Below, in pieces: positions 1-64,000 of a DNA stretch of 64,000 bases. Origin of the DNA: Algibacter lectus. GTDB taxonomy: Bacteria > Bacteroidota > Bacteroidia > Flavobacteriales > Flavobacteriaceae. The stretch is taken from positions 496,001 through 560,000 of the forward strand of contig NZ_FOLN01000003.1 in NCBI RefSeq assembly GCF_900112395.1. Direction: 5' to 3'. A model generated the notes under the pieces. It did no database searches, was not told the DNA's origin, and was given only the letters and a program-made list of their open reading frames with translations. The translations under genes were made by a program, and so were the position numbers. Each line of letters begins with the position of its first letter. Position 1 is the first letter of the stretch.

Positions 1-2
1 AG

Positions 3-890
3 TTTATAAGTAAAGTTGCTTTAGGCGTAGCTGCCATTCCGTTGGCTTCTATAATTTATGGTATTTATAAAGGACGGTATAATTATAAAGTTTTAAAATA
101 TACATTACATTTTGAAGATTTACCAGCTGCTTTTGATGGTTATAAACTAACGCAGATTAGTGATATCCATTCTGGAAGTTTCGATAATATGGAAAAGGTG
201 AAATATGCTGTAGATTTGATTAACGAACAGGACAGTGATGTGATTTTATTTACTGGTGATATTGTAAATAATAAAGCTGAAGAATTGGTGCCTTACAAAA
301 CGGTTTTTAATAAATTGAAAGCTAAAGATGGCTTGTACTCTGTATTAGGAAATCACGATTATGGCGATTATGTTAATTGGGAATCGGATGAAGCGAAACA
401 CCAAAACCTTGAAGATTTAAAGGCTTTACAAAAAGAAATAGGGTTTAACCTTTTACTGAACGAAAGTAAATATCTTGAAAAAAATGGTGAACGTATTGCT
501 TTAGTGGGTGTTGAAAACTGGGGTGCTGGTGGTTTTAAAACTGCAGGCGATTTGCACAAAGCAGCCGCTACTATTGATAAAAACGATTTTAAAATTTTAA
601 TGAGTCACGATCCATCACACTGGGAGAAAAAGGTGATTGACGATGATTATCATTATCATTTAACGCTAAGCGGACACACACACGGTATGCAATTTGGAAT
701 TGAAATTCCGGGTTGGTTTAAATGGAGTCCGGTAAAATGGCGCTATAAATATTGGGCCGGTATTTACAAAGAAATGGGACAGTACATAAACGTAAACCGT
801 GGTTTTGGTTATTTAGCTTTCCCGGGACGTATTGGTATTTGGCCAGAAATAACGGTAATAGAACTTAAGAAAGGTGCCGAACCGGTTTAA
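3..890 (+). CDS. Metallophosphoesterase, membrane-anchored type (5' end outside window)
   Basis: The reading frame is open to the left edge of the window, so the true start lies upstream; the TTG at 42 is not needed as a start. The visible part begins with a short hydrophobic stretch, the end of a membrane segment. It then carries the calcineurin-like metal-binding motifs in order: DIHSG, GDIVNN, GNHD, SHDPSHW and SGHTHG. These place it with the YkuE-like phosphoesterases, which act at or outside the inner membrane on phosphoesters. In the family, some members cleave the UDP-sugar pyrophosphate of lipid A precursors, but the substrate cannot be told here. It ends with an ordinary stop. The next gene starts about 120 bases downstream. 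Confidence 0.85.
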   Translation, partial: FISKVALGVAAIPLASIIYGIYKGRYNYKVLKYTLHFEDLPAAFDGYKLTQISDIHSGSFDNMEKVKYAVDLINEQDSDVILFTGDIVNNKAEELVPYKTVFNKLKAKDGLYSVLGNHDYGDYVNWESDEAKHQNLEDLKALQKEIGFNLLLNESKYLEKNGERIALVGVENWGAGGFKTAGDLHKAAATIDKNDFKILMSHDPSHWEKKVIDDDYHYHLTLSGHTHGMQFGIEIPGWFKWSPVKWRYKYWAGIYKEMGQYINVNRGFGYLAFPGRIGIWPEITVIELKKGAEPV

Positions 891-1011
891 ACAGCCTTTG
901 TTGTTGCTGTTTATCTTAAATTGTTTATATTTATAATAATCAAATAGAATTTTTAATCACGATTTTCTATCCAATTAGAAAACTATTAAATAGACAAAAA
1001 AACTTTATAAT

Positions 1012-1308
1012 ATGTCAAAATTTGGGGAACTTATCGATGTTAATATACCTGTACTGCTAGATTTTTTTGCAGAGGAGAGTGAGCCATCTAAAGCGATGCA
1101 CGACGTTTTACACGATGTAGCAGCTGCCTTGGGCGATAAAGCTAAGGTGATAAAAATTGATGTCGAAAAAAACCAAGAATTAACAGAAGCGCTACGCGTA
1201 AAAGGCCTGCCAACTTTAATAGTTTATAAAGATGGTGAAATGAAATGGCGCCATACCGGAACGCAAGATGCAAATGCACTTATTAGTATTATAGAAGAAT
1301 ATTTGTAA
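1012..1308 (+). CDS. Thioredoxin-fold protein lacking both active-site cysteines
   Basis: A 98-residue single thioredoxin domain. The fold is clear: the beta strand VLLDFFAEE leads into the active-site turn, the IKIDVEKN strand follows, then the conserved cis-proline segment GLPTLIVYKDGE (Pro about 67). Where a thioredoxin has W-C-G-P-C-K, this protein has E-S-E-P-S-K, with serines at about 23 and 26. It therefore cannot do dithiol-disulfide exchange. There are no cysteines at all. A non-redox role such as binding or scaffolding is an inference. It stands alone between a phosphoesterase and a convergent SnoaL-like gene 33 bases away. Confidence 0.85.
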   Translation: MSKFGELIDVNIPVLLDFFAEESEPSKAMHDVLHDVAAALGDKAKVIKIDVEKNQELTEALRVKGLPTLIVYKDGEMKWRHTGTQDANALISIIEEYL

Positions 1309-1341
1309 TAAGTGAGGTGATATTTTGCTGTTTTGGCAAGT

Positions 1342-1770
1342 TTAGCACGAGGTGTCTGCAACAATTTTCCACTCGCCATTGATGCGCTTGAAAATAAGCA
1401 TGAAAATACCGTCTGCATTGCCAACTTCTCGCTTTAAGTGAAACTCACCAAGTACATAATAAGCATCTGCACTTATTTTAGTAATGTCGTTTATTTTAAA
1501 GCTTAAAGTCCCCGTATGATCTTTGGTTGGATAGCTTTTTTCGTAACGATCAAAAGTGTCTTCCCAACCGTAAGTGATGCCGTTTTTACCGTAAAATTTT
1601 AGAGAATCGCTTTTCCAGTAGCCTTCCATATAGCCATCTAAGTCATGCTTAGACCAAGCAATACGCTGTGCTTTTAAAACTTTATTAATGGCTTTTATAT
1701 CTTTTTCTTCGTTTTGTGAATAGCTATTAAAAGCTAAAATAAGACAGATGAGTAGAACGAGTTTTTTCAT
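1342..1770 (-). CDS. Secreted SnoaL/DUF4440-like (NTF2-fold) protein
   Basis: A 142-residue protein with a signal peptide (about 1-18, ending SYS before QNEE). The mature part has the NTF2-fold pattern: an N-terminal helix (KAINKVLKAQRIAWSKHDL), the DGYMEGYWKSDSLKFYG strand-loop, and a C-terminal sheet ending FKRINGEWKIVADTSC. This matches the DUF4440/SnoaL-like family, which are small cone-shaped ligand-binding or isomerase-like proteins, mostly without a known reaction. It is transcribed toward the thioredoxin-like gene, with 33 bases between their ends. No lipobox is visible, so a periplasmic location is expected. Confidence 0.75.
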   Translation of the reverse strand: MKKLVLLICLILAFNSYSQNEEKDIKAINKVLKAQRIAWSKHDLDGYMEGYWKSDSLKFYGKNGITYGWEDTFDRYEKSYPTKDHTGTLSFKINDITKISADAYYVLGEFHLKREVGNADGIFMLIFKRINGEWKIVADTSC

Positions 1771-2093
1771 GTTGCAATTTATATAAAAATTTTGATACCA
1801 AATCTATGCCGAAATTAAAACGGGAATGGAAAATGGGGTTATGATAATGAAATTTAGTTAAAGTACTAACAAGAGGTTCGAGTTCTTGCTGTATTTTGAT
1901 GTTTTTGTTTTAGAATGATGTTTTAAGTAGGTTGTTCATCGGTTAAATTGACACGTAATTATTTTTCGTCCAAGGATGAATTCTTTTAATCGAAAAAATT
2001 CTTCCAGTAACTCTTTAATAATATACTTTTAACTCATAATCAATTGATTATGTTTCCCTCAGATTTATTGTCTAACTAAAAAATTAACTTATT
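1771..2093. other. Intergenic region, 323 bases, no gene recognised
   Basis: AT-rich spacer between divergent genes. No convincing short gene or RNA is seen. The only structured element is an 18-base palindrome near the STAS gene, listed separately. The part next to 1770 presumably holds the promoter of the SnoaL-like gene, but no clean TAnnTTTG was found. Confidence 0.5.
2035..2052. promoter_or_regulatory. Perfect 18-base palindrome, possible operator
   Basis: Two 9-base arms (CATAATCAA and TTGATTATG) abut with no spacer, 42 bases upstream of the STAS gene. The position fits a dimeric regulator site. AT-rich palindromes also arise by chance, and no second copy was seen in the window. Confidence 0.35.
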
Positions 2094-2372
2094 ATGGAAT
2101 TACGTATTACAAACTGCAACAATTTTTTCAAAATTAAAGGTGAACTAAATAAAAAGAGTTTATCTGTATTTAAAAATGAATTTCAAGATATTTTTAACCG
2201 TTTAAGTACACTTACCATCAGTATAGAAGATGTTAAAAGTATGGATCGTCACGGTGTAAAAGCTTTAACAGAATTACATAACGAAGCCGTAGCCAAAAAT
2301 AAAAGTATGGCTATTATTGGTTTTGGTAGTAAAGATTTATATAATCATTTTAAATCCAATGCGGCTGCATAA
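2094..2372 (+). CDS. STAS-domain protein without the phosphorylated serine
   Basis: A 92-residue protein that is essentially one STAS domain, the fold of anti-sigma-factor antagonists such as SpoIIAA. The diagnostic segment is SIEDVKSMDRHGVKALTELHNEA (residues about 43-65), which matches the usual VxxIDSSGLGxL region. The DSSG/DSTG loop is D51-R-H-G54 here, so the serine or threonine that partner kinases phosphorylate is missing. No partner kinase or phosphatase is adjacent. It may bind a protein partner without phospho-switching. Fold assignment is by pattern only. Confidence 0.65.
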   Translation: MELRITNCNNFFKIKGELNKKSLSVFKNEFQDIFNRLSTLTISIEDVKSMDRHGVKALTELHNEAVAKNKSMAIIGFGSKDLYNHFKSNAAA

Positions 2373-2393
2373 TGTCTTGTGTTAGGCCACAAA

Positions 2394-3494
2394 CTATAAA
2401 ATGTTCTTTTGATGTTTGAAAAAAGCATCGGCTTGTAATTGCATAAGCTCTCTAGTTTTTTTGCGTTTATAGGTGTAAAGTTCATCTTCGGTTTTTAAAT
2501 CGGCATAAACACGGTCGTTAATGGCGTTATCTGTTTTTAGTAGAGCTTCTCGTTGATTTTTATTTTGAAGAACATGGGTTTTAATAGCCATTTCTAGATC
2601 TTCTAATTTAAAATCGTAAGGCCCTTTTGGCGATAATAGTTTCGCGAAAATGGGTGAAGTTTCTATTGCTAAAAATAACAAGAATATAAAAAAGGATGGC
2701 ATCCATGATAGGGTGCCTAGAGCGTTTACACGCGCCATTAATCCATCAAAATTATTAATTACAGGTTGCGTAGTGTCAACCTGTAATTGGTAATTTGTTT
2801 TTAGAGTAGCAATCTGTTGCTCTAAATCTGCTTTTTTCTCTTTATTTTCTAATTTTAATTGCTGAAGTTCGGCAAGTAAAGCATCGTGCTTTTCTCTTTT
2901 TTCTTTATAAACAGGGCCTTTGCCTAAGCGATTAGTTCCTGCTGTGCCTTCGGCCTCTGAGATGTAAGTATTGTAAAGCGCATTAACCTCAACTTCTTTA
3001 TTGATAACCTCGCTTTCTAGAGTTGTTATGTCTGTTTCTAGAGCAGTTATTTCTGGATTAAATTGTGCTAATATTTGATTTTGATTGGCTAAGGTTAAAT
3101 CGTTTTTCTGTTCTAATAAAACCTGATTAATTTCTTTTTCAAAAATCTTTAATTCTAAAGGCTTAGAAATGACAATGGCTATAATTACAGCAAGCATAAT
3201 TCTTGGTGTAGCTTGAAGTAACTCGTCTAAAAAGCGACCGGTTTTCTTGATTGTAGAAACTATGTAACGGTCTAAATTAAAAATAAGTAATCCCCAAATA
3301 AAACCGAAGCCAATGGCAGCGTAGTAATTGTCGAAAACAGTGTAGAGTGCATAACTGGCAGCTATAAAAGCCATGAGTGCAGTAAAAAAAACGGTTGCGC
3401 CAATGCCCGCATATTTATTTTGTTCACCCTTAGAGCATTGCTCTAGAATATCGGTGTCGGCGCCAGAGCAAATGATGAAGAATTGCTTTAGCAT
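2394..3494 (-). CDS. DUF4407 family integral membrane protein with coiled coil
   Basis: A 366-residue membrane protein. Hydrophobic segments lie at about 31-50, 57-75, 98-112 and 262-280. A long charged region at about 120-245, rich in E, K, Q and L, fits a coiled coil between the third and fourth segments. The N-terminal FIICSGADTDILEQCSKGEQNKYAGIG and the FNLDRYIVS segment after the second helix are typical of DUF4407. The function of the family is not established. It lies downstream of a terminator that closes the SusCD locus, so it is probably a separate transcription unit. Confidence 0.8.
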   Translation of the reverse strand: MLKQFFIICSGADTDILEQCSKGEQNKYAGIGATVFFTALMAFIAASYALYTVFDNYYAAIGFGFIWGLLIFNLDRYIVSTIKKTGRFLDELLQATPRIMLAVIIAIVISKPLELKIFEKEINQVLLEQKNDLTLANQNQILAQFNPEITALETDITTLESEVINKEVEVNALYNTYISEAEGTAGTNRLGKGPVYKEKREKHDALLAELQQLKLENKEKKADLEQQIATLKTNYQLQVDTTQPVINNFDGLMARVNALGTLSWMPSFFIFLLFLAIETSPIFAKLLSPKGPYDFKLEDLEMAIKTHVLQNKNQREALLKTDNAINDRVYADLKTEDELYTYKRKKTRELMQLQADAFFKHQKNIL

Positions 3495-3562
3495 AATGTG
3501 ATTGATTTTTGATTGATTGACTATTAGAACGTTAAAGCAGGTGTTTTGTTACAAAATTGTAT

Positions 3563-3590
3563 AAAAAAAGCCTCGAATTAACGAGGCTTT
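3563..3590 (-). terminator. Rho-independent terminator of the SusCD locus
   Basis: Two 9-base arms (AAAGCCTCG and CGAGGCTTT) enclose a 6-base loop. Read on the minus strand, the stem is followed directly by a run of seven T. It sits about 30 bases after the stop of the last gene of the locus. Confidence 0.85.
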
Positions 3591-3620
3591 CAAAGTATGG
3601 AATAGATAATTTGCTATTAA

Positions 3621-5072
3621 TTACTTTACCACAACCTTTTTTGTAATGCTACTTAGGTCTGTTTTTATATTTAATAAATACATGCCGCTTTTTAAATTCA
3701 ATTCAATTTTTTCTGAAGAAATAAGTCCTTGAGCGACCTGTTTTCCTGTAATATCATGAATAGTATAATTTGTATTTACTAAACTTGATGGTACCATAAC
3801 GTAATCTGAAGTAGGGTTTGGGTAGAGGCTAATTATTTCTGCTTTAGCATTAGCCACAGATAGTGTTGAAGGATCTAAACTGTAAAGTTCATTTCCTGTA
3901 GTTCCATTATCACCTTCAAAATAGAGAACATCTCCTAGCAACGTTATTTCATCTATATCTTTAATGGTAGCGTCTATTTGCGATACGGTTACACCATCAG
4001 TTCTAAATAAATATTTGTTTGAACTAGTAGAACTCGACCCGCTGTAATATAAATAACCGTTGTATGCTGCAAAATCACTAGGGTTATGGTCATTGTTACT
4101 CCCTGATATGTTGCTAATGTTTGTTACTGTATCTAAAGTTGGATTGTAAACATAAAGTTGGTCGCCGTTTGAGGCATCATCTCCTTCAAAAAACAATAGA
4201 TTATTCCAAGCGTATAAATTTGCAATACCAGCAAGAGTAGATGCAGATGCTACAGCAAGAGTTCCAGCTGTGGTTCCATCGGTTTTCCATAGTGCGTTAT
4301 CTGCTTCAAAATATAGTGTACTGCCCAATATAGTAAAGTTGCTAATACTTGAGTCTCCTGTTCCGGTGTCGATATCTTTAATTAGCGAAAAAGTATCTGC
4401 TGTGGGGTTATATGCATATAGTTCATTTCCAACCGTAGCATCATCTGTAGAGTAATTCATGTACATGAAAATTTGATTGTTAAATACAATCATGTTTTGT
4501 AAAATCGATTCGAAGCCCAAACCAACATCTGCAACTTGTACGGCATCATTTATACCATCCCATTGCACTAATTTATTAGCGGTTTCGGCTGAGGTACTTC
4601 CGGGTTGGCCACCTACTGTAAAATATGCTAAACCATCGAGTTCAACGAAACGTTGTGGTGCTTCGCCTGTAATGGAAGGCATGATATCTACTTTAGTAGT
4701 TCCTGTTTCAGTACCATCAGATGTCCATAATTCTGAACTTGTATCGAAAGCTGTGAAATAAAATTTGTTATTAAAAGAAAATAGGTTGAAAGGGTTAGAT
4801 CCAGATGAGCCAGTTTTTATGTCTTTAACAAAAGAGGTTCCTGTGCTGGTACCATCGGTAACCCAAAGTTCTTTTCCTAAATCAGCACCACCTGGTGTGT
4901 TTGAACCGTTGGAATCATCGGCTGCAAAAAATATTTGGCCATTATGCACAGTAAGGTTTGTAGGGCTAGAATTAGAAGATCCCGCGTCGTTAATTTCTTT
5001 AACTAATGTTACTTGGGCATTTGAAATTAAGGCGCCTAAAATGACGACAAGTGAGAGTAATTGTTTTTTCAT
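3621..5072 (-). CDS. ELWxxDGT-repeat secreted protein with T9SS type A sorting domain
   Basis: A 483-residue exported protein. Residues 1-19 are a signal peptide. The body carries repeats of the ELWxxDGT type (KELWVTDGTSTGT, SELWTSDGTETGT, ALWKTDGTTAGT), spaced as blades of a beta-propeller-like structure. The last 75 or so residues form a type IX secretion sorting domain, recognisable by LYPNPTSDYVMV, then IHDITGKQV, and the end SGMYLLNIKT...KKVVVK. It is therefore expected to be delivered to the cell surface or medium. It is the last gene of the sigma/FecR/SusC/SusD run, 28 bases after the peroxidase gene, and is followed by a strong terminator. Its ligand is unknown. Confidence 0.88.
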   Translation of the reverse strand: MKKQLLSLVVILGALISNAQVTLVKEINDAGSSNSSPTNLTVHNGQIFFAADDSNGSNTPGGADLGKELWVTDGTSTGTSFVKDIKTGSSGSNPFNLFSFNNKFYFTAFDTSSELWTSDGTETGTTKVDIMPSITGEAPQRFVELDGLAYFTVGGQPGSTSAETANKLVQWDGINDAVQVADVGLGFESILQNMIVFNNQIFMYMNYSTDDATVGNELYAYNPTADTFSLIKDIDTGTGDSSISNFTILGSTLYFEADNALWKTDGTTAGTLAVASASTLAGIANLYAWNNLLFFEGDDASNGDQLYVYNPTLDTVTNISNISGSNNDHNPSDFAAYNGYLYYSGSSSTSSNKYLFRTDGVTVSQIDATIKDIDEITLLGDVLYFEGDNGTTGNELYSLDPSTLSVANAKAEIISLYPNPTSDYVMVPSSLVNTNYTIHDITGKQVAQGLISSEKIELNLKSGMYLLNIKTDLSSITKKVVVK

Positions 5073-5100
5073 AATTTAAAAATTTTGAGTTAATAAAAAT

Positions 5101-6246
5101 TTATTGAGGAAGTTGTGGTATTAATGTTCTACCTCGGCTAGAAGACAAGGTTTCCATGAAAGCGATTAAGGCTTCAATTTCATTTTTTTCTAGATCTAAT
5201 TTTTTTAAGATCGGCGAGTTTGTAGGTATTAAAGAGTCGCGCCCTTTACCTAAGTATTTTTTCTGAACAACTGCAGGGTTGCCAAGGTTGTAAAATTGAA
5301 CAACATCTAATAAACTAGGGAAGTGTCCATTATGCATCCAAGGGCCAGTTCTGGCAACTTCTCTTAATGTTGGAGTTCTAATTTTTCCAATATCATCCAT
5401 GTTTTTGGTAACGTTGTAGCGACCAAAATCTTCATCTTTTGTTCCAAACAAGGTTTGTCCGTCGTTATGAAATTGGTTGTCAGAGAAGTAAGGTGTGTTG
5501 TGGCAATTGATACATCTTCCTTTTGTACGGAATACATGCAGTCCTAACACCTCTTGATTGTTAAGTTTTGTAGAATCGCCTTCAACAAACTTATCGAACC
5601 TTGTTTTGTAACTGTTTACGGTACGTTCAAAGGTTGCTATGGCAAATTGAATACGTTCTAATGAAATGGTGTCATTTCCAAAGGCTGCTTCAAACAAGGG
5701 TTTGTAACCTTCTATTTCGGCTATTTTATCAACGGCAATATTGAGTTTTTCATTCATCTCTAAAGGGTCTCCAATAGGAAACCTGGCTTGGTCTTCTAAG
5801 CTAGAAGCGCGACCATCCCAAAAGAGGCTGTGCGCAAAACCAGAATTTAAAATAGTCATAGAATTTCGCGCTCCAGTTTGACGATCGTGACCAAAAGAAC
5901 GCGTGGAATTATCCGTCCATGCTAATTCTGGGTTGTGGCAAGACGCACATGCTATTTGTCCGCTAACCGATAATCTTGGGTCGAAAAAGAGTGTTTTACC
6001 GAGTTTAGATTTTTCTTGACTAAACGGGTTGTATTCTGGATGTTGTAATTTGGGTAAAGCGCCAATATCTTTAAAAGTTTCTTTGTTTACTGTACTATCT
6101 AAATTTGGCGCAGGCCATTTAGTAATATCTCCACTAGAGTAAATTGCTTTTAAGTCTGCAATATTGGTGTATTCGTTTTTATGTTCTGTTTTGCATGAAC
6201 ATATAAAAACACAAATAAATAAGGATAAAATTAGGTTGTTTCTCAT
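5101..6246 (-). CDS. Di-haem cytochrome c peroxidase (MauG/CcpA family), lipoprotein
   Basis: A 381-residue protein with a lipobox (FICSC, Cys about 18) and two c-type haem motifs: CASCH at about 100-104 and CINCH at about 245-249. Further family landmarks are LGKTLFFDPRLS before the first haem and RTPTLREVARTGPWMHNGH near the C-terminus. The family reduces hydrogen peroxide with electrons from small cytochromes. MauG-like members instead oxidise protein or small-molecule substrates. It is attached to the periplasmic membrane face. It lies 2 bases after a lipoprotein gene in the SusCD operon, so its substrate may be what the SusCD pair brings in. That is an inference. Confidence 0.92.
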   Translation of the reverse strand: MRNNLILSLFICVFICSCKTEHKNEYTNIADLKAIYSSGDITKWPAPNLDSTVNKETFKDIGALPKLQHPEYNPFSQEKSKLGKTLFFDPRLSVSGQIACASCHNPELAWTDNSTRSFGHDRQTGARNSMTILNSGFAHSLFWDGRASSLEDQARFPIGDPLEMNEKLNIAVDKIAEIEGYKPLFEAAFGNDTISLERIQFAIATFERTVNSYKTRFDKFVEGDSTKLNNQEVLGLHVFRTKGRCINCHNTPYFSDNQFHNDGQTLFGTKDEDFGRYNVTKNMDDIGKIRTPTLREVARTGPWMHNGHFPSLLDVVQFYNLGNPAVVQKKYLGKGRDSLIPTNSPILKKLDLEKNEIEALIAFMETLSSSRGRTLIPQLPQ

Positions 6247-6248
6247 GG

Positions 6249-7727
6249 TTATTCTAGTATGTATTCTGTAATGCAGTTGTTAGTAGTTAAATCTTCGGGG
6301 TCGGTATAACTGCTAGTGTTGTATAAGCGGTATTCTGAAGTGATTGTACCTCCGAAAATGGCGTCGTTAGTCAGGTTTAGTTGAAATTTAAGTTCGAAAA
6401 TACCTGGGCTTACTTCTTCGTAAGTACCTTCACCTGAAATAGCAAAAGAAAAACTTTCGTCACTTTTGTTAGAAATGGTTAAAAACTGAGGGATTATTAA
6501 AATAGAACCGTTAGTTGTGCTTGTTCCGTTTTCTGGGAAAAACTCTATAGCAGGTGTGGTATTAAATCCAGGAGAGTTTGCTCTACTTGTGCTCTCGTTA
6601 CTAAAGTATCTTTTTAAGTTGAATGCGTTTGTAGTAGTGGTTGCAATAGGGCTATCGAAACCAATTTGAAAGGCATGATGGTAAATGTCGTCTAGCGGAT
6701 CGGCAGTGCCATTATCGCTATAAAGTACAGCGTTAGGGTTTGTAGATTCTACAACAATAGGGTAGGTGAAAGCAAAAGTAGATTGCCAAACGCATTCGCC
6801 ATCTTCATTAAAATCGTTCCAATGCTCTATGTAGGTGCGATAAAATGAATCTGATAAATTGTAGAAATTCGCTGCTATATTAACAGTAACATCACGATCA
6901 GACTTAATAGGCTTTACAATTTGCAGGGTGCTATTTCCGGTGGTTGTGTAGTTTTCGCTATCAATTAGCGTAATAATGGTTTGGTATAATACATCATCAT
7001 TTTCAATAGATTCATTTAAAGTCATTCTGTAGTTTATAGTCGAAGTGTTTTCTCCTATATCTATTGGCTCAATGCTATAATCGAAGCCGTTTAAAAATTT
7101 AAAAATATCTGAGGTTTCAATTTCCGAAGGAAGATATCCGTTAGGAAAATTTACGGCAAAGTCTATTTGTTCACCTGCTGCACCTGTAATTTCAATTCTG
7201 TTTGCCAGAAATGTATAGGTGGTTGTAATAGGCTCTAAATTAATAGTGAATTCTGTATTAGTTTCATTTGAATTTAAGTTGCCTAAATTTATCGAAGGGT
7301 CTGATACCGATTCTAGGTTTAAAATGATGCTTTCTTCGCTAGACCATCGTTTATTAAAGTTGATATAAATGGTATCGGTTAATTGATTGTTTTGAAACGA
7401 AACTTGGTTTACCGGACTGATAGTAAACAAGTCTTCATTAGAGGAAGATACAGCGCTGTAATTTACAGTTACTTCGTTTTCTAAGGTGTAAGATGTTAGA
7501 GTTACAGGTACTTTTAAAGTGTTAACCCCTGTGTTTGTATAACTAACGCTTGGTATAATGGCACTGCTTACTTGTGGGTATTCTAATGGTTCGTTGTTGC
7601 TGTTGGTTAAAAAATTAAACCGAACATAACTAGGCACGTTATCGGCTGTGTTATCATCATTTTTAGAGCATGAAAACATCATGGTAAAAACGGTTGCTAT
7701 GGCTAATATGGTTTTAGTATGTGTCAT
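6249..7727 (-). CDS. Lipoprotein of the SusCD locus, function unknown
   Basis: A 492-residue protein with a clear lipoprotein signal (TMMFSCSKNDD, Cys about 20). The remainder is rich in T, N, S and beta-strand-like segments, as in surface-exposed, Ig-like binding lipoproteins such as SusE/SusF-position proteins. No catalytic motif is visible. Its start overlaps the end of the susD-like gene by 14 bases, so translation is probably coupled. By position it would be the accessory surface binding protein of this transporter. I do not recognise a named family with confidence. Confidence 0.8.
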   Translation of the reverse strand: MTHTKTILAIATVFTMMFSCSKNDDNTADNVPSYVRFNFLTNSNNEPLEYPQVSSAIIPSVSYTNTGVNTLKVPVTLTSYTLENEVTVNYSAVSSSNEDLFTISPVNQVSFQNNQLTDTIYINFNKRWSSEESIILNLESVSDPSINLGNLNSNETNTEFTINLEPITTTYTFLANRIEITGAAGEQIDFAVNFPNGYLPSEIETSDIFKFLNGFDYSIEPIDIGENTSTINYRMTLNESIENDDVLYQTIITLIDSENYTTTGNSTLQIVKPIKSDRDVTVNIAANFYNLSDSFYRTYIEHWNDFNEDGECVWQSTFAFTYPIVVESTNPNAVLYSDNGTADPLDDIYHHAFQIGFDSPIATTTTNAFNLKRYFSNESTSRANSPGFNTTPAIEFFPENGTSTTNGSILIIPQFLTISNKSDESFSFAISGEGTYEEVSPGIFELKFQLNLTNDAIFGGTITSEYRLYNTSSYTDPEDLTTNNCITEYILE

Positions 7728-9195
7728 TTTGCTGTAAATTAGAGTTAAGTTCGATGTTGCTATCTGGTATAGGAAGTATGTATTTTCCTGAAGGATAAAT
7801 TAAGTTGCAAGTTTGCGATACGCAGTCTGCACCTCTTACAATATTTTGTTGAAACCTCGCTAAATCGAATAAATATTGAGCTTCAAAACACATTTCTTTT
7901 CGGCGTTCTAATAAAAGTGCATCCTCTAAATTGGTAGTCTCCGTTAATAGTGTGGCATTTGCTCGGTTTCTTAATATATTGATGTCGTCTTTACAATCTT
8001 CTAGGTTTTCAAGTCCTAATGATGCTTCGGCTCTTATTAAATACATTTCACTTAATCTGATGGCTACAAAGCCTGGGTTATCTTGAAATTTTTTGGTGAA
8101 ATAATAGGGGCGATCTTCTAATTCACCATCAATTAAGGTTGGTAAATTGGTTTCAAGAAAAAGTTGTCCTCGCAAATCGTTAGTTTCAAAAAGGTTTAGT
8201 AAATCTTCCGAGGCTACATAGTCTGCATAATCTATAGTTGAGGTAAAACCATAAGAACTCGATAGTGAGCCACCAACTGTACCGCCAGTATCCCGCGGAA
8301 TTGAAAACTCTAGCAATACTTCAGAAATTGGTAAGTCTGTTTTTTCCCATTCTGCTATATAATCTTCCGAAGGTGTTAGTGTTTTTCCAGAATTCAGAAT
8401 CACTTCATTTGCCAAATCGTAAGCATTTTGCCAATCGTATTTAGAAATGTAAACTCGAGCAAGTAAAGCTTGAGTGCTTACTTTATTGAAATAAGAATAG
8501 GTTGGTCCATCTAAAAGTAAAGTGTTGGAGTAGTTGTTTATTGCTGAAGTTAAATCGTCAATAATTAAATCGTAGGTTGTTGCTAAGGTTTCTCTAGATG
8601 GGTACGTAATGCCGTTGGTTAAGGTTGTTTTGCTGTATACGAGTCCTAAATGACTAGCATCTGCAGTATAACCATAATTTTGCGCATATACTTGCGATAA
8701 TATAAAGTGAACATAAGCTCTAATGGTTAAGGCTTCGGCTCTTATTTGATTTTTTATATTATCATTAGAATCTGTTAGTGCATTCACATATTCTAGAATA
8801 AGATTTGTTTGATTTATAATATCGTAGCTGTCATCATAAAACCCGTCTAAATTACTGTCATCTGCTATATCTGTAAAGTTGTAAACGTTTTCTATATTAA
8901 AAGGTACCGTAATTTGCCCCGTATTATTACCCGTTTCTGTTGGTGTAAAGGTGATATTGCCAGCTTGCATATCGGCGTAAGTGGCATAGCGCTCGCCTCT
9001 AACGTTGGCTTCTAAATCATGATAAGCACCATTTAGTGCGGTTACCACACCATCTGTAGTGTCTAATAATTCTGTGATAGATGTTTGAGACCCTGGTTCT
9101 TGTTCTAAAAAGCTACTGCAATTAAAGCAAGTTAGTAGCAAAGCTATTAGGGTGTGTTTCGAAAATTGCTTGAGTTGTTTTGTTTGTATCATCAC
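7714..9195 (-). CDS. SusD/RagB family surface lipoprotein
   Basis: A 493-residue lipoprotein (TCFNCSSFLEQEP, Cys about 26) with SusD landmarks: the N-terminal FLEQEPGSQTSITELLDTTDGVVTALNGAYHDL, TPR-like helices with IRAEALTIRAYVHFILSQVYA, and the C-terminal region IRLSEMYLIRAEASLGL ... LLERRKEMCFEAQYLFDLARF. SusD proteins form a lid on the SusC barrel and capture the ligand outside the outer membrane. It follows the susC gene by 1 base and overlaps the next gene by 14. The family is best known for glycans, but some pairs move peptides or other nutrients. No carbohydrate enzyme lies nearby. Confidence 0.95.
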   Translation of the reverse strand: MMIQTKQLKQFSKHTLIALLLTCFNCSSFLEQEPGSQTSITELLDTTDGVVTALNGAYHDLEANVRGERYATYADMQAGNITFTPTETGNNTGQITVPFNIENVYNFTDIADDSNLDGFYDDSYDIINQTNLILEYVNALTDSNDNIKNQIRAEALTIRAYVHFILSQVYAQNYGYTADASHLGLVYSKTTLTNGITYPSRETLATTYDLIIDDLTSAINNYSNTLLLDGPTYSYFNKVSTQALLARVYISKYDWQNAYDLANEVILNSGKTLTPSEDYIAEWEKTDLPISEVLLEFSIPRDTGGTVGGSLSSSYGFTSTIDYADYVASEDLLNLFETNDLRGQLFLETNLPTLIDGELEDRPYYFTKKFQDNPGFVAIRLSEMYLIRAEASLGLENLEDCKDDINILRNRANATLLTETTNLEDALLLERRKEMCFEAQYLFDLARFQQNIVRGADCVSQTCNLIYPSGKYILPIPDSNIELNSNLQQNDTY

Positions 9196-9196
9196 C

Positions 9197-12100
9197 TTAA
9201 AATTTTGCGTTTAATCCTATTGAAATTGTTCTGGCTTGTGGGTAGCTAAATCTAAATTCACTAATACCGTTTCTGCCATTCAGGCTTTTTTCCTTATACC
9301 AATAAAGCACATTAGAAACATCGGTATAAATAGATAATGCATCTAAAAAACTAACGCTATTTTGCGGAAAGCTATAGTTTAAATTCACGTTACTTATTCT
9401 TAAAGACGTAGCGTCGTATAGGTACTTATCGTAATTAGAAATGGTTGGGTTGTTACTGGTTACAATTGGGTTTAGAGCAACATCGCCTTGGTTTCTCCAG
9501 TAATCATAAGCGTTAACCGATAGGTTTCTGTTTGAAGTAATATTGTATTTGGCAATAAGTTCATCTTCTGCTAAATAATCACCTCCTATTTGAAAGCTTC
9601 CTCGAATAGATAAACTTAAGTTATTATTGAAGGTAAATGTGTTGTTGAAACCACCGTATGCGTCGGGCTGATAATCTCCAATAGGAACCCAATCGGCACT
9701 GCTAAATAAGCTATTGTAAGTTACGGCGTCGTAAATTTCGCCATCTTTTTTAAGTAAATCACGCCCTGTAGCAGGATCGATACCTGCCCATTTAATACCC
9801 CAAATAGTAGAAGTACTATAGCCTACTTTTTGTGCCAATGCAATTTCTGAAGTTGAAAACTCACTTCCTAAACCTTTAAGCTCTGTAACTTCACTTTGTA
9901 GTGTAGAAATGTTGAATGAAGTGGTCCATTTAAAATTTTCTTTTTGAAACCATTTAAAACTTGTTGATAGTTCTAGCCCTTTATTGTACATGCTTGCAGC
10001 GTTAATTTGGATGGAGCTATAGCCTGTTTCAGAAGGTATGTTTCTACTTGTAATAAGGTCTTTAATATCGTCGTAATAATATTCAAGCGTAACGCTAACC
10101 GTGTTTAAAAAGTTAAAATTTAAACCTGCATTAAATTTTTTGTTCTTTTCCCAACTCAGTTCGCCGTTAGGAGCTGCAGATGGGTAGGCGATGTTTAAAT
10201 TGTTATAGCCATTATCATCAATGGTGTATAAGCCTTTAGAACGGTAAGAGCCTATTCTAGAGTTTCCTGTAGTTCCGTAGCTTAATTTAAGTTTTAATAA
10301 ATCAACCCAATTATTAGTGTTTAAAAAATTCTCGTTAGATAAAATCCAACTTACACCAGCACCTCCTGTGTAGGCCACATTAGTATCGTCTCCAAAAACA
10401 GAACTTTGGTCTCGCCTAAAATTTGCGAGAATAAAATAGCGTTTTTTGTAATTGTAATTAAGTTGTGAAAAGAGTGATACTTTAGAGTTATTGCTAATAT
10501 CCGAACTATAGGTTTGGTTACCTGTAGATTCATCGTCAGTCGTTGAAGGATCATCATCTTGAACCGCATCGGTAACGCCGTTTATAATATTGGGGTTTAC
10601 AAAGCCACGACCAGAAGCATAATCGAGGTCGACATTTTCTTCTGTAAGTTCAACACCAAAAATACCATCGAAAGCGCTGTTTTCGGTTATTTGTTTGTTA
10701 TAAAGCGCTCGTGTTTGCCAGTTCCATTTATTGGTGTGTCTGTTGTTTATTAAGCGACGACCATAGAGGGGGTAGGATATATCATTTAGCGTAAAACTAC
10801 CATTAAGTTGACCGCTTTCATTTTCTCCAGAAAAATAACGGTCTTGTTCCTTATCTCTGTAAGAAAGACCAAAAAGAGACGATATGTTTAAGTCTTTTGT
10901 AATATGATAAGTAGCTTGTAAGCTTCCTAGCATACCATAACTATTAGAAGTGTTTTTGTTTTGATCAATAGCTGCTAATGGATTACCTAAGCCGGTAACA
11001 CCAACATTAGCATAAGAACCATCTTCGTTATAAGGCGATAAGGTTGGTGCAAAAGCATAGCTGTAATAAATGTTTGGGGCATCTTTTGCAACGTAGCTCG
11101 GACTTAAAGATAAGTTGATGTCTAATTTTTTATGACGATACCCTAAGTTAATACTTGCGTTTAACTGTTTGTTGGTATTCCCTTTTTGAGGTTCGTCTAT
11201 TTCTTTATAGGTTAAACTCGTACGGTATGAAAAGGCTTCCGAAGCTCCAGATACGCTAAAGTTATATTTGTTGTAAACTCCTGTGCCATTCAGTAAGTTA
11301 AACCAATCGGTGTCTACGCCGTTGTAAGGTGTTGGTGTGTATCCAATGGTTGTGTTTTTTAAGTATTCATTTCTCAGTTCGTGGTATTGAGAGCCACTTA
11401 AATATTCAATTTGATTAATTGCAGATGAAATTCCTAATTGTGATGAAAACCCAAATTTAGCTGAGCCTTTTTTTCCTTTTTTTGTGGTAATTAAAATAAC
11501 ACCATTGGCGGCATCGGCACCATAAATACTAACGGCAGCGGCATCTTTTAGAACCGTGAAACTTTCAATGTTTTCGGGAGAAATTTGGGATAATGGATTC
11601 GATAAATCTTCGGAAGAACTTCCGTTAGCATCAAAAAAGTTGTTGTCTATAGCCATTTCTTCGGCCATAATAACACCATCAATAATAATAAGCGGTTGTG
11701 TTGATGTTCCGTATACAGCACCGTTTAAAGGTGTTAAACTACCTTGTCCGCGAATGTTGATACTTACCGGCCCGCCTATTCCAGATGTATTTTCAATATA
11801 AACACCGGCTATTTGCCCGTCTACCATTTTATCAATACTTTCCGAAGCCTGATCTACCGCAATATCTTTAGCATTAAGCGTTTCTATACTTCCAACAATT
11901 TCTTCTCTAAGTGTTTTTGTTCCGTAAGATGATGTAATAACCACCTGGTCGAGTTCATCAGCAGCTTCCTTTAAGTAAAACGCAAATTTAGATTTATCTC
12001 CAACGACCTGAGTAATGGTTTGCATGCCTAAATAATGTGCCTCAAGTTCTATGCTGTTGAGGTTGTTGCCTTGTAATCGATAAGTGAACTCACCATTAAA

Positions 12101-12556
12101 ATTGGTTATAGCACCTCGTTTTGTGCCTTTTATTAATACCGTAGCACCAGGTAAAGGAAGGTTGTCGGGGCTAGTATAAACAACTCCAGATATTAACCTT
12201 TGCTCTGTGTTTTTAGTGACGGTAGGAGTGTAAGTTATTTGTTTTTCAACCAGAAGTATTTGGTTGTTTTTTATAACGTAGGTGAGTTCTGTGTTTTCTA
12301 GCAATTTGTTTAATGCTATTTCTAGACTTACGTTGCTCACATTTAGGCTTACCTTTTTGTTGAGGTCTATTTTGTTTGCATTATAAATAGAGCGGTATGT
12401 AGATTGTTGCTCTATTAATTTTAAAACCGATCCAAAAGGTTGCTCTGTGGCGTTAATTGAAATGGTATTAGATTGTGCGTTAGCACTGTTGCAAAGCAAA
12501 ATAATTCCAAAGGCGAGAATTAGTACTTTTACATGTTGGTTCAAAAAATGCTTCAT
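9197..12556 (-). CDS. SusC/RagA family TonB-linked outer membrane transporter with STN domain
   Basis: A 1119-residue protein in this order: a signal peptide (1-27), an STN domain (about 30-105) that includes the stretch FGSVLKLIEQQS, a carboxypeptidase-D regulatory-like domain (about 123-200, ISGVVYTSPDNLPLPGATV), a TonB plug (about 215-360, with ETLNAKDIAVDQASESIDKM and FTVLKDAAAVSIYG), then a 22-strand barrel ending SIGLNAKF. The STN domain is the signalling module that contacts a FecR-type anti-sigma factor, and such a gene lies 3 bases upstream. Import is energy-dependent through TonB. The ligand is unknown. Confidence 0.96.
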   Translation of the reverse strand: MKHFLNQHVKVLILAFGIILLCNSANAQSNTISINATEQPFGSVLKLIEQQSTYRSIYNANKIDLNKKVSLNVSNVSLEIALNKLLENTELTYVIKNNQILLVEKQITYTPTVTKNTEQRLISGVVYTSPDNLPLPGATVLIKGTKRGAITNFNGEFTYRLQGNNLNSIELEAHYLGMQTITQVVGDKSKFAFYLKEAADELDQVVITSSYGTKTLREEIVGSIETLNAKDIAVDQASESIDKMVDGQIAGVYIENTSGIGGPVSINIRGQGSLTPLNGAVYGTSTQPLIIIDGVIMAEEMAIDNNFFDANGSSSEDLSNPLSQISPENIESFTVLKDAAAVSIYGADAANGVILITTKKGKKGSAKFGFSSQLGISSAINQIEYLSGSQYHELRNEYLKNTTIGYTPTPYNGVDTDWFNLLNGTGVYNKYNFSVSGASEAFSYRTSLTYKEIDEPQKGNTNKQLNASINLGYRHKKLDINLSLSPSYVAKDAPNIYYSYAFAPTLSPYNEDGSYANVGVTGLGNPLAAIDQNKNTSNSYGMLGSLQATYHITKDLNISSLFGLSYRDKEQDRYFSGENESGQLNGSFTLNDISYPLYGRRLINNRHTNKWNWQTRALYNKQITENSAFDGIFGVELTEENVDLDYASGRGFVNPNIINGVTDAVQDDDPSTTDDESTGNQTYSSDISNNSKVSLFSQLNYNYKKRYFILANFRRDQSSVFGDDTNVAYTGGAGVSWILSNENFLNTNNWVDLLKLKLSYGTTGNSRIGSYRSKGLYTIDDNGYNNLNIAYPSAAPNGELSWEKNKKFNAGLNFNFLNTVSVTLEYYYDDIKDLITSRNIPSETGYSSIQINAASMYNKGLELSTSFKWFQKENFKWTTSFNISTLQSEVTELKGLGSEFSTSEIALAQKVGYSTSTIWGIKWAGIDPATGRDLLKKDGEIYDAVTYNSLFSSADWVPIGDYQPDAYGGFNNTFTFNNNLSLSIRGSFQIGGDYLAEDELIAKYNITSNRNLSVNAYDYWRNQGDVALNPIVTSNNPTISNYDKYLYDATSLRISNVNLNYSFPQNSVSFLDALSIYTDVSNVLYWYKEKSLNGRNGISEFRFSYPQARTISIGLNAKF

Positions 12557-12559
12557 CTA

Positions 12560-13669
12560 TTAATTGTTGCTAATTATTATTTGGTTGTCTTCTATGCTGT
12601 AATCAAAATATGTATCGAACTTTAGTAAATCCAATATGTCGGCTAGGCTCGATGTTTTGAAGTTTATTGTTCCGCTAAATTCTTGAGCTTCTAGTAAGCT
12701 GTTGTTATTAATTATTTTTACATTAAAAGCGCGTTCTAACTTTTTGGAAAAAGAGCTAAAATGTGCTGAATCAAGAATAATTTCTCCATGTATCCAGGCG
12801 GTATACAAATGTGTGTTTACTTGTTTTAAGTTAAAAACCTTAGATGCAGGGTTCCATGTTGCTTTATGGTTAGGTGTTATTAACGCGTTGTTATTGCTGT
12901 TGTTTAGATTGTAAACTTGAACCGATCCTTCTACTAAAACACATGAGGTTGTTGAGTTTTCTGGATAAGCATTTACATTAAATTTCGTACCTAAAACTTT
13001 TACTGCTATATCGTTTATGTTAACTATAAAAGGATTTGCCTTGTCTTCTTTAACTTCAAAAAAAGCTTCACCAGTTAAATACACTAAGCGGTTACTGTTG
13101 TTGCTAAATTGTTTTGGGTATTTAAAGGTAGTTCCGGAGTTTAAGTACACTTTTGTGCCATCGGATAATGTGACTTTAAATGTTTTGCCTAACGGAATAT
13201 TTAAAGTGTGATACTCGATAGGAGCTGATGTTTTTGATGTTTTATATATAATTTCGTTATTATTTTGTTCAGCAATAACTTCTCCCGATTGGTCTGTAAC
13301 ATGTTGGATCAAGGAGTCTAGTTTAATACTGCTGCCTTCAATTTCTAAAACAATAGTGTTGTTTGGTTCTGGGGTTTGGTTAGTGTTAATCCATACCAAT
13401 CTACCGATAGCTATGAATAGAACTAAAACGGCAGCATACTTAATCCATACTTTATATTTAGTAGGTTTTGCTTTGGGTATTTTATTTTGAAGTGCTTTCC
13501 ATGCTAAGTCTTTGTCTGTATTGGAAACTTCGGTTAATGCCCATGCTTTTTTTAAGGCTATAAATTCCTTTTTGTTAGCTTCGGACGCATCAATCCACTC
13601 AAAAATTAATTCAACTTCTTTTTCAGTGGCATCGCCATTTAAATATTTAGTTATTAAATTCGAAATCAT
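12560..13669 (-). CDS. FecR family anti-sigma factor / signal transducer
   Basis: A 369-residue inner-membrane protein. The N-terminal cytoplasmic region (about 1-70) begins NLITKYLNGDATEKEVELIFEWI, the usual sigma-binding helix set. One membrane segment follows at about 77-95. The periplasmic FecR domain includes GKTFKVTLSDGTKVYLNSGTTFKYP and VYLTGEAFFEV. The C-terminal DUF4974 domain (about 285-369, FSKKLERAFNVKI) resembles the STN fold. It is expected to pass ligand occupancy of the adjacent SusC to the sigma factor encoded 221 bases upstream. The spacer to the sigma gene may hold the operon's regulated promoter. Confidence 0.95.
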   Translation of the reverse strand: MISNLITKYLNGDATEKEVELIFEWIDASEANKKEFIALKKAWALTEVSNTDKDLAWKALQNKIPKAKPTKYKVWIKYAAVLVLFIAIGRLVWINTNQTPEPNNTIVLEIEGSSIKLDSLIQHVTDQSGEVIAEQNNNEIIYKTSKTSAPIEYHTLNIPLGKTFKVTLSDGTKVYLNSGTTFKYPKQFSNNSNRLVYLTGEAFFEVKEDKANPFIVNINDIAVKVLGTKFNVNAYPENSTTSCVLVEGSVQVYNLNNSNNNALITPNHKATWNPASKVFNLKQVNTHLYTAWIHGEIILDSAHFSSFSKKLERAFNVKIINNNSLLEAQEFSGTINFKTSSLADILDLLKFDTYFDYSIEDNQIIISNN

Positions 13670-13890
13670 GATGTGCTAATTTTATTTGGTTTTTTTAGTT
13701 GGTACTACAATAATGAGTACACGCCAATATTTAAAAACCCTAAAAAATAAAATTATTCTTATTTAGACTTATTAAAAATAATTGCAAAAGTATAATAATT
13801 ATTGACTTTACCGGATGGTAGACAGATAAATATTTGATGCTTTAAAAGGAAGTAAATGTGATGTCGCTTAAAGCGGAATACTAGTTTTGT

Positions 13891-14496
13891 TTAGTGTTTA
13901 GATAGGATAAGCGTAATAAGAACTAGAGGAAGGTAATCGGATAAATTTAATCTTAAAATTTTCAAAGCTTTGGTCATGTGAGCTTCAACAGTTTTTACGG
14001 TAACATTTAATTCGTTGGCTATATCTTGGTTTTTTTTGTTTTCGAAGCGTTTTTTTAAGAATATCACTTTTGTTTTTTCAGGTAGGTTTTCAATAGATTT
14101 TGAGATTAAGTCTTCTAATTCCGATAAAGCTAAGGTGTCGAAACTCATAGAATTTAAAATATCGAAATCTAATTCTCGTTCTTTTTCATTTAATGTTTTA
14201 CTCTTATATCGTTCTTTAACCTGGTTGTGTCTAATAGCGTTTAAGCATTTAGATTTGGCATAGGTATATAAAAAAGACTCTACGCCACTAACTTTTTCAA
14301 TTTTACCTTTATTGAGCCATAGGTTTAAAAAGGCATCTTGAGTTATGCCCGAAGATTGGGGTTTGTCGTAAATAAATTGAATGCAAAACCCTAAAATATG
14401 ACTATAATATTTATTAAAGAAATACTCAAAAGCCTTCTCGTTACCCGATTTTAGGTTTTTAAAGTTGAGTAATTCGGTTTTGCTATAATCGTGCAT
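13891..14496 (-). CDS. ECF RNA polymerase sigma factor (FecI-like)
   Basis: The protein is 201 residues from the ATG at 14496. The frame is open further upstream to 14568, but that part reads as a hydrophobic stretch unlike the family. The -7 promoter element at 14539-14546 also lies inside it, so the ATG at 14496 is preferred. Region 2 contains NEKAFEYFFNKYYSHILGFC and the SGITQDAFLNLWL segment. Region 4 has the helix-turn-helix NKKNQDIANELNVTVKTVEAHMTKALKILR. An odd feature is the hydrophobic C-terminal tail (YLPLVLITLILS). It should transcribe the SusCD locus once released by the FecR protein. Confidence 0.92.
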   Translation of the reverse strand: MHDYSKTELLNFKNLKSGNEKAFEYFFNKYYSHILGFCIQFIYDKPQSSGITQDAFLNLWLNKGKIEKVSGVESFLYTYAKSKCLNAIRHNQVKERYKSKTLNEKERELDFDILNSMSFDTLALSELEDLISKSIENLPEKTKVIFLKKRFENKKNQDIANELNVTVKTVEAHMTKALKILRLNLSDYLPLVLITLILSKH

Positions 14497-14538
14497 TGAG
14501 AGCTGTAAAGAGACACTTTGTTTAAAAGTGATGAACAC

Positions 14539-14546
14539 CAAAAATA
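14539..14546 (-). promoter_or_regulatory. -7 promoter element of the sigma factor gene
   Basis: Minus-strand TATTTTTG matches the Bacteroidota consensus TAnnTTTG. It would start transcription near 14533, giving a leader of about 37 bases to the ATG at 14496. A -33 TTG is present but only 15 bases away, shorter than usual. Confidence 0.5.
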
Positions 14547-14595
14547 CAATTTTTAAGAAAACAAGCACTATGGACTGATAAAGTGTGCTATTTTA

Positions 14596-15477
14596 TTAAG
14601 AATTAGCCTTTCTAGATCGAATACTTTCGATAACAACCGTAGCCAAAATTAAGGCGCCACCTATAAAAGTATTTATGGTAGGTATCTCGTTTAAAAAGAA
14701 AAATGCGATTATAATACCACATATAGGTTGTGCGCTACCAATGATACTTGCGGTACTTACTGAAAAATGTTTTAAGCTACCAATAAATAACGAATGCCCA
14801 ATGGCTGTAGTTACTAAACCTAAAATAATAAGATAGGGGAATTGGGTTTGCAAATTACTAATATCCATGGTGAACATAACAGGAATAAGTATTATGGCAA
14901 CTATTATGGCTTGCTGCGTCATAAGTACGGTCCCGTTATAATTATCTACATGGCCTTTTAAAATAAGGTTTCTTAAAGCGTAGCATAAGGCTGAAAATAT
15001 ACCGTAAAGAATTCCTTTTAGGTGCGTATTTTCTAGGTTTAAATCTGGCGCTAATATATAGACGCCTAGTAAAACCATAAAACCTAATAGTATGTGTATT
15101 GGGTTTAATTTCGATTTAGTAAAAAAAGGTTCGAGTAATGCGGTTATTACCGGAAATGTAAACATGGCAAGCATGCCTATGGCAACGTTAGATAATTTTA
15201 ATGCATAAAAGTAGGTTACCCAATGCAGTGCTAAAAGTGAAGCGCCTAAAATTATGGTAGGGGCATCTTTTTTTGATTTTATTTTGATGCTGAATTTTTT
15301 ATACCAACAAAACGCGAATAGAAATACTGCGGCTATCGCGCTGCGTCCCCATATAATTACGGGTGTCGGCAAGTCTATAAATTTACCTAATGTGCCAGAT
15401 GTGCTAATAAGTAATGTGGCTAAAGCGAGTAGAAATAAATGATTGTTGTGTTGGTTTTTCATTTGTGTGTGTTGCAA
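14596..15477 (-). CDS. DMT superfamily (EamA/RhaT) transporter
   Basis: A 293-residue protein made almost wholly of about ten hydrophobic segments in two repeated halves, as in EamA exporters. The first half includes LATLLISTSGTLGKFID and PVIIWGRSAIAAVFLFAF. The second includes LKGILYGIFSALCYALRNLILKG and ASIIGSAQPICGIIIAFFFLNEIPT, the signature end of an EamA repeat. Such carriers export metabolites or amino acids, and the substrate cannot be read. The start may instead be the second Met at 15462 (MKNQHNNH). It is transcribed away from the neighbouring repeat element. Confidence 0.88.
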   Translation of the reverse strand: MQHTQMKNQHNNHLFLLALATLLISTSGTLGKFIDLPTPVIIWGRSAIAAVFLFAFCWYKKFSIKIKSKKDAPTIILGASLLALHWVTYFYALKLSNVAIGMLAMFTFPVITALLEPFFTKSKLNPIHILLGFMVLLGVYILAPDLNLENTHLKGILYGIFSALCYALRNLILKGHVDNYNGTVLMTQQAIIVAIILIPVMFTMDISNLQTQFPYLIILGLVTTAIGHSLFIGSLKHFSVSTASIIGSAQPICGIIIAFFFLNEIPTINTFIGGALILATVVIESIRSRKANS

Positions 15478-15520
15478 ATATGCTACTTACTTTGTTTGGA
15501 TTACTAATTGTGCAGGATTG

Positions 15521-15753
15521 GCGCACGTTAGGGATTGAGGCTTTGTTGAAGCTCTTTTTGCACGAGCTTATATTGTCTTAATTAAGATGAAACTTGGTTT
15601 GACCTTTGTGAAAAATAAATAGAACTGAACTTGGTGTGCAAAAAAGCGACTGCCGAAATATTTATATTCATGACTTCTTTAATTTAAAATAAGAATGTAC
15701 GAATAAAGCCCGACCATAACCTCGCCCTTAAAAGCGAGGTTGTGGTAACGCCC
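15521..15753 (-). repeat. Flavobacterial palindromic intergenic repeat, long copy
   Basis: Read on the minus strand, the element begins GGGCGTTACC, continues to GTCGGGCTTT, and ends AATCCCTAACGTGCGC, the same terminal words as the compact copy at 58992-59093. The arms GCTCTTTTTGCAC (15551-15563) and GTGTGCAAAAAAGCG (15634-15648) pair as in that copy but enclose about 70 extra AT-rich bases, so this copy is expanded or decayed. It fills most of the 283-base gap between the transporter and the dipeptidase. Confidence 0.65.
15714..15745. repeat. Stem-loop inside the repeat, next to the dipeptidase stop
   Basis: Arms of 12 bases (CCATAACCTCGC and GCGAGGTTGTGG, one G-T wobble) with an 8-base loop. 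It lies 16 bases after the minus-strand stop of the M20 gene but lacks a T run, so it may stabilise the 3' end rather than terminate. Confidence 0.5.
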
Positions 15754-15760
15754 AAATTAT

Positions 15761-17149
15761 TTATTTTGAAAACTCGGTGAAATATTTATAGAATAACGGA
15801 ATGGTTTCTATGCCTTTTAAGTAGTTCCAAACTCCGAAATGTTCGTTTGGTGAGTGTATGGCATCGCTGTCTAAACCAAAGCCCATGAGTATGGTTTTAC
15901 TTTTTAATTCTTGTTCGAATAGTGCAACAATTGGTATGCTACCGCCGCTACGTTGTGGTATTGGCGCTTTTCCGAAAGTGTCTTGGTAGGCATGGCTTGC
16001 GGCTTTGTAACCTATGCTATCTATTGGTGTTACGTAGCCTTGGCCACCGTGATGTGGTGTTACTTTTACGGTTACGCCTTGGGGTGCAATACTCTCGAAA
16101 TGAGTTTTGAAAAGTTGTGTGATGTTTTTCCAATCTTGGTTTGGTACTAAGCGCATAGATATTTTGGCGTAAGCTTTACTGGCTATTACAGTTTTTGCGC
16201 CTTCACCAGTGTAGCCACCCCAGATACCGTTAACATCTAGTGTTGGGCGTATAGCGTTGCGCTCGTTTGTGGTGTAACCTGTTTCGCCATAAACAGCGTT
16301 GATGTCTAATGCTTTTTTGTAATTTTCTAAACTGAAAGGTGCTTTTGCCATTTGGGCGCGCTCTTCTATAGAGAGATCTTCTACGTTATCGTAAAAACCA
16401 GGAATGGTGATGTGATTGTCTTCGTCGTGTAATGAAGCAATCATTTTTGTTAGCACGTTTATTGGGTTGGCTACAGCGCCACCGTAAAGTCCGGAGTGTA
16501 AATCGCGATTCGGACCCGTAACTTCGACTTCTACATAACTTAAGCCGCGTAAACCTGTGGTTATTGATGGCACATCGTTAGCAATCATTCCGGTGTCGGA
16601 AATTAGAATAACGTCGTTTTTAAGTTTATTGTGGTTGTTTTTTACAAAGGTGGCTAGGTTAGCGCTGCCAACTTCTTCTTCGCCTTCTATCATGAATTTT
16701 ACGTTGCATGGCAGTTGGTTAGTGGAAGTCATAAATTCCATAGCTTTTACATGCATGTACATTTGGCCTTTATCGTCGCAAGCACCACGTGCAAAAATAG
16801 CACCGTCGGGATGTTTTTCTGTTTTTTTAATAACGGGTTCAAATGGAGGTGAATCCCAAAGATTTATTGGATCTGGCGGTTGTACATCGTAATGCCCATA
16901 AACAAGTACAGTTGGCAGGTTTTTATCTATTATTTTTTGTCCGTAAACAATAGGGTAGCCATCTGTCTCGCAAATTTCTACGTTATCGCATCCTGCTTGT
17001 TCTAATCTTAGTTTTACAGCATCGGCTGTTTTTAATACATCGGTTTTGTATGCGGAGTCTGCACTAATAGATGGAATTTTAAGGAGCTCGATGAGTTCGT
17101 CTAAAAATCTATTTTTGTGCTCTAATATGTAGTTTTGAATACTGTTCAT
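15761..17149 (-). CDS. M20 family metallo-dipeptidase
   Basis: A 462-residue cytoplasmic protein with the M20 metal ligands in order: VYGHYDVQPPDP (His, then Asp catalytic region), ARGACDDKGQMYMH (bridging Asp), EGEEEVGS (general-base and metal Glu), ISDTGM (Asp) and the C-terminal IHSPNEHFGVW (His). A dimerisation domain lies between, starting near the RDLHSGLYGGAVANP segment. Length and motifs fit the CNDP/PepV-like dipeptidases of the M20 clan, which release amino acids from dipeptides. No signal peptide is present. It ends close to repeat copy 1. Confidence 0.93.
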   Translation of the reverse strand: MNSIQNYILEHKNRFLDELIELLKIPSISADSAYKTDVLKTADAVKLRLEQAGCDNVEICETDGYPIVYGQKIIDKNLPTVLVYGHYDVQPPDPINLWDSPPFEPVIKKTEKHPDGAIFARGACDDKGQMYMHVKAMEFMTSTNQLPCNVKFMIEGEEEVGSANLATFVKNNHNKLKNDVILISDTGMIANDVPSITTGLRGLSYVEVEVTGPNRDLHSGLYGGAVANPINVLTKMIASLHDEDNHITIPGFYDNVEDLSIEERAQMAKAPFSLENYKKALDINAVYGETGYTTNERNAIRPTLDVNGIWGGYTGEGAKTVIASKAYAKISMRLVPNQDWKNITQLFKTHFESIAPQGVTVKVTPHHGGQGYVTPIDSIGYKAASHAYQDTFGKAPIPQRSGGSIPIVALFEQELKSKTILMGFGLDSDAIHSPNEHFGVWNYLKGIETIPLFYKYFTEFSK

Positions 17150-17212
17150 GGGCTTGTTTTTCTTTATTTTATCAAAAGTATAAAAAAAAGAATGTTTTTT
17201 TAGTCAAAGAAG

Positions 17213-17242
17213 TTTGCAATTTGAAAATCTTGTTTATATTTG
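17213..17242 (+). promoter_or_regulatory. Promoter of tRNA-Leu(UAG)
   Basis: A -33 TTTG at 17213-17216 and a -7 TATATTTG at 17235-17242 are separated by 18 bases, close to the Bacteroidota consensus. The tRNA begins 10 bases after the -7 element. Confidence 0.75.
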
Positions 17243-17252
17243 CAGTCCTTAA

Positions 17253-17334
17253 GCGGGCGTGGTGGAATTGGTAGACACGCTAGACTTAGGATCTAGTGCC
17301 TCACGGTGTGGGAGTTCGAGTCTCCCCGCCCGCA
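17253..17334 (+). tRNA. tRNA-Leu, anticodon UAG
   Basis: The acceptor arms GCGGGCG and CGCCCGC pair fully. The D arm has TGGTGGAATTGGTAGACAC as in class II leucine tRNAs. The anticodon stem CTAGA/TCTAG holds the loop CTTAGGA with anticodon TAG. A variable arm follows (GTGCCTCACGGTGT), then the T arm GGGAGTTCGAGTCTCCC. The 3' CCA is not encoded. It reads CUN codons. Confidence 0.97.
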
Positions 17335-17342
17335 CAGTAACA

Positions 17343-17375
17343 AAAAAAGCCGACTAATTTTTAGTCGGCTTTTTT
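17343..17375 (+). terminator. Rho-independent terminator after tRNA-Leu(UAG)
   Basis: A perfect 15-base stem (core GCCGACTAA/TTAGTCGGC, flanked by A and T runs) with a 3-base loop begins 9 bases after the tRNA. The A/T flanks make it usable on either strand. Confidence 0.9.
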
Positions 17376-17721
17376 GTGTTTAATAGTTTGATGTTTCGGT
17401 TTTTATGGCTTCAAAATAAAACCATATTGCATTACAAATTCGATGTGTTGAAATTTGTGGTGTTGCAAATTCTTCGGAATAAGATTACATATTAGAGCGC
17501 TTCATCTTAAATTTTCCTTTTTTGGTTCAATTAAAAATTTCACGTTTATAAGAAGGTATTTCTGTGAAATAAAAATAATAAGGCTAATTATCTTTTAAAT
17601 ATTCAATTTAAAACTAAAATTATTAACAAAAAGCTTCATTTGTTGTATAAAACGTTACATGTTTATTATGCCTATCGTTTAATTAGATGTATTTTTACGG
17701 CGCAAAATTTAGCGTTTTAAA
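17376..17721. other. Long AT-rich leader region upstream of transketolase, no gene recognised
   Basis: About 350 bases between the tRNA terminator and the transketolase operator. No coding frame with plausible composition, RNA gene or repeat was recognised. Confidence 0.4.
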
Positions 17722-17748
17722 AATTAAGTGTTTTGTCGACACTTAATT
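17722..17748. promoter_or_regulatory. 27-base inverted repeat in the transketolase promoter, probable operator
   Basis: Arms AATTAAGTGT and ACACTTAATT are perfect, 10 bases each with a 7-base spacer. The repeat ends 13 bases before the -7 element, so a bound dimer would cover the -33 region. The regulator is not known; the NUDIX-type regulator at 20675 is the nearest candidate. Confidence 0.55.
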
Positions 17749-17761
17749 ATTTTTTAATTAC

Positions 17762-17769
17762 TACATTTG
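17762..17769 (+). promoter_or_regulatory. -7 promoter element of transketolase
   Basis: TACATTTG matches TAnnTTTG exactly. Transcription would begin near 17775, leaving a leader of about 85 bases before the ATG at 17859. A TTTG at 17732 is 26 bases upstream, a little too far for a standard -33. Confidence 0.6.
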
Positions 17770-17858
17770 CATCATGCTATTTTATAACGGTTTTAATTGT
17801 TTTTGAAATAGCAAACCTATTAAAGTTAGAGTTATTAAAAATTAACCATAAATTTAAA

Positions 17859-19895
17859 ATGAACAAACAAATTGATCAACGAGCAGCAGATAATATTAGA
17901 GCATTAGCTGTAGCAATGGTAGAAAAAGCGAAATCAGGTCATCCAGGTGGTCCAATGGGTGGAGGAGATTTTATGCACATCCTGTATTCAGAGTTCTTTA
18001 ATTATGATCCAACAGACATGGAATGGGCGTTTAGAGATCGTTTTTTCATGGATGCTGGTCACTTATCAACCTTAATGTATGCACAATATTACCTATTAGG
18101 TAACTATGCAAAGGATGATGTTGCTAATTTCAGACAATGGGGTTCTATTACACCAGGTCACCCAGAAGTTGATGTAAAACGTGGTATTGAAAATACATCT
18201 GGACCATTAGGTCAAGGGCACACTATGGGTGTGGGAGCAGCAATTGCAGCTAAGTTTTTAGAAGCACGTTTTGGAGATTGGATGAATCATAAAATATATG
18301 GTTTTATTTCTGATGGAGGTATTCAAGAAGAAATTTCTCAAGGTGCTGGGCGTATTGCTGGGCATTTAGGGTTGAGTAACTTTATTATGTTTTTCGATTC
18401 TAACGATATTCAACTATCTACACCTACAGATGAGGTAACTACAGAAGATACCGCAATGAAGTATGAAGCTTGGGGTTGGAATGTAGTAACTATCGATGGC
18501 CATAACCACGATGAAATAAGAAAAGCATTAACAGATGCTAATAACCAGACTGAAAAACCAACATTAATTATTGGTAAAACAATAATGGGTAAAGGTTGTG
18601 TTACTGCAGATGGTAGCATGTTTGAAGGACATTGTGAATTACACGGACAGCCTATTGGAGCTACTGGAGCAGATTACGCAAAAACCTTAGCTAATTTAGG
18701 AGCAAATACTGAAAGTCCTTTTGATATTTTCGATGACGTTCAAGAATTTTATAAAAACTTAGTTGCAGAAAAAACAGCAAAAGCTGCTGAAAAGAAAGCA
18801 GAAATAGCAACTTGGAGAATAGCAAACGAAGCTTTAGCTACAAAATTAGATTTCTTCCTTTCTGGTGAGTTACCAGAATTAGATTTTGCTTCAGTAGAAC
18901 ATAAAGCAGGTTTAGCAACAAGAGCTGCATCTTCTGGTATTTTAGGGTACTTAGCCGAAAATGTAGAAAACATGATTGTTTCTTCTGCCGATTTATCAAA
19001 CTCTGATAAAACTGACGGATTCTTAAAGAAAACGCACGCCCTTAAAAAAGGTGATTTCACAGGGTCGTTCTTACAAGCAGGTGTTGCTGAGTTAACCATG
19101 GCTTGTATAGCAAATGGTATTGCGCTTCACGGCGGAATTATTCCGGTTGTAGCAACATTCTTTGTGTTTTCAGATTATATGAAACCAGCTATTCGTTTAA
19201 GTGGTATTCAAGAATTAGGTGTAAAATATGTTTGGACTCACGATGCTTTTAGGGTAGGTGAAGATGGACCAACACACCAACCTGTTGAGCAAGAAGCTCA
19301 AATTCGTTTATTAGAAAAATTGAAGAACCATAGCGGAAACCCAAGTTTCTTAGCATTACGTCCTGCAGATTCTGCAGAAACAAGCGTAGCTTGGAAAATG
19401 GCTTTAGAAAATAAAAACACACCAACTGGTTTAATACTTTCTCGTCAGGGTATTAAAGATATCGAACCTCAAGGATCTTCAAGATATGAAGAGGCTTTAG
19501 CTGCAGAAAAAGGTGGTTATTTAGTAAAAGAAGTTGAAAATCCAGATGTAGTTTTAATTGCAAACGGGTCTGAAGTTGCTACATTATTTGCAGCAGCCGA
19601 AATATTAGAATCTCAAAATAACTTAAAAGTGAATATTGCCTCGGTAATTTCAGAAGGTGTTTTTAGATTACAATCTAAAGCATACCAAAACTCTGTAATT
19701 CCTGCTAACACGCCATTATTTGGTTTAACAGCTGGTTTACCTGTAAACTTAGAAGGATTAGTTGGCGCTAATGGTAAAGTGTTTGGTTTAGAGCACTTCG
19801 GTTATTCTGCACCAGCATCTGTACTAGATGATAAATTTGGTTTTACTGGCGAAAAAGTAAGTAACCAAGTATTAGAGTATTTAAAAACAGTTTAA
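17859..19895 (+). CDS. tkt: Transketolase
   Basis: The protein is 678 residues from the ATG at 17859 (MNKQIDQRAADNIRALAV), the usual transketolase start. The frame is open further back to 17733, but the promoter lies inside that part. It transfers two-carbon ketol units in the non-oxidative pentose phosphate pathway using thiamine diphosphate. Visible motifs are KSGHPGGPMGGGDF at the N-terminus, ENTSGPLGQGHTMGVG, the thiamine-binding SDGGIQEE with FDSNDIQLS, and THDAFRVGEDGPTHQPVEQ in the pyrimidine domain. The transaldolase gene follows 82 bases later, and a stem-loop sits between them. Confidence 0.97.
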   Translation: MNKQIDQRAADNIRALAVAMVEKAKSGHPGGPMGGGDFMHILYSEFFNYDPTDMEWAFRDRFFMDAGHLSTLMYAQYYLLGNYAKDDVANFRQWGSITPGHPEVDVKRGIENTSGPLGQGHTMGVGAAIAAKFLEARFGDWMNHKIYGFISDGGIQEEISQGAGRIAGHLGLSNFIMFFDSNDIQLSTPTDEVTTEDTAMKYEAWGWNVVTIDGHNHDEIRKALTDANNQTEKPTLIIGKTIMGKGCVTADGSMFEGHCELHGQPIGATGADYAKTLANLGANTESPFDIFDDVQEFYKNLVAEKTAKAAEKKAEIATWRIANEALATKLDFFLSGELPELDFASVEHKAGLATRAASSGILGYLAENVENMIVSSADLSNSDKTDGFLKKTHALKKGDFTGSFLQAGVAELTMACIANGIALHGGIIPVVATFFVFSDYMKPAIRLSGIQELGVKYVWTHDAFRVGEDGPTHQPVEQEAQIRLLEKLKNHSGNPSFLALRPADSAETSVAWKMALENKNTPTGLILSRQGIKDIEPQGSSRYEEALAAEKGGYLVKEVENPDVVLIANGSEVATLFAAAEILESQNNLKVNIASVISEGVFRLQSKAYQNSVIPANTPLFGLTAGLPVNLEGLVGANGKVFGLEHFGYSAPASVLDDKFGFTGEKVSNQVLEYLKTV

Positions 19896-19911
19896 AAATT
19901 AAAGTATACCG

Positions 19912-19939
19912 CACCTAAAACTTATTTATGTTTTAGGTG
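19912..19939 (+). other. Stem-loop between transketolase and transaldolase genes
   Basis: A perfect 10-base stem (CACCTAAAAC/GTTTTAGGTG) with an 8-base loop, 16 bases after the tkt stop. No T run follows, so it is more likely an mRNA-processing or 3'-stabilising structure than a full terminator. Confidence 0.55.
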
Positions 19940-19977
19940 TAGTGTATTCAATTAATAAAACAATAACAACTAACAAT

Positions 19978-20634
19978 ATGAAATTTTTTATTGACACAGC
20001 AAATCTAGGTGAAATTGCAGAAGCACAAGCTTTAGGCGTTTTAGATGGTGTAACAACAAACCCGTCATTAATGGCGAAAGAAGGAATCACTGGTTCTGAA
20101 AATATTTTAGCACATTACCAAAAAATTTGTGATTTAGTAGATGGTGATGTTTCTGCTGAGGTAATCTCTACCGATTTTGATGGTATGGTAAAAGAAGGTG
20201 AAGCTTTAGCGGCTTTACACCCACAAATTGTAGTGAAATTACCTATGATTGCCGATGGTGTAAAAGCTTGTAAGTATTTCTCTGATAAAGGTATTAGAAC
20301 TAACGTAACTTTAGTGTTTTCTGCAGGGCAAGCCTTATTAGCAGCAAAAGCTGGAGCAACTTACGTATCTCCTTTCTTAGGTCGTTTAGACGATATTTCT
20401 ACAGATGGTTTAAACCTTATCGATGAAATTAGAATGATTTATGATAACTACGGTTTTCAAACTCAAATATTAGCAGCTTCTATACGTCACACTATGCACG
20501 TAATTAACTGTGCTAAATTAGGTTCGGATGTTATGACAGGACCTTTATCTTCAATTACAGGTTTATTAAAACACCCTTTAACTGATAGTGGTTTAGCTAA
20601 ATTTTTAGAAGATTACAATAAAGGAAATCAATAA
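19978..20634 (+). CDS. tal: Transaldolase (short, FSA-like subfamily)
   Basis: The protein is 218 residues from the ATG at 19978 ([13 protein letters not shown]). An in-frame GTG at 19942 is upstream but not typical of the family. It moves dihydroxyacetone units between sugar phosphates in the pentose phosphate pathway. Motifs: [15 protein letters not shown] at the N-terminus, [13 protein letters not shown] with the Schiff-base lysine, [31 protein letters not shown], and [12 protein letters not shown]. The length is that of the fructose-6-phosphate aldolase-like clade, many of which are true transaldolases. The pairing with transketolase favours that activity here. Confidence 0.95.
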
Positions 20635-20674
20635 TAACTGTATACTAATTTGTTGAATTTTTACTTTTAACTGA

Positions 20675-21361
20675 ATGATTAAATCGAACAGCACAAATAG
20701 CAACATTCAGCAAATTAAGGTAGCAGTAGATTGTATTATTTTCGGATTTAATGATAACAAACTAGAGTTGTTGTTAATTAAAAAGAAAGAAAATCCCGAA
20801 AAGGGAAAATGGTCTCTAATTGGCGGTTTTGTTGGCTTCGATGAAGATTTGGACGAAGCTGCCAATAGGATACTATCCGATTTATCTGGTTTGCAAGATA
20901 TTTATATGGAGCAAATTAAAACCTTCGGAAAGGTCGATCGCTGTTCGTTCGATCGTATTATATCTTCAACCTATAGCGCCATGATTTTAAAATCACGTTA
21001 TACCGAGGATAAAATTAGCAAGTACAATGCACAATGGTTTCCAATAACCGAAGTTCCAGAACTTATTTTCGACCATAATGATATGGTTGATATTGCCATT
21101 AAAAGAATGCGTCGTAGGGTTAGAAACTTTCCAATTGCCTTCAATTTATTACCTCCAAAATTTACTTTACCACAATTGCAAGTGCTTTATGAGGGGATTT
21201 TAGATGAAGAATTAGACAAAAGAAATTTTCGTAGAAAAGTCGCTCAAATGAAGTATTTAGTGAGGCTCGATGAGAAAGATATGTCGGAGTCTCGAAGGGG
21301 AGCTTTTTTATATCGCTTTGATGAAACTTTATTTGAAAATGAACAAAACTTTAATCTGTAA
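20675..21361 (+). CDS. NUDIX-domain transcriptional regulator (NrtR/AraR-like)
   Basis: A 228-residue protein with a NUDIX fold at about 12-150 and a winged-helix C-terminus (about 155-228, FTLPQLQVLYEGILDEELDKRNFRRKV). In the NUDIX box region GGFVGFDEDLDEAANRILSDLSGL the catalytic REUxEE residues are lost (RILSDLS), so hydrolysis is not expected and the domain would act as a ligand sensor. This is the design of NrtR-type regulators, including the arabinose regulator AraR of Bacteroides. Lying between tkt-tal and a sodium/solute symporter, it probably senses a sugar or sugar phosphate and controls these genes. The operator is not proven. Confidence 0.88.
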   Translation: MIKSNSTNSNIQQIKVAVDCIIFGFNDNKLELLLIKKKENPEKGKWSLIGGFVGFDEDLDEAANRILSDLSGLQDIYMEQIKTFGKVDRCSFDRIISSTYSAMILKSRYTEDKISKYNAQWFPITEVPELIFDHNDMVDIAIKRMRRRVRNFPIAFNLLPPKFTLPQLQVLYEGILDEELDKRNFRRKVAQMKYLVRLDEKDMSESRRGAFLYRFDETLFENEQNFNL

Positions 21362-21380
21362 TTTAATTACAGATTTTTTT
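21353..21380 (+). terminator. Terminator overlapping the stop of the NUDIX regulator
   Basis: A 10-base stem (core ATCTGTAAT/ATTACAGAT) with a 3-base loop begins before the stop codon and is followed by a run of T to about 21380. Confidence 0.8.
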
Positions 21381-21422
21381 TTGGTTAAAACTGTACGTTT
21401 TTCTGTTACATTAATTTTTATG

Positions 21423-21434
21423 ATTTGTACAAAT
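21423..21434. promoter_or_regulatory. 12-base palindrome upstream of the symporter, weak operator candidate
   Basis: ATTTGTACAAAT is a perfect palindrome in the 226-base gap before the symporter. It does not share sequence with the transketolase inverted repeat. No clean -7 element was seen near the symporter. Confidence 0.25.
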
Positions 21435-21587
21435 TATCAATAAGTTATACTTGTTTTAAGCTTATAGTTGAATAAAAAAAGTATACATCAGTACGGTTGT
21501 TTCAATTTTTTTTATGACATTGTAGCGCCTATTATTTTTCTTTAAGTAAAATAATGAAACATTAACTAAACCAAACTTTAAAATATT

Positions 21588-23156
21588 ATGATGGCTATTA
21601 TCTCTTTTGCAGGATTTACTTTGCTAGTTGCGCTTATTGCGTGGTGGTCAACACGAAAAACAGACGAAACATCTTCCGATGGTTACTTTCTTGGTGGCCG
21701 TAGCCTTACAGGGCCGGTTATCGCTGGTTCATTATTACTTACTAACCTATCAACCGAGCAAATTGTTGGAATGAATGGTGTATCATTTAGAGATGGAGCA
21801 CCTATTATGGCATACGAAGTTTTAGCAGCTATTGCTATGGTTTTTACTGCTTTTGTATTGTTACCTAAGTACCTTAAAAGTGGTATTGCAACTATTCCTC
21901 AGTTTTTAGAAAATCGTTACGGTAAAACAACAAAAACAATTGTTTCACTTTTATTTCTTTTAGGGTATGCTATATCTATGTTGCCTACTGTTTTATACTC
22001 GGGAGCGTTGGCGTTAAATACCATGTTCGACATACCCGAAATGATTGGTATGGGGCCAGAAGCTACGCTTTGGGTTACTGTAATTTCTATTGGGGTTATT
22101 GGTAGTATTTATGCTGTTTTTGGAGGCCTTAAAGCTGTTGCAGTATCAGATTCTATTAATGCCGTAGGGTTAATTATTGGAGGTTCGCTAATTCCTATAT
22201 TTGGATTAATGTATATTGGTGATGGAAACATGTTTACGGGGTTAGATACCTTAACAACTGCGCTTCCTGAAAAGTTTGATATTATTGGAGGGCCAGATTC
22301 TGATGTTCCTTTTTGGACACTTTTCACAGGTATGGTTATATTAAATTTCTATTACTGGGGAACCAACCAAGCTATTATTCAACGTGCCTTGGGTGCTAAG
22401 AATTTAAAAGAAGGTCAAAAAGGACTTTTAATAGCGGCTTTTATAAAAATATTAGGGCCAATTATTGTGGTGCTTCCTGGTATTATTGCTTATTATATTT
22501 TTAATGGCGATTTGGCAAATGCCGATGAAGCCTACCCAATGCTAGTGAAAAAAGTATTACCTGTAGCCTATATTGGTTTCTTTGCAGCAGTACTTTTTGG
22601 TGCCATTCTAAGTTCATTTAATAGTGCTTTAAATAGCTCTGTAACACTTTTTGGTTTAGATTTCTACAAGGAATATATAAATAAAGAAGCTACGGAATTA
22701 CAAGTAGTAAAAGCCGGAAAAATATTCGGTATTATTTTAGCTATATTTTCTATAGGTATTGCACCTTTATTGTATGGTGTAGAAGGAGGTATTTTTACTT
22801 ATTTACAACAACTAAACGGAACACATAGTGTGCCAATTTTAGCTATTGTAATTGTAGGTGTATTTTCTAAACGTGTTTCTGGGAAAGCTGCAAACATCGC
22901 TATATTAATTAGTGTAGTAACTTATTTAGTAACACTATACGGTATTGAACCAGACATTAGTTTCTTGCACTTAATGGGTATTCTTTTTGTGTTAACAGTG
23001 GTTGTTATGTTTGTAATTAGTTACTTTATTCCTAGAGAAACAGATTTCGTACAAGAATATACTAAGCAGGTAGATATTACAAATTGGAGGTACTTAAAAC
23101 CAGTTGGTGCTATTGTTGTAGCTCTAGTTATTGCTTTATATGTTGCAATGTCTTAA
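21588..23156 (+). CDS. Sodium:solute symporter, SSS family (SGLT/YidK-like)
   Basis: A 522-residue membrane protein with about 14 hydrophobic segments. SSS features include DGYFLGGRSLTGPVIAGSLLLTNLSTEQIVG near the N-terminus, GYAISMLPTVLYSGALALNTMF, VFGGLKAVAVSDSINAVGLIIGG, and FAAVLFGAILSSFNSALNSSVTLFGLDFY. The family couples inward sodium flow to uptake of sugars, inositol or related solutes. The gene follows the NUDIX-type regulator after a terminator and a 226-base gap, so it is likely a target of that regulator. The start codon is ATG ATG at 21588; either Met is possible. The exact sugar cannot be read. Confidence 0.92.
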   Translation: MMAIISFAGFTLLVALIAWWSTRKTDETSSDGYFLGGRSLTGPVIAGSLLLTNLSTEQIVGMNGVSFRDGAPIMAYEVLAAIAMVFTAFVLLPKYLKSGIATIPQFLENRYGKTTKTIVSLLFLLGYAISMLPTVLYSGALALNTMFDIPEMIGMGPEATLWVTVISIGVIGSIYAVFGGLKAVAVSDSINAVGLIIGGSLIPIFGLMYIGDGNMFTGLDTLTTALPEKFDIIGGPDSDVPFWTLFTGMVILNFYYWGTNQAIIQRALGAKNLKEGQKGLLIAAFIKILGPIIVVLPGIIAYYIFNGDLANADEAYPMLVKKVLPVAYIGFFAAVLFGAILSSFNSALNSSVTLFGLDFYKEYINKEATELQVVKAGKIFGIILAIFSIGIAPLLYGVEGGIFTYLQQLNGTHSVPILAIVIVGVFSKRVSGKAANIAILISVVTYLVTLYGIEPDISFLHLMGILFVLTVVVMFVISYFIPRETDFVQEYTKQVDITNWRYLKPVGAIVVALVIALYVAMS

Positions 23157-23174
23157 AAATGAAATAAATCAAGG

Positions 23175-23199
23175 CTTTTAAACACACTCCGTTTAAAAG
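23175..23199 (+). terminator. Stem-loop after the symporter gene, weak terminator
   Basis: A 9-base stem (CTTTTAAAC/GTTTAAAAG) with a 7-base loop lies 19 bases after the stop. Only a short T run follows, so strength is uncertain. Confidence 0.45.
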
Positions 23200-23389
23200 T
23201 TTAATGTCAATATGTAAAAACGCTTTAGTTTTTTTGAAAAGTTCATGTTAAGTGAATTTTGAAAAAAAAATGAAGCGTTTTTCTATGCTATAGAGTGTCT
23301 TTTTTAGAGTTGAAAAACTCTTTAGAACGTCGTATATCGTTAAATAACGTTAGTAAAGGGTATAATAGACGACCAAATCAATTAATTTG

Positions 23390-23397
23390 TAACTTTG
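23390..23397 (+). promoter_or_regulatory. -7 promoter element of the GAF protein gene
   Basis: TAACTTTG matches TAnnTTTG and lies 21 bases before the ATG at 23419, implying a leader of about 15 bases. No clear -33 was seen. Confidence 0.5.
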
Positions 23398-23418
23398 CAT
23401 TCGAAGTAGTAAAAGTAA

Positions 23419-25791
23419 ATGGATATAAACGATAACATAGAATCGCCTTTAAACGTAAAGATAAGTTTCAATAAATTGTTAAAACAATATGAAACTTTGG
23501 CATTGAGCACTGATCCTTTTTTGGCAAGTAAGGCCAATGGGGTTTTGGATGTTGCTAAGCAATATCCTGAGTTACGCGATGGTTTTAGTAGAGTTTCGTC
23601 TATTAAAGAAAGAGAAAAAGAGATTGCGTTTATTCTTCAAGATACGTTTAGTCCGTTACTAACGCACAACGAAATTAAAACAGCTTCGGCTCCTTTCAAT
23701 GACGTGATTTTTAATGCCTCGGAGCGATTTAAAAACATAATAAAAACAGCTGGTGATGGGTTTCAACTTCAAATGAAGAACATGCCGCATGATGATATTT
23801 ATGTTGGAGCTTGTACCATTATTTTAGGTTTTTGTCACGGGTTTAATATCAATTTTAAGCGTCCGTTTTATTACGAAATACCTGATGTTAATGGTATTAT
23901 GCGTTATTACAAAATACTTTATAATGCCGATTTTTGCGAAATAACCCCTGGTGAAAATGCTCCAAAAATAACGCAAGCCGATTACGATGAGTTACTCGAT
24001 AATTTTGACAACATAGCACTGTGGAAAGAGAAATTTCCACCAAATAGCTATACGTTCAAAGGATTTGTTATTTCTAATATTTTTGATGTTACAGACGATC
24101 AATCTATATCGAATATAAAATCGAGTTTGATTAGTAAAGACAAACGGAAACAAAATAGTTTTGTTGAAGGTTTTCAAGATATTTTTAGTTCGCTTTTCGG
24201 AATTAAGGATTTAAAAGTTGGTTTTTCTATCTATAATAAAGAAGAAGATGTTTTTGAGCGCATATACGGTTCTGGTATGCACAGTTATTTACTTGGTAAG
24301 AAAACCACGAAACAATGTACTAACGCTCTATGTAAATGGTCTTATGATAAACTACTAAAAGAATACAAACATTTTTCGGTATCCGATGTCGATAAAATGT
24401 TCGAGTTATCACAAGGCAAAGCTCCACACATTGCAAGTTTACATGAGCAAGGTGTTAAAAGTGCCATTTTTGCACCCATTGCAAATGATAAAGGTCTTAT
24501 GGGTATTATCGAAATTGTTTCTACAAAAAAACAAGTTTTAAACAGTGTTAATGCAAATAAATTAGAAGATGTGTTGCCTTATATTGTGTCTGCTGCAGAA
24601 CGTAATATAGAAGAGGAAGCTAATTTAATTGAAGCTATAATTCAAAAAGAATGTACTTCAATTCACCCTAGTGTGCATTGGAGATTTGTAAAAGAAGCTA
24701 AGAACTTTATAAAATCGGAGATGCTTGGAGAACAAGCCGCTTTTAAAAAGATAGCTTTCGAAAATATTTATCCACTTTACGGTCAAATAGATATTAAAGG
24801 TTCTTCAGAAGCTAGAAATGAAGCTACAAAACAAGATTTAGCTTTACAATTAAGTGCTGCTAAAACTATTTTTGAGTATGCAGTAAAAATAGAGCCTTTA
24901 CCAATTTACGATCAGTTTATTTTTCAGATTGATGAATTTTTACTTGCTTTAAATGTACATTTTCAAGTAGATAGTGAACAACAAATATCAACGTTTTTCA
25001 AAAATGATATTGATTCTGCTTTAAAGCATTTGTATGTTATAGATGAATTGAAACCGCATTTAGACCTGTATTTTGAAACACTCGATGATAAGTTAGGGAT
25101 GCTTTATAACCACCGTAAACAATATGATAATACGGTAACTTTAATAAATAAAGACATGGCATCTTTGCTTGATAAAAAGCAAAAAGATGCACAACGTATG
25201 TATCCGCATTATTTCGAGCGTTTTAAAACGGACGGCGTAGAGCACAATATGTATATTGGAGAATCTATAACCAAAGAGGATTCTTTCAACCCTATTTATT
25301 TATACAATTTACGCTTGTGGCAATTGCAAGTAATGTGCGAAATGGAAAATGATTTCTATCAAAAACAGCATAAATTCCCAGTAGCTTTAGACGTTGCTTC
25401 TATGGTTTTAGTTTTTAGTCAGCCGTTAACAATTAGTTTTCGAATGGACGAAAAACAGTTTGATGTAGACGGTACATACAATGCGAGATACGAAATTGTT
25501 AAAAAACGTGTAGATAAAGCTTTTATAAAAGGAACCTCTGAGCGTGTTACGCAAAAAGGGAAAATCAGTATTGTGTATTCTCAAAAGCAAGATGAATTGG
25601 AGTATTTAAGATATATTAAATTCTTGCAAGCAAAACATTATGTAGATACCGATGAGGAAATTGTAGAACTTGAAGATTTACAGTCCGTAACAGGTTTAAA
25701 AGCCATTCGTGTAAGCATACTTTATCATAGAAGTGAAAAAGATAAAGCGTTCTATACTTACAACGATTTAATGAAGGAAATTAAAGCTTAA
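23419..25791 (+). CDS. Large GAF-domain protein, function unknown
   Basis: A 790-residue soluble protein without signal peptide or membrane segments. The middle (about 235-400) looks like a GAF domain: the FQDIFSSLFGIKDLKVGFSIYNKEEDVFERIYG strand-helix, then EQGVKSAIFAPIANDKGLMGIIEIVS, the classic late GAF strands. The flanking parts (1-230 and 400-790) are helical and match no domain I recognise. No kinase, cyclase, GGDEF or HTH output module is visible. Such proteins are widespread in Flavobacteriaceae without an assigned role. It stands as a single gene with its own promoter, and faces the convergent PepSY gene. Confidence 0.75.
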   Translation: MDINDNIESPLNVKISFNKLLKQYETLALSTDPFLASKANGVLDVAKQYPELRDGFSRVSSIKEREKEIAFILQDTFSPLLTHNEIKTASAPFNDVIFNASERFKNIIKTAGDGFQLQMKNMPHDDIYVGACTIILGFCHGFNINFKRPFYYEIPDVNGIMRYYKILYNADFCEITPGENAPKITQADYDELLDNFDNIALWKEKFPPNSYTFKGFVISNIFDVTDDQSISNIKSSLISKDKRKQNSFVEGFQDIFSSLFGIKDLKVGFSIYNKEEDVFERIYGSGMHSYLLGKKTTKQCTNALCKWSYDKLLKEYKHFSVSDVDKMFELSQGKAPHIASLHEQGVKSAIFAPIANDKGLMGIIEIVSTKKQVLNSVNANKLEDVLPYIVSAAERNIEEEANLIEAIIQKECTSIHPSVHWRFVKEAKNFIKSEMLGEQAAFKKIAFENIYPLYGQIDIKGSSEARNEATKQDLALQLSAAKTIFEYAVKIEPLPIYDQFIFQIDEFLLALNVHFQVDSEQQISTFFKNDIDSALKHLYVIDELKPHLDLYFETLDDKLGMLYNHRKQYDNTVTLINKDMASLLDKKQKDAQRMYPHYFERFKTDGVEHNMYIGESITKEDSFNPIYLYNLRLWQLQVMCEMENDFYQKQHKFPVALDVASMVLVFSQPLTISFRMDEKQFDVDGTYNARYEIVKKRVDKAFIKGTSERVTQKGKISIVYSQKQDELEYLRYIKFLQAKHYVDTDEEIVELEDLQSVTGLKAIRVSILYHRSEKDKAFYTYNDLMKEIKA

Positions 25792-25808
25792 CTTCCTTCA
25801 TTTTAATA

Positions 25809-26942
25809 TTATACTGTGGTGGTTTTACTCTTTTTATAATGTCTGCCATACCATAAAAGTGCACCTGTAACGGGTAAGCTTGCGGTGAGTAAACTTATTA
25901 TAAAAGCAATTATTTTTCCAACAATACCTCCAATTGCTCCTATGTGGATGTCATAATTCATACGAAGAATTTTATCAGGGACTTTGGCATCAACGTATTT
26001 TCCGAAAATAGCAGGAGTTTCTATTTCTTCTAAAGTATTTTGATCGAAAAATCTAAAATCAGAATCGTAAAATAAATCGTTACTGTTTGATACTTCAACA
26101 TAAACACTAGAAGAATCGGTTTTTGGGTAATGCAACTCAAAATTTTCTGCTTCTGGCGATTCTTTTCTAAGTTTCACAATTAATTGATCAATAGGTAATA
26201 CATCAGCATCGTTATTGGCTAAACCACTTGTGTTTTCGGGTATTATAAATGCCGGAACTTTGTCGCCTCCTGTAGATATGTAGACTACATATTTTAACCA
26301 ATTATAAGACATTACAGAGCCCGTAAAAGCTAAAACTAGAGCTAGGGAACAAATATAAAAACCAACTACGGTGTGTAAATCGAAGTTTTTACGTTTCCAT
26401 CGCGTTGTAGATTTCCAGTCGAATTTTAAACGCTGTTTTAAGTTTTTACGTTTTTTAGGAATCCAAAGTATAAATCCAGAAATAATAATAAAAATAAATA
26501 TCAAAATGGATGCGCCTACTACTTGCTCGCCGATAGTCTTTGGTAGCCATACGCGCGTATGCCCTTTTAAAATAAATGCAAAAAAACCACTAAGGTGGTC
26601 GTCTACTTGAATAATGGCACCAGAATATGGGTTTAGAAATACACTTTGATAAAATTCGGGTTCTGCATCGTAAAAAATAACTTCAATAGCATCATCTGCT
26701 TTTCCAAATACGCTCCCGTGAATGGTATTGTTTGGAAACATTTTTTCTGCAATTTTTTTAACTTCCGTTGGTGTTAAAAAAGTCTGGCTTTGCGGTGTAA
26801 CTTTTTTGTAATCGTTATACTGGTTTTCAATTTCGGTTCTAAATGCCCAGCAGCAACCCGTTACGGAAACTATAAAAACGACTATGCCGGTAGCTAACCC
26901 TAATATTTTATGTAACGTTAATATGTGTTTTTTAAATGCCAT
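25809..26942 (-). CDS. PepSY-associated transmembrane protein (iron-uptake type)
   Basis: A 377-residue inner-membrane protein. The first segment (about 14-34) is followed by a PepSY periplasmic region and HTRVWLPKTIGEQVVGASILIFIFIIISGFILWIPK (second segment). A cytoplasmic basic stretch and DLHTVVGFYICSLALVLAFTGSVMSY come next, and a last segment lies near the C-terminus (AFIISLLTASLPVTGALLWYG). This is the PepSY_TM arrangement that accompanies siderophore receptors, proposed to act as a ferric-siderophore reductase or transport helper. The TonB receptor gene lies 50 bases upstream on the same strand, so the two form an iron-uptake unit. Confidence 0.88.
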   Translation of the reverse strand: MAFKKHILTLHKILGLATGIVVFIVSVTGCCWAFRTEIENQYNDYKKVTPQSQTFLTPTEVKKIAEKMFPNNTIHGSVFGKADDAIEVIFYDAEPEFYQSVFLNPYSGAIIQVDDHLSGFFAFILKGHTRVWLPKTIGEQVVGASILIFIFIIISGFILWIPKKRKNLKQRLKFDWKSTTRWKRKNFDLHTVVGFYICSLALVLAFTGSVMSYNWLKYVVYISTGGDKVPAFIIPENTSGLANNDADVLPIDQLIVKLRKESPEAENFELHYPKTDSSSVYVEVSNSNDLFYDSDFRFFDQNTLEEIETPAIFGKYVDAKVPDKILRMNYDIHIGAIGGIVGKIIAFIISLLTASLPVTGALLWYGRHYKKSKTTTV

Positions 26943-26992
26943 AGTTATTTAATAAAAGGCAACTTTTTAGGGTTGCCTTTGTGTGTGTATGG

Positions 26993-29389
26993 TTAAAATT
27001 TGTAATCGAAAGAGGCTAAGAATGTTCTGTTTTGTTGCGGAGTTAAGGTGCTCCAGCCAGAGTAGTATTCTTCATCTGTGATGTTGTTTCCTTTAACACT
27101 TATTCTAAAGATGTCATTTTCATAATAAATTGAAGCGTTAAAAACCGTGTATGCTGGTAAAGTAAATCCGCCAGAGGTTGTGTAATCGTTCATGGTATTG
27201 TAGTCGCTAGAACCATTAAAACCTGCTCCAAAACCGAAGTTTTTAGCAAATCCTTGAGTAAATTGGTAATCACCCCAAAAGTTATATAATATATCTGCCC
27301 CAGCTTCTGCAGGGCGTAAGCCTATTAAATCTGATCTTGATGCTGATTTTGTAACTTCAGAATCATTAAAACTAAAACCACCACGTAAGTTTAAACCATT
27401 TACCGGGCTTGCGTTTACTTCTAGTTCAATACCGTTACTTTTTACGGTGCCATCTTGTTGTTTGCTAGCACCAAAGCCCATAACTTTATCGTCTACTGTA
27501 ATGTTGTAGTAGTTTACGGTAGCTTCTAATCTATTGTTGAATAGATTGGTCTTTACACCAAATTCTAATTGATTGGCTTGTTCTAAATCGAAAGATTGTA
27601 ACTGAGTGCCAGCTGTTGGATCGTTATCATCAATAGCTGTTAATTCTGGATTGATATACGAAAAACTGTTTTGGTAGTTCGCAAATACAGAAAGTTGATT
27701 TAATATAGGCTGAAATACAATTCCGAATTTAGGTGAAAATGTAGATTCATCATAAGCCTGATGATCATCCGACGGATCGTTTATATCACCTTTATATTCA
27801 AACCTGTCGTAACGTAAACTTGCCATAGCCGAAAGGCTAGGTGTTATGTTTAAAATGTTAGAAATATAGGCACCAAACACATTTTGTTTAGTTTCAATGT
27901 TATTTCTATCTAAGTTAGATAGAATAGCCTTTAAGTTATCTGCATTTACTTCTGGTTCAGAGAAAATTAAATCGCCTTGCGCATTTACGCTATGCAAATA
28001 GCCCCATCCTGAACTCTGATCTATTATAGTCGATTCTAAATAATCTACTCCAATTAATAGTTTGTTTTGTAAATCACCTATTTTAAAATCTCCAGTGAAA
28101 TTTTGTTGTAGGTTCATGGTTCTTGTTTTTGCATCAGTATCTTGTGCGTACAAAGCAAAGTTAAGACTGTTTGCAGAATTGAATAAGTAAGTATAAAACC
28201 CATTAGATTTGGCAAGACCGCCGGCTACAATAGATTGAGAAGACCAGTTGTCTGAAATTTTATAAACAGCCTCACCTCTATAATTTTGTGTAATATTTTT
28301 AATAACGACATCGTTATTGGTTAACGATTTTTCTCTGTCGTAATTTAATTCTTCAACAGTATTAAATAGTAAAGGTGCGCTTCTGTTAAAGAATAAAAAA
28401 GTTTGGTTCGTTTGCTCGTTATCCGAAGCTTCATAAGCAAAATTCAAAGTCAGTTTATTATTTACTTTATATGAAATTGAAGGCGCTACAAAAACCGATT
28501 TTTTAAAGCCATAGTCTTGAAAACTGTTATCTTTTTGGTAACCTGCATTAAAACGAAATGAGACTTTGTCGCTGGCGCTTACATTAACATCTGCGTTTAA
28601 TTTTCTAAAATCATAAGAACCTCCGGCTACAGAAATACTTCCGCCTGTACCACTATGAGGTTTTTTGGTTACAATATTTATTAATCCACCGTATGAGGTG
28701 ATCGAACTGCCAAATAAAGTTGCAGATGGACCTTTAATAACCTCTACACGTTCTACGTTGGATGGGTTTATAAAACCATTTGTAATTCCAGCAACACCAT
28801 TAACCAATTGTGGTTGTACTGAAAATCCGCGGATTGAATAATAACCTGCGCCATCACCACTTCGTCCAGTAGACGACCATAGTTTGTTTACACCTACTGC
28901 ATTCTTTAATGCATCTTCAAAATTATTAACAGACTGGGATACTAGTAATTGGTTGGTTATTGTGCTGTAAACTTGAGAGTTTTCAATGTTTTTAAGAGGC
29001 ATTTTAGAAACATAGGCACTTTGTTTTCTTGCGAATTTGTTTTTACGTTTTGTGTCTAAAACAATTTCTTGTAAAAGCTCATTTCCTTCGTATAATACAA
29101 TGTCACCTAAATCTAAAGTTCCATTGTTGGTTATTGAAAAAGGTATCTCTTTAGTTTTATAGCCTAAATATGATATGGATAGTATATAATCGCCATCGCT
29201 AATATTCGAAATTTCGAATGCGCCATTTTCATCAGTTTGTGCACCCTTTATGGTGTTTTTAATAATGGTGTTAACTCCTAAAATAGGAGATGAAGTTGTG
29301 TTGCTAATTGTTCCTTTTATTGTTCCAGATTGCGAAAAAGTGAATATGCTAAGCAACAAAAAGGTAGTTAAAGTAAATGATGTTTTCAT
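26993..29389 (-). CDS. TonB-dependent siderophore receptor
   Basis: A 798-residue outer-membrane protein. A signal peptide (1-19) is followed by a carboxypeptidase-regulatory-like domain (about 22-95, GTIKGTISNTTSSPILGVNTII). The plug domain (about 120-240) has LLVSQSVNNFEDALKNAVGVNKLW, GYYSIRGFSVQPQLVNG and IERV-like VERVEVIKGPSATLFGS. The barrel ends RTFLASFDYKF. The plug words YSIRGF and NVERVEVIKGP are characteristic of siderophore receptors rather than SusC. It should import a ferric-siderophore complex with the downstream PepSY protein. A consensus promoter and an inverted repeat lie immediately upstream. Confidence 0.94.
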   Translation of the reverse strand: MKTSFTLTTFLLLSIFTFSQSGTIKGTISNTTSSPILGVNTIIKNTIKGAQTDENGAFEISNISDGDYILSISYLGYKTKEIPFSITNNGTLDLGDIVLYEGNELLQEIVLDTKRKNKFARKQSAYVSKMPLKNIENSQVYSTITNQLLVSQSVNNFEDALKNAVGVNKLWSSTGRSGDGAGYYSIRGFSVQPQLVNGVAGITNGFINPSNVERVEVIKGPSATLFGSSITSYGGLINIVTKKPHSGTGGSISVAGGSYDFRKLNADVNVSASDKVSFRFNAGYQKDNSFQDYGFKKSVFVAPSISYKVNNKLTLNFAYEASDNEQTNQTFLFFNRSAPLLFNTVEELNYDREKSLTNNDVVIKNITQNYRGEAVYKISDNWSSQSIVAGGLAKSNGFYTYLFNSANSLNFALYAQDTDAKTRTMNLQQNFTGDFKIGDLQNKLLIGVDYLESTIIDQSSGWGYLHSVNAQGDLIFSEPEVNADNLKAILSNLDRNNIETKQNVFGAYISNILNITPSLSAMASLRYDRFEYKGDINDPSDDHQAYDESTFSPKFGIVFQPILNQLSVFANYQNSFSYINPELTAIDDNDPTAGTQLQSFDLEQANQLEFGVKTNLFNNRLEATVNYYNITVDDKVMGFGASKQQDGTVKSNGIELEVNASPVNGLNLRGGFSFNDSEVTKSASRSDLIGLRPAEAGADILYNFWGDYQFTQGFAKNFGFGAGFNGSSDYNTMNDYTTSGGFTLPAYTVFNASIYYENDIFRISVKGNNITDEEYYSGWSTLTPQQNRTFLASFDYKF

Positions 29390-29432
29390 TTGTTTTTATT
29401 TAGACTTAATATAAATAATTAATATTTTCGTG

Positions 29433-29463
29433 CAAATATATGTGCTAGGTTGAATATAACCAA
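29433..29463 (-). promoter_or_regulatory. Promoter of the siderophore receptor gene
   Basis: On the minus strand, a -33 TTG (29461-29463) and a -7 TATATTTG (29433-29440) are separated by 20 bases, which matches the Bacteroidota consensus. The leader would be about 37 bases. Confidence 0.7.
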
Positions 29464-29465
29464 GC

Positions 29466-29486
29466 TATTTGTATTAATTCTAAATA
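29466..29486. promoter_or_regulatory. Inverted repeat at the siderophore receptor promoter, possible iron-regulator site
   Basis: The 21-base site begins TATTT and ends AAATA, with partly symmetrical centre, and lies 3 bases upstream of the -33 element. Position and AT-rich symmetry suit a Fur- or DtxR-type iron repressor, but no binding consensus was tested. Confidence 0.35.
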
Positions 29487-29533
29487 AGATTGTTGAAAGG
29501 TCTTATTTCACTTTAATTAACTAAAGAAATAGA

Positions 29534-30730
29534 CTATACGAGTATTCCTGCAGAGTAAAATGAAATAATAAAGGCTATAACGCTAACTATTATGCCTACC
29601 ATAAAAACGGTATAGGTGAGTCTGAGTATTTTATATTTTTTATCTAAAACCAAGCCTAAAAAGTATAAATCTTTTTTCATTGATGAGTAGAGGTAGTCTC
29701 GATCTTGCATCATTTCTCCCATGGCCCATTCAAAGTCCTGAAGGCTCATTTTATGGAAATTTCCGAAGAATAATAAATTTACTTTTTTATTGGCAACATC
29801 TTCTTTGGTAAACTCTCCTCTAGTTACATTAGGTCGCGTAGCCATAATAGATAAAATAATGGAAGCCACTGTAAACAATATAAAGATTATGGTTGGTGTA
29901 ATAAGATAATCGTTAGAAGGTTTGTCTAGTTTTGAAGCTAAATTAGAAAGCACCAAAGAAACAATAATAGCATTTACAGATAGTAAAATATTGGCTTTAG
30001 TATCGGCAATATTACTAAGGGTAATATGATTTTTTAGGGTCACTCTAAACATGGTTTCGATACCACGTTCTGGTAATTCTATTTTTTCTTTTTTAAACTT
30101 TAATTCGGCTTTTTTCTGAGCAAGTTTACCTGTATCTAGTTTAATTTTTTTCTTTCTATTAATTAAACCAGCGAGGTTTTTTCCTTTACGTTTTTCCCAG
30201 TTTGCGGCAGCTTCATTTGTGAAAAAACGATGTTTTGTGCTTAAAAAATCAATGTTTTCTTCTAGCCAATCGCTTTCGGATATTTTATAATCACTAATAA
30301 GTTCCCATTCTTTTCGAAGTAATTCCGAAGTATCGGTGTAATTTTTACTTCCAATATGTGCGCAATCGGCATCTTTTATAATTTTTTCAGGCAATGTACT
30401 AGGAACAACTCCCATTTTGGTTGCCATAATAATATTAGATACAGCAACAATATCGTCTTCGCTTACGCCTTTGGCTTTAAGAAATTCTTTAGCTATTAGC
30501 ACGCTCGCTTCCTCGTGGTTGTTTTTGTCCTTAGTATATCCGGTATCGTGAAACCAGGCAGCTATGATGAGTAATTCTTTTTGTTTATCGTCAATTTTTA
30601 TCAATTCTGCTAATTCAGTAGCTTTGTTTACAACAAGTTGCGTATGCGGAATGTTGTGGTAGGTAAACTCTGGAGTTAACTTTTCATTGAGAAGGTTGAT
30701 AACAAATTTTTCAGCTTCAGCTATAAGCAT
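29534..30730 (-). CDS. HD-domain hydrolase fused to a Pycsar-effector-type (DUF5706) membrane domain
   Basis: A 398-residue protein. Residues about 5-170 are an HD phosphohydrolase domain with YHNIPHT (His25, His29), the HD pair in AAWFHDTGY (61-62), and KDADCAHIG (Asp122). Residues about 180-225 are very basic and likely helical. Residues about 228-395 match the membrane domain of Pycsar effectors: LKNHITLSNIADTKANILLSVNAIIVSLVLS, a second segment at 279-297, and a third at 371-393. In Pycsar immunity such a domain damages the membrane when a cyclic pyrimidine nucleotide is made. No nucleotide cyclase is adjacent, so a defence role is not shown. It is a lone gene, divergent from msrB. Confidence 0.85.
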   Translation of the reverse strand: MLIAEAEKFVINLLNEKLTPEFTYHNIPHTQLVVNKATELAELIKIDDKQKELLIIAAWFHDTGYTKDKNNHEEASVLIAKEFLKAKGVSEDDIVAVSNIIMATKMGVVPSTLPEKIIKDADCAHIGSKNYTDTSELLRKEWELISDYKISESDWLEENIDFLSTKHRFFTNEAAANWEKRKGKNLAGLINRKKKIKLDTGKLAQKKAELKFKKEKIELPERGIETMFRVTLKNHITLSNIADTKANILLSVNAIIVSLVLSNLASKLDKPSNDYLITPTIIFILFTVASIILSIMATRPNVTRGEFTKEDVANKKVNLLFFGNFHKMSLQDFEWAMGEMMQDRDYLYSSMKKDLYFLGLVLDKKYKILRLTYTVFMVGIIVSVIAFIISFYSAGILV

Positions 30731-30939
30731 ATGTAAAACGTGTAAAAAGATTATTTAGTAAAAGTACGAAACTTTAAAAGATCAAAATATAATTACTATA
30801 GTAACGCTATTATTTGTCGTAAATTTAGTGAATGCTTTCATATTAAGGTGATCTGCGGAAATAGTAAGGTTTTTGCCTAATTTTCGACTAAATTTTTATA
30901 TCAAGCGTATATAAATTAAATAAAAGAAAGGAATAGAAT

Positions 30940-31386
30940 ATGCTAACTTGGAAAGATATTATTAGTTTTTCGGTTAACGGAAATCCAACACCAGATAAGC
31001 GTGTTGAAAAAACGGAAACTGAATGGAAGGCTCAATTAACACCTGAGCAATTTAGAGTAACACGATTAAAAGGAACCGAGAGCCCACATAGTGGAGCGCT
31101 TTGTACTGCTCATGATGCTGGTAAATATAATTGCGTGTGTTGCGATACACCTCTTTTTGATTCTACAATAAAGTTTAGTTCGGGAACGGGATGGCCGAGT
31201 TTTACACAGCCTATAAAAGAAAACGCTATTAAATACGAGCGTGATACCACTTATGGTATGGTTCGCGTTGAGGTTATGTGTAATACTTGCGATGCACACT
31301 TAGGGCATATATTTCCCGATGGGCCCGAACCTAGTGGTTTACGCTATTGTGTAAATTCGGAATCTATGCAATTAGAAAAAGCATAG
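30940..31386 (+). CDS. msrB: Peptide-methionine (R)-S-oxide reductase
   Basis: A 148-residue MsrB. The zinc-binding CxxC pairs are visible (C65-V-C-C68 and C114-N-T-C117), as are the substrate pocket SSGTGWPSF, the segment DAHLGHIFPDGP, and the catalytic cysteine in LRYCVNS (137). It reduces the R epimer of methionine sulfoxide in proteins. The protein starts without a signal peptide, so it is cytoplasmic. A good purine-rich ribosome site (AAAGGA) lies before the ATG. It is first in a plus-strand run of oxidation-repair genes, and a stem-loop separates it from msrA. Confidence 0.96.
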   Translation: MLTWKDIISFSVNGNPTPDKRVEKTETEWKAQLTPEQFRVTRLKGTESPHSGALCTAHDAGKYNCVCCDTPLFDSTIKFSSGTGWPSFTQPIKENAIKYERDTTYGMVRVEVMCNTCDAHLGHIFPDGPEPSGLRYCVNSESMQLEKA

Positions 31387-31398
31387 TTGTAACAAAAC

Positions 31399-31424
31399 AC
31401 CTGTTTAGTTTTTACTAAACAGGT
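31399..31424 (+). terminator. Stem-loop between msrB and msrA
   Basis: A perfect 11-base stem (ACCTGTTTAGT/ACTAAACAGGT) with a TTTT loop, 13 bases after msrB and 16 before msrA. The following T stretch is short and broken, so it may attenuate rather than fully stop transcription. Confidence 0.55.
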
Positions 31425-31439
31425 TTAAATTTAAAATAA

Positions 31440-31982
31440 ATGCAAAGCAAAAATATACAATTAGCCACACTTGGTGGTGGTTGCTTTTGGTGTACAGAAG
31501 CCGTTTTTCAGGAGGTAAAAGGTGTAGAGAAAGTCGTTTCTGGTTATGCAGGCGGTAATGTGCCTGGCCATCCAACATATCGAGAAATTTGTTCGGGTTT
31601 AACGGGGCATGCAGAGGTAATCCAATTAACTTTCGATGCTAACGAAATTTCATATGTAGATTTATTAACTATTTTCATGACCACTCACGACCCTACAACT
31701 TTAAACAGACAAGGAGCAGATAGAGGGACACAGTATCGTTCGGTAATTTATTATCATAATAACGAGCAAAAGGAGTTAGCAGAAGTGGTTTTAAAAGAAA
31801 TGGATCCTTATTTTGAAGATTCGATAGTTACCGAATTAACAGAGCTTCCTAAGTTTTTTGAAGCTGAAAAGGAACATCAGAATTACTATAGAGATAATGA
31901 AACACAAGGGTATTGCAGTTTTGTAATTACTCCTAAATTGGCTAAATTACGAAGTCTACACGCCGATAAATTAAAAAAATAA
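31440..31982 (+). CDS. msrA: Peptide-methionine (S)-S-oxide reductase
   Basis: A 180-residue MsrA of the usual length. The catalytic motif GGGCFWCTEAVF (Cys15) is followed by VVSGYAGGNVPGHPTYREICSGLTGHAEVIQ, HDPTTLNRQGADRGTQYRSVIYY, and the C-terminal EKEHQNYYRDNETQGYCSFVITPKLAK with a likely resolving cysteine. It reduces the S epimer of methionine sulfoxide, complementing MsrB directly upstream. It is cytoplasmic. A second, divergent msrA copy lies three genes downstream. Confidence 0.97.
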   Translation: MQSKNIQLATLGGGCFWCTEAVFQEVKGVEKVVSGYAGGNVPGHPTYREICSGLTGHAEVIQLTFDANEISYVDLLTIFMTTHDPTTLNRQGADRGTQYRSVIYYHNNEQKELAEVVLKEMDPYFEDSIVTELTELPKFFEAEKEHQNYYRDNETQGYCSFVITPKLAKLRSLHADKLKK

Positions 31983-32046
31983 TGCCTTTTCAGTACACAC
32001 TGAAGAAAAATATAGATTCTATATTAAGCGTTAAAATGAGCACACC

Positions 32047-33609
32047 ATGAAACTGAATATAAAAGATACTTTTACTAAACAATTACCTGCCGACCCGAAG
32101 TTAGAAAACACAAGACGACAGGTGGAAAACGCATGCTTTTCGTTTGTAACACCAAAACAAACAGCAAAGCCAGAATTGTTACATGTATCTCCCGAAATGT
32201 TTGATAGTTTAGGGTTAACAGATACGGATGCTAAAAGCGATACGTTTTTAAAAGTAATAACAGGTAACGAAGTTTACCCAAAAACAAAGCCTTTTGCTAT
32301 GTGCTATGGTGGACATCAATTTGGTAATTGGGCAGGTCAATTAGGTGATGGTCGTGCTATTAATTTATTTGAAGTAGAACATAATAATAAACATTGGGCC
32401 ATACAGTTAAAAGGGTCTGGTGAAACACCATATTCTAGAACGGCTGATGGTTTGGCAGTGCTGCGATCTTCTGTTCGGGAGTATTTGTGCAGCGAGGCCA
32501 TGTTTCATTTAGGCGTGCCAACTACGCGAGCATTGTCTTTAGCATTATCTGGCGATCAGGTTATGCGAGATATGCTTTATGATGGTAATGCGGCTTACGA
32601 AAAAGGAGCTATTGTTTCACGTGTTGCACCTAGTTTTTTACGTTTCGGAAGTTTTCAAATATTAGCCGCTAGAGGCGATACTGAAACTTTAAAGACACTT
32701 ACAGATTATACCATCTCTAACTTTTTTCCTGAGTTAGGTAAACCTTCAAAAGAAACTTATATCGCTTTTTTTAATGAGGTTGCACAGCGCACTCTAAAAA
32801 TGATTGTAGATTGGCAGCGTGTTGGTTTTGTACACGGTGTAATGAATACCGATAATATGTCTATTCTTGGTTTAACCATAGATTACGGGCCTTACGGTTG
32901 GTTAGAAGATTTTAATTATGGATGGACACCAAACACTACAGATAGCCAACATAAAAGATATCGTTACGGAAACCAGCCTAATATGGGACTTTGGAATTTA
33001 TACCAACTCGCTAATGCACTTTATCTTTTAATTGAAGATGTAGAGCCGTTGCAAGCTATTCTTGATGGATATCAAACTGGGTTTGATGAACAATCTTTTG
33101 CCATGATGCGTAATAAATTAGGGTTTGAAGAAGAAGATGAAAATGATAAAATTTTAATTCAGCAATTAGAAGAAAACCTTCATTTAACAGAAACGGATAT
33201 GACGATTTTTTTCAGGAATTTAAGTGACTTTTCAGAAGAAAATCCTTCCGAAGGTATTTCAATCATTAAAGATGCTTTTTATCATTTAAATGAAGTTGAA
33301 GGTGAGATTGAAACCAAATGGCAGGCTTGGTTTGAGGCTTATGCCAAACGTTTAAAAGATGAAACAGCTTCTTCTGAAGTCCGAAAAACCAAAATGAATG
33401 CTGTAAATCCGAAGTATGTTTTACGAAATTATATGTCGCAGTTAGCCATTGATGATGCTGATAAGGGCGATTATAAATTAATAGATGAATTGTTTAATCT
33501 TCTAAAGAAACCATACAGCGAGCAACCTGAAAATGAAAAATGGTTTGTAAAAAGACCCGAATGGGCACGCCATAAAGTGGGATGTTCCATGTTGTCTTGT
33601 AGTTCATAA
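32047..33609 (+). CDS. selO: SelO/YdiU family protein adenylyltransferase
   Basis: A 520-residue protein with SelO landmarks: YGGHQFGNWAGQLGDGRAINL (nucleotide-binding glycine-rich loop), WAIQLKGSGETPYSRTADGLAVLRSSVREYLCSEAM, VSRVAPSFLRFGSFQ, and VHGVMNTDNMSILGLTIDYGPYGWLEDF (inverted kinase-type metal loop). The C-terminus ends CSMLSCSS, where some homologues carry selenocysteine. SelO is a pseudokinase that attaches AMP to proteins and is linked to redox stress. Its position between msrA and a second msrA fits that role. It starts 64 bases after msrA and looks co-transcribed. Confidence 0.95.
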   Translation: MKLNIKDTFTKQLPADPKLENTRRQVENACFSFVTPKQTAKPELLHVSPEMFDSLGLTDTDAKSDTFLKVITGNEVYPKTKPFAMCYGGHQFGNWAGQLGDGRAINLFEVEHNNKHWAIQLKGSGETPYSRTADGLAVLRSSVREYLCSEAMFHLGVPTTRALSLALSGDQVMRDMLYDGNAAYEKGAIVSRVAPSFLRFGSFQILAARGDTETLKTLTDYTISNFFPELGKPSKETYIAFFNEVAQRTLKMIVDWQRVGFVHGVMNTDNMSILGLTIDYGPYGWLEDFNYGWTPNTTDSQHKRYRYGNQPNMGLWNLYQLANALYLLIEDVEPLQAILDGYQTGFDEQSFAMMRNKLGFEEEDENDKILIQQLEENLHLTETDMTIFFRNLSDFSEENPSEGISIIKDAFYHLNEVEGEIETKWQAWFEAYAKRLKDETASSEVRKTKMNAVNPKYVLRNYMSQLAIDDADKGDYKLIDELFNLLKKPYSEQPENEKWFVKRPEWARHKVGCSMLSCSS

Positions 33610-33636
33610 TAATAGTAATTAAAAGAAAAAAAGTAA

Positions 33637-34581
33637 ATGCAATTAGGTTTAGGAACAGCAGCTTTAGGAAGGCCACAATATATTAATGTGCGTCAAGATG
33701 CTACAAATACGTCTAATTTAGAGATGTTTAAAAAAGAAAGTTTTTCTGTTTTAGAAGAAGCTTATCAATCGGGGGTTCGGTATTTTGATACGGCGCCAGG
33801 TTATGGTTTAGCCGAGCAGTTACTTATAGATTGGTTGGCAATAAAAACTGATGATACTATAAAAGTAGCCACAAAATGGGGTTATACATATACTGCAAAC
33901 TTTAATCCCGATGCTAAAGTTCATGAAGTAAAGGAGCATAGTTTAGAGAAGTTAAAGGAACAATGGCAGGTTTCTAAACAATTATTACCATACTTAAAAG
34001 TCTATCAAATTCATTCAGCAACTTTGGAAACTGGTGTTTTGGAGAATGAAGCTGTTTTAAATTATTTATCTTACTTAAAAAATACGCATCATATTAAAAT
34101 GGGTATTAGCACAACGGGTGCAAACCAAGTTGAGGTTATTAAAAAAGCACTGGATGTAAAAGTAGATGGCGAGAATTTGTTTGATATTTTTCAGGTAACT
34201 TATAATTTGTTGGATCAAAGCTTAAAAGAGGTTTCTAGTCTTTTACAGAAAGAAAACAAAACTATTGTTATTAAAGAAGCTTTGGCTAACGGGCGCGTTT
34301 TTAGAAATAAAAATTACCCGAATTATAATGATATGTATATGGCGTTAGAGCGTTTAGCACAAGTGCACGATGTTGGAATAGATGCTATTTGTTTGCAATA
34401 CGTAGCGCAAACTATTCCTGGGAGCAAGGTTTTAAGTGGAGCAAGTAGTAGTGAACAAATACAAGAGAATTTAAAAATGAATGGGTTTGTATTATCTCAA
34501 TTAGAATTAGACGAACTTTCTGGTTTTAAGGTAGACGGTACTCAATATTGGGCAGAGCGCAAAGCGTTGCAGTGGAACTAA
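33637..34581 (+). CDS. Aldo/keto reductase
   Basis: A 314-residue TIM-barrel oxidoreductase. The N-terminus LGLGTAALGRPQYINV is followed by the catalytic set VRYFDTAPGYGLAEQLL (Asp, Tyr), VATKWGYTYT (Lys) and KVYQIHSATLET (His). NADPH-binding features such as KVLSGASSSEQIQENL lie near the C-terminus. Family members reduce aldehydes and ketones. The substrate here is not known, but detoxifying carbonyls formed during oxidative stress would suit its neighbours. It begins 27 bases after selO, and the next gene follows after 5 bases, so translation is probably linked. Confidence 0.93.
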   Translation: MQLGLGTAALGRPQYINVRQDATNTSNLEMFKKESFSVLEEAYQSGVRYFDTAPGYGLAEQLLIDWLAIKTDDTIKVATKWGYTYTANFNPDAKVHEVKEHSLEKLKEQWQVSKQLLPYLKVYQIHSATLETGVLENEAVLNYLSYLKNTHHIKMGISTTGANQVEVIKKALDVKVDGENLFDIFQVTYNLLDQSLKEVSSLLQKENKTIVIKEALANGRVFRNKNYPNYNDMYMALERLAQVHDVGIDAICLQYVAQTIPGSKVLSGASSSEQIQENLKMNGFVLSQLELDELSGFKVDGTQYWAERKALQWN

Positions 34582-34586
34582 TTTAA

Positions 34587-35081
34587 ATGAATACCTATAC
34601 AAAAATAGCTTTAGGAGGTGGTTGCCATTGGTGTACCGAAGCTGTTTTTCAGGCTTTAAAAGGTGTTGCGAAAGTCGAACAAGGTTATGTCGCTTCTGTG
34701 GAGGAGAATACATCGTTTTCCGAAGCCGTAATTATTCATTTTAATGAAGCTGTTATAGGCTTAAGTGTATTGATAGAAATTCATTTACATACACATAAAA
34801 GTACAAGCAATCACTCGATGCGAGATAAGTACCGATCGGCTATTTATTATTTTTCCGAAGTACAAAAAAAGAAGGCGACCGATATTTTAAATGGCTTTAA
34901 AAATACTTTTGAAGAAGAAATTATAACTGAAGTTTTACCCTTTTCGGAATTCAAAGCGTCACGCGAGGCTATTCAAAATTATTACAAAAAGAATCCTGAA
35001 AAACCGTTTTGTAAACAATTTATTAATCCGAAATTAAAGCTATTGGTAAATAAATTTTCAAAACATTTAAATAAAAATTAA
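34587..35081 (+). CDS. Divergent MsrA-like protein (second copy)
   Basis: A 164-residue relative of MsrA. The catalytic segment reads [13 protein letters not shown] (Cys13), so the near-invariant Phe after the cysteine is His. The usual GYAGG...GHAE region is shortened to [16 protein letters not shown], losing the conserved Glu-containing GHAE turn. [22 protein letters not shown] and [16 protein letters not shown] remain recognisable. It starts 5 bases after the aldo/keto reductase gene, inside the same repair cluster. It may have altered substrate preference or reduced activity; this is an inference from the lost motif. Confidence 0.85.
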
Positions 35082-35121
35082 GGAGTTTGATTTTCAAACG
35101 ACTGATACTCAAAATAAATTC

Positions 35122-36345
35122 ATGAAAAGTACTAAACTAAAAATTCAGAATAAAAAAGGCTTAGCATTGCAAGCACAGTTAGAGTTGCCTGCAAACCAAA
35201 AACCGAATCGTTACGCTATTTTTGCTCACTGTTTTACTTGCACAAGTTCGTTAAGTGCGGTAAAAAATATTAGTAGAGCTTTAACTAATTATGGTTTTGG
35301 AGTCCTTCGTTTTGATTTTACAGGTTTAGGAAGAAGTGAAGGAGAGTTTGCGGATAGTCACTTTTCTGCAAATGTAGAAGATTTAATAGCGGTAAGTGAA
35401 TATATGGCTGCTAATTATGAAGCACCATCTTTATTAGTTGGGCATTCTTTAGGTGGAGCAGCGGTGCTTTCTGCAGCGGCTAAATTAGATAATGTAAAAG
35501 CGGTTGCTACCATTGGGGCGCCATCCACGGTTGGGCATGTTACTCATTTATTCTCGCATGGTTTAGATAATGTTAAAGAAAAGGGTGAAGTTGAAGTAAA
35601 CATTGGAGGACGACCTTTTAAAATTGATAATGATTTTGTTGAAGATTTTGGAAAAACAGATTTGCCTTCTGTTGTTAAAAATTTACGCAAACCTTTACTA
35701 ATTATGCATTCGCCAACAGATAATGTGGTGGGTATTAAAAATGCCGAAGAACTTTACCTCCAAGCGCAACATCCTAAAAGTTTTGTAACTTTAGATCATG
35801 CCGACCACTTACTTTCAAAATCTAGCGATAGTAATTATGCTGGCAACATGATTGGAACTTGGGTGCAACGTTATTTTGAACCTCAAGAAAATGATATGTT
35901 AGAGACCAACGGCGAGCAACTTGTTGGGCATTTAAACCTAACGGAAGACAATTTCACAACCAATATACAAACCAAAAACCATAGCCTAATTGCTGACGAG
36001 CCTGCTTCTGTTGGTGGTGACGATTTTGGACCATCACCTTACGAATATTTAAATGCTGGTTTGATTGCTTGTACGGCCATGACATTAAAAATGTATGCCG
36101 AACGTAAAAAATGGGATCTGCAAGAGGTTTTTGTTTACGTTACACATTCTAAAAAACATAGTGACGATTTAGGTTTAGAGCAAGAAAAACCTGGGTATTT
36201 AGACCATATCACTAAAAAAATAAAGTTAATTGGTGATTTAGATGAAAAGCAAAAAGCACGATTAAAAGAAATTTCGTCGCGTTGCCCTGTGCATAAAACT
36301 TTGGCTGGTGGTGTTGTTTTTGATACTACATTAATCGAAGACTAA
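35122..36345 (+). CDS. Alpha/beta hydrolase fused to OsmC domain
   Basis: A 407-residue two-domain protein. Residues about 1-255 are an alpha/beta hydrolase with [33 protein letters not shown] and the nucleophile elbow VGHSLGGAA, plus a late His in LDHADHLL. Residues about 268-407 are an OsmC domain with the peroxidatic cysteine in [15 protein letters not shown] and the second cysteine in [12 protein letters not shown]. OsmC/Ohr proteins reduce organic hydroperoxides with thiols. The fusion is recurrent in bacteria, but the role of the hydrolase part is not established. It ends the msr/selO cluster. Confidence 0.93.
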
Positions 36346-36440
36346 GTGCCTTTAATAAAACATAGGTGTATTTCATTTATTACAATAAAGTAAAAAGGGT
36401 TTTCTTAAGTTATATCAACGAGATTCTCTTTATAATCAAT

Positions 36441-36448
36441 TATTTTTG
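36441..36448 (+). promoter_or_regulatory. -7 promoter element of the phosphoesterase-barrel gene
   Basis: TATTTTTG matches TAnnTTTG and lies 21 bases before the ATG at 36470. It also contains the in-frame TTG at 36446, which is therefore part of the promoter and not the start codon. Confidence 0.6.
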
Positions 36449-36469
36449 CAGAAATTAATATCATTAATT

Positions 36470-39400
36470 ATGACTAAAACTTTACGCTACATTACATTAT
36501 CCCTCTCAGTGTTTTTTATTAATGCTTGCGCAACTTATAAAACTCAAATTAATGATCTTAGCGATGCCAAGTTTCCTAATAAGGAAATTATTTATTCGTT
36601 TTATTTAGTAGGCGATGCTGGAAATTCACCAATAGGTTCGGAGTCTACAGGATTAAAAGCCTTTAGAGAAGAAATTAATAAAGCTTCCGAGCAAAGTACT
36701 GTATTGTTTTTGGGTGATAATGTGTATCCTAGAGGCTTGCCTAAAAGCGGAGATAAAGGCCGCGAGTTTGCTGAATATCAATTAAAAATTCAGACCGAAG
36801 CCGTTAAAGGTTTTAAAGGTGAAACTATTTTTATTCCTGGAAATCACGATTGGTATAGCAACGGATTAAAAGGGTTAAAGCGTCAAGAAAAGTATATCGA
36901 AGATGCCTTAGGGAAAAACACGTTTTTACCAGAAGATGGCTGCCCTATTGAAAAGGTAGAGATTTCTGATGAGGTTGAAATGATTATTATTGATACCGAA
37001 TGGTATTTGGCTAATTGGGATAAACACCCGACAATTAATGATGATTGCGAAATAAAAACGCGTACGCGATTTTTTGAAGAGTTGGAAAGCTTAATAAAAA
37101 AGGCTCGCGGGAAATCGACTATAATCGCCATGCATCACCCAATGTTTACTAATGGTTTACACGGTGGTGAGTACGATTTTAAATCGCATATGCAGCCATT
37201 ACCAATTTTGGGAACATTAAAAAATGTATTACGAGAAACTATAGGTATATCGCCAGAGGATATTCAAAATAAAAGATACAACGAGTTACAGAAACGTGTA
37301 GTAACCTTAGCGCAAGAGAATGATAAGGTTATATTGGTTTCTGGTCACGAGCATAATTTGCAATATTTCGAAAAGTATAATTTAGCACAAATAGTAAGTG
37401 GTGCAGGTTCTAAATCTACACCTACTCATAATGTTGTAGATGCATTTTCGGCTAGTGTTCCTGGTTATGCGAGGTTAGATATCTTTAAAGATGGCTCGTC
37501 GTTTGTTAGATTTTATTCAGCTGAAGAAAATAAAGTTGTTTTTCAAACCGAAGTTCATGGTCCAGATAAAAAAATAGATGAGTCTGCCTTCGAAGATTCA
37601 TTTATAAAAACGAAAAAAGCATCGATTTATAGTGACGAAGAAGTTGATAAAAGTGGTTTCCATAAAGCTATTTGGGGCGATCGTTATCGTGAGTTCTATG
37701 GCACAAAAATAGAAGCACCTGTAGTAAATTTAGACACTATGTTTGGTGGATTAACACCATCTAGAAAAGGTGGCGGGCACCAATCAAAATCACTTCAGTT
37801 AAAAGATAAAACGGGCAAACGCTACGTTATGCGTGCGCTTAGAAAAAGTGCTACAGTTTATCTACAAGCCATGGCTTTTAAAGATCAATATATCGCTGAT
37901 GAGTTTGACGATACGGTAACCGAGAGTGTTCTATTAGATTTTTACACAGGGTCGCATCCTTATGCGCCTTTTGTAACAGGAACATTGTCTGATGCTATTG
38001 ATTTGTTTCATACCAATCCAACTATTTATTACGTGCCTAAGCAAAAGGCTTTAATTGGTTTTAATGATGATTTTGGTGATGAGTTGTACATGATTGAAGA
38101 ACATGTATCCGACGGTCATGGAGATGTTGCAAGTTTTGGTTTTGCGAATAAAATTGAAAGTACCGACGACTTAATGAAAAAACTTCGAAAAGACGAAAAG
38201 TATAAAGTAGATGAAGCATCATATTTAAGAGCACGTTTATTCGATATGGTTATTGGCGATTGGGATAGACATAGAGACCAATGGCGTTGGGCAGAATTTG
38301 AAAATAAAGAAACAGGAGAAGTTATTTATAAGCCTATTCCGAGAGATCGAGATCAGGCCTTTTCTATAATGGGTGATGGCGGATTAATGCAAGTGGCTAC
38401 TAGAATTATTCCTTCATTAAAATTAATGGAAGGTTTTACTGATGATATTAGAAATATAAAAGGTTTCAACTTCAGTCCATATTCTTTAGATATGACTTTC
38501 TTAAACCAAACAAGTAAAACGCAATGGGAGGAGCAAATTAAATTCATCCAAAATAATTTAACAGAAGCCGTTATTGATGATGCTTTTACGCATTTCCCTA
38601 AGGAAGTACAAGGTGAAACGGTTACCGAAATGAAACGAGTGCTTTTAGAGCGTATTAAAAATTTACCAACTTTTGGTATTGAGTATTACAAGTTGCTTAA
38701 TGAGTGTGCGGTTGTTACCGGAACTGATAAAGATGATTTATTTGAAATTGAAAGATTACCTAACGGTGAAACAAGATTAACTGCTAGTAGAATTAAAAAC
38801 GGTGAAAAGGGTATTGTAATTTTTGATAAAACATATTCTAAAGACGATACTAAAGAAATTTGGATTTATGGTTTAGATGATGAAGATGAATTTCATGCTT
38901 TTGGAGAAGGCGATCACTTAATTAAAGTGCGTTTAATTGGTGGGCAAAACAACGATACTTATAATATTGAAAATGGTAAGAAAGTTGTTTTTTACGATTA
39001 TAAATCTAAGAAAAACACCATTAAGTTAAACAACGGTAAAGATAAATTAACCGATGATTATGACACGAATGTGTACGATTTCGCTAGGCTTAAAAGTAGC
39101 ACCAATCAATTTGTGCCAGTTATAGGAGCGAATCCCGACGATGGTTTAAAAATTGGTTTTTTAAATACCTTAACGCACTACGGTTTTGAGAGTAATCCTT
39201 TTAGTTCTCAACACAGCATTGGAGCGTCGTATTATTTTGCAACTAGTGGTTTTGATTTTGAATATACAGGCGAGTTTTCTAATGTAGTAGGGAAATGGAA
39301 TTTAGGTGTAAATGCTAAATTTACAAGCCCTAATTATGCTGTTAACTTCTTTGGTTACGGTAATAGTACACCAAATTTAAACATCGATAATGAGGATGCC

Positions 39401-40174
39401 TTTGGCTTAGATTATAACCGTGTAAAGTATAGTACGCTCTCTTTTGCGCCTTCTTTAAACTGGCGAGGTAAAATGGGTGGTCATTTTAAAGTAAGCCTAA
39501 GTTACGAGGCTATAGAGGTAGAGGAGTCTACAGATCGATTTATCAATACATTTTATGTTGAGAATGGCGCTGATAACCATAAGCAATTTGCTGGAGTAGA
39601 TGCCTTATATACTTTTCAGAATAAAGATAATGAGGCCTTTCCAACCATGGGAATGCAAACAAGTTTACAAGCAGGTTATAAAACAAATATAGAAGCTTCT
39701 AGAGGTTTTGGATATTTAATTCCAGGACTTGGTTTCGATTATAAATTAATTCCTAGCGGACAATTGGTTTTAGCTACACAATTAAAAGCGCATCTTATTT
39801 TTGGTGACGATTTTGAGTTTTATCAAGCAGCAAGTTTAGGTGGAGATAATGGGTTACGAGGTTATAGAAATGAAAGGTTTTCTGGTAAAAACGCATTCTA
39901 TCAAAGTACAGATTTACGTTTAAACTTAACTAAGCTTCGTACTAGTTTATTGCCGCTACACATTGGGGTTTATGGAGGTTTCGATTATGGTCGTGTGTGG
40001 ATTGATGATAATCTAGCTCTAGACAACAATACCGCCTTTAATTCTAACAGATGGAACACTTCTGTTGGTGGCGGTGTGTTTGCAAATGCTGCCAATATTA
40101 TGACGTTAAATTTATCGGCCTTTAATAGTAACGATGGTTTACGTTTCGCTTTTAAAGTTGGTTTTGGTTTCTAA
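36470..40174 (+). CDS. Lipoprotein joining a calcineurin-like phosphoesterase, a CotH/HipA-like segment and an Omp85-like barrel
   Basis: The protein is 1234 residues from the ATG at 36470. A lipoprotein signal ends FFINAC. Residues about 40-320 are a metallophosphoesterase: YLVGDAGN, LFLGDNVYPRG, PGNHDWYSNG, AMHHPMFTNG and SGHEHNLQYF. The middle (about 400-700) has GGGHQSKSLQLK and YVMRALRK, then FDMVIGDWDRHRDQWRW (about 593-609) and IPRDRDQAF (about 623-631). These resemble the catalytic DRH and metal DFD loops of CotH/HipA/Fam20-type kinases. The C-terminal part (about 850-1234) is beta-rich with GGDNGLRGYRNERFSG and DLRLNL, an Omp85/surface-antigen barrel signature, ending in Phe. It should sit in the outer membrane. 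Substrate unknown. Confidence 0.85.
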   Translation: MTKTLRYITLSLSVFFINACATYKTQINDLSDAKFPNKEIIYSFYLVGDAGNSPIGSESTGLKAFREEINKASEQSTVLFLGDNVYPRGLPKSGDKGREFAEYQLKIQTEAVKGFKGETIFIPGNHDWYSNGLKGLKRQEKYIEDALGKNTFLPEDGCPIEKVEISDEVEMIIIDTEWYLANWDKHPTINDDCEIKTRTRFFEELESLIKKARGKSTIIAMHHPMFTNGLHGGEYDFKSHMQPLPILGTLKNVLRETIGISPEDIQNKRYNELQKRVVTLAQENDKVILVSGHEHNLQYFEKYNLAQIVSGAGSKSTPTHNVVDAFSASVPGYARLDIFKDGSSFVRFYSAEENKVVFQTEVHGPDKKIDESAFEDSFIKTKKASIYSDEEVDKSGFHKAIWGDRYREFYGTKIEAPVVNLDTMFGGLTPSRKGGGHQSKSLQLKDKTGKRYVMRALRKSATVYLQAMAFKDQYIADEFDDTVTESVLLDFYTGSHPYAPFVTGTLSDAIDLFHTNPTIYYVPKQKALIGFNDDFGDELYMIEEHVSDGHGDVASFGFANKIESTDDLMKKLRKDEKYKVDEASYLRARLFDMVIGDWDRHRDQWRWAEFENKETGEVIYKPIPRDRDQAFSIMGDGGLMQVATRIIPSLKLMEGFTDDIRNIKGFNFSPYSLDMTFLNQTSKTQWEEQIKFIQNNLTEAVIDDAFTHFPKEVQGETVTEMKRVLLERIKNLPTFGIEYYKLLNECAVVTGTDKDDLFEIERLPNGETRLTASRIKNGEKGIVIFDKTYSKDDTKEIWIYGLDDEDEFHAFGEGDHLIKVRLIGGQNNDTYNIENGKKVVFYDYKSKKNTIKLNNGKDKLTDDYDTNVYDFARLKSSTNQFVPVIGANPDDGLKIGFLNTLTHYGFESNPFSSQHSIGASYYFATSGFDFEYTGEFSNVVGKWNLGVNAKFTSPNYAVNFFGYGNSTPNLNIDNEDAFGLDYNRVKYSTLSFAPSLNWRGKMGGHFKVSLSYEAIEVEESTDRFINTFYVENGADNHKQFAGVDALYTFQNKDNEAFPTMGMQTSLQAGYKTNIEASRGFGYLIPGLGFDYKLIPSGQLVLATQLKAHLIFGDDFEFYQAASLGGDNGLRGYRNERFSGKNAFYQSTDLRLNLTKLRTSLLPLHIGVYGGFDYGRVWIDDNLALDNNTAFNSNRWNTSVGGGVFANAANIMTLNLSAFNSNDGLRFAFKVGFGF

Positions 40175-40177
40175 ATA

Positions 40178-41023
40178 TTAGTTTAAGCTAAATTCATATA
40201 AATTACCGTCGCTTCCATGTGCTTTTTCGTCGGTAATGTATAGCGTGTTATTGTCTTTAAAGCAAATACTCTCTTTTTGAGATACGCGGCCGTCAAGCGG
40301 AATTTCTTTGGAAGTTCCGTTAAAAAAATCGTCGCCTTTAAAGTCTGTAAATACCCATACAGATTTTGGGCTTAACAACACGATAGACTTTCCGTCGTTA
40401 CTAATATCTGCTGATGTAATCCAGCAATCCATATCGCTGCAAGTATTAAATGTGCCTAAAAGTTCAGCAACATGTTTGCCTTTTTTTGCAGAAACTTTAT
40501 AAAGCGATGTTTTTCCAAAATCGTTTTTTACGCGGCTTTTAGTAAAGAGGTAAAAGTTGTTGTTATGATAGAAAAAAGCTTCGCAATCAAAATATAAATT
40601 TTTGTTTTTAGGAGGAAATTTTTCTTGGTTGGGATAAGAGAATGAAATACGATCGATATCAACCTTTCCTTTATCATTCAGCGCTGTTTTTTTGACTTTT
40701 AGAATTGCTAAGTTTTTACGTTTACTATCGTTATTTCCAAAATCACCAATGTAAAGATTGCCTTCTTCATCAGAGGTTAAATCTTCCCAGTCATGGTTTT
40801 TTGCATCTATTTTTATTTCTTCTTTAATATTGCCTTTGGCTGAAACCCCGTAAAGTTTTGGTGAATTTCCGCCGTCGTTAAGCATCCAGATATAGTCTGA
40901 GTTTACTGTGGTTTCTGCTCCAGAAACTTCATCTAAAGATTTTGATAACTCCCCTAGAAATTTAATATTCTTGTTTTGGCAACCTGCACTAAAGATTAAT
41001 AATGATATTATAAGTTTGTTCAT
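40178..41023 (-). CDS. Beta-propeller-like lipoprotein, function unknown
   Basis: A 281-residue protein with a lipobox (FSAGCQNK, Cys about 15). Repeated strand-rich units of about 40-45 residues follow (YIWMLNDGGNSPKLYGVS, HDWEDLTSDEEGNLYIGDFGNN, DCEAFFYHNNNFYLFTKS, DCWITSADISNDGKSIVLLSP, ESICFKDNNTLYITDEK). These look like blades of a propeller, as in SdiA-regulated or NHL-like proteins. The EDL, DCEA and KESI sites carry conserved acidic residues that may bind metal. It ends 3 bases from the convergent phosphoesterase-barrel gene. I do not recognise a specific function. Confidence 0.75.
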   Translation of the reverse strand: MNKLIISLLIFSAGCQNKNIKFLGELSKSLDEVSGAETTVNSDYIWMLNDGGNSPKLYGVSAKGNIKEEIKIDAKNHDWEDLTSDEEGNLYIGDFGNNDSKRKNLAILKVKKTALNDKGKVDIDRISFSYPNQEKFPPKNKNLYFDCEAFFYHNNNFYLFTKSRVKNDFGKTSLYKVSAKKGKHVAELLGTFNTCSDMDCWITSADISNDGKSIVLLSPKSVWVFTDFKGDDFFNGTSKEIPLDGRVSQKESICFKDNNTLYITDEKAHGSDGNLYEFSLN

Positions 41024-41070
41024 CTGAGCTTTAAAATTTAAATGGTAAATTTACTGAGTTTTTTAAACTT

Positions 41071-42288
41071 ATGAAGGAATACAATGTTATAATTATTGGC
41101 GGAGGCGCTGCGGGTTTTTTTAGTGCTATTAATATTGCGGAACAAAATCCGGATTTAAAAGTGGCTGTTTTAGAGCGCGGTAGCGAAGTGTTAACCAAGG
41201 TTAAGGTCTCTGGTGGTGGACGCTGTAATGTGACGCATGCTGAGTTTATGCCCCAGGAATTAGTGAAAAACTATCCGCGTGGCGAAAAAGAATTACGAGG
41301 TCCTTTTCATCAATTTATGACAGGAGACACCATAGAGTGGTTTGAAAACAGAGGTGTGCCTCTTAAAATTGAAGATGATGGACGTATGTTTCCTGAAAGC
41401 AATTCTTCGCAAACCATTATCGATTGTTTTTTAGGTGAAGCTGAAAAGCAGGGTGTAGAGGTTTTAAAGAATCACGCTGTAAAATCAATAAAGCATTTAG
41501 AAGCTCATTATAAAATAGAAACAACACAAGGTGATTTTTCAGCTGAAAAAATTGTGATTGCAACAGGAAGTAATCCTAAAATTTGGAAACTTTTAGAAAG
41601 TCTAGGTCATACGGTTGCACAGCCTGTGCCGTCGCTGTTTACGTTTAATATTAAGGACGACCGTATTATCGATATTCCTGGTGTTGTCGCTTTAAACGTT
41701 GAGGTAACCGTTGTAGATACTAATTTGTGGAGTGAAGGTCCGTTGCTTATTACGCATTGGGGTATGAGTGCGCCTGCAATTTTAAAGTTGTCGGCCTTTG
41801 GAGCTATAGAATTAGCTAAAAGAGATTATAAGTTTGCTATTGAAGTTAATTTTATTCGTCAGGATTTTGATACTTGCATGGATGCTTTAAAAACCTTAAA
41901 ACTCGATTTAGCCAAGAAAACCGTATTTAAATCTACACAGTTCGATTTACCAAAACGCCTTTGGCATAAATTAGTTTTAGCATCTCAAATGACTGAAGAT
42001 ACGCGTTGGGCAGATTTAAATAAAATACAATTAGAAGCTTTGGCTGGCCAGCTTACTGCCGCTATATTTCATGTAGATGGAAAAAGTACGTTTAAAGAGG
42101 AATTTGTAACGGCAGGTGGTGTAAACTTAAAAGAAGTGAACTTTAAAACTTTTGAAAGTAAGAAACACGAAAACCTTTATTTTGCTGGGGAAGTTTTAAA
42201 TATTGATGCTGTAACTGGTGGTTTTAATTTTCAGAATGCTTGGACAAGTGGTTTTATTGTGTCTAAGGCGATAACTGGTTTGGGTTAG
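41071..42288 (+). CDS. BaiN/YhiN family FAD-dependent oxidoreductase
   Basis: A 405-residue flavoprotein. The N-terminal dinucleotide fold reads VIIIGGGAAGFFSAINIAEQ, followed by KVKVSGGGRCNVTHA, typical of the HI0933/YhiN family. The GRMFPESNSSQTIIDCFL segment and the C-terminal FAD contact FAGEVLNIDAVTGGFNFQNAWTSGFIVS confirm it. Family members include bile-acid-modifying BaiN, but most have unknown substrates and may reduce or oxidise small molecules in the cytoplasm. It is divergent from the propeller lipoprotein and stands alone. Confidence 0.92.
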   Translation: MKEYNVIIIGGGAAGFFSAINIAEQNPDLKVAVLERGSEVLTKVKVSGGGRCNVTHAEFMPQELVKNYPRGEKELRGPFHQFMTGDTIEWFENRGVPLKIEDDGRMFPESNSSQTIIDCFLGEAEKQGVEVLKNHAVKSIKHLEAHYKIETTQGDFSAEKIVIATGSNPKIWKLLESLGHTVAQPVPSLFTFNIKDDRIIDIPGVVALNVEVTVVDTNLWSEGPLLITHWGMSAPAILKLSAFGAIELAKRDYKFAIEVNFIRQDFDTCMDALKTLKLDLAKKTVFKSTQFDLPKRLWHKLVLASQMTEDTRWADLNKIQLEALAGQLTAAIFHVDGKSTFKEEFVTAGGVNLKEVNFKTFESKKHENLYFAGEVLNIDAVTGGFNFQNAWTSGFIVSKAITGLG

Positions 42289-42399
42289 AAATAACGCATT
42301 GTTTTGCGAGCGTGTATAGTTTTCGGAAAGGATGATGTGATTTCTCCTATGGTCGAAATGAGGCGGATAAATTGAGTTAGCTTGGTAGATTTTGAAAAC

Positions 42400-43251
42400 T
42401 TATTTCTTGAACTTACTCAAAATACCTTTCCAGCGTAGATTTCGAATAAACTCACCTTCTTCAACGGAAACTAAAGGTGTAATGTCTTCTTTTTTAGCTT
42501 TAAAATAGCCTGACATATAATCTTTAAATAAAGCGAAACTTCCTTTTTTGTAAGCAAGTTTTACTGCGGAAATTAAAGTAATTGTAAAACCATAACGCAT
42601 TTTGTACATGGCTTCGCCTTGGAGATATTTGGAAGCTTTGTTATAGCTAATTCCTGTAGGTTTTAGATGTTTTACATGCAGAGATTCATCAGTTACAAGT
42701 TCCCAACCATAATATTTAGCAAGTAACTCATCAACGGTATCCCAACCCATAGATGGTTTTAGTTTCCCTATTTGTAAGAAACAAGATTTTCGATAAGCTT
42801 TTAAAGCGCCGCGAATATGGTCTTTATTGGTTAAGTTTTCTAAAACCCAATCGTTATTTTTTTCTATGTAACAAAATCCAGCTGCCATACCAAGTTTGGT
42901 GTTCGCTTTAAAATGCGTAGAAATTTGTTCTAAATAGTTCTCAGGAAAAATTAAATCGGCATCAAATTTACAAATGATATCGTAATGTTCATCTAAAACT
43001 TCAAAACCTTTATAAAAAGCATTTATAATTTTAGAGCCTGGTAAATGTGCTTCGGAAGATTGATTGTTTACTAAAGTAATAAACGGATATTTTTCCGCGT
43101 AAGCGCTAACAATATTTCCTGTATTATCAGTTGAGTTATCATTAACAATCACTACGCGTTTTGGTAACAGAGTTTGAGTTACTAAAGATTCTAAAGTGAG
43201 CCCGATAGAGCTTTCTTCGTTGTGCGCAGGGATTATTATATGGATGTTCAA
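42400..43251 (-). CDS. Glycosyltransferase family 2
   Basis: A 283-residue GT-A fold enzyme. The N-terminus IHIIIPAHNEESSIGLTLESLVTQT and VVIVNDNSTDNT are the nucleotide-sugar binding region. The metal-binding DXD is in ICKFDADLIFP. The acceptor part contains GLAAGFCY-like MAAGFCYIEK and SMGWDTVDELLAKYYGW. It transfers a sugar to a lipid or glycan acceptor at the inner membrane. No membrane segment is obvious. It is the last of three minus-strand genes with a KAS III-like enzyme and a methyltransferase, 59 bases after the latter, so modification of a lipid product is plausible but unproven. Confidence 0.9.
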   Translation of the reverse strand: MNIHIIIPAHNEESSIGLTLESLVTQTLLPKRVVIVNDNSTDNTGNIVSAYAEKYPFITLVNNQSSEAHLPGSKIINAFYKGFEVLDEHYDIICKFDADLIFPENYLEQISTHFKANTKLGMAAGFCYIEKNNDWVLENLTNKDHIRGALKAYRKSCFLQIGKLKPSMGWDTVDELLAKYYGWELVTDESLHVKHLKPTGISYNKASKYLQGEAMYKMRYGFTITLISAVKLAYKKGSFALFKDYMSGYFKAKKEDITPLVSVEEGEFIRNLRWKGILSKFKK

Positions 43252-43310
43252 CCGTTTAAAATTTAAGATTCAAAGTTAAACTTATTTATTTCGATTTAGA
43301 ATGGAATAGC

Positions 43311-43832
43311 CTAAATTCTTTCAGCATAAACAATATAGTAACGCGGTGTAAATCGTCTTAAAATAGGGCGGATTCCTATTTTTTTAGGTGGGTTTGTCCA
43401 TTTTTTACGATCTATAATTTTCCAACCGGCTTTCTCCAAAAGCCAATCGAATTGCCAATCTTCAAACTCGTGGTAATGACGGTCGAGCATATCTGTTTTA
43501 CTTCTGTATGCTGAAGAAAACCACAATTTTAATGGTACGCTCGCTACTAGTTTATCACCTTTAATAGCTTTTAAAGCCGTGTAAGGAGAAAGTAAATGTT
43601 CGAAAATTTCGAAAGCAGTTACAACGCTAGCTTCTGTGTTTGTAATGGTTGAGGTGTCTTCATCTAAATCTTCTCCTTTGGTGTTTTCTACTGAAAAACC
43701 ATGCTCTTCCATTATTTTAGTAAACGGGTTTACAACGCCTAAATCTAAAATAGTTTCGGAGTTTGAAACATGTTTTTTTAAGAACTCTATAGTATGTTTA
43801 AAACGTTTATTAGGAAAACTGTTTTCGTACAT
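43311..43832 (-). CDS. SAM-dependent methyltransferase-like protein
   Basis: A 173-residue protein with a short class I methyltransferase pattern. The first strand is ETILDLGVVNPFTKIMEEHG, replacing the usual GxGxG by GVVNP. The acidic NTKGEDLDEDTS comes next, then ASVVTAFEIFEHLLSPYTALKAI (motif II/III-like, with the E-FEHL common in lipid methyltransferases) and LVASVPLKLWF. The DRHYHEFEDWQFDWLLEKAGW segment suits acceptor binding. The altered SAM loop leaves activity uncertain. It begins 2 bases after the KAS III-like gene, so the two are certainly co-transcribed. Confidence 0.8.
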   Translation of the reverse strand: MYENSFPNKRFKHTIEFLKKHVSNSETILDLGVVNPFTKIMEEHGFSVENTKGEDLDEDTSTITNTEASVVTAFEIFEHLLSPYTALKAIKGDKLVASVPLKLWFSSAYRSKTDMLDRHYHEFEDWQFDWLLEKAGWKIIDRKKWTNPPKKIGIRPILRRFTPRYYIVYAERI

Positions 43833-43834
43833 TT

Positions 43835-44893
43835 TTAATGTTTATAAACAATAGCATTAATATTCATGCCAGCACCAACACTAGCAAAAAGAATGATATC
43901 ACCTTTATTAATTTCTTGATTTTCCAATTGGCCTTTTAAGATAATATCGAATAATGTAGGTACAGTAGCCACACTAGAATTCCCTAATTTAGCTATAGAC
44001 ATTGGCATAACACCTTCTGGCATCTCTAAATTATAGAGTTTGTAGAAGCGTTTTACAATTGCCTCGTCCATTTTCTCGTTGGCCTGGTGTATAAGTATTT
44101 TTTTTACATCTTTTATGTCTATACCAGCTTCATTTAAACACGATTTCATGGCTAGTGGCACGTTTGTTAATGCAAATTCGTAAATTTTACGACCATACAT
44201 TTTTATATAGCGACGATCTTCTTTTATTTCAGGGTTATTGGTTTCTCCAAAATAAATGTAATGTGCTTCGTCTAAAGAATATGTAGCAGATTTATGATTG
44301 ATAATACCACCTTCTTCTGTGGTAGCTTCAATAACAACAGCTCCAGCTCCATCACCGTAAATCATAGAGTCACGATCGTGCGGATCTAGAATTCTAGATA
44401 AAGTTTCTGCGCCAATAACTAAACATTTTTTAGCAATACCAGCTGTAATAAAAGCATGAGCTTGTATAACACCTTGTATCCAGCCTGGGCAACCAAAAAG
44501 TAAATCGTAGGCAACACAGTTTGGGCTTTTTATGCGTAATAAATGTTTAACACGAGAGGCCATACTTGGTACGGTATCACTCTGGATACTATCATGACGG
44601 ACATCGCCGTAATTATGAGCGACGATAATATAGTCTAGATCTTCTCGATTAATTTTAGCGCTTTCAATGGCTTTTTCGGCCGCGAAAGAAGCTAGGTCTG
44701 ATGTGTTTAAGTGACTTTTTGCATAACGACGTTCGTCTATACCTGTAATGGCTTTAAATTTCCTAACGATAACTTCGTTTGGAGCGTTTATAACGGTGCC
44801 ATCACTATTTAAAAATTCGTTACTGTGAAAATTTTCGTTTTTTTCAACATTATCAGGAATATAGCTTCCTGTTCCGGTGATTTTAATATTCAT
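43835..44893 (-). CDS. 3-oxoacyl-ACP synthase III family protein
   Basis: A 352-residue thiolase-fold enzyme with the KAS III catalytic set: Cys135 in LLFGCPGWIQG, His in KILIHQANEKMDEAIVKRF, and Asn in KLGNSSVATVPTL. The N-terminal ITGTGSYIPDNVEKNENF is also typical. FabH-type enzymes condense an acyl-CoA with malonyl-ACP to start fatty acid synthesis. The FGCPG context and cluster with a methyltransferase and glycosyltransferase suggest a specialised lipid or aryl-polyene-like starter role instead of the housekeeping FabH. That part is inference. A bidirectional terminator separates it from gcvP upstream. Confidence 0.9.
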   Translation of the reverse strand: MNIKITGTGSYIPDNVEKNENFHSNEFLNSDGTVINAPNEVIVRKFKAITGIDERRYAKSHLNTSDLASFAAEKAIESAKINREDLDYIIVAHNYGDVRHDSIQSDTVPSMASRVKHLLRIKSPNCVAYDLLFGCPGWIQGVIQAHAFITAGIAKKCLVIGAETLSRILDPHDRDSMIYGDGAGAVVIEATTEEGGIINHKSATYSLDEAHYIYFGETNNPEIKEDRRYIKMYGRKIYEFALTNVPLAMKSCLNEAGIDIKDVKKILIHQANEKMDEAIVKRFYKLYNLEMPEGVMPMSIAKLGNSSVATVPTLFDIILKGQLENQEINKGDIILFASVGAGMNINAIVYKH

Positions 44894-44959
44894 ATGTTAC
44901 TAATTCTTAATTGAAAAGGACTGCAATAAGAAGTCCTCTTTACATCTCCATTTCTTTAG

Positions 44960-44998
44960 AAAAATACGCAGTAGTTTTAAGGCTTGCGTATTTTTTTT
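44960..44998. terminator. Bidirectional terminator between gcvP and the KAS III gene
   Basis: An 11-base stem (AAAAATACGCA/TGCGTATTTTT) with a 14-base loop is flanked by A and T runs on both sides. It would stop minus-strand read-through from gcvP before the KAS III cluster. Confidence 0.7.
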
Positions 44999-45062
44999 AG
45001 TTATATAAAGCCAAAAAATGTTATTCAATTTTGAGTTAATTCAATAACGAAAAAGACATAAA

Positions 45063-45091
45063 ATTGCCGATATGGTTTATATATCGGCAAT
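45063..45091 (-). terminator. Stem-loop after gcvP
   Basis: A perfect 11-base stem (ATTGCCGATAT/ATATCGGCAAT) with a 7-base loop, 63 bases after the gcvP stop. On the minus strand it is followed by a T-rich but broken stretch. Confidence 0.65.
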
Positions 45092-45153
45092 ATAAAATCT
45101 TATTAAAAAAGATATAATTTATTTTCTATTATTTTACGATGTTCAAAGGGTGT

Positions 45154-48003
45154 TTACGCCTCCATATAAGCCTCTATAGGTGTACAAGAACATATTAAAT
45201 TACGGTCACCGTAAGCATCATCTACACGACGAACGCTTGGCCAGAATTTGTTTTCTCTTACGTAATCTAGCGGAAATGCTGCTGTTTCGCGCGAGTAAGG
45301 AAAAATCCATTCGTCTGCCGTAATCATATCTAATGTGTGTGGTGCATTTTTTAAAACGTTGTTATTATCGTCTTTAGATACACTGTCTATTTCCTTTTTT
45401 ATTGAGATCATAGCGTCACAAAAACGATCAATTTCAGCTTTACTTTCACTTTCTGTAGGTTCAATCATTAATGTTCCTGCAACTGGAAAAGAAACTGTTG
45501 GAGCATGGAAACCATAATCCATTAAACGTTTCGCGATGTCACTAACCTCAATACCGTTTGCTTTAAATGGACGACAATCTACAATCATTTCGTGAGCTGC
45601 ACGTCCACGTTCTCCAGAATATAATGTGTCGAAATTACCTTGTAAACGTTGTTTGATATAGTTAGCGTTTAAAATGGCTATTCTAGTCGATTCTGTTAAA
45701 CCTTCTGCACCTAACATTTTAATATAACCGTAAGAAATTAAGCAAGCTAAAGCAGAACCAAAAGGCGCTGCAGAAATAGCAGTAATGGCATTTTTTCCGC
45801 CTGTTTTTACAACAGGATTTCCTGGTAAAAATGGTACAAGTTGTTTGGCAACACAAATTGGACCAACACCTGGGCCACCACCTCCATGAGGGATAGCAAA
45901 TGTTTTGTGTAAGTTTAAGTGACAAACATCGGCACCAATATTACCTGGGTTTGTTAAACCTACTTGTGCGTTCATGTTTGCACCATCCATATAAACTTGT
46001 CCGCCGTTATCGTGAATAAGTTGTGTAATTTCTTTAATAGCCGACTCGTAAACACCATGTGTAGATGGGTAAGTAACCATTAAGCAAGATAAATTATCCT
46101 TATGTAATTCCGCTTTTTCGCGTAAATCGTCTACATCAATATTTCCTTCTGCTGTAGATTTTGTTACAACCACTTTCATGCCAGCCATAACAGCACTTGC
46201 AGGGTTTGTTCCGTGTGCAGAAGATGGTATTAAACAAATATTTCTGTGATGATCGTTACGAGATTCGTGATATGCTTTAATTACCATTAAACCAGCAAAT
46301 TCACCTTGGGCACCAGAATTTGGTTGTAGTGATGTTGCTGCAAAGCCAGTAATTTCGGTAAGTTGATCTTCTAGTTCTTTAATTACTGTTAAATAACCTT
46401 TGGCTTGTTTAGCAGGAACAAATGGGTGAATGTTTGCCCATTTAAAAATACTTAACGGTAGCATTTCCGCGGCAGCGTTAAGTTTCATGGTACAAGAACC
46501 TAAAGAAATCATAGAGTGATTTAATGATAAATCTTTACGTTCTAGTAATTTTATATAACGCATTAATTCGGTTTCTGAATGATGTGTATTGAAAATATCA
46601 CTAGTTAGAAATTCCGATTGACGCTGAATTTTTTCTTCAATATTATTTGAAGATTCAATAGAAGAAATTTTAATTGTTTTTTTATTTGCAGCCTTAGCAA
46701 ATACAGAAATTAAATAGTTTATATCTCTAATTGAAGTGGTTTCGTTTATAGAAATAGTAACGGTTTTGCTATCTGGGTAGTATAAGTTCACCTTTTTCTC
46801 GGTGGCTACTTTCTTTATTTTTTTTGCTTTCGTTTTTATTTGAAGTGTATCGAAATAAGAAGAGTTAACTTGTTTGTATCCTAATTTTTCTAACGCTCCA
46901 GCCAACATAGCGGTTTTGTTATGTACTTTATTAGCAATATGCGTTAAGCCTTTTGAACCATGATAAACGGCATACATACTTGCCATAACGGCTAAAAGTA
47001 CTTGTGCTGTACATATGTTTGATGTTGCTTTATCTCGCTTAATATGTTGCTCGCGTGTTTGCAAAGCCATACGTAAAGCGCGGTTGCCATTAGCATCTTT
47101 AGTAACACCAATAATACGACCTGGAAGATCACGTTTGTAAGCTTCTTTAGTCGCAAAGTAAGCGGCGTGAGGACCTCCGTAACCCATTGGGATTCCGAAA
47201 CGTTGTGTAGTTCCAAGAACAACATCTGCACCAAATTTACCTGGAGCTTCTAGTTTTACTAAGCTTAAAATATCGGCAGCAACGGCTACTTTTATTCTGT
47301 TATCATTCGCTTTTGAAATAAAAGATTTGATATCTGTAATTTGACCATCTTTTCCTGGGTATTGTAAAATAGCACCAAAAAAGGCGTCGGAAAAATCAAA
47401 ATCTTCTTCTGCACCAACAACAAGTTCAATGCCAATTGGGTTCGATCTTGTTTGTAGTAAAGACAGTGTTTGTGGTAATATGTTTTCTGAAACAAAAAAC
47501 TTATTTACTCCTGCTTTTTTCTGATCACGTTCTCTAACGGCAAATAGTAAGCTCATGGCTTCAGCAGCAGCTGTACTTTCATCAAGCAGCGATGCGTTTG
47601 CAATTTCCATTCCTGTTAAATCAATAACCATGGTTTGGTAATTTAAAAGCGCTTCTAATCTACCTTGAGCAATTTCTGCTTGGTAAGGTGTGTAAGCCGT
47701 GTACCAACCTGGGTTTTCTAATATGTTACGCTGGATTACTGCAGGTAAGATATTAGGATGATAACCTAAACCAATATAAGTTTTATAGGCTTTGTTTTTT
47801 TTGGATAACTCATGAATGTGAAGTAAATACTCATGTTCTGTCATTGGTTCGTCCAAATCCAAACCTTTTTTTAAACGAATATCATCTGGAATGGTTTCGT
47901 AAATAAGCTGATCTAAAGAATCGGCACCAATGGTTGTTAACATTTTATTTTGGTCATCTGCTCTAGGACCAATATGACGCAAAGCGAAAGCGTTTGTATT
48001 CAT
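45154..48003 (-). CDS. gcvP: Glycine dehydrogenase (decarboxylating), P protein
   Basis: A 949-residue full-length P protein of the glycine cleavage system, a PLP enzyme that decarboxylates glycine and passes the aminomethyl group to the H protein. The N-terminal half begins FALRHIGPRADDQNKML and includes YTPYQAEIAQGRLEALLNYQTM and DESTAAAEAM. The C-terminal half contains SLGSCTMKLNAAAEM, the PLP-lysine segment HLNLHKTFAIPHGGGGPGVGP, and GERGRAAHEMIVDCRPF. Both halves are fused, as in most bacteria outside the two-gene type. gcvT and gcvH are not in this window. A -7 element lies about 28 bases upstream. Confidence 0.98.
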   Translation of the reverse strand: MNTNAFALRHIGPRADDQNKMLTTIGADSLDQLIYETIPDDIRLKKGLDLDEPMTEHEYLLHIHELSKKNKAYKTYIGLGYHPNILPAVIQRNILENPGWYTAYTPYQAEIAQGRLEALLNYQTMVIDLTGMEIANASLLDESTAAAEAMSLLFAVRERDQKKAGVNKFFVSENILPQTLSLLQTRSNPIGIELVVGAEEDFDFSDAFFGAILQYPGKDGQITDIKSFISKANDNRIKVAVAADILSLVKLEAPGKFGADVVLGTTQRFGIPMGYGGPHAAYFATKEAYKRDLPGRIIGVTKDANGNRALRMALQTREQHIKRDKATSNICTAQVLLAVMASMYAVYHGSKGLTHIANKVHNKTAMLAGALEKLGYKQVNSSYFDTLQIKTKAKKIKKVATEKKVNLYYPDSKTVTISINETTSIRDINYLISVFAKAANKKTIKISSIESSNNIEEKIQRQSEFLTSDIFNTHHSETELMRYIKLLERKDLSLNHSMISLGSCTMKLNAAAEMLPLSIFKWANIHPFVPAKQAKGYLTVIKELEDQLTEITGFAATSLQPNSGAQGEFAGLMVIKAYHESRNDHHRNICLIPSSAHGTNPASAVMAGMKVVVTKSTAEGNIDVDDLREKAELHKDNLSCLMVTYPSTHGVYESAIKEITQLIHDNGGQVYMDGANMNAQVGLTNPGNIGADVCHLNLHKTFAIPHGGGGPGVGPICVAKQLVPFLPGNPVVKTGGKNAITAISAAPFGSALACLISYGYIKMLGAEGLTESTRIAILNANYIKQRLQGNFDTLYSGERGRAAHEMIVDCRPFKANGIEVSDIAKRLMDYGFHAPTVSFPVAGTLMIEPTESESKAEIDRFCDAMISIKKEIDSVSKDDNNNVLKNAPHTLDMITADEWIFPYSRETAAFPLDYVRENKFWPSVRRVDDAYGDRNLICSCTPIEAYMEA

Positions 48004-48030
48004 TACAGTTACAATTTGTTATAGATTTCG

Positions 48031-48038
48031 CAAAAATA
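48031..48038 (-). promoter_or_regulatory. -7 promoter element of gcvP
   Basis: Minus-strand TATTTTTG matches TAnnTTTG and sits about 28 bases before the gcvP ATG. No clear -33 TTG was found, and no riboswitch-like structure fits in the short leader. Confidence 0.5.
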
Positions 48039-48124
48039 AATAATAATTGATGTTTATTATGGAAGAAAGGAGAAAGTTTTTAACCATTTACATGTGTTAT
48101 CAACAGTTTGTTTATTTTTACGGC

Positions 48125-48958
48125 ATGAGGCTCTTAAAGCAATTTTTTAATTTCTATTTGAATAGCAGTATTCACGTGGCTTTGTCTGTGTATGCGCTTA
48201 CTTATGTTACACTTTTAGAGTTCGGTTTTTCTTATGAAAAAAATGTGCTTTGCTTTGTGTTTTATGCGTCAATTACTGGATATAATTTTGTTAAGTATTT
48301 TGGAGTGGCCAAATTTCATCATCGAGGCCTCGCAAGTTGGTTAAAAGCTATTCAGATTTTTTCGTTTTTTGCCTTTATTTTAATGTGCTATTATGGATTA
48401 CAACTTAGCTTTTTTACTTTGTTGGGTATTGCAGGGTTTGGGGTGGTCACTTTTTTATATGCGATTCCGTTTTTGCCAAAACGTTTTTTTTTAGATCAGC
48501 AGAATAATTTACGTAGTATTGGCGGGCTTAAAATTTACTTAATTGGCCTAGTTTGGATGGGTGTAACGGTGTGTCTTCCTATAATAGAAAATAAATATAC
48601 AGTAGATACCGACGTGATTATAACAGCTATACAGCGCTACCTTTATGTATTGGTGCTTATGCTGCCTTTTGAAATTAGAGATTTACAATACGATAGTTTA
48701 AAACTATCTACCGTACCTCAAAAAATAGGTATTAAAGGAACTAAGTTAATGGGTATGGTTCTGTTAGTAGTGTTTTTTTTATTAGAGTTTTTTAAAGATG
48801 AAACGCATCAAATAAAAATAATGGTATTACTAATATTATCGATACTTACAGCAGTATTTTTATTGTGGTCTAGCAAAAAACAAAGTATTTATTATGCTTC
48901 GTTTTGGGTAGAAGCTTTACCTGTTTTTTGGCTAGTACTTATGTTGTTTTTCGACTAA
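48125..48958 (+). CDS. UbiA-like polytopic membrane protein
   Basis: The protein is 277 residues from the ATG at 48125 (MRLLKQFFNFYLNSSIHVALS). The frame is open back to 48047, but that part overlaps the gcvP promoter region and is not membrane-like, so the later start is preferred. About eight hydrophobic segments are visible. A loop with LPFEIRDLQYDSLKLSTVPQKIG resembles the second Asp-rich motif (DxxxD) of UbiA prenyltransferases. The first Asp motif is replaced by GYNFVKYFGVAKFHHRG, so prenyl transfer is uncertain. It is divergent from gcvP and convergent with the anti-sigma gene. Confidence 0.75.
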   Translation: MRLLKQFFNFYLNSSIHVALSVYALTYVTLLEFGFSYEKNVLCFVFYASITGYNFVKYFGVAKFHHRGLASWLKAIQIFSFFAFILMCYYGLQLSFFTLLGIAGFGVVTFLYAIPFLPKRFFLDQQNNLRSIGGLKIYLIGLVWMGVTVCLPIIENKYTVDTDVIITAIQRYLYVLVLMLPFEIRDLQYDSLKLSTVPQKIGIKGTKLMGMVLLVVFFLLEFFKDETHQIKIMVLLILSILTAVFLLWSSKKQSIYYASFWVEALPVFWLVLMLFFD

Positions 48959-49218
48959 TGTAACTGTTCTTTTAAAGCTTTTTCTAAATCTTTTTTCATG
49001 TCTTCCTTACATTTTGGGTCTAAGCATTCTAGCTCAGCAGCTTCAATACGTTTAGTTAACTTAGCGTTGTTTTTAGAATAGCCTCTGCATGCTTTGCAGT
49101 ATATTAAATGCAGATTCAGCTTTATCTTTTCTAATAAAGATGCTTCTTTATATTGCGATTTGTCGCAAACGTGGTTTGCTTCGTCGCAGGGCATGAATAT
49201 GTTTATTTTTTTACTCAT
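48955..49218 (-). CDS. Small zinc-binding anti-sigma-factor-like protein
   Basis: The protein is 87 residues from the ATG at 49218 (MSKKINIFMPCDEANHVCDKSQ), placed just 2 bases after the sigma factor stop. The frame extends further upstream inside the sigma gene, but that start is unlikely. A HxxxCxxC motif is present in HLIYCKACRGY, the pattern of zinc-binding anti-sigma (ZAS) proteins. No membrane segment follows, so it would be a soluble cytoplasmic inhibitor, like RsrA. The C-terminal half is highly charged (KRIEAAELECLDPKCKEDMKK). It overlaps the end of the UbiA-like gene by 4 bases. Confidence 0.78.
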   Translation of the reverse strand: MSKKINIFMPCDEANHVCDKSQYKEASLLEKIKLNLHLIYCKACRGYSKNNAKLTKRIEAAELECLDPKCKEDMKKDLEKALKEQLH

Positions 49219-49220
49219 AA

Positions 49221-49781
49221 TTAAAACCAATTTTCTTTTAAGCAATCGGCCATAGCAGTTCGTGCTCGGTGGATAATTACCCATAGGTTAGACGCAGTGA
49301 TATTAAGTTCATTACAAATCACCTCAGTTTCATAATTTAATACTGTTTTCATTTTAAAAACATTGGCTTGTTTCTTTGGTAATTTGCCTAAGCAATTATG
49401 TATAGCGTCGCCTAATTCACTGTTTTGCATACTGTCTTCGGCTGTTTTATCGAACGGGTCGGCAACACGTTCTTCGAGCCAGTCGCCTTCAGATTCTGCA
49501 TCGTTATATTGAATTCTAACTTCTGCTTTTCCTTTATTTGAGTTTATTTTTCGGTAATGATCAATGATTTTTCGTTTTAAAATGGAAATCAGCCAAGTGC
49601 GTTCACTTGCTTCTCCTTTAAAGTTTTTCATTGATTTTAACCCTGCCAAAAATGTGTCTTGCACCAAATCTTGAGCGATTTCTCTATCGCTTACGCGGGT
49701 TACTGTGTAGTTAAACAAGTAATCTGCGTATAAATCGATCCACTTATCGGGATGTATTTCGTGTTTGGGCATAGTGTACAA
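49221..49781 (-). CDS. ECF RNA polymerase sigma factor
   Basis: A 186-residue ECF sigma factor, with MPKHEIHPDKW (49772) as an alternative start three codons in. Region 2 reads DKWIDLYADYLFNYTVTRVSDREIAQDLVQDTFLAGLKS and is followed by RTWLISILKRKIIDHYRK. Region 4 has LGKLPKKQANVFKMKTVLNYETEVICNELNITASNLWVIIHRARTAMADCL. The SNLWVIIHRAR end is the recognition helix. The gene is followed 2 bases later by a zinc anti-sigma-like gene, a typical sigma/anti-sigma pair that could respond to redox or zinc changes. It may be co-transcribed with the methyltransferase gene 34 bases upstream. Confidence 0.95.
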   Translation of the reverse strand: MYTMPKHEIHPDKWIDLYADYLFNYTVTRVSDREIAQDLVQDTFLAGLKSMKNFKGEASERTWLISILKRKIIDHYRKINSNKGKAEVRIQYNDAESEGDWLEERVADPFDKTAEDSMQNSELGDAIHNCLGKLPKKQANVFKMKTVLNYETEVICNELNITASNLWVIIHRARTAMADCLKENWF

Positions 49782-49815
49782 TTTTCACCAAAAATAAGGT
49801 AAAAAAATGAATTTA

Positions 49816-50691
49816 TTATTTGGTGCAACTAATAATGTAATAACCAAAGCTTTTAAAGTGTAATCCAGAAAGTAAGGCGTAAAAAGATCCTTTTAGGTTA
49901 TGTAGGCTTTCTCGTTTTAATGTTTTTGATGCGAATAGTTTTTTTAAGATGAAACCTGTGATAGCAAAAGGAACGTGTAATACAGAAGGCGCAACTTTAA
50001 ATGATGTGTTTTCTATTTTAATGTCTTTAAAACCTTGCTCTGTTAGCTTGTTAACCATGTTTTCGATGGTTTCTAACTTTTCTAAACTCCAATGATCACA
50101 AAGGCTTTTGTAAGCAAGCTTGCTGGTATGTTGTAATGTTGAAGCTTGTTTTTTTAAGAAAGCATCGGCAATGACCAATCTTCCATTTGGTTTTAAAACG
50201 CGATAAGCTTCTTTAATAGATTTATCACTATGTCCAGAATGGCAAAAGCTTTCTATGGCTAAGGCCGCATTGAATGTGTTTGAAGGAAATGATGTGTTGT
50301 TATAATTTTCTTTTAAAATGTTTCCTCTATAATTTTTAAGAAGCATGTTTCCTTGTTGCATTTGAAATTCTGATAAGGTAACTCCAAAAGCAGATAAGTT
50401 TTTTTTATTTTTTAAAGCATAACGCATGGTGCCTCCCATACCGCAGCCCATATCTATTAATGAAGCTTTTTTATTAGTTAAGTTCAATCTTTTTATTACT
50501 TGATTATTCATTTCGTTTAACATAGAATCTCTCTTGAAGGGATTTGTTTTAAAAGGAATAAAATACCCAAAGTGCATGTTGAAATCTTTGCTCCAAAATT
50601 CGTAGTCTTCGGTAGCTTCGTTATAGAAATCAATCATCTCTATACGGTTCGTTTCAGGGCTTTTTTCTAAATTAATGGTTGCGGTAGTCAT
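49816..50691 (-). CDS. Class I SAM-dependent methyltransferase
   Basis: A 291-residue enzyme with the SAM motif LIDMGCGMGGTMRYAL, the acidic loop in AFGVTLSEFQMQQGN, the motif NTFNAALAIESFCHSG and LKPNGRLVIADAFLKK. This pattern, with SFCH and FLK, resembles the tocopherol/sterol-type and cyclopropane-synthase-like group, which methylate lipid or isoprenoid substrates. The N-terminal MIDFYNEATEDYEFWSKDFNMHFGYF is typical of that group. It lies directly after two small membrane proteins (8 bases) and is probably in one operon with them, under the operator at 51461-51482. Confidence 0.92.
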   Translation of the reverse strand: MTTATINLEKSPETNRIEMIDFYNEATEDYEFWSKDFNMHFGYFIPFKTNPFKRDSMLNEMNNQVIKRLNLTNKKASLIDMGCGMGGTMRYALKNKKNLSAFGVTLSEFQMQQGNMLLKNYRGNILKENYNNTSFPSNTFNAALAIESFCHSGHSDKSIKEAYRVLKPNGRLVIADAFLKKQASTLQHTSKLAYKSLCDHWSLEKLETIENMVNKLTEQGFKDIKIENTSFKVAPSVLHVPFAITGFILKKLFASKTLKRESLHNLKGSFYALLSGLHFKSFGYYIISCTK

Positions 50692-50699
50692 AGGTTTTG

Positions 50700-51095
50700 T
50701 TATTGAAGTTGAACTTTAGTGTTTGCTTTTAAAGACTGTCTAGATTTGCTTCTTCCTCTAAAAAAGAAATATAAATTTAAGAACAGCATCACGCCTAGAT
50801 AGATAGAAAAGGCGCCTATTTTTTTACTTAATATTTCAATGATTGATTGGTAAGTAGGGCCTTCTTGTGCTTGATAAGTTATTTTTAGAATTAACATAGC
50901 CCAACCTATATTGATAAGATAAAAACCTATTTCGAATAATTTGTTTGTTGCTAATGCGATGTCTTCTTTGCCTTTAAAAATGTCAATCATAAAGAGTTTT
51001 CCATTTTTGAATAGCATTTTGGAAACGTAGATTGTTAAGGCGATAACAATTGGTAAATAGATTAAGTAAGCGATAATAATTTTAGAATTTTCCAT
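50700..51095 (-). CDS. Small membrane protein, tandem paralogue B
   Basis: A 131-residue protein with three hydrophobic segments (about 7-26, 52-72, 89-112) and a basic tail. It is clearly related to the next upstream gene: YLIYLPIVIALTIYV...FKNGKLFMIDIF...GFYLINIGWAML aligns with YSIYLPIIFFIMIKIG...YTHGEIYLIHLF...GYYLTNLGYAIF. No catalytic motif is visible and I recognise no named family. The 14-base overlap with its paralogue implies coupled translation, and a methyltransferase gene follows after 8 bases. Confidence 0.75.
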   Translation of the reverse strand: MENSKIIIAYLIYLPIVIALTIYVSKMLFKNGKLFMIDIFKGKEDIALATNKLFEIGFYLINIGWAMLILKITYQAQEGPTYQSIIEILSKKIGAFSIYLGVMLFLNLYFFFRGRSKSRQSLKANTKVQLQ

Positions 51096-51444
51096 GATGT
51101 ATTGATTTTGATTTTACAAGAAAGGTGAGCCAAAAAACATTGTTGTAGTGTAAAATGGCTAACCCGAGAATAATGATGCCTAAGCGGTAGCTTAGCGAGT
51201 TAATAATTTGAATTATTGAATTTAATTGTTCCCAATATGCAATTGAGAAAATGGCATAACCAAGGTTAGTGAGATAGTAGCCAATAAGTAAAATGTTGTT
51301 TATGTTTTTTACCAGTTGGGTGTTTTGTTGAAATAAATGAATGAGGTATATTTCTCCGTGCGTGTAGAACAACCAACCAATTTTTATCATGATAAAAAAG
51401 ATGATGGGGAGGTAAATGCTATATGTAAGAAGATTATAATTCAT
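51082..51444 (-). CDS. Small membrane protein, tandem paralogue A
   Basis: A 120-residue protein with three hydrophobic segments (about 8-28, 52-68, 86-112). It is a tandem duplicate of the downstream gene, though the two have diverged strongly. It is the first gene of the run and lies 17 bases downstream of an inverted repeat shared with the regulator gene promoter. The function is not known. The pair could form a heteromeric membrane unit, but this is only a suggestion from the tandem arrangement. Confidence 0.75.
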   Translation of the reverse strand: MNYNLLTYSIYLPIIFFIMIKIGWLFYTHGEIYLIHLFQQNTQLVKNINNILLIGYYLTNLGYAIFSIAYWEQLNSIIQIINSLSYRLGIIILGLAILHYNNVFWLTFLVKSKSIHHGKF

Positions 51445-51460
51445 TTTCTGAACATTTTAA

Positions 51461-51482
51461 ACTTTCAGAAATTACTGAAAGT
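51461..51482. promoter_or_regulatory. GbsR-type operator in front of the membrane protein/methyltransferase operon
   Basis: ACTTTCA and TGAAAGT arms are separated by 8 bases, exactly as in the site upstream of the adjacent regulator gene. The symmetry extends one base further inward. It lies 17-38 bases upstream of the ATG of paralogue A. Confidence 0.75.
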
Positions 51483-51498
51483 ATTATTTAAATTTTTT

Positions 51499-52002
51499 TT
51501 ATTTGATGAGTTTCAATAATGATTTAGTGATCCAAGTTTGTTCTTGGTTTACAATTTTATTCATCATCGCATCAGCAGTTTCAGCTAAATCATGCAAAGC
51601 TTTGGTTTGTTTAATAAGTTCTCTTGTTTTTTCAGTACCATCATCTTTTATCGAGGATACGTCTTTTAAAACTTTAATAACAGGTTTTATTTCACGACGG
51701 CTACGTTCTTTTGCAATATGTCTGGCAAGTTCTTGTACATCTTTTTCAGTAGAAAAATACTCCTTACGTTCTCCTGGAATAAGCTCTTTTGTAACAATAC
51801 CCCAATCCATAAGTTGACGCAAATTCATGCTTGTGTTACCACGGGAGATTTTGAGTTCCGCCATAATTTCTTCCATGGATAAGGGTTTAGTAGAAATAAA
51901 AAGCAAAGATTGTATTTGCGCCATAGCTTTGTTTATGCCCCAAAGTGTGCCTAAACTTCCCCATGTGCTAATAAACTTATCTTTTGCTTCTTGGTATTCC
52001 AT
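51499..52002 (-). CDS. GbsR/MarR family transcriptional regulator
   Basis: A 167-residue winged-helix protein of the GbsR type. It begins MEYQEAKDKFISTWGSLGTLWGINKAMAQIQSLLFIS, the conserved start of that family. The DNA-binding helix-turn-helix is in LSMEEIMAELKISRGNTSMNLRQLMDWGIV, followed by the wing ELIPGERKEYFSTEKDV. The C-terminal helix region (about 95-150) would dimerise. It likely controls its own promoter and the operon starting at 51444, since both carry the same operator. The ATG lies only 5 bases after the -7 element, so the mRNA appears to lack a leader. Confidence 0.93.
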   Translation of the reverse strand: MEYQEAKDKFISTWGSLGTLWGINKAMAQIQSLLFISTKPLSMEEIMAELKISRGNTSMNLRQLMDWGIVTKELIPGERKEYFSTEKDVQELARHIAKERSRREIKPVIKVLKDVSSIKDDGTEKTRELIKQTKALHDLAETADAMMNKIVNQEQTWITKSLLKLIK

Positions 52003-52006
52003 ACCG

Positions 52007-52036
52007 CAAATATATATAATATTTCTGAACTTTCAA
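52007..52036 (-). promoter_or_regulatory. Promoter of the GbsR-type regulator, leaderless transcript
   Basis: On the minus strand, a -33 TTG (52034-52036) and a -7 TATATTTG (52007-52014) are separated by 19 bases. The ATG at 52002 begins about where transcription should start. The -33 lies inside the 24-base palindrome, so regulator binding would block it. Confidence 0.75.
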
Positions 52037-52051
52037 TAATTATTGAAAGTT
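52028..52051. promoter_or_regulatory. GbsR-type operator over the regulator's own promoter
   Basis: A perfect 24-base palindrome with half-site AACTTTCAATAA. It contains the same ACTTTCA-N8-TGAAAGT pattern as the site at 51461-51482 and overlaps the -33 element. Confidence 0.8.
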
Positions 52052-52069
52052 TATTTTTGCTGATCAAAA

Positions 52070-54757
52070 TTATTTAACCGTATCCTTCGTCTTTTTCTTT
52101 AAGAAACCACCAAGTACATTTTTTACAGCATTTGTAGTGTTATTGCTAGGTGTGGTTTGAGTAGAATCTGTTTTAGTTGTTTTATTGCCAATAATACCTC
52201 CTAAAACATCTTTAACAGCATTAGTTTGTTCTGTTTTAGTAGAGTCTGTTTTTGTTTTATTACCATTAATAATACCACCAATTAGGTCTGTAACTTTGTC
52301 TTTTCCTTTATTAAGAAGTTTTTGTTTTTCAATTTCAACAAGTTGTTTTGTTAGGTTGGTAACACCACTTGTTAAATCGGTTTTTACAGTCGGACTCGTG
52401 TAAGACCCGCCAATATTTGCAGTAACCGGAATGGTAATGTTGTTAGCCTCTTCGCTATCAATTTTACTAATAAGCGATGTAATATCCGAGCCGAGGTATT
52501 TTGCTGGCACATTAAAAATAGCGTTGTAATTTAATGTTTGATCAAAACCATGAGCACCAGAAACGGTAATGGCAATATCTTTATATTTTAAATCGAAAGG
52601 TTTTACGCTTACTTGCCCATTGGCAAATTCTAACTTGGTTTTTAGATCTTTTAAATCGAGTTTGGTAAAGTCTATAAAGCTTAACGAGTTTTCAAGTTTA
52701 CTTAAAAGGCCGCTTTCGTTTTCAGATAGGTTTGTTGTTAATAATTCTGCTAGTGCATTACCCGAAACGGTGCTTAAATTTGGAGCAAAATCTTTATCTA
52801 AACTTCCTGATAAATTAATAGTTGTGTTTAGTTTTCCTTGTAAAATTTTGGCAATAGGAGCCAGGTTTTGAAGTAGTTCTAAACCCTTAAAAGATTTTGA
52901 AATATCGAAATCGTTAGCGCCTAAGTTAAAATTAAATGTAGGTGTTTCTGTTTTAGTTGAAACGTCTCCTGAGATTGAAAGCGCTCCATCAAAAATACTT
53001 GATGATACGTTGCTTAACGTTGCAGCTTCATCTTTAATTAATAATTTCCCTTTAACATCGGTTAACGTTAAATTATCATAAATTACGGTTTTAGCATTGG
53101 CGTTTATAGTGCAATCTAAAAAAGCAGGGATTTTTAAGGCTTCCGATTCTGTTGGAGTTTGTGTTTTTGTTTCGGTTGAAGCTGTTTCGCTTTCCGACAT
53201 AAAATCACTCATTTTAAAAAGGTTCGAATTTAAATCGAAATTACCTTTTAGTGTCGTGTCACTAAGTACAAAACCTAGTAAGTTGTTTATAGTTCCGCTA
53301 GCATTTAAATCACTTTCACCTGTTTTTGCTTTAAAATGATTTAGTGAAACGGTTTGAGGATTAAAGGTTAAATCTGCTTCTGAAATTTCTAGAGGGTTTG
53401 CCATATCTTCAGAAGTATATACAAAATTACTAAGGCTAGCAATTCCGTTACTTTTAATGCGTTCAAAGGCATTAGTTTCAATCGCATTCATATCAAAAGC
53501 CGTGCTTAATTTTGCTTTTAAAATACCTGTAAGCGGACTTGATAATTCAACAGGGTATGCTTTTGTGATATTAGCTAAGTTTAAAACACCGTCTAAATTG
53601 GCACTTACAAGCATGTTTTTAGTTATGTTTTTTATGCTGGCAGACGATTTAAAAACATCGTCGTCTATTTTAAAGTTCAAGGTTTTTATATCAACAAAAG
53701 TGTCGTCTAAAAAACCTGTTGTGTTTTTTATAGAAGTGTTAATTACAATGTTTGTTACGCTTTTTGGTAAATCGGGATATTTAAAAGACGCATTGTTCGA
53801 GGCGATATTAATATCTAATTTAGGAATGGTTTTATCAGAATTAATACCTTTTACAATACCATTAATAGTAAAGTCTCCACTAGTTTGTACGCCATCTAAA
53901 CTGCCTGAATACGTTTCTGGAATTAAGGCTAAGAAATTTTTGAAATCAGATTCTGGGTTTTTAAATGTTAAATCGATATTCTGACCTTCATCTAATAACT
54001 GAACAAAACCATCAAATTCTATTGGTAATTTATTGATGTAGCCTTTATTTTCTTTAAAAGTGTATTTGCTATTTGTTAAGTCTAAATCTATTAAAGCATC
54101 AAGTTTTATGGCATTATGGTTTAGGTAATTTGTGCCGTCCATGGTGAAGCTAACATTGGCTTCTGTTTCAGTATCGAGTTCCGATGTTTCTCCCGAAAAA
54201 GTTCCGCTTCCGGTATGGTTTAGCTCTGAGATTTGCATCATCATTTTAGAACTTTCATCTATATAATTAAAACCACTATTTTTTATGCTGTATTCGTCTA
54301 TGCTGAAAGCAAAACTGCTGCCAGTTGTGTCTGTTGTTGTTTCAGTTTCGCTAGCTTTGGCAATATCGTAATTGGTTTGTCCTTCTGCATTGGTTTTTAA
54401 AGTAATCATTGCTTCATCTACAAAAATGCTATTCACAACAATAGGCTCTTCACCTGTTGTTTTAAATAATTCGGGTATAGACACGGTAAACGCAATAGAT
54501 TTTGCTGCTACCAAGGTGTCGCCTTTAAAAGGTTCGAAATTGGTGATAACAAAATCGTTTATACCAACGTGGGCCTCAGGAAAGCTACGGATAAAGCTTA
54601 GGCTTACATCGCTAAATTCTACTTGAGCATTTACGTTATCATTTATAAATTGTTTTACAATGCCTTGAATTTTTCCTTGGAAAACAAAAGGAATCGTGAT
54701 TAATAATATAAGTACGGTAAGTATGGTAAAACCGGTGATTTTTAAAACTTTCTTCAT
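52070..54757 (-). CDS. AsmA family protein with C-terminal tandem repeats
   Basis: An 895-residue protein with an N-terminal membrane anchor (about 5-28) and AsmA features: GKIQGIVKQFINDNVNAQVEFSDVSLSFIRSFPEAHVGINDF at the start, and the AsmA-like C-terminal region with LKDLKTKLEFANGQVSVKPFDLKYKDIAITVSGAHGFDQTLNYNAIF. AsmA-like proteins span the periplasm and are thought to help move lipids to the outer membrane. The last 72 residues hold three related units of about 16-30 residues (NAVKDVLGGIIGNK type) rich in K and T. It stands as a single gene upstream of the regulator, with 67 bases between them. Confidence 0.93.
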   Translation of the reverse strand: MKKVLKITGFTILTVLILLITIPFVFQGKIQGIVKQFINDNVNAQVEFSDVSLSFIRSFPEAHVGINDFVITNFEPFKGDTLVAAKSIAFTVSIPELFKTTGEEPIVVNSIFVDEAMITLKTNAEGQTNYDIAKASETETTTDTTGSSFAFSIDEYSIKNSGFNYIDESSKMMMQISELNHTGSGTFSGETSELDTETEANVSFTMDGTNYLNHNAIKLDALIDLDLTNSKYTFKENKGYINKLPIEFDGFVQLLDEGQNIDLTFKNPESDFKNFLALIPETYSGSLDGVQTSGDFTINGIVKGINSDKTIPKLDINIASNNASFKYPDLPKSVTNIVINTSIKNTTGFLDDTFVDIKTLNFKIDDDVFKSSASIKNITKNMLVSANLDGVLNLANITKAYPVELSSPLTGILKAKLSTAFDMNAIETNAFERIKSNGIASLSNFVYTSEDMANPLEISEADLTFNPQTVSLNHFKAKTGESDLNASGTINNLLGFVLSDTTLKGNFDLNSNLFKMSDFMSESETASTETKTQTPTESEALKIPAFLDCTINANAKTVIYDNLTLTDVKGKLLIKDEAATLSNVSSSIFDGALSISGDVSTKTETPTFNFNLGANDFDISKSFKGLELLQNLAPIAKILQGKLNTTINLSGSLDKDFAPNLSTVSGNALAELLTTNLSENESGLLSKLENSLSFIDFTKLDLKDLKTKLEFANGQVSVKPFDLKYKDIAITVSGAHGFDQTLNYNAIFNVPAKYLGSDITSLISKIDSEEANNITIPVTANIGGSYTSPTVKTDLTSGVTNLTKQLVEIEKQKLLNKGKDKVTDLIGGIINGNKTKTDSTKTEQTNAVKDVLGGIIGNKTTKTDSTQTTPSNNTTNAVKNVLGGFLKKKTKDTVK
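52073..52288 (-). repeat. Tandem repeat units at the 3' end of the AsmA gene
   Basis: Three in-frame copies encode DLIGGIINGNKTKTDST, DVLGGIIGNKTTKTDST and NVLGGFLKKKTK, the first two followed by a linker ending TNAVK. Copy number could vary between strains. Confidence 0.65.
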
Positions 54758-54842
54758 AATGAGCTGTTTGTAAAAATATTTACGTAAAAAACGTGTTAGG
54801 GGATGAAATTAAGGGCGGATTTAAGTTAATTTTAACGCAATT

Positions 54843-55547
54843 CTAAAGTAAATCTATTTCTTGGTTTATTTTTAAATTGAATCGTTTTCTAAACAAAAAT
54901 ACGCCTAAATATAAAAAAGGAGTATCTAAAAATGCAATAATCACTTTAAAAAGAAAACCACTTAGTAATAAACCTAAAAAGCGATCCCAGGCAATAATTT
55001 CGAAAATGCAAAGCAATCCAACTACGGTAAAGGTGTCAATAAATTGAGATAAGAAGGTTGAAAAGTTATTCCGAAGCCATAAATGTTTGCCTTTTGTAAG
55101 TCGTTTCCAGAAATGATAAATTTGAATATCTATAAATTGAGCAAATAAATAAGCCATCATGCTTGCAAATACAGCTAAAACGGTATTGCCAAATACGGTG
55201 TTAAACATGTCGTTTTTTACTGGAGACCATGGTGTTGCGGGAACAATGCTAGAAACATAAACAATTAAAAGTGAGAAAAACGAAGCGAAAATTCCGGCTG
55301 TTACAATTTGGTTGGCGCGCTTTTTCCCATAAATTTCACTTATTAAATCGGTGATTAAGAAAGTAATAGGGTAGGGTAGTATGCCAACAGAAACTTCGAA
55401 AAGTTTAGATCCAAAAATTTCAACATCAAAAGGATGCCAGTAAAAAAATTTCTGAAAAATAAGATTAGAAACTACTAAAGAGGTAATAAATAAGGCTCCC
55501 AAAAGCATGTAAATTCGTTGGGCAGCGAGTTTGTCTTTTAAAGTCAT
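54843..55547 (-). CDS. yhhQ: Queuosine precursor transporter (YhhQ/VUT family)
   Basis: The protein is 234 residues from the ATG at 55547 (MTLKDKLAAQRIYMLLG). The frame is open further upstream to 55604, but that part is not like the family. Six hydrophobic segments and the family words FEVSVGILPYPITFLITDLISEIYGKKRANQIV, FNTVFGNTVLAVFASMMAYLFAQFIDIQIYHFWK and FLSQFIDTFTVV identify the DUF165/YhhQ group. These proteins import 7-cyano-7-deazaguanine or 7-aminomethyl-7-deazaguanine for the tRNA modification queuosine. It is divergent from the FolK fusion gene. Confidence 0.92.
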   Translation of the reverse strand: MTLKDKLAAQRIYMLLGALFITSLVVSNLIFQKFFYWHPFDVEIFGSKLFEVSVGILPYPITFLITDLISEIYGKKRANQIVTAGIFASFFSLLIVYVSSIVPATPWSPVKNDMFNTVFGNTVLAVFASMMAYLFAQFIDIQIYHFWKRLTKGKHLWLRNNFSTFLSQFIDTFTVVGLLCIFEIIAWDRFLGLLLSGFLFKVIIAFLDTPFLYLGVFLFRKRFNLKINQEIDLL

Positions 55548-55620
55548 ATAAAGTTGTGAATAAATACCTCGTGTAAATATACAATGAAACCATTTAGTTT
55601 TCATTATTTTGCCGATACTT

Positions 55621-56748
55621 ATGACGAAACCAAGAACATTTCATATTGCATTAGGAAGTAATAAAGGCGATAAATTTAAAAATTTGCAAAACGCCGTCGA
55701 TGCTATTTATCAACAGATAGGTAGTGTTAAGTTGATTTCTAAAGTGTATAAATCGCCAGCTTTTGGTTTTGAAAGTGAAGATTTTTTAAATTGTTGTTTG
55801 GTTTTAGAGAGTGATTTAGAGCCACAACATGTTCTAGATCTGTTGTTAACTATTGAAACAGATTTAGGAAGAACACGAAAATTAAAAGATGCTTACGAAG
55901 CTCGAATAATAGATTTAGATATTGTTTTATTTGAAGATGAAATAATAAACACTGAAACGTTGCAGGTACCACACCCAGAAATGCAAAAACGAAAGTTTGT
56001 TTTATTGCCGCTTAACGATGTTGCTGCAAAAGTGAAACATGCTAAACTTGGAAAAACAGTAGCTGAGTTATTGGCAGCTTGTAAAGATGATTCGGTTTTG
56101 GAGCCCATAAATATTTGGTTAAAAAACCCAACTAAATCGCTCGATTTTTCTAAATACAATTACATCGCTATTGAAGGAAATATCGGTGCAGGTAAAACCA
56201 GTTTGGCTAATAAAATAGCGCAGGATTTTAACGCGAGACTGCTTATGGAGCGTTTTGCAGATAATCCGTTTTTACCTAAGTTTTATAACGATGCGCAGCG
56301 TTATGCTTTTACTTTAGAGATGTCTTTTCTAGCTGATAGATATCAACAAATCTCAGAAGATTTGGCGCAACTCGATCTATTTAAGCAATTTGTAGTGAGC
56401 GATTACGATGTTTTTAAATCGCTTATTTTTTCTAAAATCACCTTAAATAACGACGAGTATGGCTTGTACCGGAAGTTGTTTTATTTAATGTATAAAGATA
56501 TCCCAAAGCCGGAACTGTACATTTATTTATATCAAAATACTGAGCGTTTACAGCAAAATATTAAAAAACGCGGACGCGATTACGAACAAAATATAGCAGA
56601 CGATTATCTTGAAAAAATTAACTCGGGTTATTTAGAGTTCTTAAAAAGCCAGAAAAATTTTAATGTAAAAATTATCGATATTTCTAATCGAGATTTTGTT
56701 GCAAATAGAAGTGATTACCTTTGGGTTTTAGGTGAAATTTGTGAGTAG
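55621..56748 (+). CDS. folK: FolK (HPPK) fused to a deoxynucleoside kinase
   Basis: The protein is 375 residues from the ATG at 55621 (MTKPRTFHIALGSNKGDKFKNL). An upstream in-frame TTG at 55609 is also possible. Residues about 5-155 are HPPK, with ALGSNKGDKFKNLQNAV, SKVYKSPAFGFE, DFLNCCLVLES and ARIIDLDIVLFEDEII plus VPHPEMQKRKFVLLPL. It pyrophosphorylates 6-hydroxymethyl-dihydropterin in folate synthesis. Residues about 178-375 are a deoxynucleoside kinase, with the P-loop GNIGAGKTSLANK, MERFADNPFLPKFY and RGRDYEQNI. The two activities serve DNA-precursor supply. The fusion is seen in Bacteroidota. Confidence 0.95.
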   Translation: MTKPRTFHIALGSNKGDKFKNLQNAVDAIYQQIGSVKLISKVYKSPAFGFESEDFLNCCLVLESDLEPQHVLDLLLTIETDLGRTRKLKDAYEARIIDLDIVLFEDEIINTETLQVPHPEMQKRKFVLLPLNDVAAKVKHAKLGKTVAELLAACKDDSVLEPINIWLKNPTKSLDFSKYNYIAIEGNIGAGKTSLANKIAQDFNARLLMERFADNPFLPKFYNDAQRYAFTLEMSFLADRYQQISEDLAQLDLFKQFVVSDYDVFKSLIFSKITLNNDEYGLYRKLFYLMYKDIPKPELYIYLYQNTERLQQNIKKRGRDYEQNIADDYLEKINSGYLEFLKSQKNFNVKIIDISNRDFVANRSDYLWVLGEICE

Positions 56749-56769
56749 AGTATTTAGAATTTTTTCAAA

Positions 56770-57429
56770 TTAAAACATCTCAAGCAACTTCGTTACAATA
56801 CGTCCTTTGTGTTGCTCTAAATTATATTCTCCGAGTATAGTTTCTGTTTTAATCTTTAAATTAAAAGGTGCTTCTAATAAGTTAACGCCACTATTCTGTT
56901 TCAGCCTGATACCTTGTCCAGAAATAATATCTTTATTGGGTTTAAAGTCGCCTAGAGGTAAGTGTTCTGTGAGTATAATGTATTTGTAATTCGTTAATTT
57001 TTCTACTACATTTTTTATTTCTGCATTAGATAAATGCTGTAATACTTGGCGAACAATAATACAGTCGCTCATTGGAAGTTCATCTTTAGCAATATCTAGA
57101 CAATGGAATTCTAAATTGTTAGCTTGATGTATTTGTTTATTTCTTTCAATAAGGTTTTCTACAATATCTATAGCAATATATTTTTTGGTGAATTGCGTAA
57201 GTTGTTTGCCAATATTGAAATCACCACAACCTAAATCGCAGACTGTTAAATTTTTGTTGTGCGATTCTAAAAAAGCAGTTAAAACATCTAAATACGGATT
57301 TACTATATCAGGGTTGTGAGAGCCAGATCCAGAATAGAAATCGAATTCACTGCCGCCCCAAAGGTTCAATTCGTAAATCTGATTCATGGCATCTTTAGTT
57401 GGCCATGGTTTTTTAGCTTTTTTTGTCAC
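56770..57429 (-). CDS. SAM-dependent methyltransferase
   Basis: A 219-residue class I methyltransferase. Motif I is TVCDLGCGDFNIGKQL, the acidic end of strand 2 is YIAIDIVENLIERNKQI, and EFHCLDIAKDELPMSDCIIVRQVLQHLSNAEIKNVVEKL matches motifs II-III. The N-terminal WGGSEFDFYSGSGSHNPDIVNPYL is unusual and may bind the acceptor. The substrate is unknown. It is convergent with the FolK fusion gene. A long inverted repeat with a T run lies between it and the cupin gene downstream on the other side. Confidence 0.88.
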   Translation of the reverse strand: MTKKAKKPWPTKDAMNQIYELNLWGGSEFDFYSGSGSHNPDIVNPYLDVLTAFLESHNKNLTVCDLGCGDFNIGKQLTQFTKKYIAIDIVENLIERNKQIHQANNLEFHCLDIAKDELPMSDCIIVRQVLQHLSNAEIKNVVEKLTNYKYIILTEHLPLGDFKPNKDIISGQGIRLKQNSGVNLLEAPFNLKIKTETILGEYNLEQHKGRIVTKLLEMF

Positions 57430-57460
57430 CTCTTTAAAGTTTTTCAGGTTTCATTGTAAC

Positions 57461-57522
57461 AAAAATGCAAACTAAATTTTTGTAACCCTTAATAAATCAG
57501 GTTTTCAAAAACTTAGTTTGCA
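57461..57522 (-). terminator. Terminator-like inverted repeat after the cupin gene
   Basis: Arms of 17 bases (57466-57482 and 57506-57522, one mismatch) enclose a 23-base loop. On the minus strand the stem is followed by five T. It lies 29 bases after the cupin stop. Confidence 0.6.
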
Positions 57523-57551
57523 CTATGCGTTTAATTTAAAAAAAGAAGTTT

Positions 57552-58379
57552 TTATTTTTCTTCCTTGTTATGTGTTTCTAGCCAAGCTTCTCCGTCTTTA
57601 TCAACAAAGAAATCCATCCAAACATAATACATTTCATTATCCGCTTCTACACTCACCGAGTGGCTCGAACCTCTCGGAATGTGTAATAAAGAGTATTCAG
57701 GAAAATCAACCTGAGCTTCATCGGCATAAACAACACTGTTATTATCCGTAAGACCTAAAAATAATTGCTCTAGCATGCCGTGTACGTGCGCACCAACTTT
57801 GTCCGGGCCAATAGTTCTAACTGTCCCCATAGCCACTCTTGGTATGTACTTGTTAGGTAATATAGTTCTACTTGTTGTTTGCGGACTTTTAATAGGTTCC
57901 GTATACGATTCGCAATCGGTAAACTGTTTAAAGTAAATAGTGTCTACGTTTTCTTTCGGGAACGTTTTAATATCTACAATATCTAATTCCGTTTGTAAAA
58001 CCGATATTTTAAGATAATGTAGTGTTTCGTTCTCATTAGCTTTAAATTCAATATCATCAACATTGTTCGGTAACATAATAGTTTCCGGTACAATCTCGTA
58101 AGTTTTACCACCAGAAGTTAATGTTGCATTACCAGTTATAAATAAATAAATGGTTTTGTGCGTGTCATTAATATCTACCTTTTGGGTAATATCGCTATTA
58201 ATGGTAATGTGTTCGGTAGTGACACCGTCAATCTCATCGGTTAAAATGTTTTTACTTTGTTCTTGCTGGTCTTTTTGCATGTCCATATCAAGATGCTTGA
58301 TAGGGATTTCTTGCGCGTAAACTGCAGCGGCAGCGAAAAGAAGCGCTGCTAAAATGGATAATTTTAAATTAATTTTCAT
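57552..58379 (-). CDS. Secreted bicupin-like protein
   Basis: A 275-residue protein with a signal peptide (1-22, AAAVYAQ). Two cupin-like halves are seen. The first has ITINSDITQKVDINDTHKTIYLFITGNATLTSGGKTYEI. The second has the metal motif GAHVHGMLEQLFLGL (His-x-His...Glu-Gln), followed by EYSLLHIPRGSSHSVSVEADNEMYYVWMDFF. This fits a metal-binding bicupin. No enzyme activity can be read. It begins 2 bases after the RNA methyltransferase gene, on the same strand, so the two are co-transcribed although their jobs look unrelated. Confidence 0.8.
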   Translation of the reverse strand: MKINLKLSILAALLFAAAAVYAQEIPIKHLDMDMQKDQQEQSKNILTDEIDGVTTEHITINSDITQKVDINDTHKTIYLFITGNATLTSGGKTYEIVPETIMLPNNVDDIEFKANENETLHYLKISVLQTELDIVDIKTFPKENVDTIYFKQFTDCESYTEPIKSPQTTSRTILPNKYIPRVAMGTVRTIGPDKVGAHVHGMLEQLFLGLTDNNSVVYADEAQVDFPEYSLLHIPRGSSHSVSVEADNEMYYVWMDFFVDKDGEAWLETHNKEEK

Positions 58380-58381
58380 TG

Positions 58382-58921
58382 TTAGTTAAATTGGTTTACC
58401 AATTTACTAAATATATCCCAAACAACAACACCACAACTCACAGAAATGTTTAAAGAATGTTTTGTGCCGTACTGCGGAATCTCAATAACCACATCACTAG
58501 CGCTAACCACATTTTGTGCTACACCCTTAACTTCGTTACCAAAAACAAGTGCGTATTTCGTATTCTCCTCTGGAGTAAAATTGTTAAGCATGGTTGCATT
58601 TTTAGCTTGCTCAATGGAACAGATTTTTACTTTATCGGCTTTAAGTTTTTCAACCAAATCCATGGTGTTTTCAACGTGTTCCCAAGCTACGGTGTCCGTG
58701 CTTCCAAGTGCCGTTTTATGTATGTCTTTATGTGGTGGCGTTGCGGTAATACCACAGAGGTAAATTTTCTCAACTAAAAAGGCATCACTGGTTCTAAACA
58801 CCGAACCAATATTATTTAAGCTTCTAATATTATCTAGAACAATAATAATAGGTGTTTTTTTAGCCTCTTTAAAAGCATCAACACTCAGTCTGTCTAGTTC
58901 GTTGTTTTTTAATTTACGCAT
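58382..58921 (-). CDS. TrmH/SpoU family RNA 2'-O-methyltransferase
   Basis: A 179-residue SPOUT-fold enzyme. Motif 1 is IIVLDNIRSLNNIGSVFRTSDAFLVEKIYLCGITATPPH, motif 2 is ALVFGNEVKGVAQNVVSASDVVIEIPQYG, and motif 3 is SLNISVSCGVVVWDIF. The trefoil knot binds SAM and the enzyme methylates ribose 2'-OH in tRNA or rRNA. The short length, without an N-terminal RNA-binding domain, is common in this group. The target nucleoside cannot be told. It is divergent from mutS, and a palindromic repeat sits between them. Confidence 0.92.
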   Translation of the reverse strand: MRKLKNNELDRLSVDAFKEAKKTPIIIVLDNIRSLNNIGSVFRTSDAFLVEKIYLCGITATPPHKDIHKTALGSTDTVAWEHVENTMDLVEKLKADKVKICSIEQAKNATMLNNFTPEENTKYALVFGNEVKGVAQNVVSASDVVIEIPQYGTKHSLNISVSCGVVVWDIFSKLVNQFN

Positions 58922-58991
58922 GGTACATTGTATGTTTTTTATTTCCGCGAAAGCGAAAACCTATCTAAATTTTAACGTGTTTATTTCTTTT

Positions 58992-59093
58992 GGCGTTCCC
59001 CAAGGGTCGGGCTTGCACTACTCGCTTTTTTGTGTTGCATAGGTGCAACCACACAAAAAGAGCTCAAACAGGCCGTTTAATCCCTAACGCGCC
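58992..59093 (+). repeat. Flavobacterial palindromic intergenic repeat, compact copy
   Basis: The element runs from GGCGTTCCCCAAGGG and GTCGGGCTTG to AATCCCTAACGCGCC, with the ends partly complementary. The centre is a hairpin: CTTTTTTGTG-TTGCA pairs with TGCAA-CCACACAAAAAG. The gap to each flanking gene (58921 and 59241) holds nothing else recognised. It shares ends and centre with the longer copy at 15521-15753. This family of GGGCGTT...GGGTCGGGCT...ATCCCTAACGC units is known to be common in Flavobacteria, with no agreed function. Confidence 0.75.
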
Positions 59094-59240
59094 ATTGTTG
59101 TGTGCTTACTCCGTTCTAATATTCGGTTTAATAAATAACAATCGTGAATTTGTGAACAAATAGCAATAACTTCTATGGTTTCAACTTCAAAAAAAATAGA
59201 ATAATAGTTACTTTAGCAAACTTACTAAAACAGAAAACCA

Positions 59241-61853
59241 TTGGCAACAAAAAGTAAAAAAGTAACACCGTTAATGAAACAGTACAACGCCATCAAGGCT
59301 AAATATCCAGATGCTTTGTTGCTGTTTAGAGTGGGCGATTTTTACGAAACCTTTGGCTCCGATGCTGTAAAAACAGCAGGAATTTTAGGTATTATTTTAA
59401 CCAAGCGTGGTGCAGGTAGCGAAAGCGAGATTGAATTGGCTGGTTTTCCGCACCATTCATTAAATACTTATTTACCTAAACTGGTAAAGGCCGGCGAGCG
59501 TGTTGCTATTTGCGACCAACTAGAAGACCCAAAGCAAACCAAAAACATTGTAAAGCGTGGTGTAACCGAGTTGGTAACACCTGGTGTGGCTTTAAACGAT
59601 GAGGTTTTAGTGTCTAAATCGAACAATTTTTTATGTTCGGTTTATTTTGATAAAAAATATATAGGAATTTCGTTTTTAGATATTTCTACCGGTGAGTTTT
59701 TAACATCGCAAGGTAATGCGGAGTATATCGATAAATTACTTCAAAATTTTAACCCAAGTGAAGTTTTAGTTTCTAAACAAAAGCGCGCTAAGTTTAATGA
59801 AACCTTTGGAGAAGATTTTCATACCTTTTATTTAGAAGATTGGGTATACCAAACCGATTACGCCTACGAAACCTTAATAAAACACTTTGATACTAAAACA
59901 TTAAAAGGTTTTGGTATAGAAGATTTGTACGAAGGGATTATTGCTTCGGGTTCTATTTTGCATTATTTAGGAGAAACGCAGCACCATAAACTACAGCATA
60001 TTACATCTATTTCGCGTATTGCGGAAGATGATTATGTGTGGATGGATCGTTTTACCATTCGTAATCTAGAACTTTATAATTCTACAAATAATAATGCCGT
60101 AACCCTTTTAAATGTTATAGATAAAACTATTTCGCCAATGGGTGGTAGGCTTTTAAAACGTTGGTTGGCTTTGCCTTTAAAAAACGTGGCAAAAATAAAA
60201 CAGCGCCATGAGGTGGTTAAGTTTTTAAAAACAGAAGATATTACGTTGCAAACCATTCAAAACCACATAAAGAGTATTGGAGATTTGGAGCGCTTAATTT
60301 CTAAAGTGGCTACAACTAAAGTGAATCCGCGAGAGGTTATTCAACTTAAAAATTCATTAGAAGCTATTGTGCCAATAAAAACGTTGGCTACCAATTGCGA
60401 TAACGAATCGTTGAAAATTATTGGAGATACGTTGCAGAGTTGCGAAGTGCTTCGTGCTAAAATTATAGAAACTCTAAATGAAGAGGCTCCTGTAAATGTT
60501 TTAAAAGGAAATAGTATTGCCGAAGGTTTTTCTAAAGAATTAGATGAGTTACGAGCGCTTTCTACTTCTGGAAAAGATTACTTAAACGGTATGTTGGCCC
60601 GCGAAAGTGAACGTACCGGTATTACATCGCTTAAAATAGCATCAAACAATGTGTTTGGTTACTATATAGAGGTGCGAAATACGCATAAAGATAAAGTGCC
60701 AGAAGAATGGATTAGAAAACAAACTTTGGTAAATGCCGAACGTTATATTACTGAGGAGTTAAAAGAGTACGAAGCCAAAATTTTAGGTGCCGAAGATAAA
60801 ATACAAGCCATTGAGCAAAAACTATTTGCTGAATTGGTGAGTTGGATGAATCAATATATAAAGGCTGTTCAACAAAACGCTTATTTAATAGGGCAAATAG
60901 ATTGTTTATGCGGTTTTGCACAGTTAGCAAAAGATAATAGTTACATCTATCCTTTAATAGATGAGTCTCACGATTTAGAAATTAAGGAAGGTCGTCACCC
61001 TGTAATTGAGAAACAATTGCCTATTGGTGAAGCTTATATTGCCAACGATGTGTTTTTAGATAGAACCACACAACAACTTATCATGATTACTGGGCCTAAC
61101 ATGTCTGGTAAGTCGGCTATTTTACGTCAAACAGCACTTATTGTGCTCTTGGCTCAAATGGGAAGTTTTGTGCCTGCAAAAGAAGCTAGAATAGGTTTGG
61201 TAGATAAAATATTTACTAGAGTAGGTGCTAGTGATAATATTTCGATGGGCGAATCTACTTTTATGGTAGAGATGAACGAAACGGCGTCTATTCTAAATAA
61301 CATATCTGAACGTAGTTTGGTGCTTTTAGATGAAATTGGACGTGGTACAAGTACATACGATGGTATTTCTATTGCTTGGGCTATTAGTGAATACTTGCAC
61401 GAGCATCCGGCAAAACCTAAAACGTTATTTGCAACACATTACCATGAGTTGAATGAAATGACAGAAACTTTTGGACGCATTAAAAACTTTAATGTTTCTG
61501 TAAAAGAATTAAAAGACAATGTACTTTTCTTGAGAAAGCTAGTTGAAGGCGGAAGTGCACATAGTTTTGGTATACATGTGGCAAAAATGGCGGGTATGCC
61601 TCAGCAAGTTTTACACCGTGCGAATAAAATTTTAGAGAAATTAGAGAAGTCGCATTCTAGTGAAGAACTCACAAATAAAGTAAAATCGATGCAAGACGAT
61701 ATGCAGCTCAGTTTTTTTAATTTAGACGACCCATTACTGGAAAATATAAAAGACGAAATATTAGATATTGATATTGATACACTTACACCGGTAGAAGCGC
61801 TTATGAAACTGAATGAAATTAAGCGAATGCTGGTGAAGAAAAAGCAGGTTTAA
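59241..61853 (+). CDS. mutS: DNA mismatch repair protein MutS
   Basis: An 870-residue MutS. The frame begins with a TTG at 59241 (encoding [16 protein letters not shown]). The family normally starts at this point, so the TTG is preferred over the ATG at 59274. Mismatch contact is through GDFYETF near the N-terminus. The ATPase domain has [20 protein letters not shown] (Walker A), [17 protein letters not shown] (Walker B and signature), and FATHYHEL. MutS recognises mismatches and starts repair with MutL, which is not encoded nearby. A near-consensus TACTTTAG lies 25 bases upstream. Confidence 0.97.
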
Positions 61854-61915
61854 AAAGTTTTTTAATTTTTTTTTGAAAAAGGCTTTGGTAATCCAATAAA
61901 AGTCTTAAATTTGCA

Positions 61916-61923
61916 ACCGCAAT
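61916..61923 (+). promoter_or_regulatory. -7 promoter element of the tRNA-Gly/tRNA-Leu pair
   Basis: TAAATTTG matches TAnnTTTG and lies 28 bases before the first tRNA. No well-spaced -33 element was found. Confidence 0.55.
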
Positions 61924-61951
61924 AGTAATATTGCTCGTTCATTAAAAGACT

Positions 61952-62023
61952 GCGAAAGTAGCTCAGGGGTAGAGCATCACCTTGCCAAGGTGGGGGTCGC
62001 GGGTTCAAATCCCGTCTTTCGCT
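61952..62023 (+). tRNA. tRNA-Gly, anticodon GCC
   Basis: 72 bases. The acceptor arms GCGAAAG and CTTTCGC pair fully. The D arm has AGCTCAGGGGTAGAGC, the anticodon loop is TTGCCAA with GCC, and the T arm is GCGGGTTCAAATCCCGT. CCA is not encoded. It reads GGC and GGU codons. Confidence 0.97.
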
Positions 62024-62053
62024 CTGAGAATTTTTGCCTTAAAATATTCCAAT

Positions 62054-62137
62054 GCTGAAGTGGTGGAATTGGTAGACACGTTGGACTTAAAATCCAATGT
62101 CCATTAGGACGTACGGGTTCAAGTCCCGTCTTCAGTA
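62054..62137 (+). tRNA. tRNA-Leu, anticodon UAA
   Basis: 84 bases, class II with a variable arm (GTCCATTAGGAC). The acceptor GCTGAAG pairs with CTTCAGT through one G-U. The anticodon stem TTGGA/TCCAA holds CTTAAAA with anticodon TAA. The T arm is ACGGGTTCAAGTCCCGT. It reads UUA and UUG, the leucine codons most used in AT-rich genomes. Confidence 0.97.
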
Positions 62138-62138
62138 C

Positions 62139-62173
62139 AAAAGCCTTATCTTTTATTAGATAAGGCTTTTTTT
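62139..62173 (+). terminator. Rho-independent terminator of the tRNA pair
   Basis: A perfect 13-base stem (core GCCTTATCT/AGATAAGGC) with a 6-base loop follows the tRNA by one base and ends in a run of seven T. Confidence 0.92.
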
Positions 62174-62263
62174 ATGCGCCATATTTAAAATAACATGTTT
62201 TTTAAACGTATTGTAAAAGAGGTTGTGTAAGCGGGTTTTACTTCCGATAGTAAGGCCATTGTC

Positions 62264-62286
62264 GCGCTACAGAATATAGGTAGCGC
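62264..62286. other. Short GC-rich stem-loop downstream of the response regulator gene
   Basis: Arms GCGCTAC and GTAGCGC enclose 9 bases. It lies about 65 bases after the minus-strand stop at 62352. No T run follows, so a terminator role is uncertain. The rest of 62174-62351 holds nothing recognised. Confidence 0.4.
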
Positions 62287-62351
62287 AGTTAGGCTCTAAA
62301 TATGTGTGTTTAGGTTTTAAAAGTTGTTTAATAAGAAGTGTGAATCGCTAA

Positions 62352-63077
62352 TTAGACACCTAATCGTTTCATAACGGTATCCTTATAGGTTTCTCCAACA
62401 GGAATACGCATGTCTGCCACCAAAATTTTAGATTTTTGAATAGCTTTTATGTGTTCTATACTCACAACGTAAGATTTATGAACTCTTATAAATTTTGAAG
62501 GAGGAAGTTTGTCTAATATGTCCTTAAAACTAGATAAGGTTAATATAGGTTTTTGAGTATCTGAGGTGTAAATTTTAATATAATCTTTTAAGCCTTGTAA
62601 ATAAATAATCGTGTCTATGTTTATTTTAATGTTTTCATATTCCGATTTAACGAAAATAAAATTATTAACCGCAACAGGTGCTGCTGTTTCTGTTACTTGC
62701 GGACTTACAACTACTTTATTCTCCAGCTCATACTTTTCTTTTGCACGAGAAATGGCTTTTAAAAATCTATGAAACGGAATAGGTTTTACTAAATAATCTG
62801 TAGCATTTAAGTTAAAACCATCTAGTGCGTATTCTGGATATGCCGTTGTAAATATAAATTGTGGCATATTGTCAATTGTTTTTACAAGATCGATACCGGT
62901 TAAGTTTGGCATTTCAATATCTAAAAACACTAAATCTACTTGGTGTTTGTTTAAAAGAATAATGGCTTCTAGTGGGTTTGTGCACTTTGCGACAATTTCT
63001 ATACCGCCAACTTGCTGCACATAAGATTCTACTACATCAATAGCTAGAGGTTCGTCGTCTATAATTACACATTTCAT
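62352..63077 (-). CDS. LytTR-family response regulator
   Basis: A 241-residue regulator. The receiver domain (about 1-120) has IIDDEPLAIDVV, the phospho-acceptor Asp in VDLVFLDIEMPNLTG, and the conserved Lys in DYLVKPI. A linker leads to a LytTR DNA-binding domain (about 140-241, IIYLQGLKDYIKIYTSDTQKPIL ... FIRVHKSYVVSIEHIKAI). This is the AlgR/LytR type that binds direct repeats. It follows the histidine kinase gene by 15 bases and is its partner. The regulated genes are not obvious from context. Confidence 0.96.
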   Translation of the reverse strand: MKCVIIDDEPLAIDVVESYVQQVGGIEIVAKCTNPLEAIILLNKHQVDLVFLDIEMPNLTGIDLVKTIDNMPQFIFTTAYPEYALDGFNLNATDYLVKPIPFHRFLKAISRAKEKYELENKVVVSPQVTETAAPVAVNNFIFVKSEYENIKINIDTIIYLQGLKDYIKIYTSDTQKPILTLSSFKDILDKLPPSKFIRVHKSYVVSIEHIKAIQKSKILVADMRIPVGETYKDTVMKRLGV

Positions 63078-63091
63078 CTTAAATAGTTTTA

Positions 63092-64000
63092 CTAGAGTTT
63101 TAACGTCAAATTTACAACAAACTCATTATCGATTTCTTTAATAGTTAACCAATGACTGTCTGGGTATAGTAAACTCAAGCGGTCTTTTGTGTTTTGTAAT
63201 CCAATTCCAGAACTAGTTTTATCGTTCTTTCTACTGCCTATCAAGTTAATACATGTAAATTGAAGTTCATCATCTTTAACATAAATTTCAATTTTAATTT
63301 TAGTGTGTCCTTTAAAATCGGTGCCATATTTAAAGGCGTTTTCGATAAAAGAAATAAGTAAAAGTGGTCTTATTTTTTGGCTGTTAATTCCGCCATGAAT
63401 GTTTATGGTAACATGTTCGTTGTTGGCAATACGTAAACGCTGAAGTTTTAAATAATTTTGAACATAGTCGAGTTCGTTACTTAGTAATACAAAATCTTGA
63501 TTGGTTTGGTACAACATATATCTCAACAATTCAGAAAGTGTGATAACGGCTTCTGGTGCGTCGTTAGATTTTTTTGTAGTGAGCGAATAGATGCTGTTTA
63601 AAGAGTTAAATAGAAAGTGAGGGCTAATTTGATTTTTCAGAAAATGTAATTCTGATGACGATTTTTGCGCCTCTATTTGTTTTGTCGCTATTTCATTGCT
63701 GCTCCATTCGGTATACATCCTTATTATAGTGCCAATCGCTAATATTAAAAAGCTGTTAATAGCAATCATGGCGCCTTTTAGTCCCCAGAAAAAATGTCTG
63801 GACCTGGCACCTCTATAAGGCATAGGGCCTCTGTTGAAAACATTATAATTTTTATTAAACTCATAGTTTAGTTCTCTAAACAAGAAGGTGAAAAAAGCAA
63901 TAAAAACAATAGCACAAAAAATATATAGACCTGTTTTTTTATGAAGTAATAACCTTGGGACTAATATTAAATAGTTGAGGTAGAATAAAATAATATTTAT
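63092..64000 (-). CDS. LytS-type sensor histidine kinase (5' end outside window)
   Basis: The frame is open from the right edge of the window, so the N-terminus lies beyond it. A TTG at 63883 could be a start, but the upstream frame encodes two more membrane segments (NYLILVPRLLL and YIFCAIVFIAFFTF) typical of this group. The kinase part has the His box LKNQISPHFLFNSLNSIYSL, the asparagine box LISFIENAFKYGTD and the glycine box SSGIGLQNTKDRLSLLYPD, without a separate HisKA dimer domain. It should phosphorylate the LytTR regulator encoded 15 bases downstream in response to an unknown signal at the membrane. Confidence 0.93.
   Translation of the reverse strand: MNIILFYLNYLILVPRLLLHKKTGLYIFCAIVFIAFFTFLFRELNYEFNKNYNVFNRGPMPYRGARSRHFFWGLKGAMIAINSFLILAIGTIIRMYTEWSSNEIATKQIEAQKSSSELHFLKNQISPHFLFNSLNSIYSLTTKKSNDAPEAVITLSELLRYMLYQTNQDFVLLSNELDYVQNYLKLQRLRIANNEHVTINIHGGINSQKIRPLLLISFIENAFKYGTDFKGHTKIKIEIYVKDDELQFTCINLIGSRKNDKTSSGIGLQNTKDRLSLLYPDSHWLTIKEIDNEFVVNLTLKL

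Follow-up and report, generated by a model that had tools for sequence, protein, structure and literature searches.

A conserved kinase-fold domain between a purple acid phosphatase-type domain and an Omp85-type barrel in predicted outer-membrane proteins of Bacteroidota

Analysis of a 64,000-nucleotide stretch of the Algibacter lectus genome (the window, with positions counted from its first base) revealed a 1234-residue protein that combines, in this order, a probable lipoprotein signal, a metallophosphoesterase of the purple acid phosphatase (PAP) type, a kinase-fold domain, a β-rich linker and an Omp85-type barrel. The kinase-fold domain was previously unrecognised, and is conserved over many Bacteroidota families. 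Based on predicted models and sequence comparisons, we favor with moderate confidence the reading that this fusion is an outer-membrane-tethered bifunctional phosphotransfer enzyme, most likely periplasmic and perhaps linked to polyphosphate. The barrel, probably together with an N-terminal lipid anchor, would tether two enzymatic domains to the outer membrane, most likely facing the periplasm; the phosphatase would strip phosphate, the atypical kinase of the CotH/PI4KII/HipA type would move phosphate to the phosphatase's own extracytoplasmic substrate or to a linked one, and the substrate or the phosphate donor would belong to polyphosphate/phosphate metabolism. Bacteroidota with the fusion may hence both attach phosphate and take it off again beyond the cytoplasm. 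To our knowledge, extracytoplasmic phosphorylation is little known in Gram-negative bacteria, whose outer membrane is believed to have little ATP at hand; a conserved kinase-fold domain fused to a phosphatase on a barrel makes reversible envelope phosphorylation directly testable. Kinase and phosphatase activities do occur in one polypeptide in PPIP5K, PFKFB and AceK, but these proteins are cytoplasmic and their architectures are unrelated to that of the window protein.

The outline of the fusion was already known. Heinz and Lithgow (2014; PMC4104836) distinguished ten Omp85/TpsB subfamilies, among them 'Metallo', which joins PF00149 to a barrel and, like the noNterm subfamily, is without POTRA domains; the window protein likewise has PF00149 and an Omp85-type barrel, with no POTRA domain recognised. 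That study treats PF00149 as a metalloprotease and nowhere in its text uses the word 'kinase', and our search of the open-licence literature found no paper on a kinase in an Omp85 protein. The remark in the first-pass annotation that it knew of no described system of this kind therefore has to be narrowed: phosphoesterase-Omp85 proteins have been known since 2014, whereas the kinase was not mentioned there. As far as our tools show, the new elements are the kinase-fold domain, its conservation pattern, a split operon and the polyphosphate linkage, and the 'Metallo' subfamily thereby gains a probable biochemical role. We also considered the fusion as a subunit of the Flavobacterium johnsoniae BAM complex and found no support for this: in the excerpted text of a 2025 study (PMC12611786), BamA, D, G, H, M and P are named, none with such an architecture.

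The open reading frame lies where it had first been placed, and its translation contains all three motifs quoted at that stage (GDWDRHRDQW, PRDRDQAF and GLRGYRNERF). A TTG further upstream would add 8 residues, and ATG 36470 was retained as the start. The gene is single-copy within its own genome. The features of the protein, in window positions, are:

36470..40174, + strand: coding sequence, 1234 residues (ATG 36470, stop 40174)
36470..36529, + strand: probable lipoprotein signal peptide with a lipobox-like INAC and Cys20, from sequence
36578..37567, + strand: metallophosphoesterase of the PAP type, residues ~37-366, from PF00149, fold and metal ligands
37610..38701, + strand: predicted kinase-fold domain, residues ~381-744, from the model with its VIA and Foldseek matches
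37769..37795, + strand: glycine-rich loop GGGHQSKSL, residues 434-442, a strand-loop-strand in the model
37832..37846, + strand: R455 to K459 of the third strand, with a candidate nucleotide-phosphate lysine (putative role), from conservation
38255..38284, + strand: catalytic-loop motif GDWDRHRDQW, residues 596-605, with D599 as candidate catalytic base, from profile alignment
38339..38362, + strand: putative metal-loop motif PRDRDQAF, residues 624-631 (D626/D628), aligning with the CotH PWDxDxxF loop
38705..39049, + strand: β-rich linker, residues ~746-860, in the place of the POTRA domains of other Omp85 proteins, from the secondary structure of the model
39095..40165, + strand: 16-strand Omp85-type barrel, residues ~876-1232, from the full-length model (TamA Z 25.4)
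39851..39880, + strand: Omp85 L6 motif GLRGYRNERF, residues 1128-1137, of the (V/L)RG(Y/F) form

The phosphatase domain bears out the claim of a full calcineurin-like motif set. Pfam matches PF00149 to residues 47-296 (E=9e-9), and all five PAP motifs, GDAG, GDNVY, GNHD, HHP and GHEH, are present, the second of them containing the tyrosine that characterises this enzyme class (GDxxY). Their metal-ligand positions are kept in ~98-100% of 139 aligned sequences. The fold superimposes on human PAP (TRAP; 2bq8) with a VIA Z of 28.5 (3.1 Å over 269 residues), the human and pig enzymes both give Z ~28 against the full-length model, and Plasmodium GAP50 matches at Z 27.1. Unlike TRAP and GAP50, the window phosphatase sits inside a multi-domain outer-membrane protein.

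The middle domain, predicted alone from 74 sequences (pLDDT 89, pTM 0.88), adopts a kinase-like fold. CotH (5jd9) is the top VIA match among the PDB rows listed (Z 14.7, 4.1 Å, 254 residues) and is tied with PI4KIIβ (14.6) as the best structural match, followed by CtkA (12.8), HipA (11.6) and Fam20C (10.5); atypical kinases of this CotH/PI4KII/HipA/Fam20 group occupy the top VIA rows, and the values exceed the best Z of typically 7-8 quoted by VIA for models without a clear match. Foldseek ranked CtkA (1.3e-5) and PI4KII first. At the level of the predicted fold and conserved residues, the earlier kinase prediction is thus well supported. Its assignment as CotH/HipA-like stands only in part: the fold and the conserved aspartates agree, but family membership by sequence does not follow and the loop Asn is a Gln. 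Neither Pfam nor NCBIfam contains a family over residues 392-762, and a PDB profile search with the domain returned chance-level matches only. The CotH family PF08757 has no match in the window domain and matches one of 41 members (E 0.041); HipA_C (PF07804) matches only four of the 41 (best E 0.096), none above cutoff. Because the hhalign values are weak (Prob 36 for CotH, confined to the C-lobe, and 15 for HipA), membership in either family is not claimed.

CotH is an extracytoplasmic-type atypical protein kinase (PF08757; PDB 5jd9/5jda), and its catalytic and metal loops match those of the window domain in the weak profile alignment. PI4 kinase type II is a eukaryotic lipid kinase to which no sequence family link was found, and HipA, CtkA and Fam20C share the fold group. 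Two CotH-family genes (PF08757; L158 and L159) are also present in the genome of the window.

The residues of the putative kinase site are well conserved over 82 aligned sequences. In the glycine-rich loop G434, G435, G436, Q438 and L442 are kept in 72-77 of the 82, followed by R455 (77) and K459 (78) in the third strand, D599 (76) and Q604 (78) in the catalytic loop, and D626 (78) and D628 (77) in the metal loop; overall, ~85-100% of the sequences retain the glycine-rich loop and each of R455, K459, D592, D597, D599, R600, H601, Q604, W605, D626, R627 and D628. D599 and D626 were equated with kinase residues through motif order and the weak CotH alignment (Prob 36), which sets D599 on the loop Asp, D-Q on H-N, and DRDQAF on DxDxxF; the CotH loop in that alignment, NWDTY..HNYFLY, is present in the solved CotH structure. 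The metal-binding Asn position of the catalytic loop is Gln604 in the window protein, and Asn occurs there only in L068 and L243, as expected of a metal ligand; this Asn varies within the CotH/PI4KII/HipA/Fam20 group.

Homologues were detected at E≤1e-10 in 144 of 395 sampled Bacteroidota genomes. They display several architectures: 1) phosphatase-kinase-barrel proteins of ~1240 residues, as in the window; 2) kinase-barrel proteins of ~860-960 residues; 3) kinase-fold domains alone (~423 or ~500-580 residues); 4) phosphatases alone. The ~423-residue standalone homologues of Flavobacteriaceae (L058-L064) have an N-terminal hydrophobic segment in which no lipobox was seen. On a tree of 89 kinase domains, with moderate supports and degenerate copies on long branches, the fused label needs at least six changes. 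Five plasmid records carry relatives (three Hymenobacter, one Persicobacter, one Parabacteroides), and among viral contigs 13 pattern matches included none encoding a relative. In two species of one genus (G113 and G306), the fusion is split into consecutive genes that overlap or lie <20 bases apart:

L066:1851-5894 and L266:2841-6793: genes for kinase, phosphatase and barrel, in this order

Pfam recognises PF00149 and PF01103 on the second and third of the split genes in G306, and PF00149 in G113. That these three modules exist both as one protein and as adjacent genes argues for a shared function, perhaps as one machine.

The distribution of four key residues (K459, D599, Q/N604 and D626) across these architectures bears on whether the kinase-fold domain is catalytic. 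All four are intact in 59 of 59 phosphatase-fused rows, which represent 58 distinct proteins because the window protein appears twice, and 3 further long proteins also keep them; the aspartates highlighted in the first-pass annotation are thus kept without exception in the fused form. Among relatives without the phosphatase they are intact in 49 of 60, namely 11 of 13 kinase-only proteins and 38 of 47 kinase-barrel proteins. These counts, those of the fused form included, ignore kinship; at least one kinase-barrel protein (G208) enters twice, and L238, grouped here with the kinase-barrel form, begins where its contig does and could be a fusion that has been cut short. Loss of at least one of the four is confined to 11 of these 60, and non-catalytic versions of the fold therefore exist in the wider family. 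Residue-losing kinase-barrel relatives include L072, L073, L074, L075, L076:1476-4112, L257, L258 and L259, and the degenerate copy in L076 adjoins an intact one.

Such losses, seen in 9 of the 47 kinase-barrel relatives, raise the alternative that the middle domain is a pseudokinase, i.e. a binding or allosteric module that senses a nucleotide, polyphosphate or lipid and controls the phosphatase or the barrel. The Gln at the metal-site Asn position is in keeping with this, as is the scarcity of ATP in the periplasm, which in turn makes the phosphate donor a problem for an active kinase. However, the presence of K459, D599, Q604 and D626 in every phosphatase-fused protein checked is stricter than binding alone should need, and we judge the pseudokinase rather unlikely. 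The same residues bear on another alternative, under which the phosphatase alone matters, for phosphate scavenging, with the middle domain serving as a structural spacer. Lidbury et al. (2020; PMC8115612) report that Flavobacterium johnsoniae, when starved of phosphate, produces several phosphatases of the outer membrane and the periplasm, which would suit scavenging; but a spacer would not need the four residues, and their retention in 49 of the 60 phosphatase-less kinase-barrel and kinase-only relatives leaves this explanation very improbable.

The barrel, described in the first-pass annotation as Omp85-like with the GLRGYRNERF signature, proved to be just that. The full-length model (66 sequences; pLDDT 85, pTM 0.83) has 16 barrel strands that match TamA at Z 25.4 and BamA at ~24, and the Arg and Gly of the L6 motif are invariant or almost so in 66 relatives. 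In profile searches ShlB scored above cutoff, and the Omp85 family NF047779 matched at E=2e-17, although its 63.5 bits stay under the 200 that this model demands. No Pfam POTRA match was obtained in the fusion protein; in the full-length model, strands of the linker fall at model residues 711-825. At the N-terminus INAC is a loose lipobox, and a lipobox-like motif occurs in 115 of 136 full-length relatives. Both termini of an even-stranded Omp85 barrel face the periplasm. Since the phosphatase and kinase domains lie N-terminal to such a barrel and behind a probable lipoprotein signal, we assume by default that they would be on the periplasmic face, rather than secreted as the first-pass annotation had it. 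An opposite arrangement, with the barrel as a translocase and the enzymatic domains as passengers displayed on the surface or released, goes back to an initial proposal for PlpD, an Omp85 protein with a patatin domain, and has likewise been suggested for 'Metallo' (PMC4104836). We find it quite improbable here, given that POTRA is unrecognised, that the signal resembles that of a lipoprotein, and that the split operon encodes the barrel apart from its enzymatic partners.

For the bifunctional enzyme that we favor, gene neighborhoods offer hints as to the substrate or donor. Two neighbors in the window recur among relatives:

29534..30730, - strand: HD-PycTM homologue, 398 residues, from its BLAST label and open reading frame
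40178..41023, - strand: SdiA-regulated-like protein, convergent with the fusion, from a weak match below cutoff (E=0.0025)

The divergent HD-PycTM gene (family Pfam domains PF18967+PF01966) occurs in 87 of 146 loci, the window copy being parted from the fusion by inserted open reading frames, and the SdiA-regulated-like gene in 90 of 146. In more distant families, genes for HD proteins, SixA-like histidine phosphatases, PPK1 and Ppx adjoin kinase-containing genes. PPK1 lies within 6 kb of a relative in 7 of 59 genomes against 0.55 expected, the seven spanning 4 families, with a naive tail probability of 1.2e-6; within 15 kb the figure is 16 of 59 against 1.19 expected, seven of the 16 being one family with the same spacing. 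Because the genomes are related, the naive tails overstate the evidence. In L212 and L272 Ppx separates the fusion from PPK1, and in the genome of the window PPK1 is on a different contig from the fusion.

Because PPK, Ppx and SixA are so often nearby, polyphosphate/phosphate metabolism may be where the substrate or donor comes from, and the closeness to polyphosphate genes in several families points to a possible phosphate source. More speculatively, the domain might represent a new and widespread Bacteroidota family of extracytoplasmic kinases within an outer-membrane phosphatase-barrel machine, using exported polyphosphate or another non-ATP donor on envelope targets, with the phosphatase reversing or recycling the mark; we advance this only tentatively. 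Kinase-fold proteins are chemically diverse, and with phosphate and nucleotide enzymes as neighbors the domain could instead be an active transferase other than a classical kinase, moving AMP or another group, or acting on a small molecule or sugar. The motif order fits phosphotransferases, though, and there is no specific pointer to other chemistry, making this alternative unlikely.

The fusion and its window neighbors were also considered as one transcriptional unit, but this was not supported: relatives differ in their upstream genes, and the gene downstream runs convergently. A 798-residue open reading frame at 26993-29389 (- strand) fits a ~791-residue conserved neighbor in length and place. 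Elsewhere, a PAP2-superfamily protein is encoded downstream in 29 loci (e.g. L084:8392-9741), and a SelO-like (YdiU) gene, named by eye, lies near the fusion in 14 loci (e.g. L005:5279-6676 and L022:7-1416). The open reading frame at 35122-36345 of the window resembles, also by eye, an α/β hydrolase with an OsmC-type domain.
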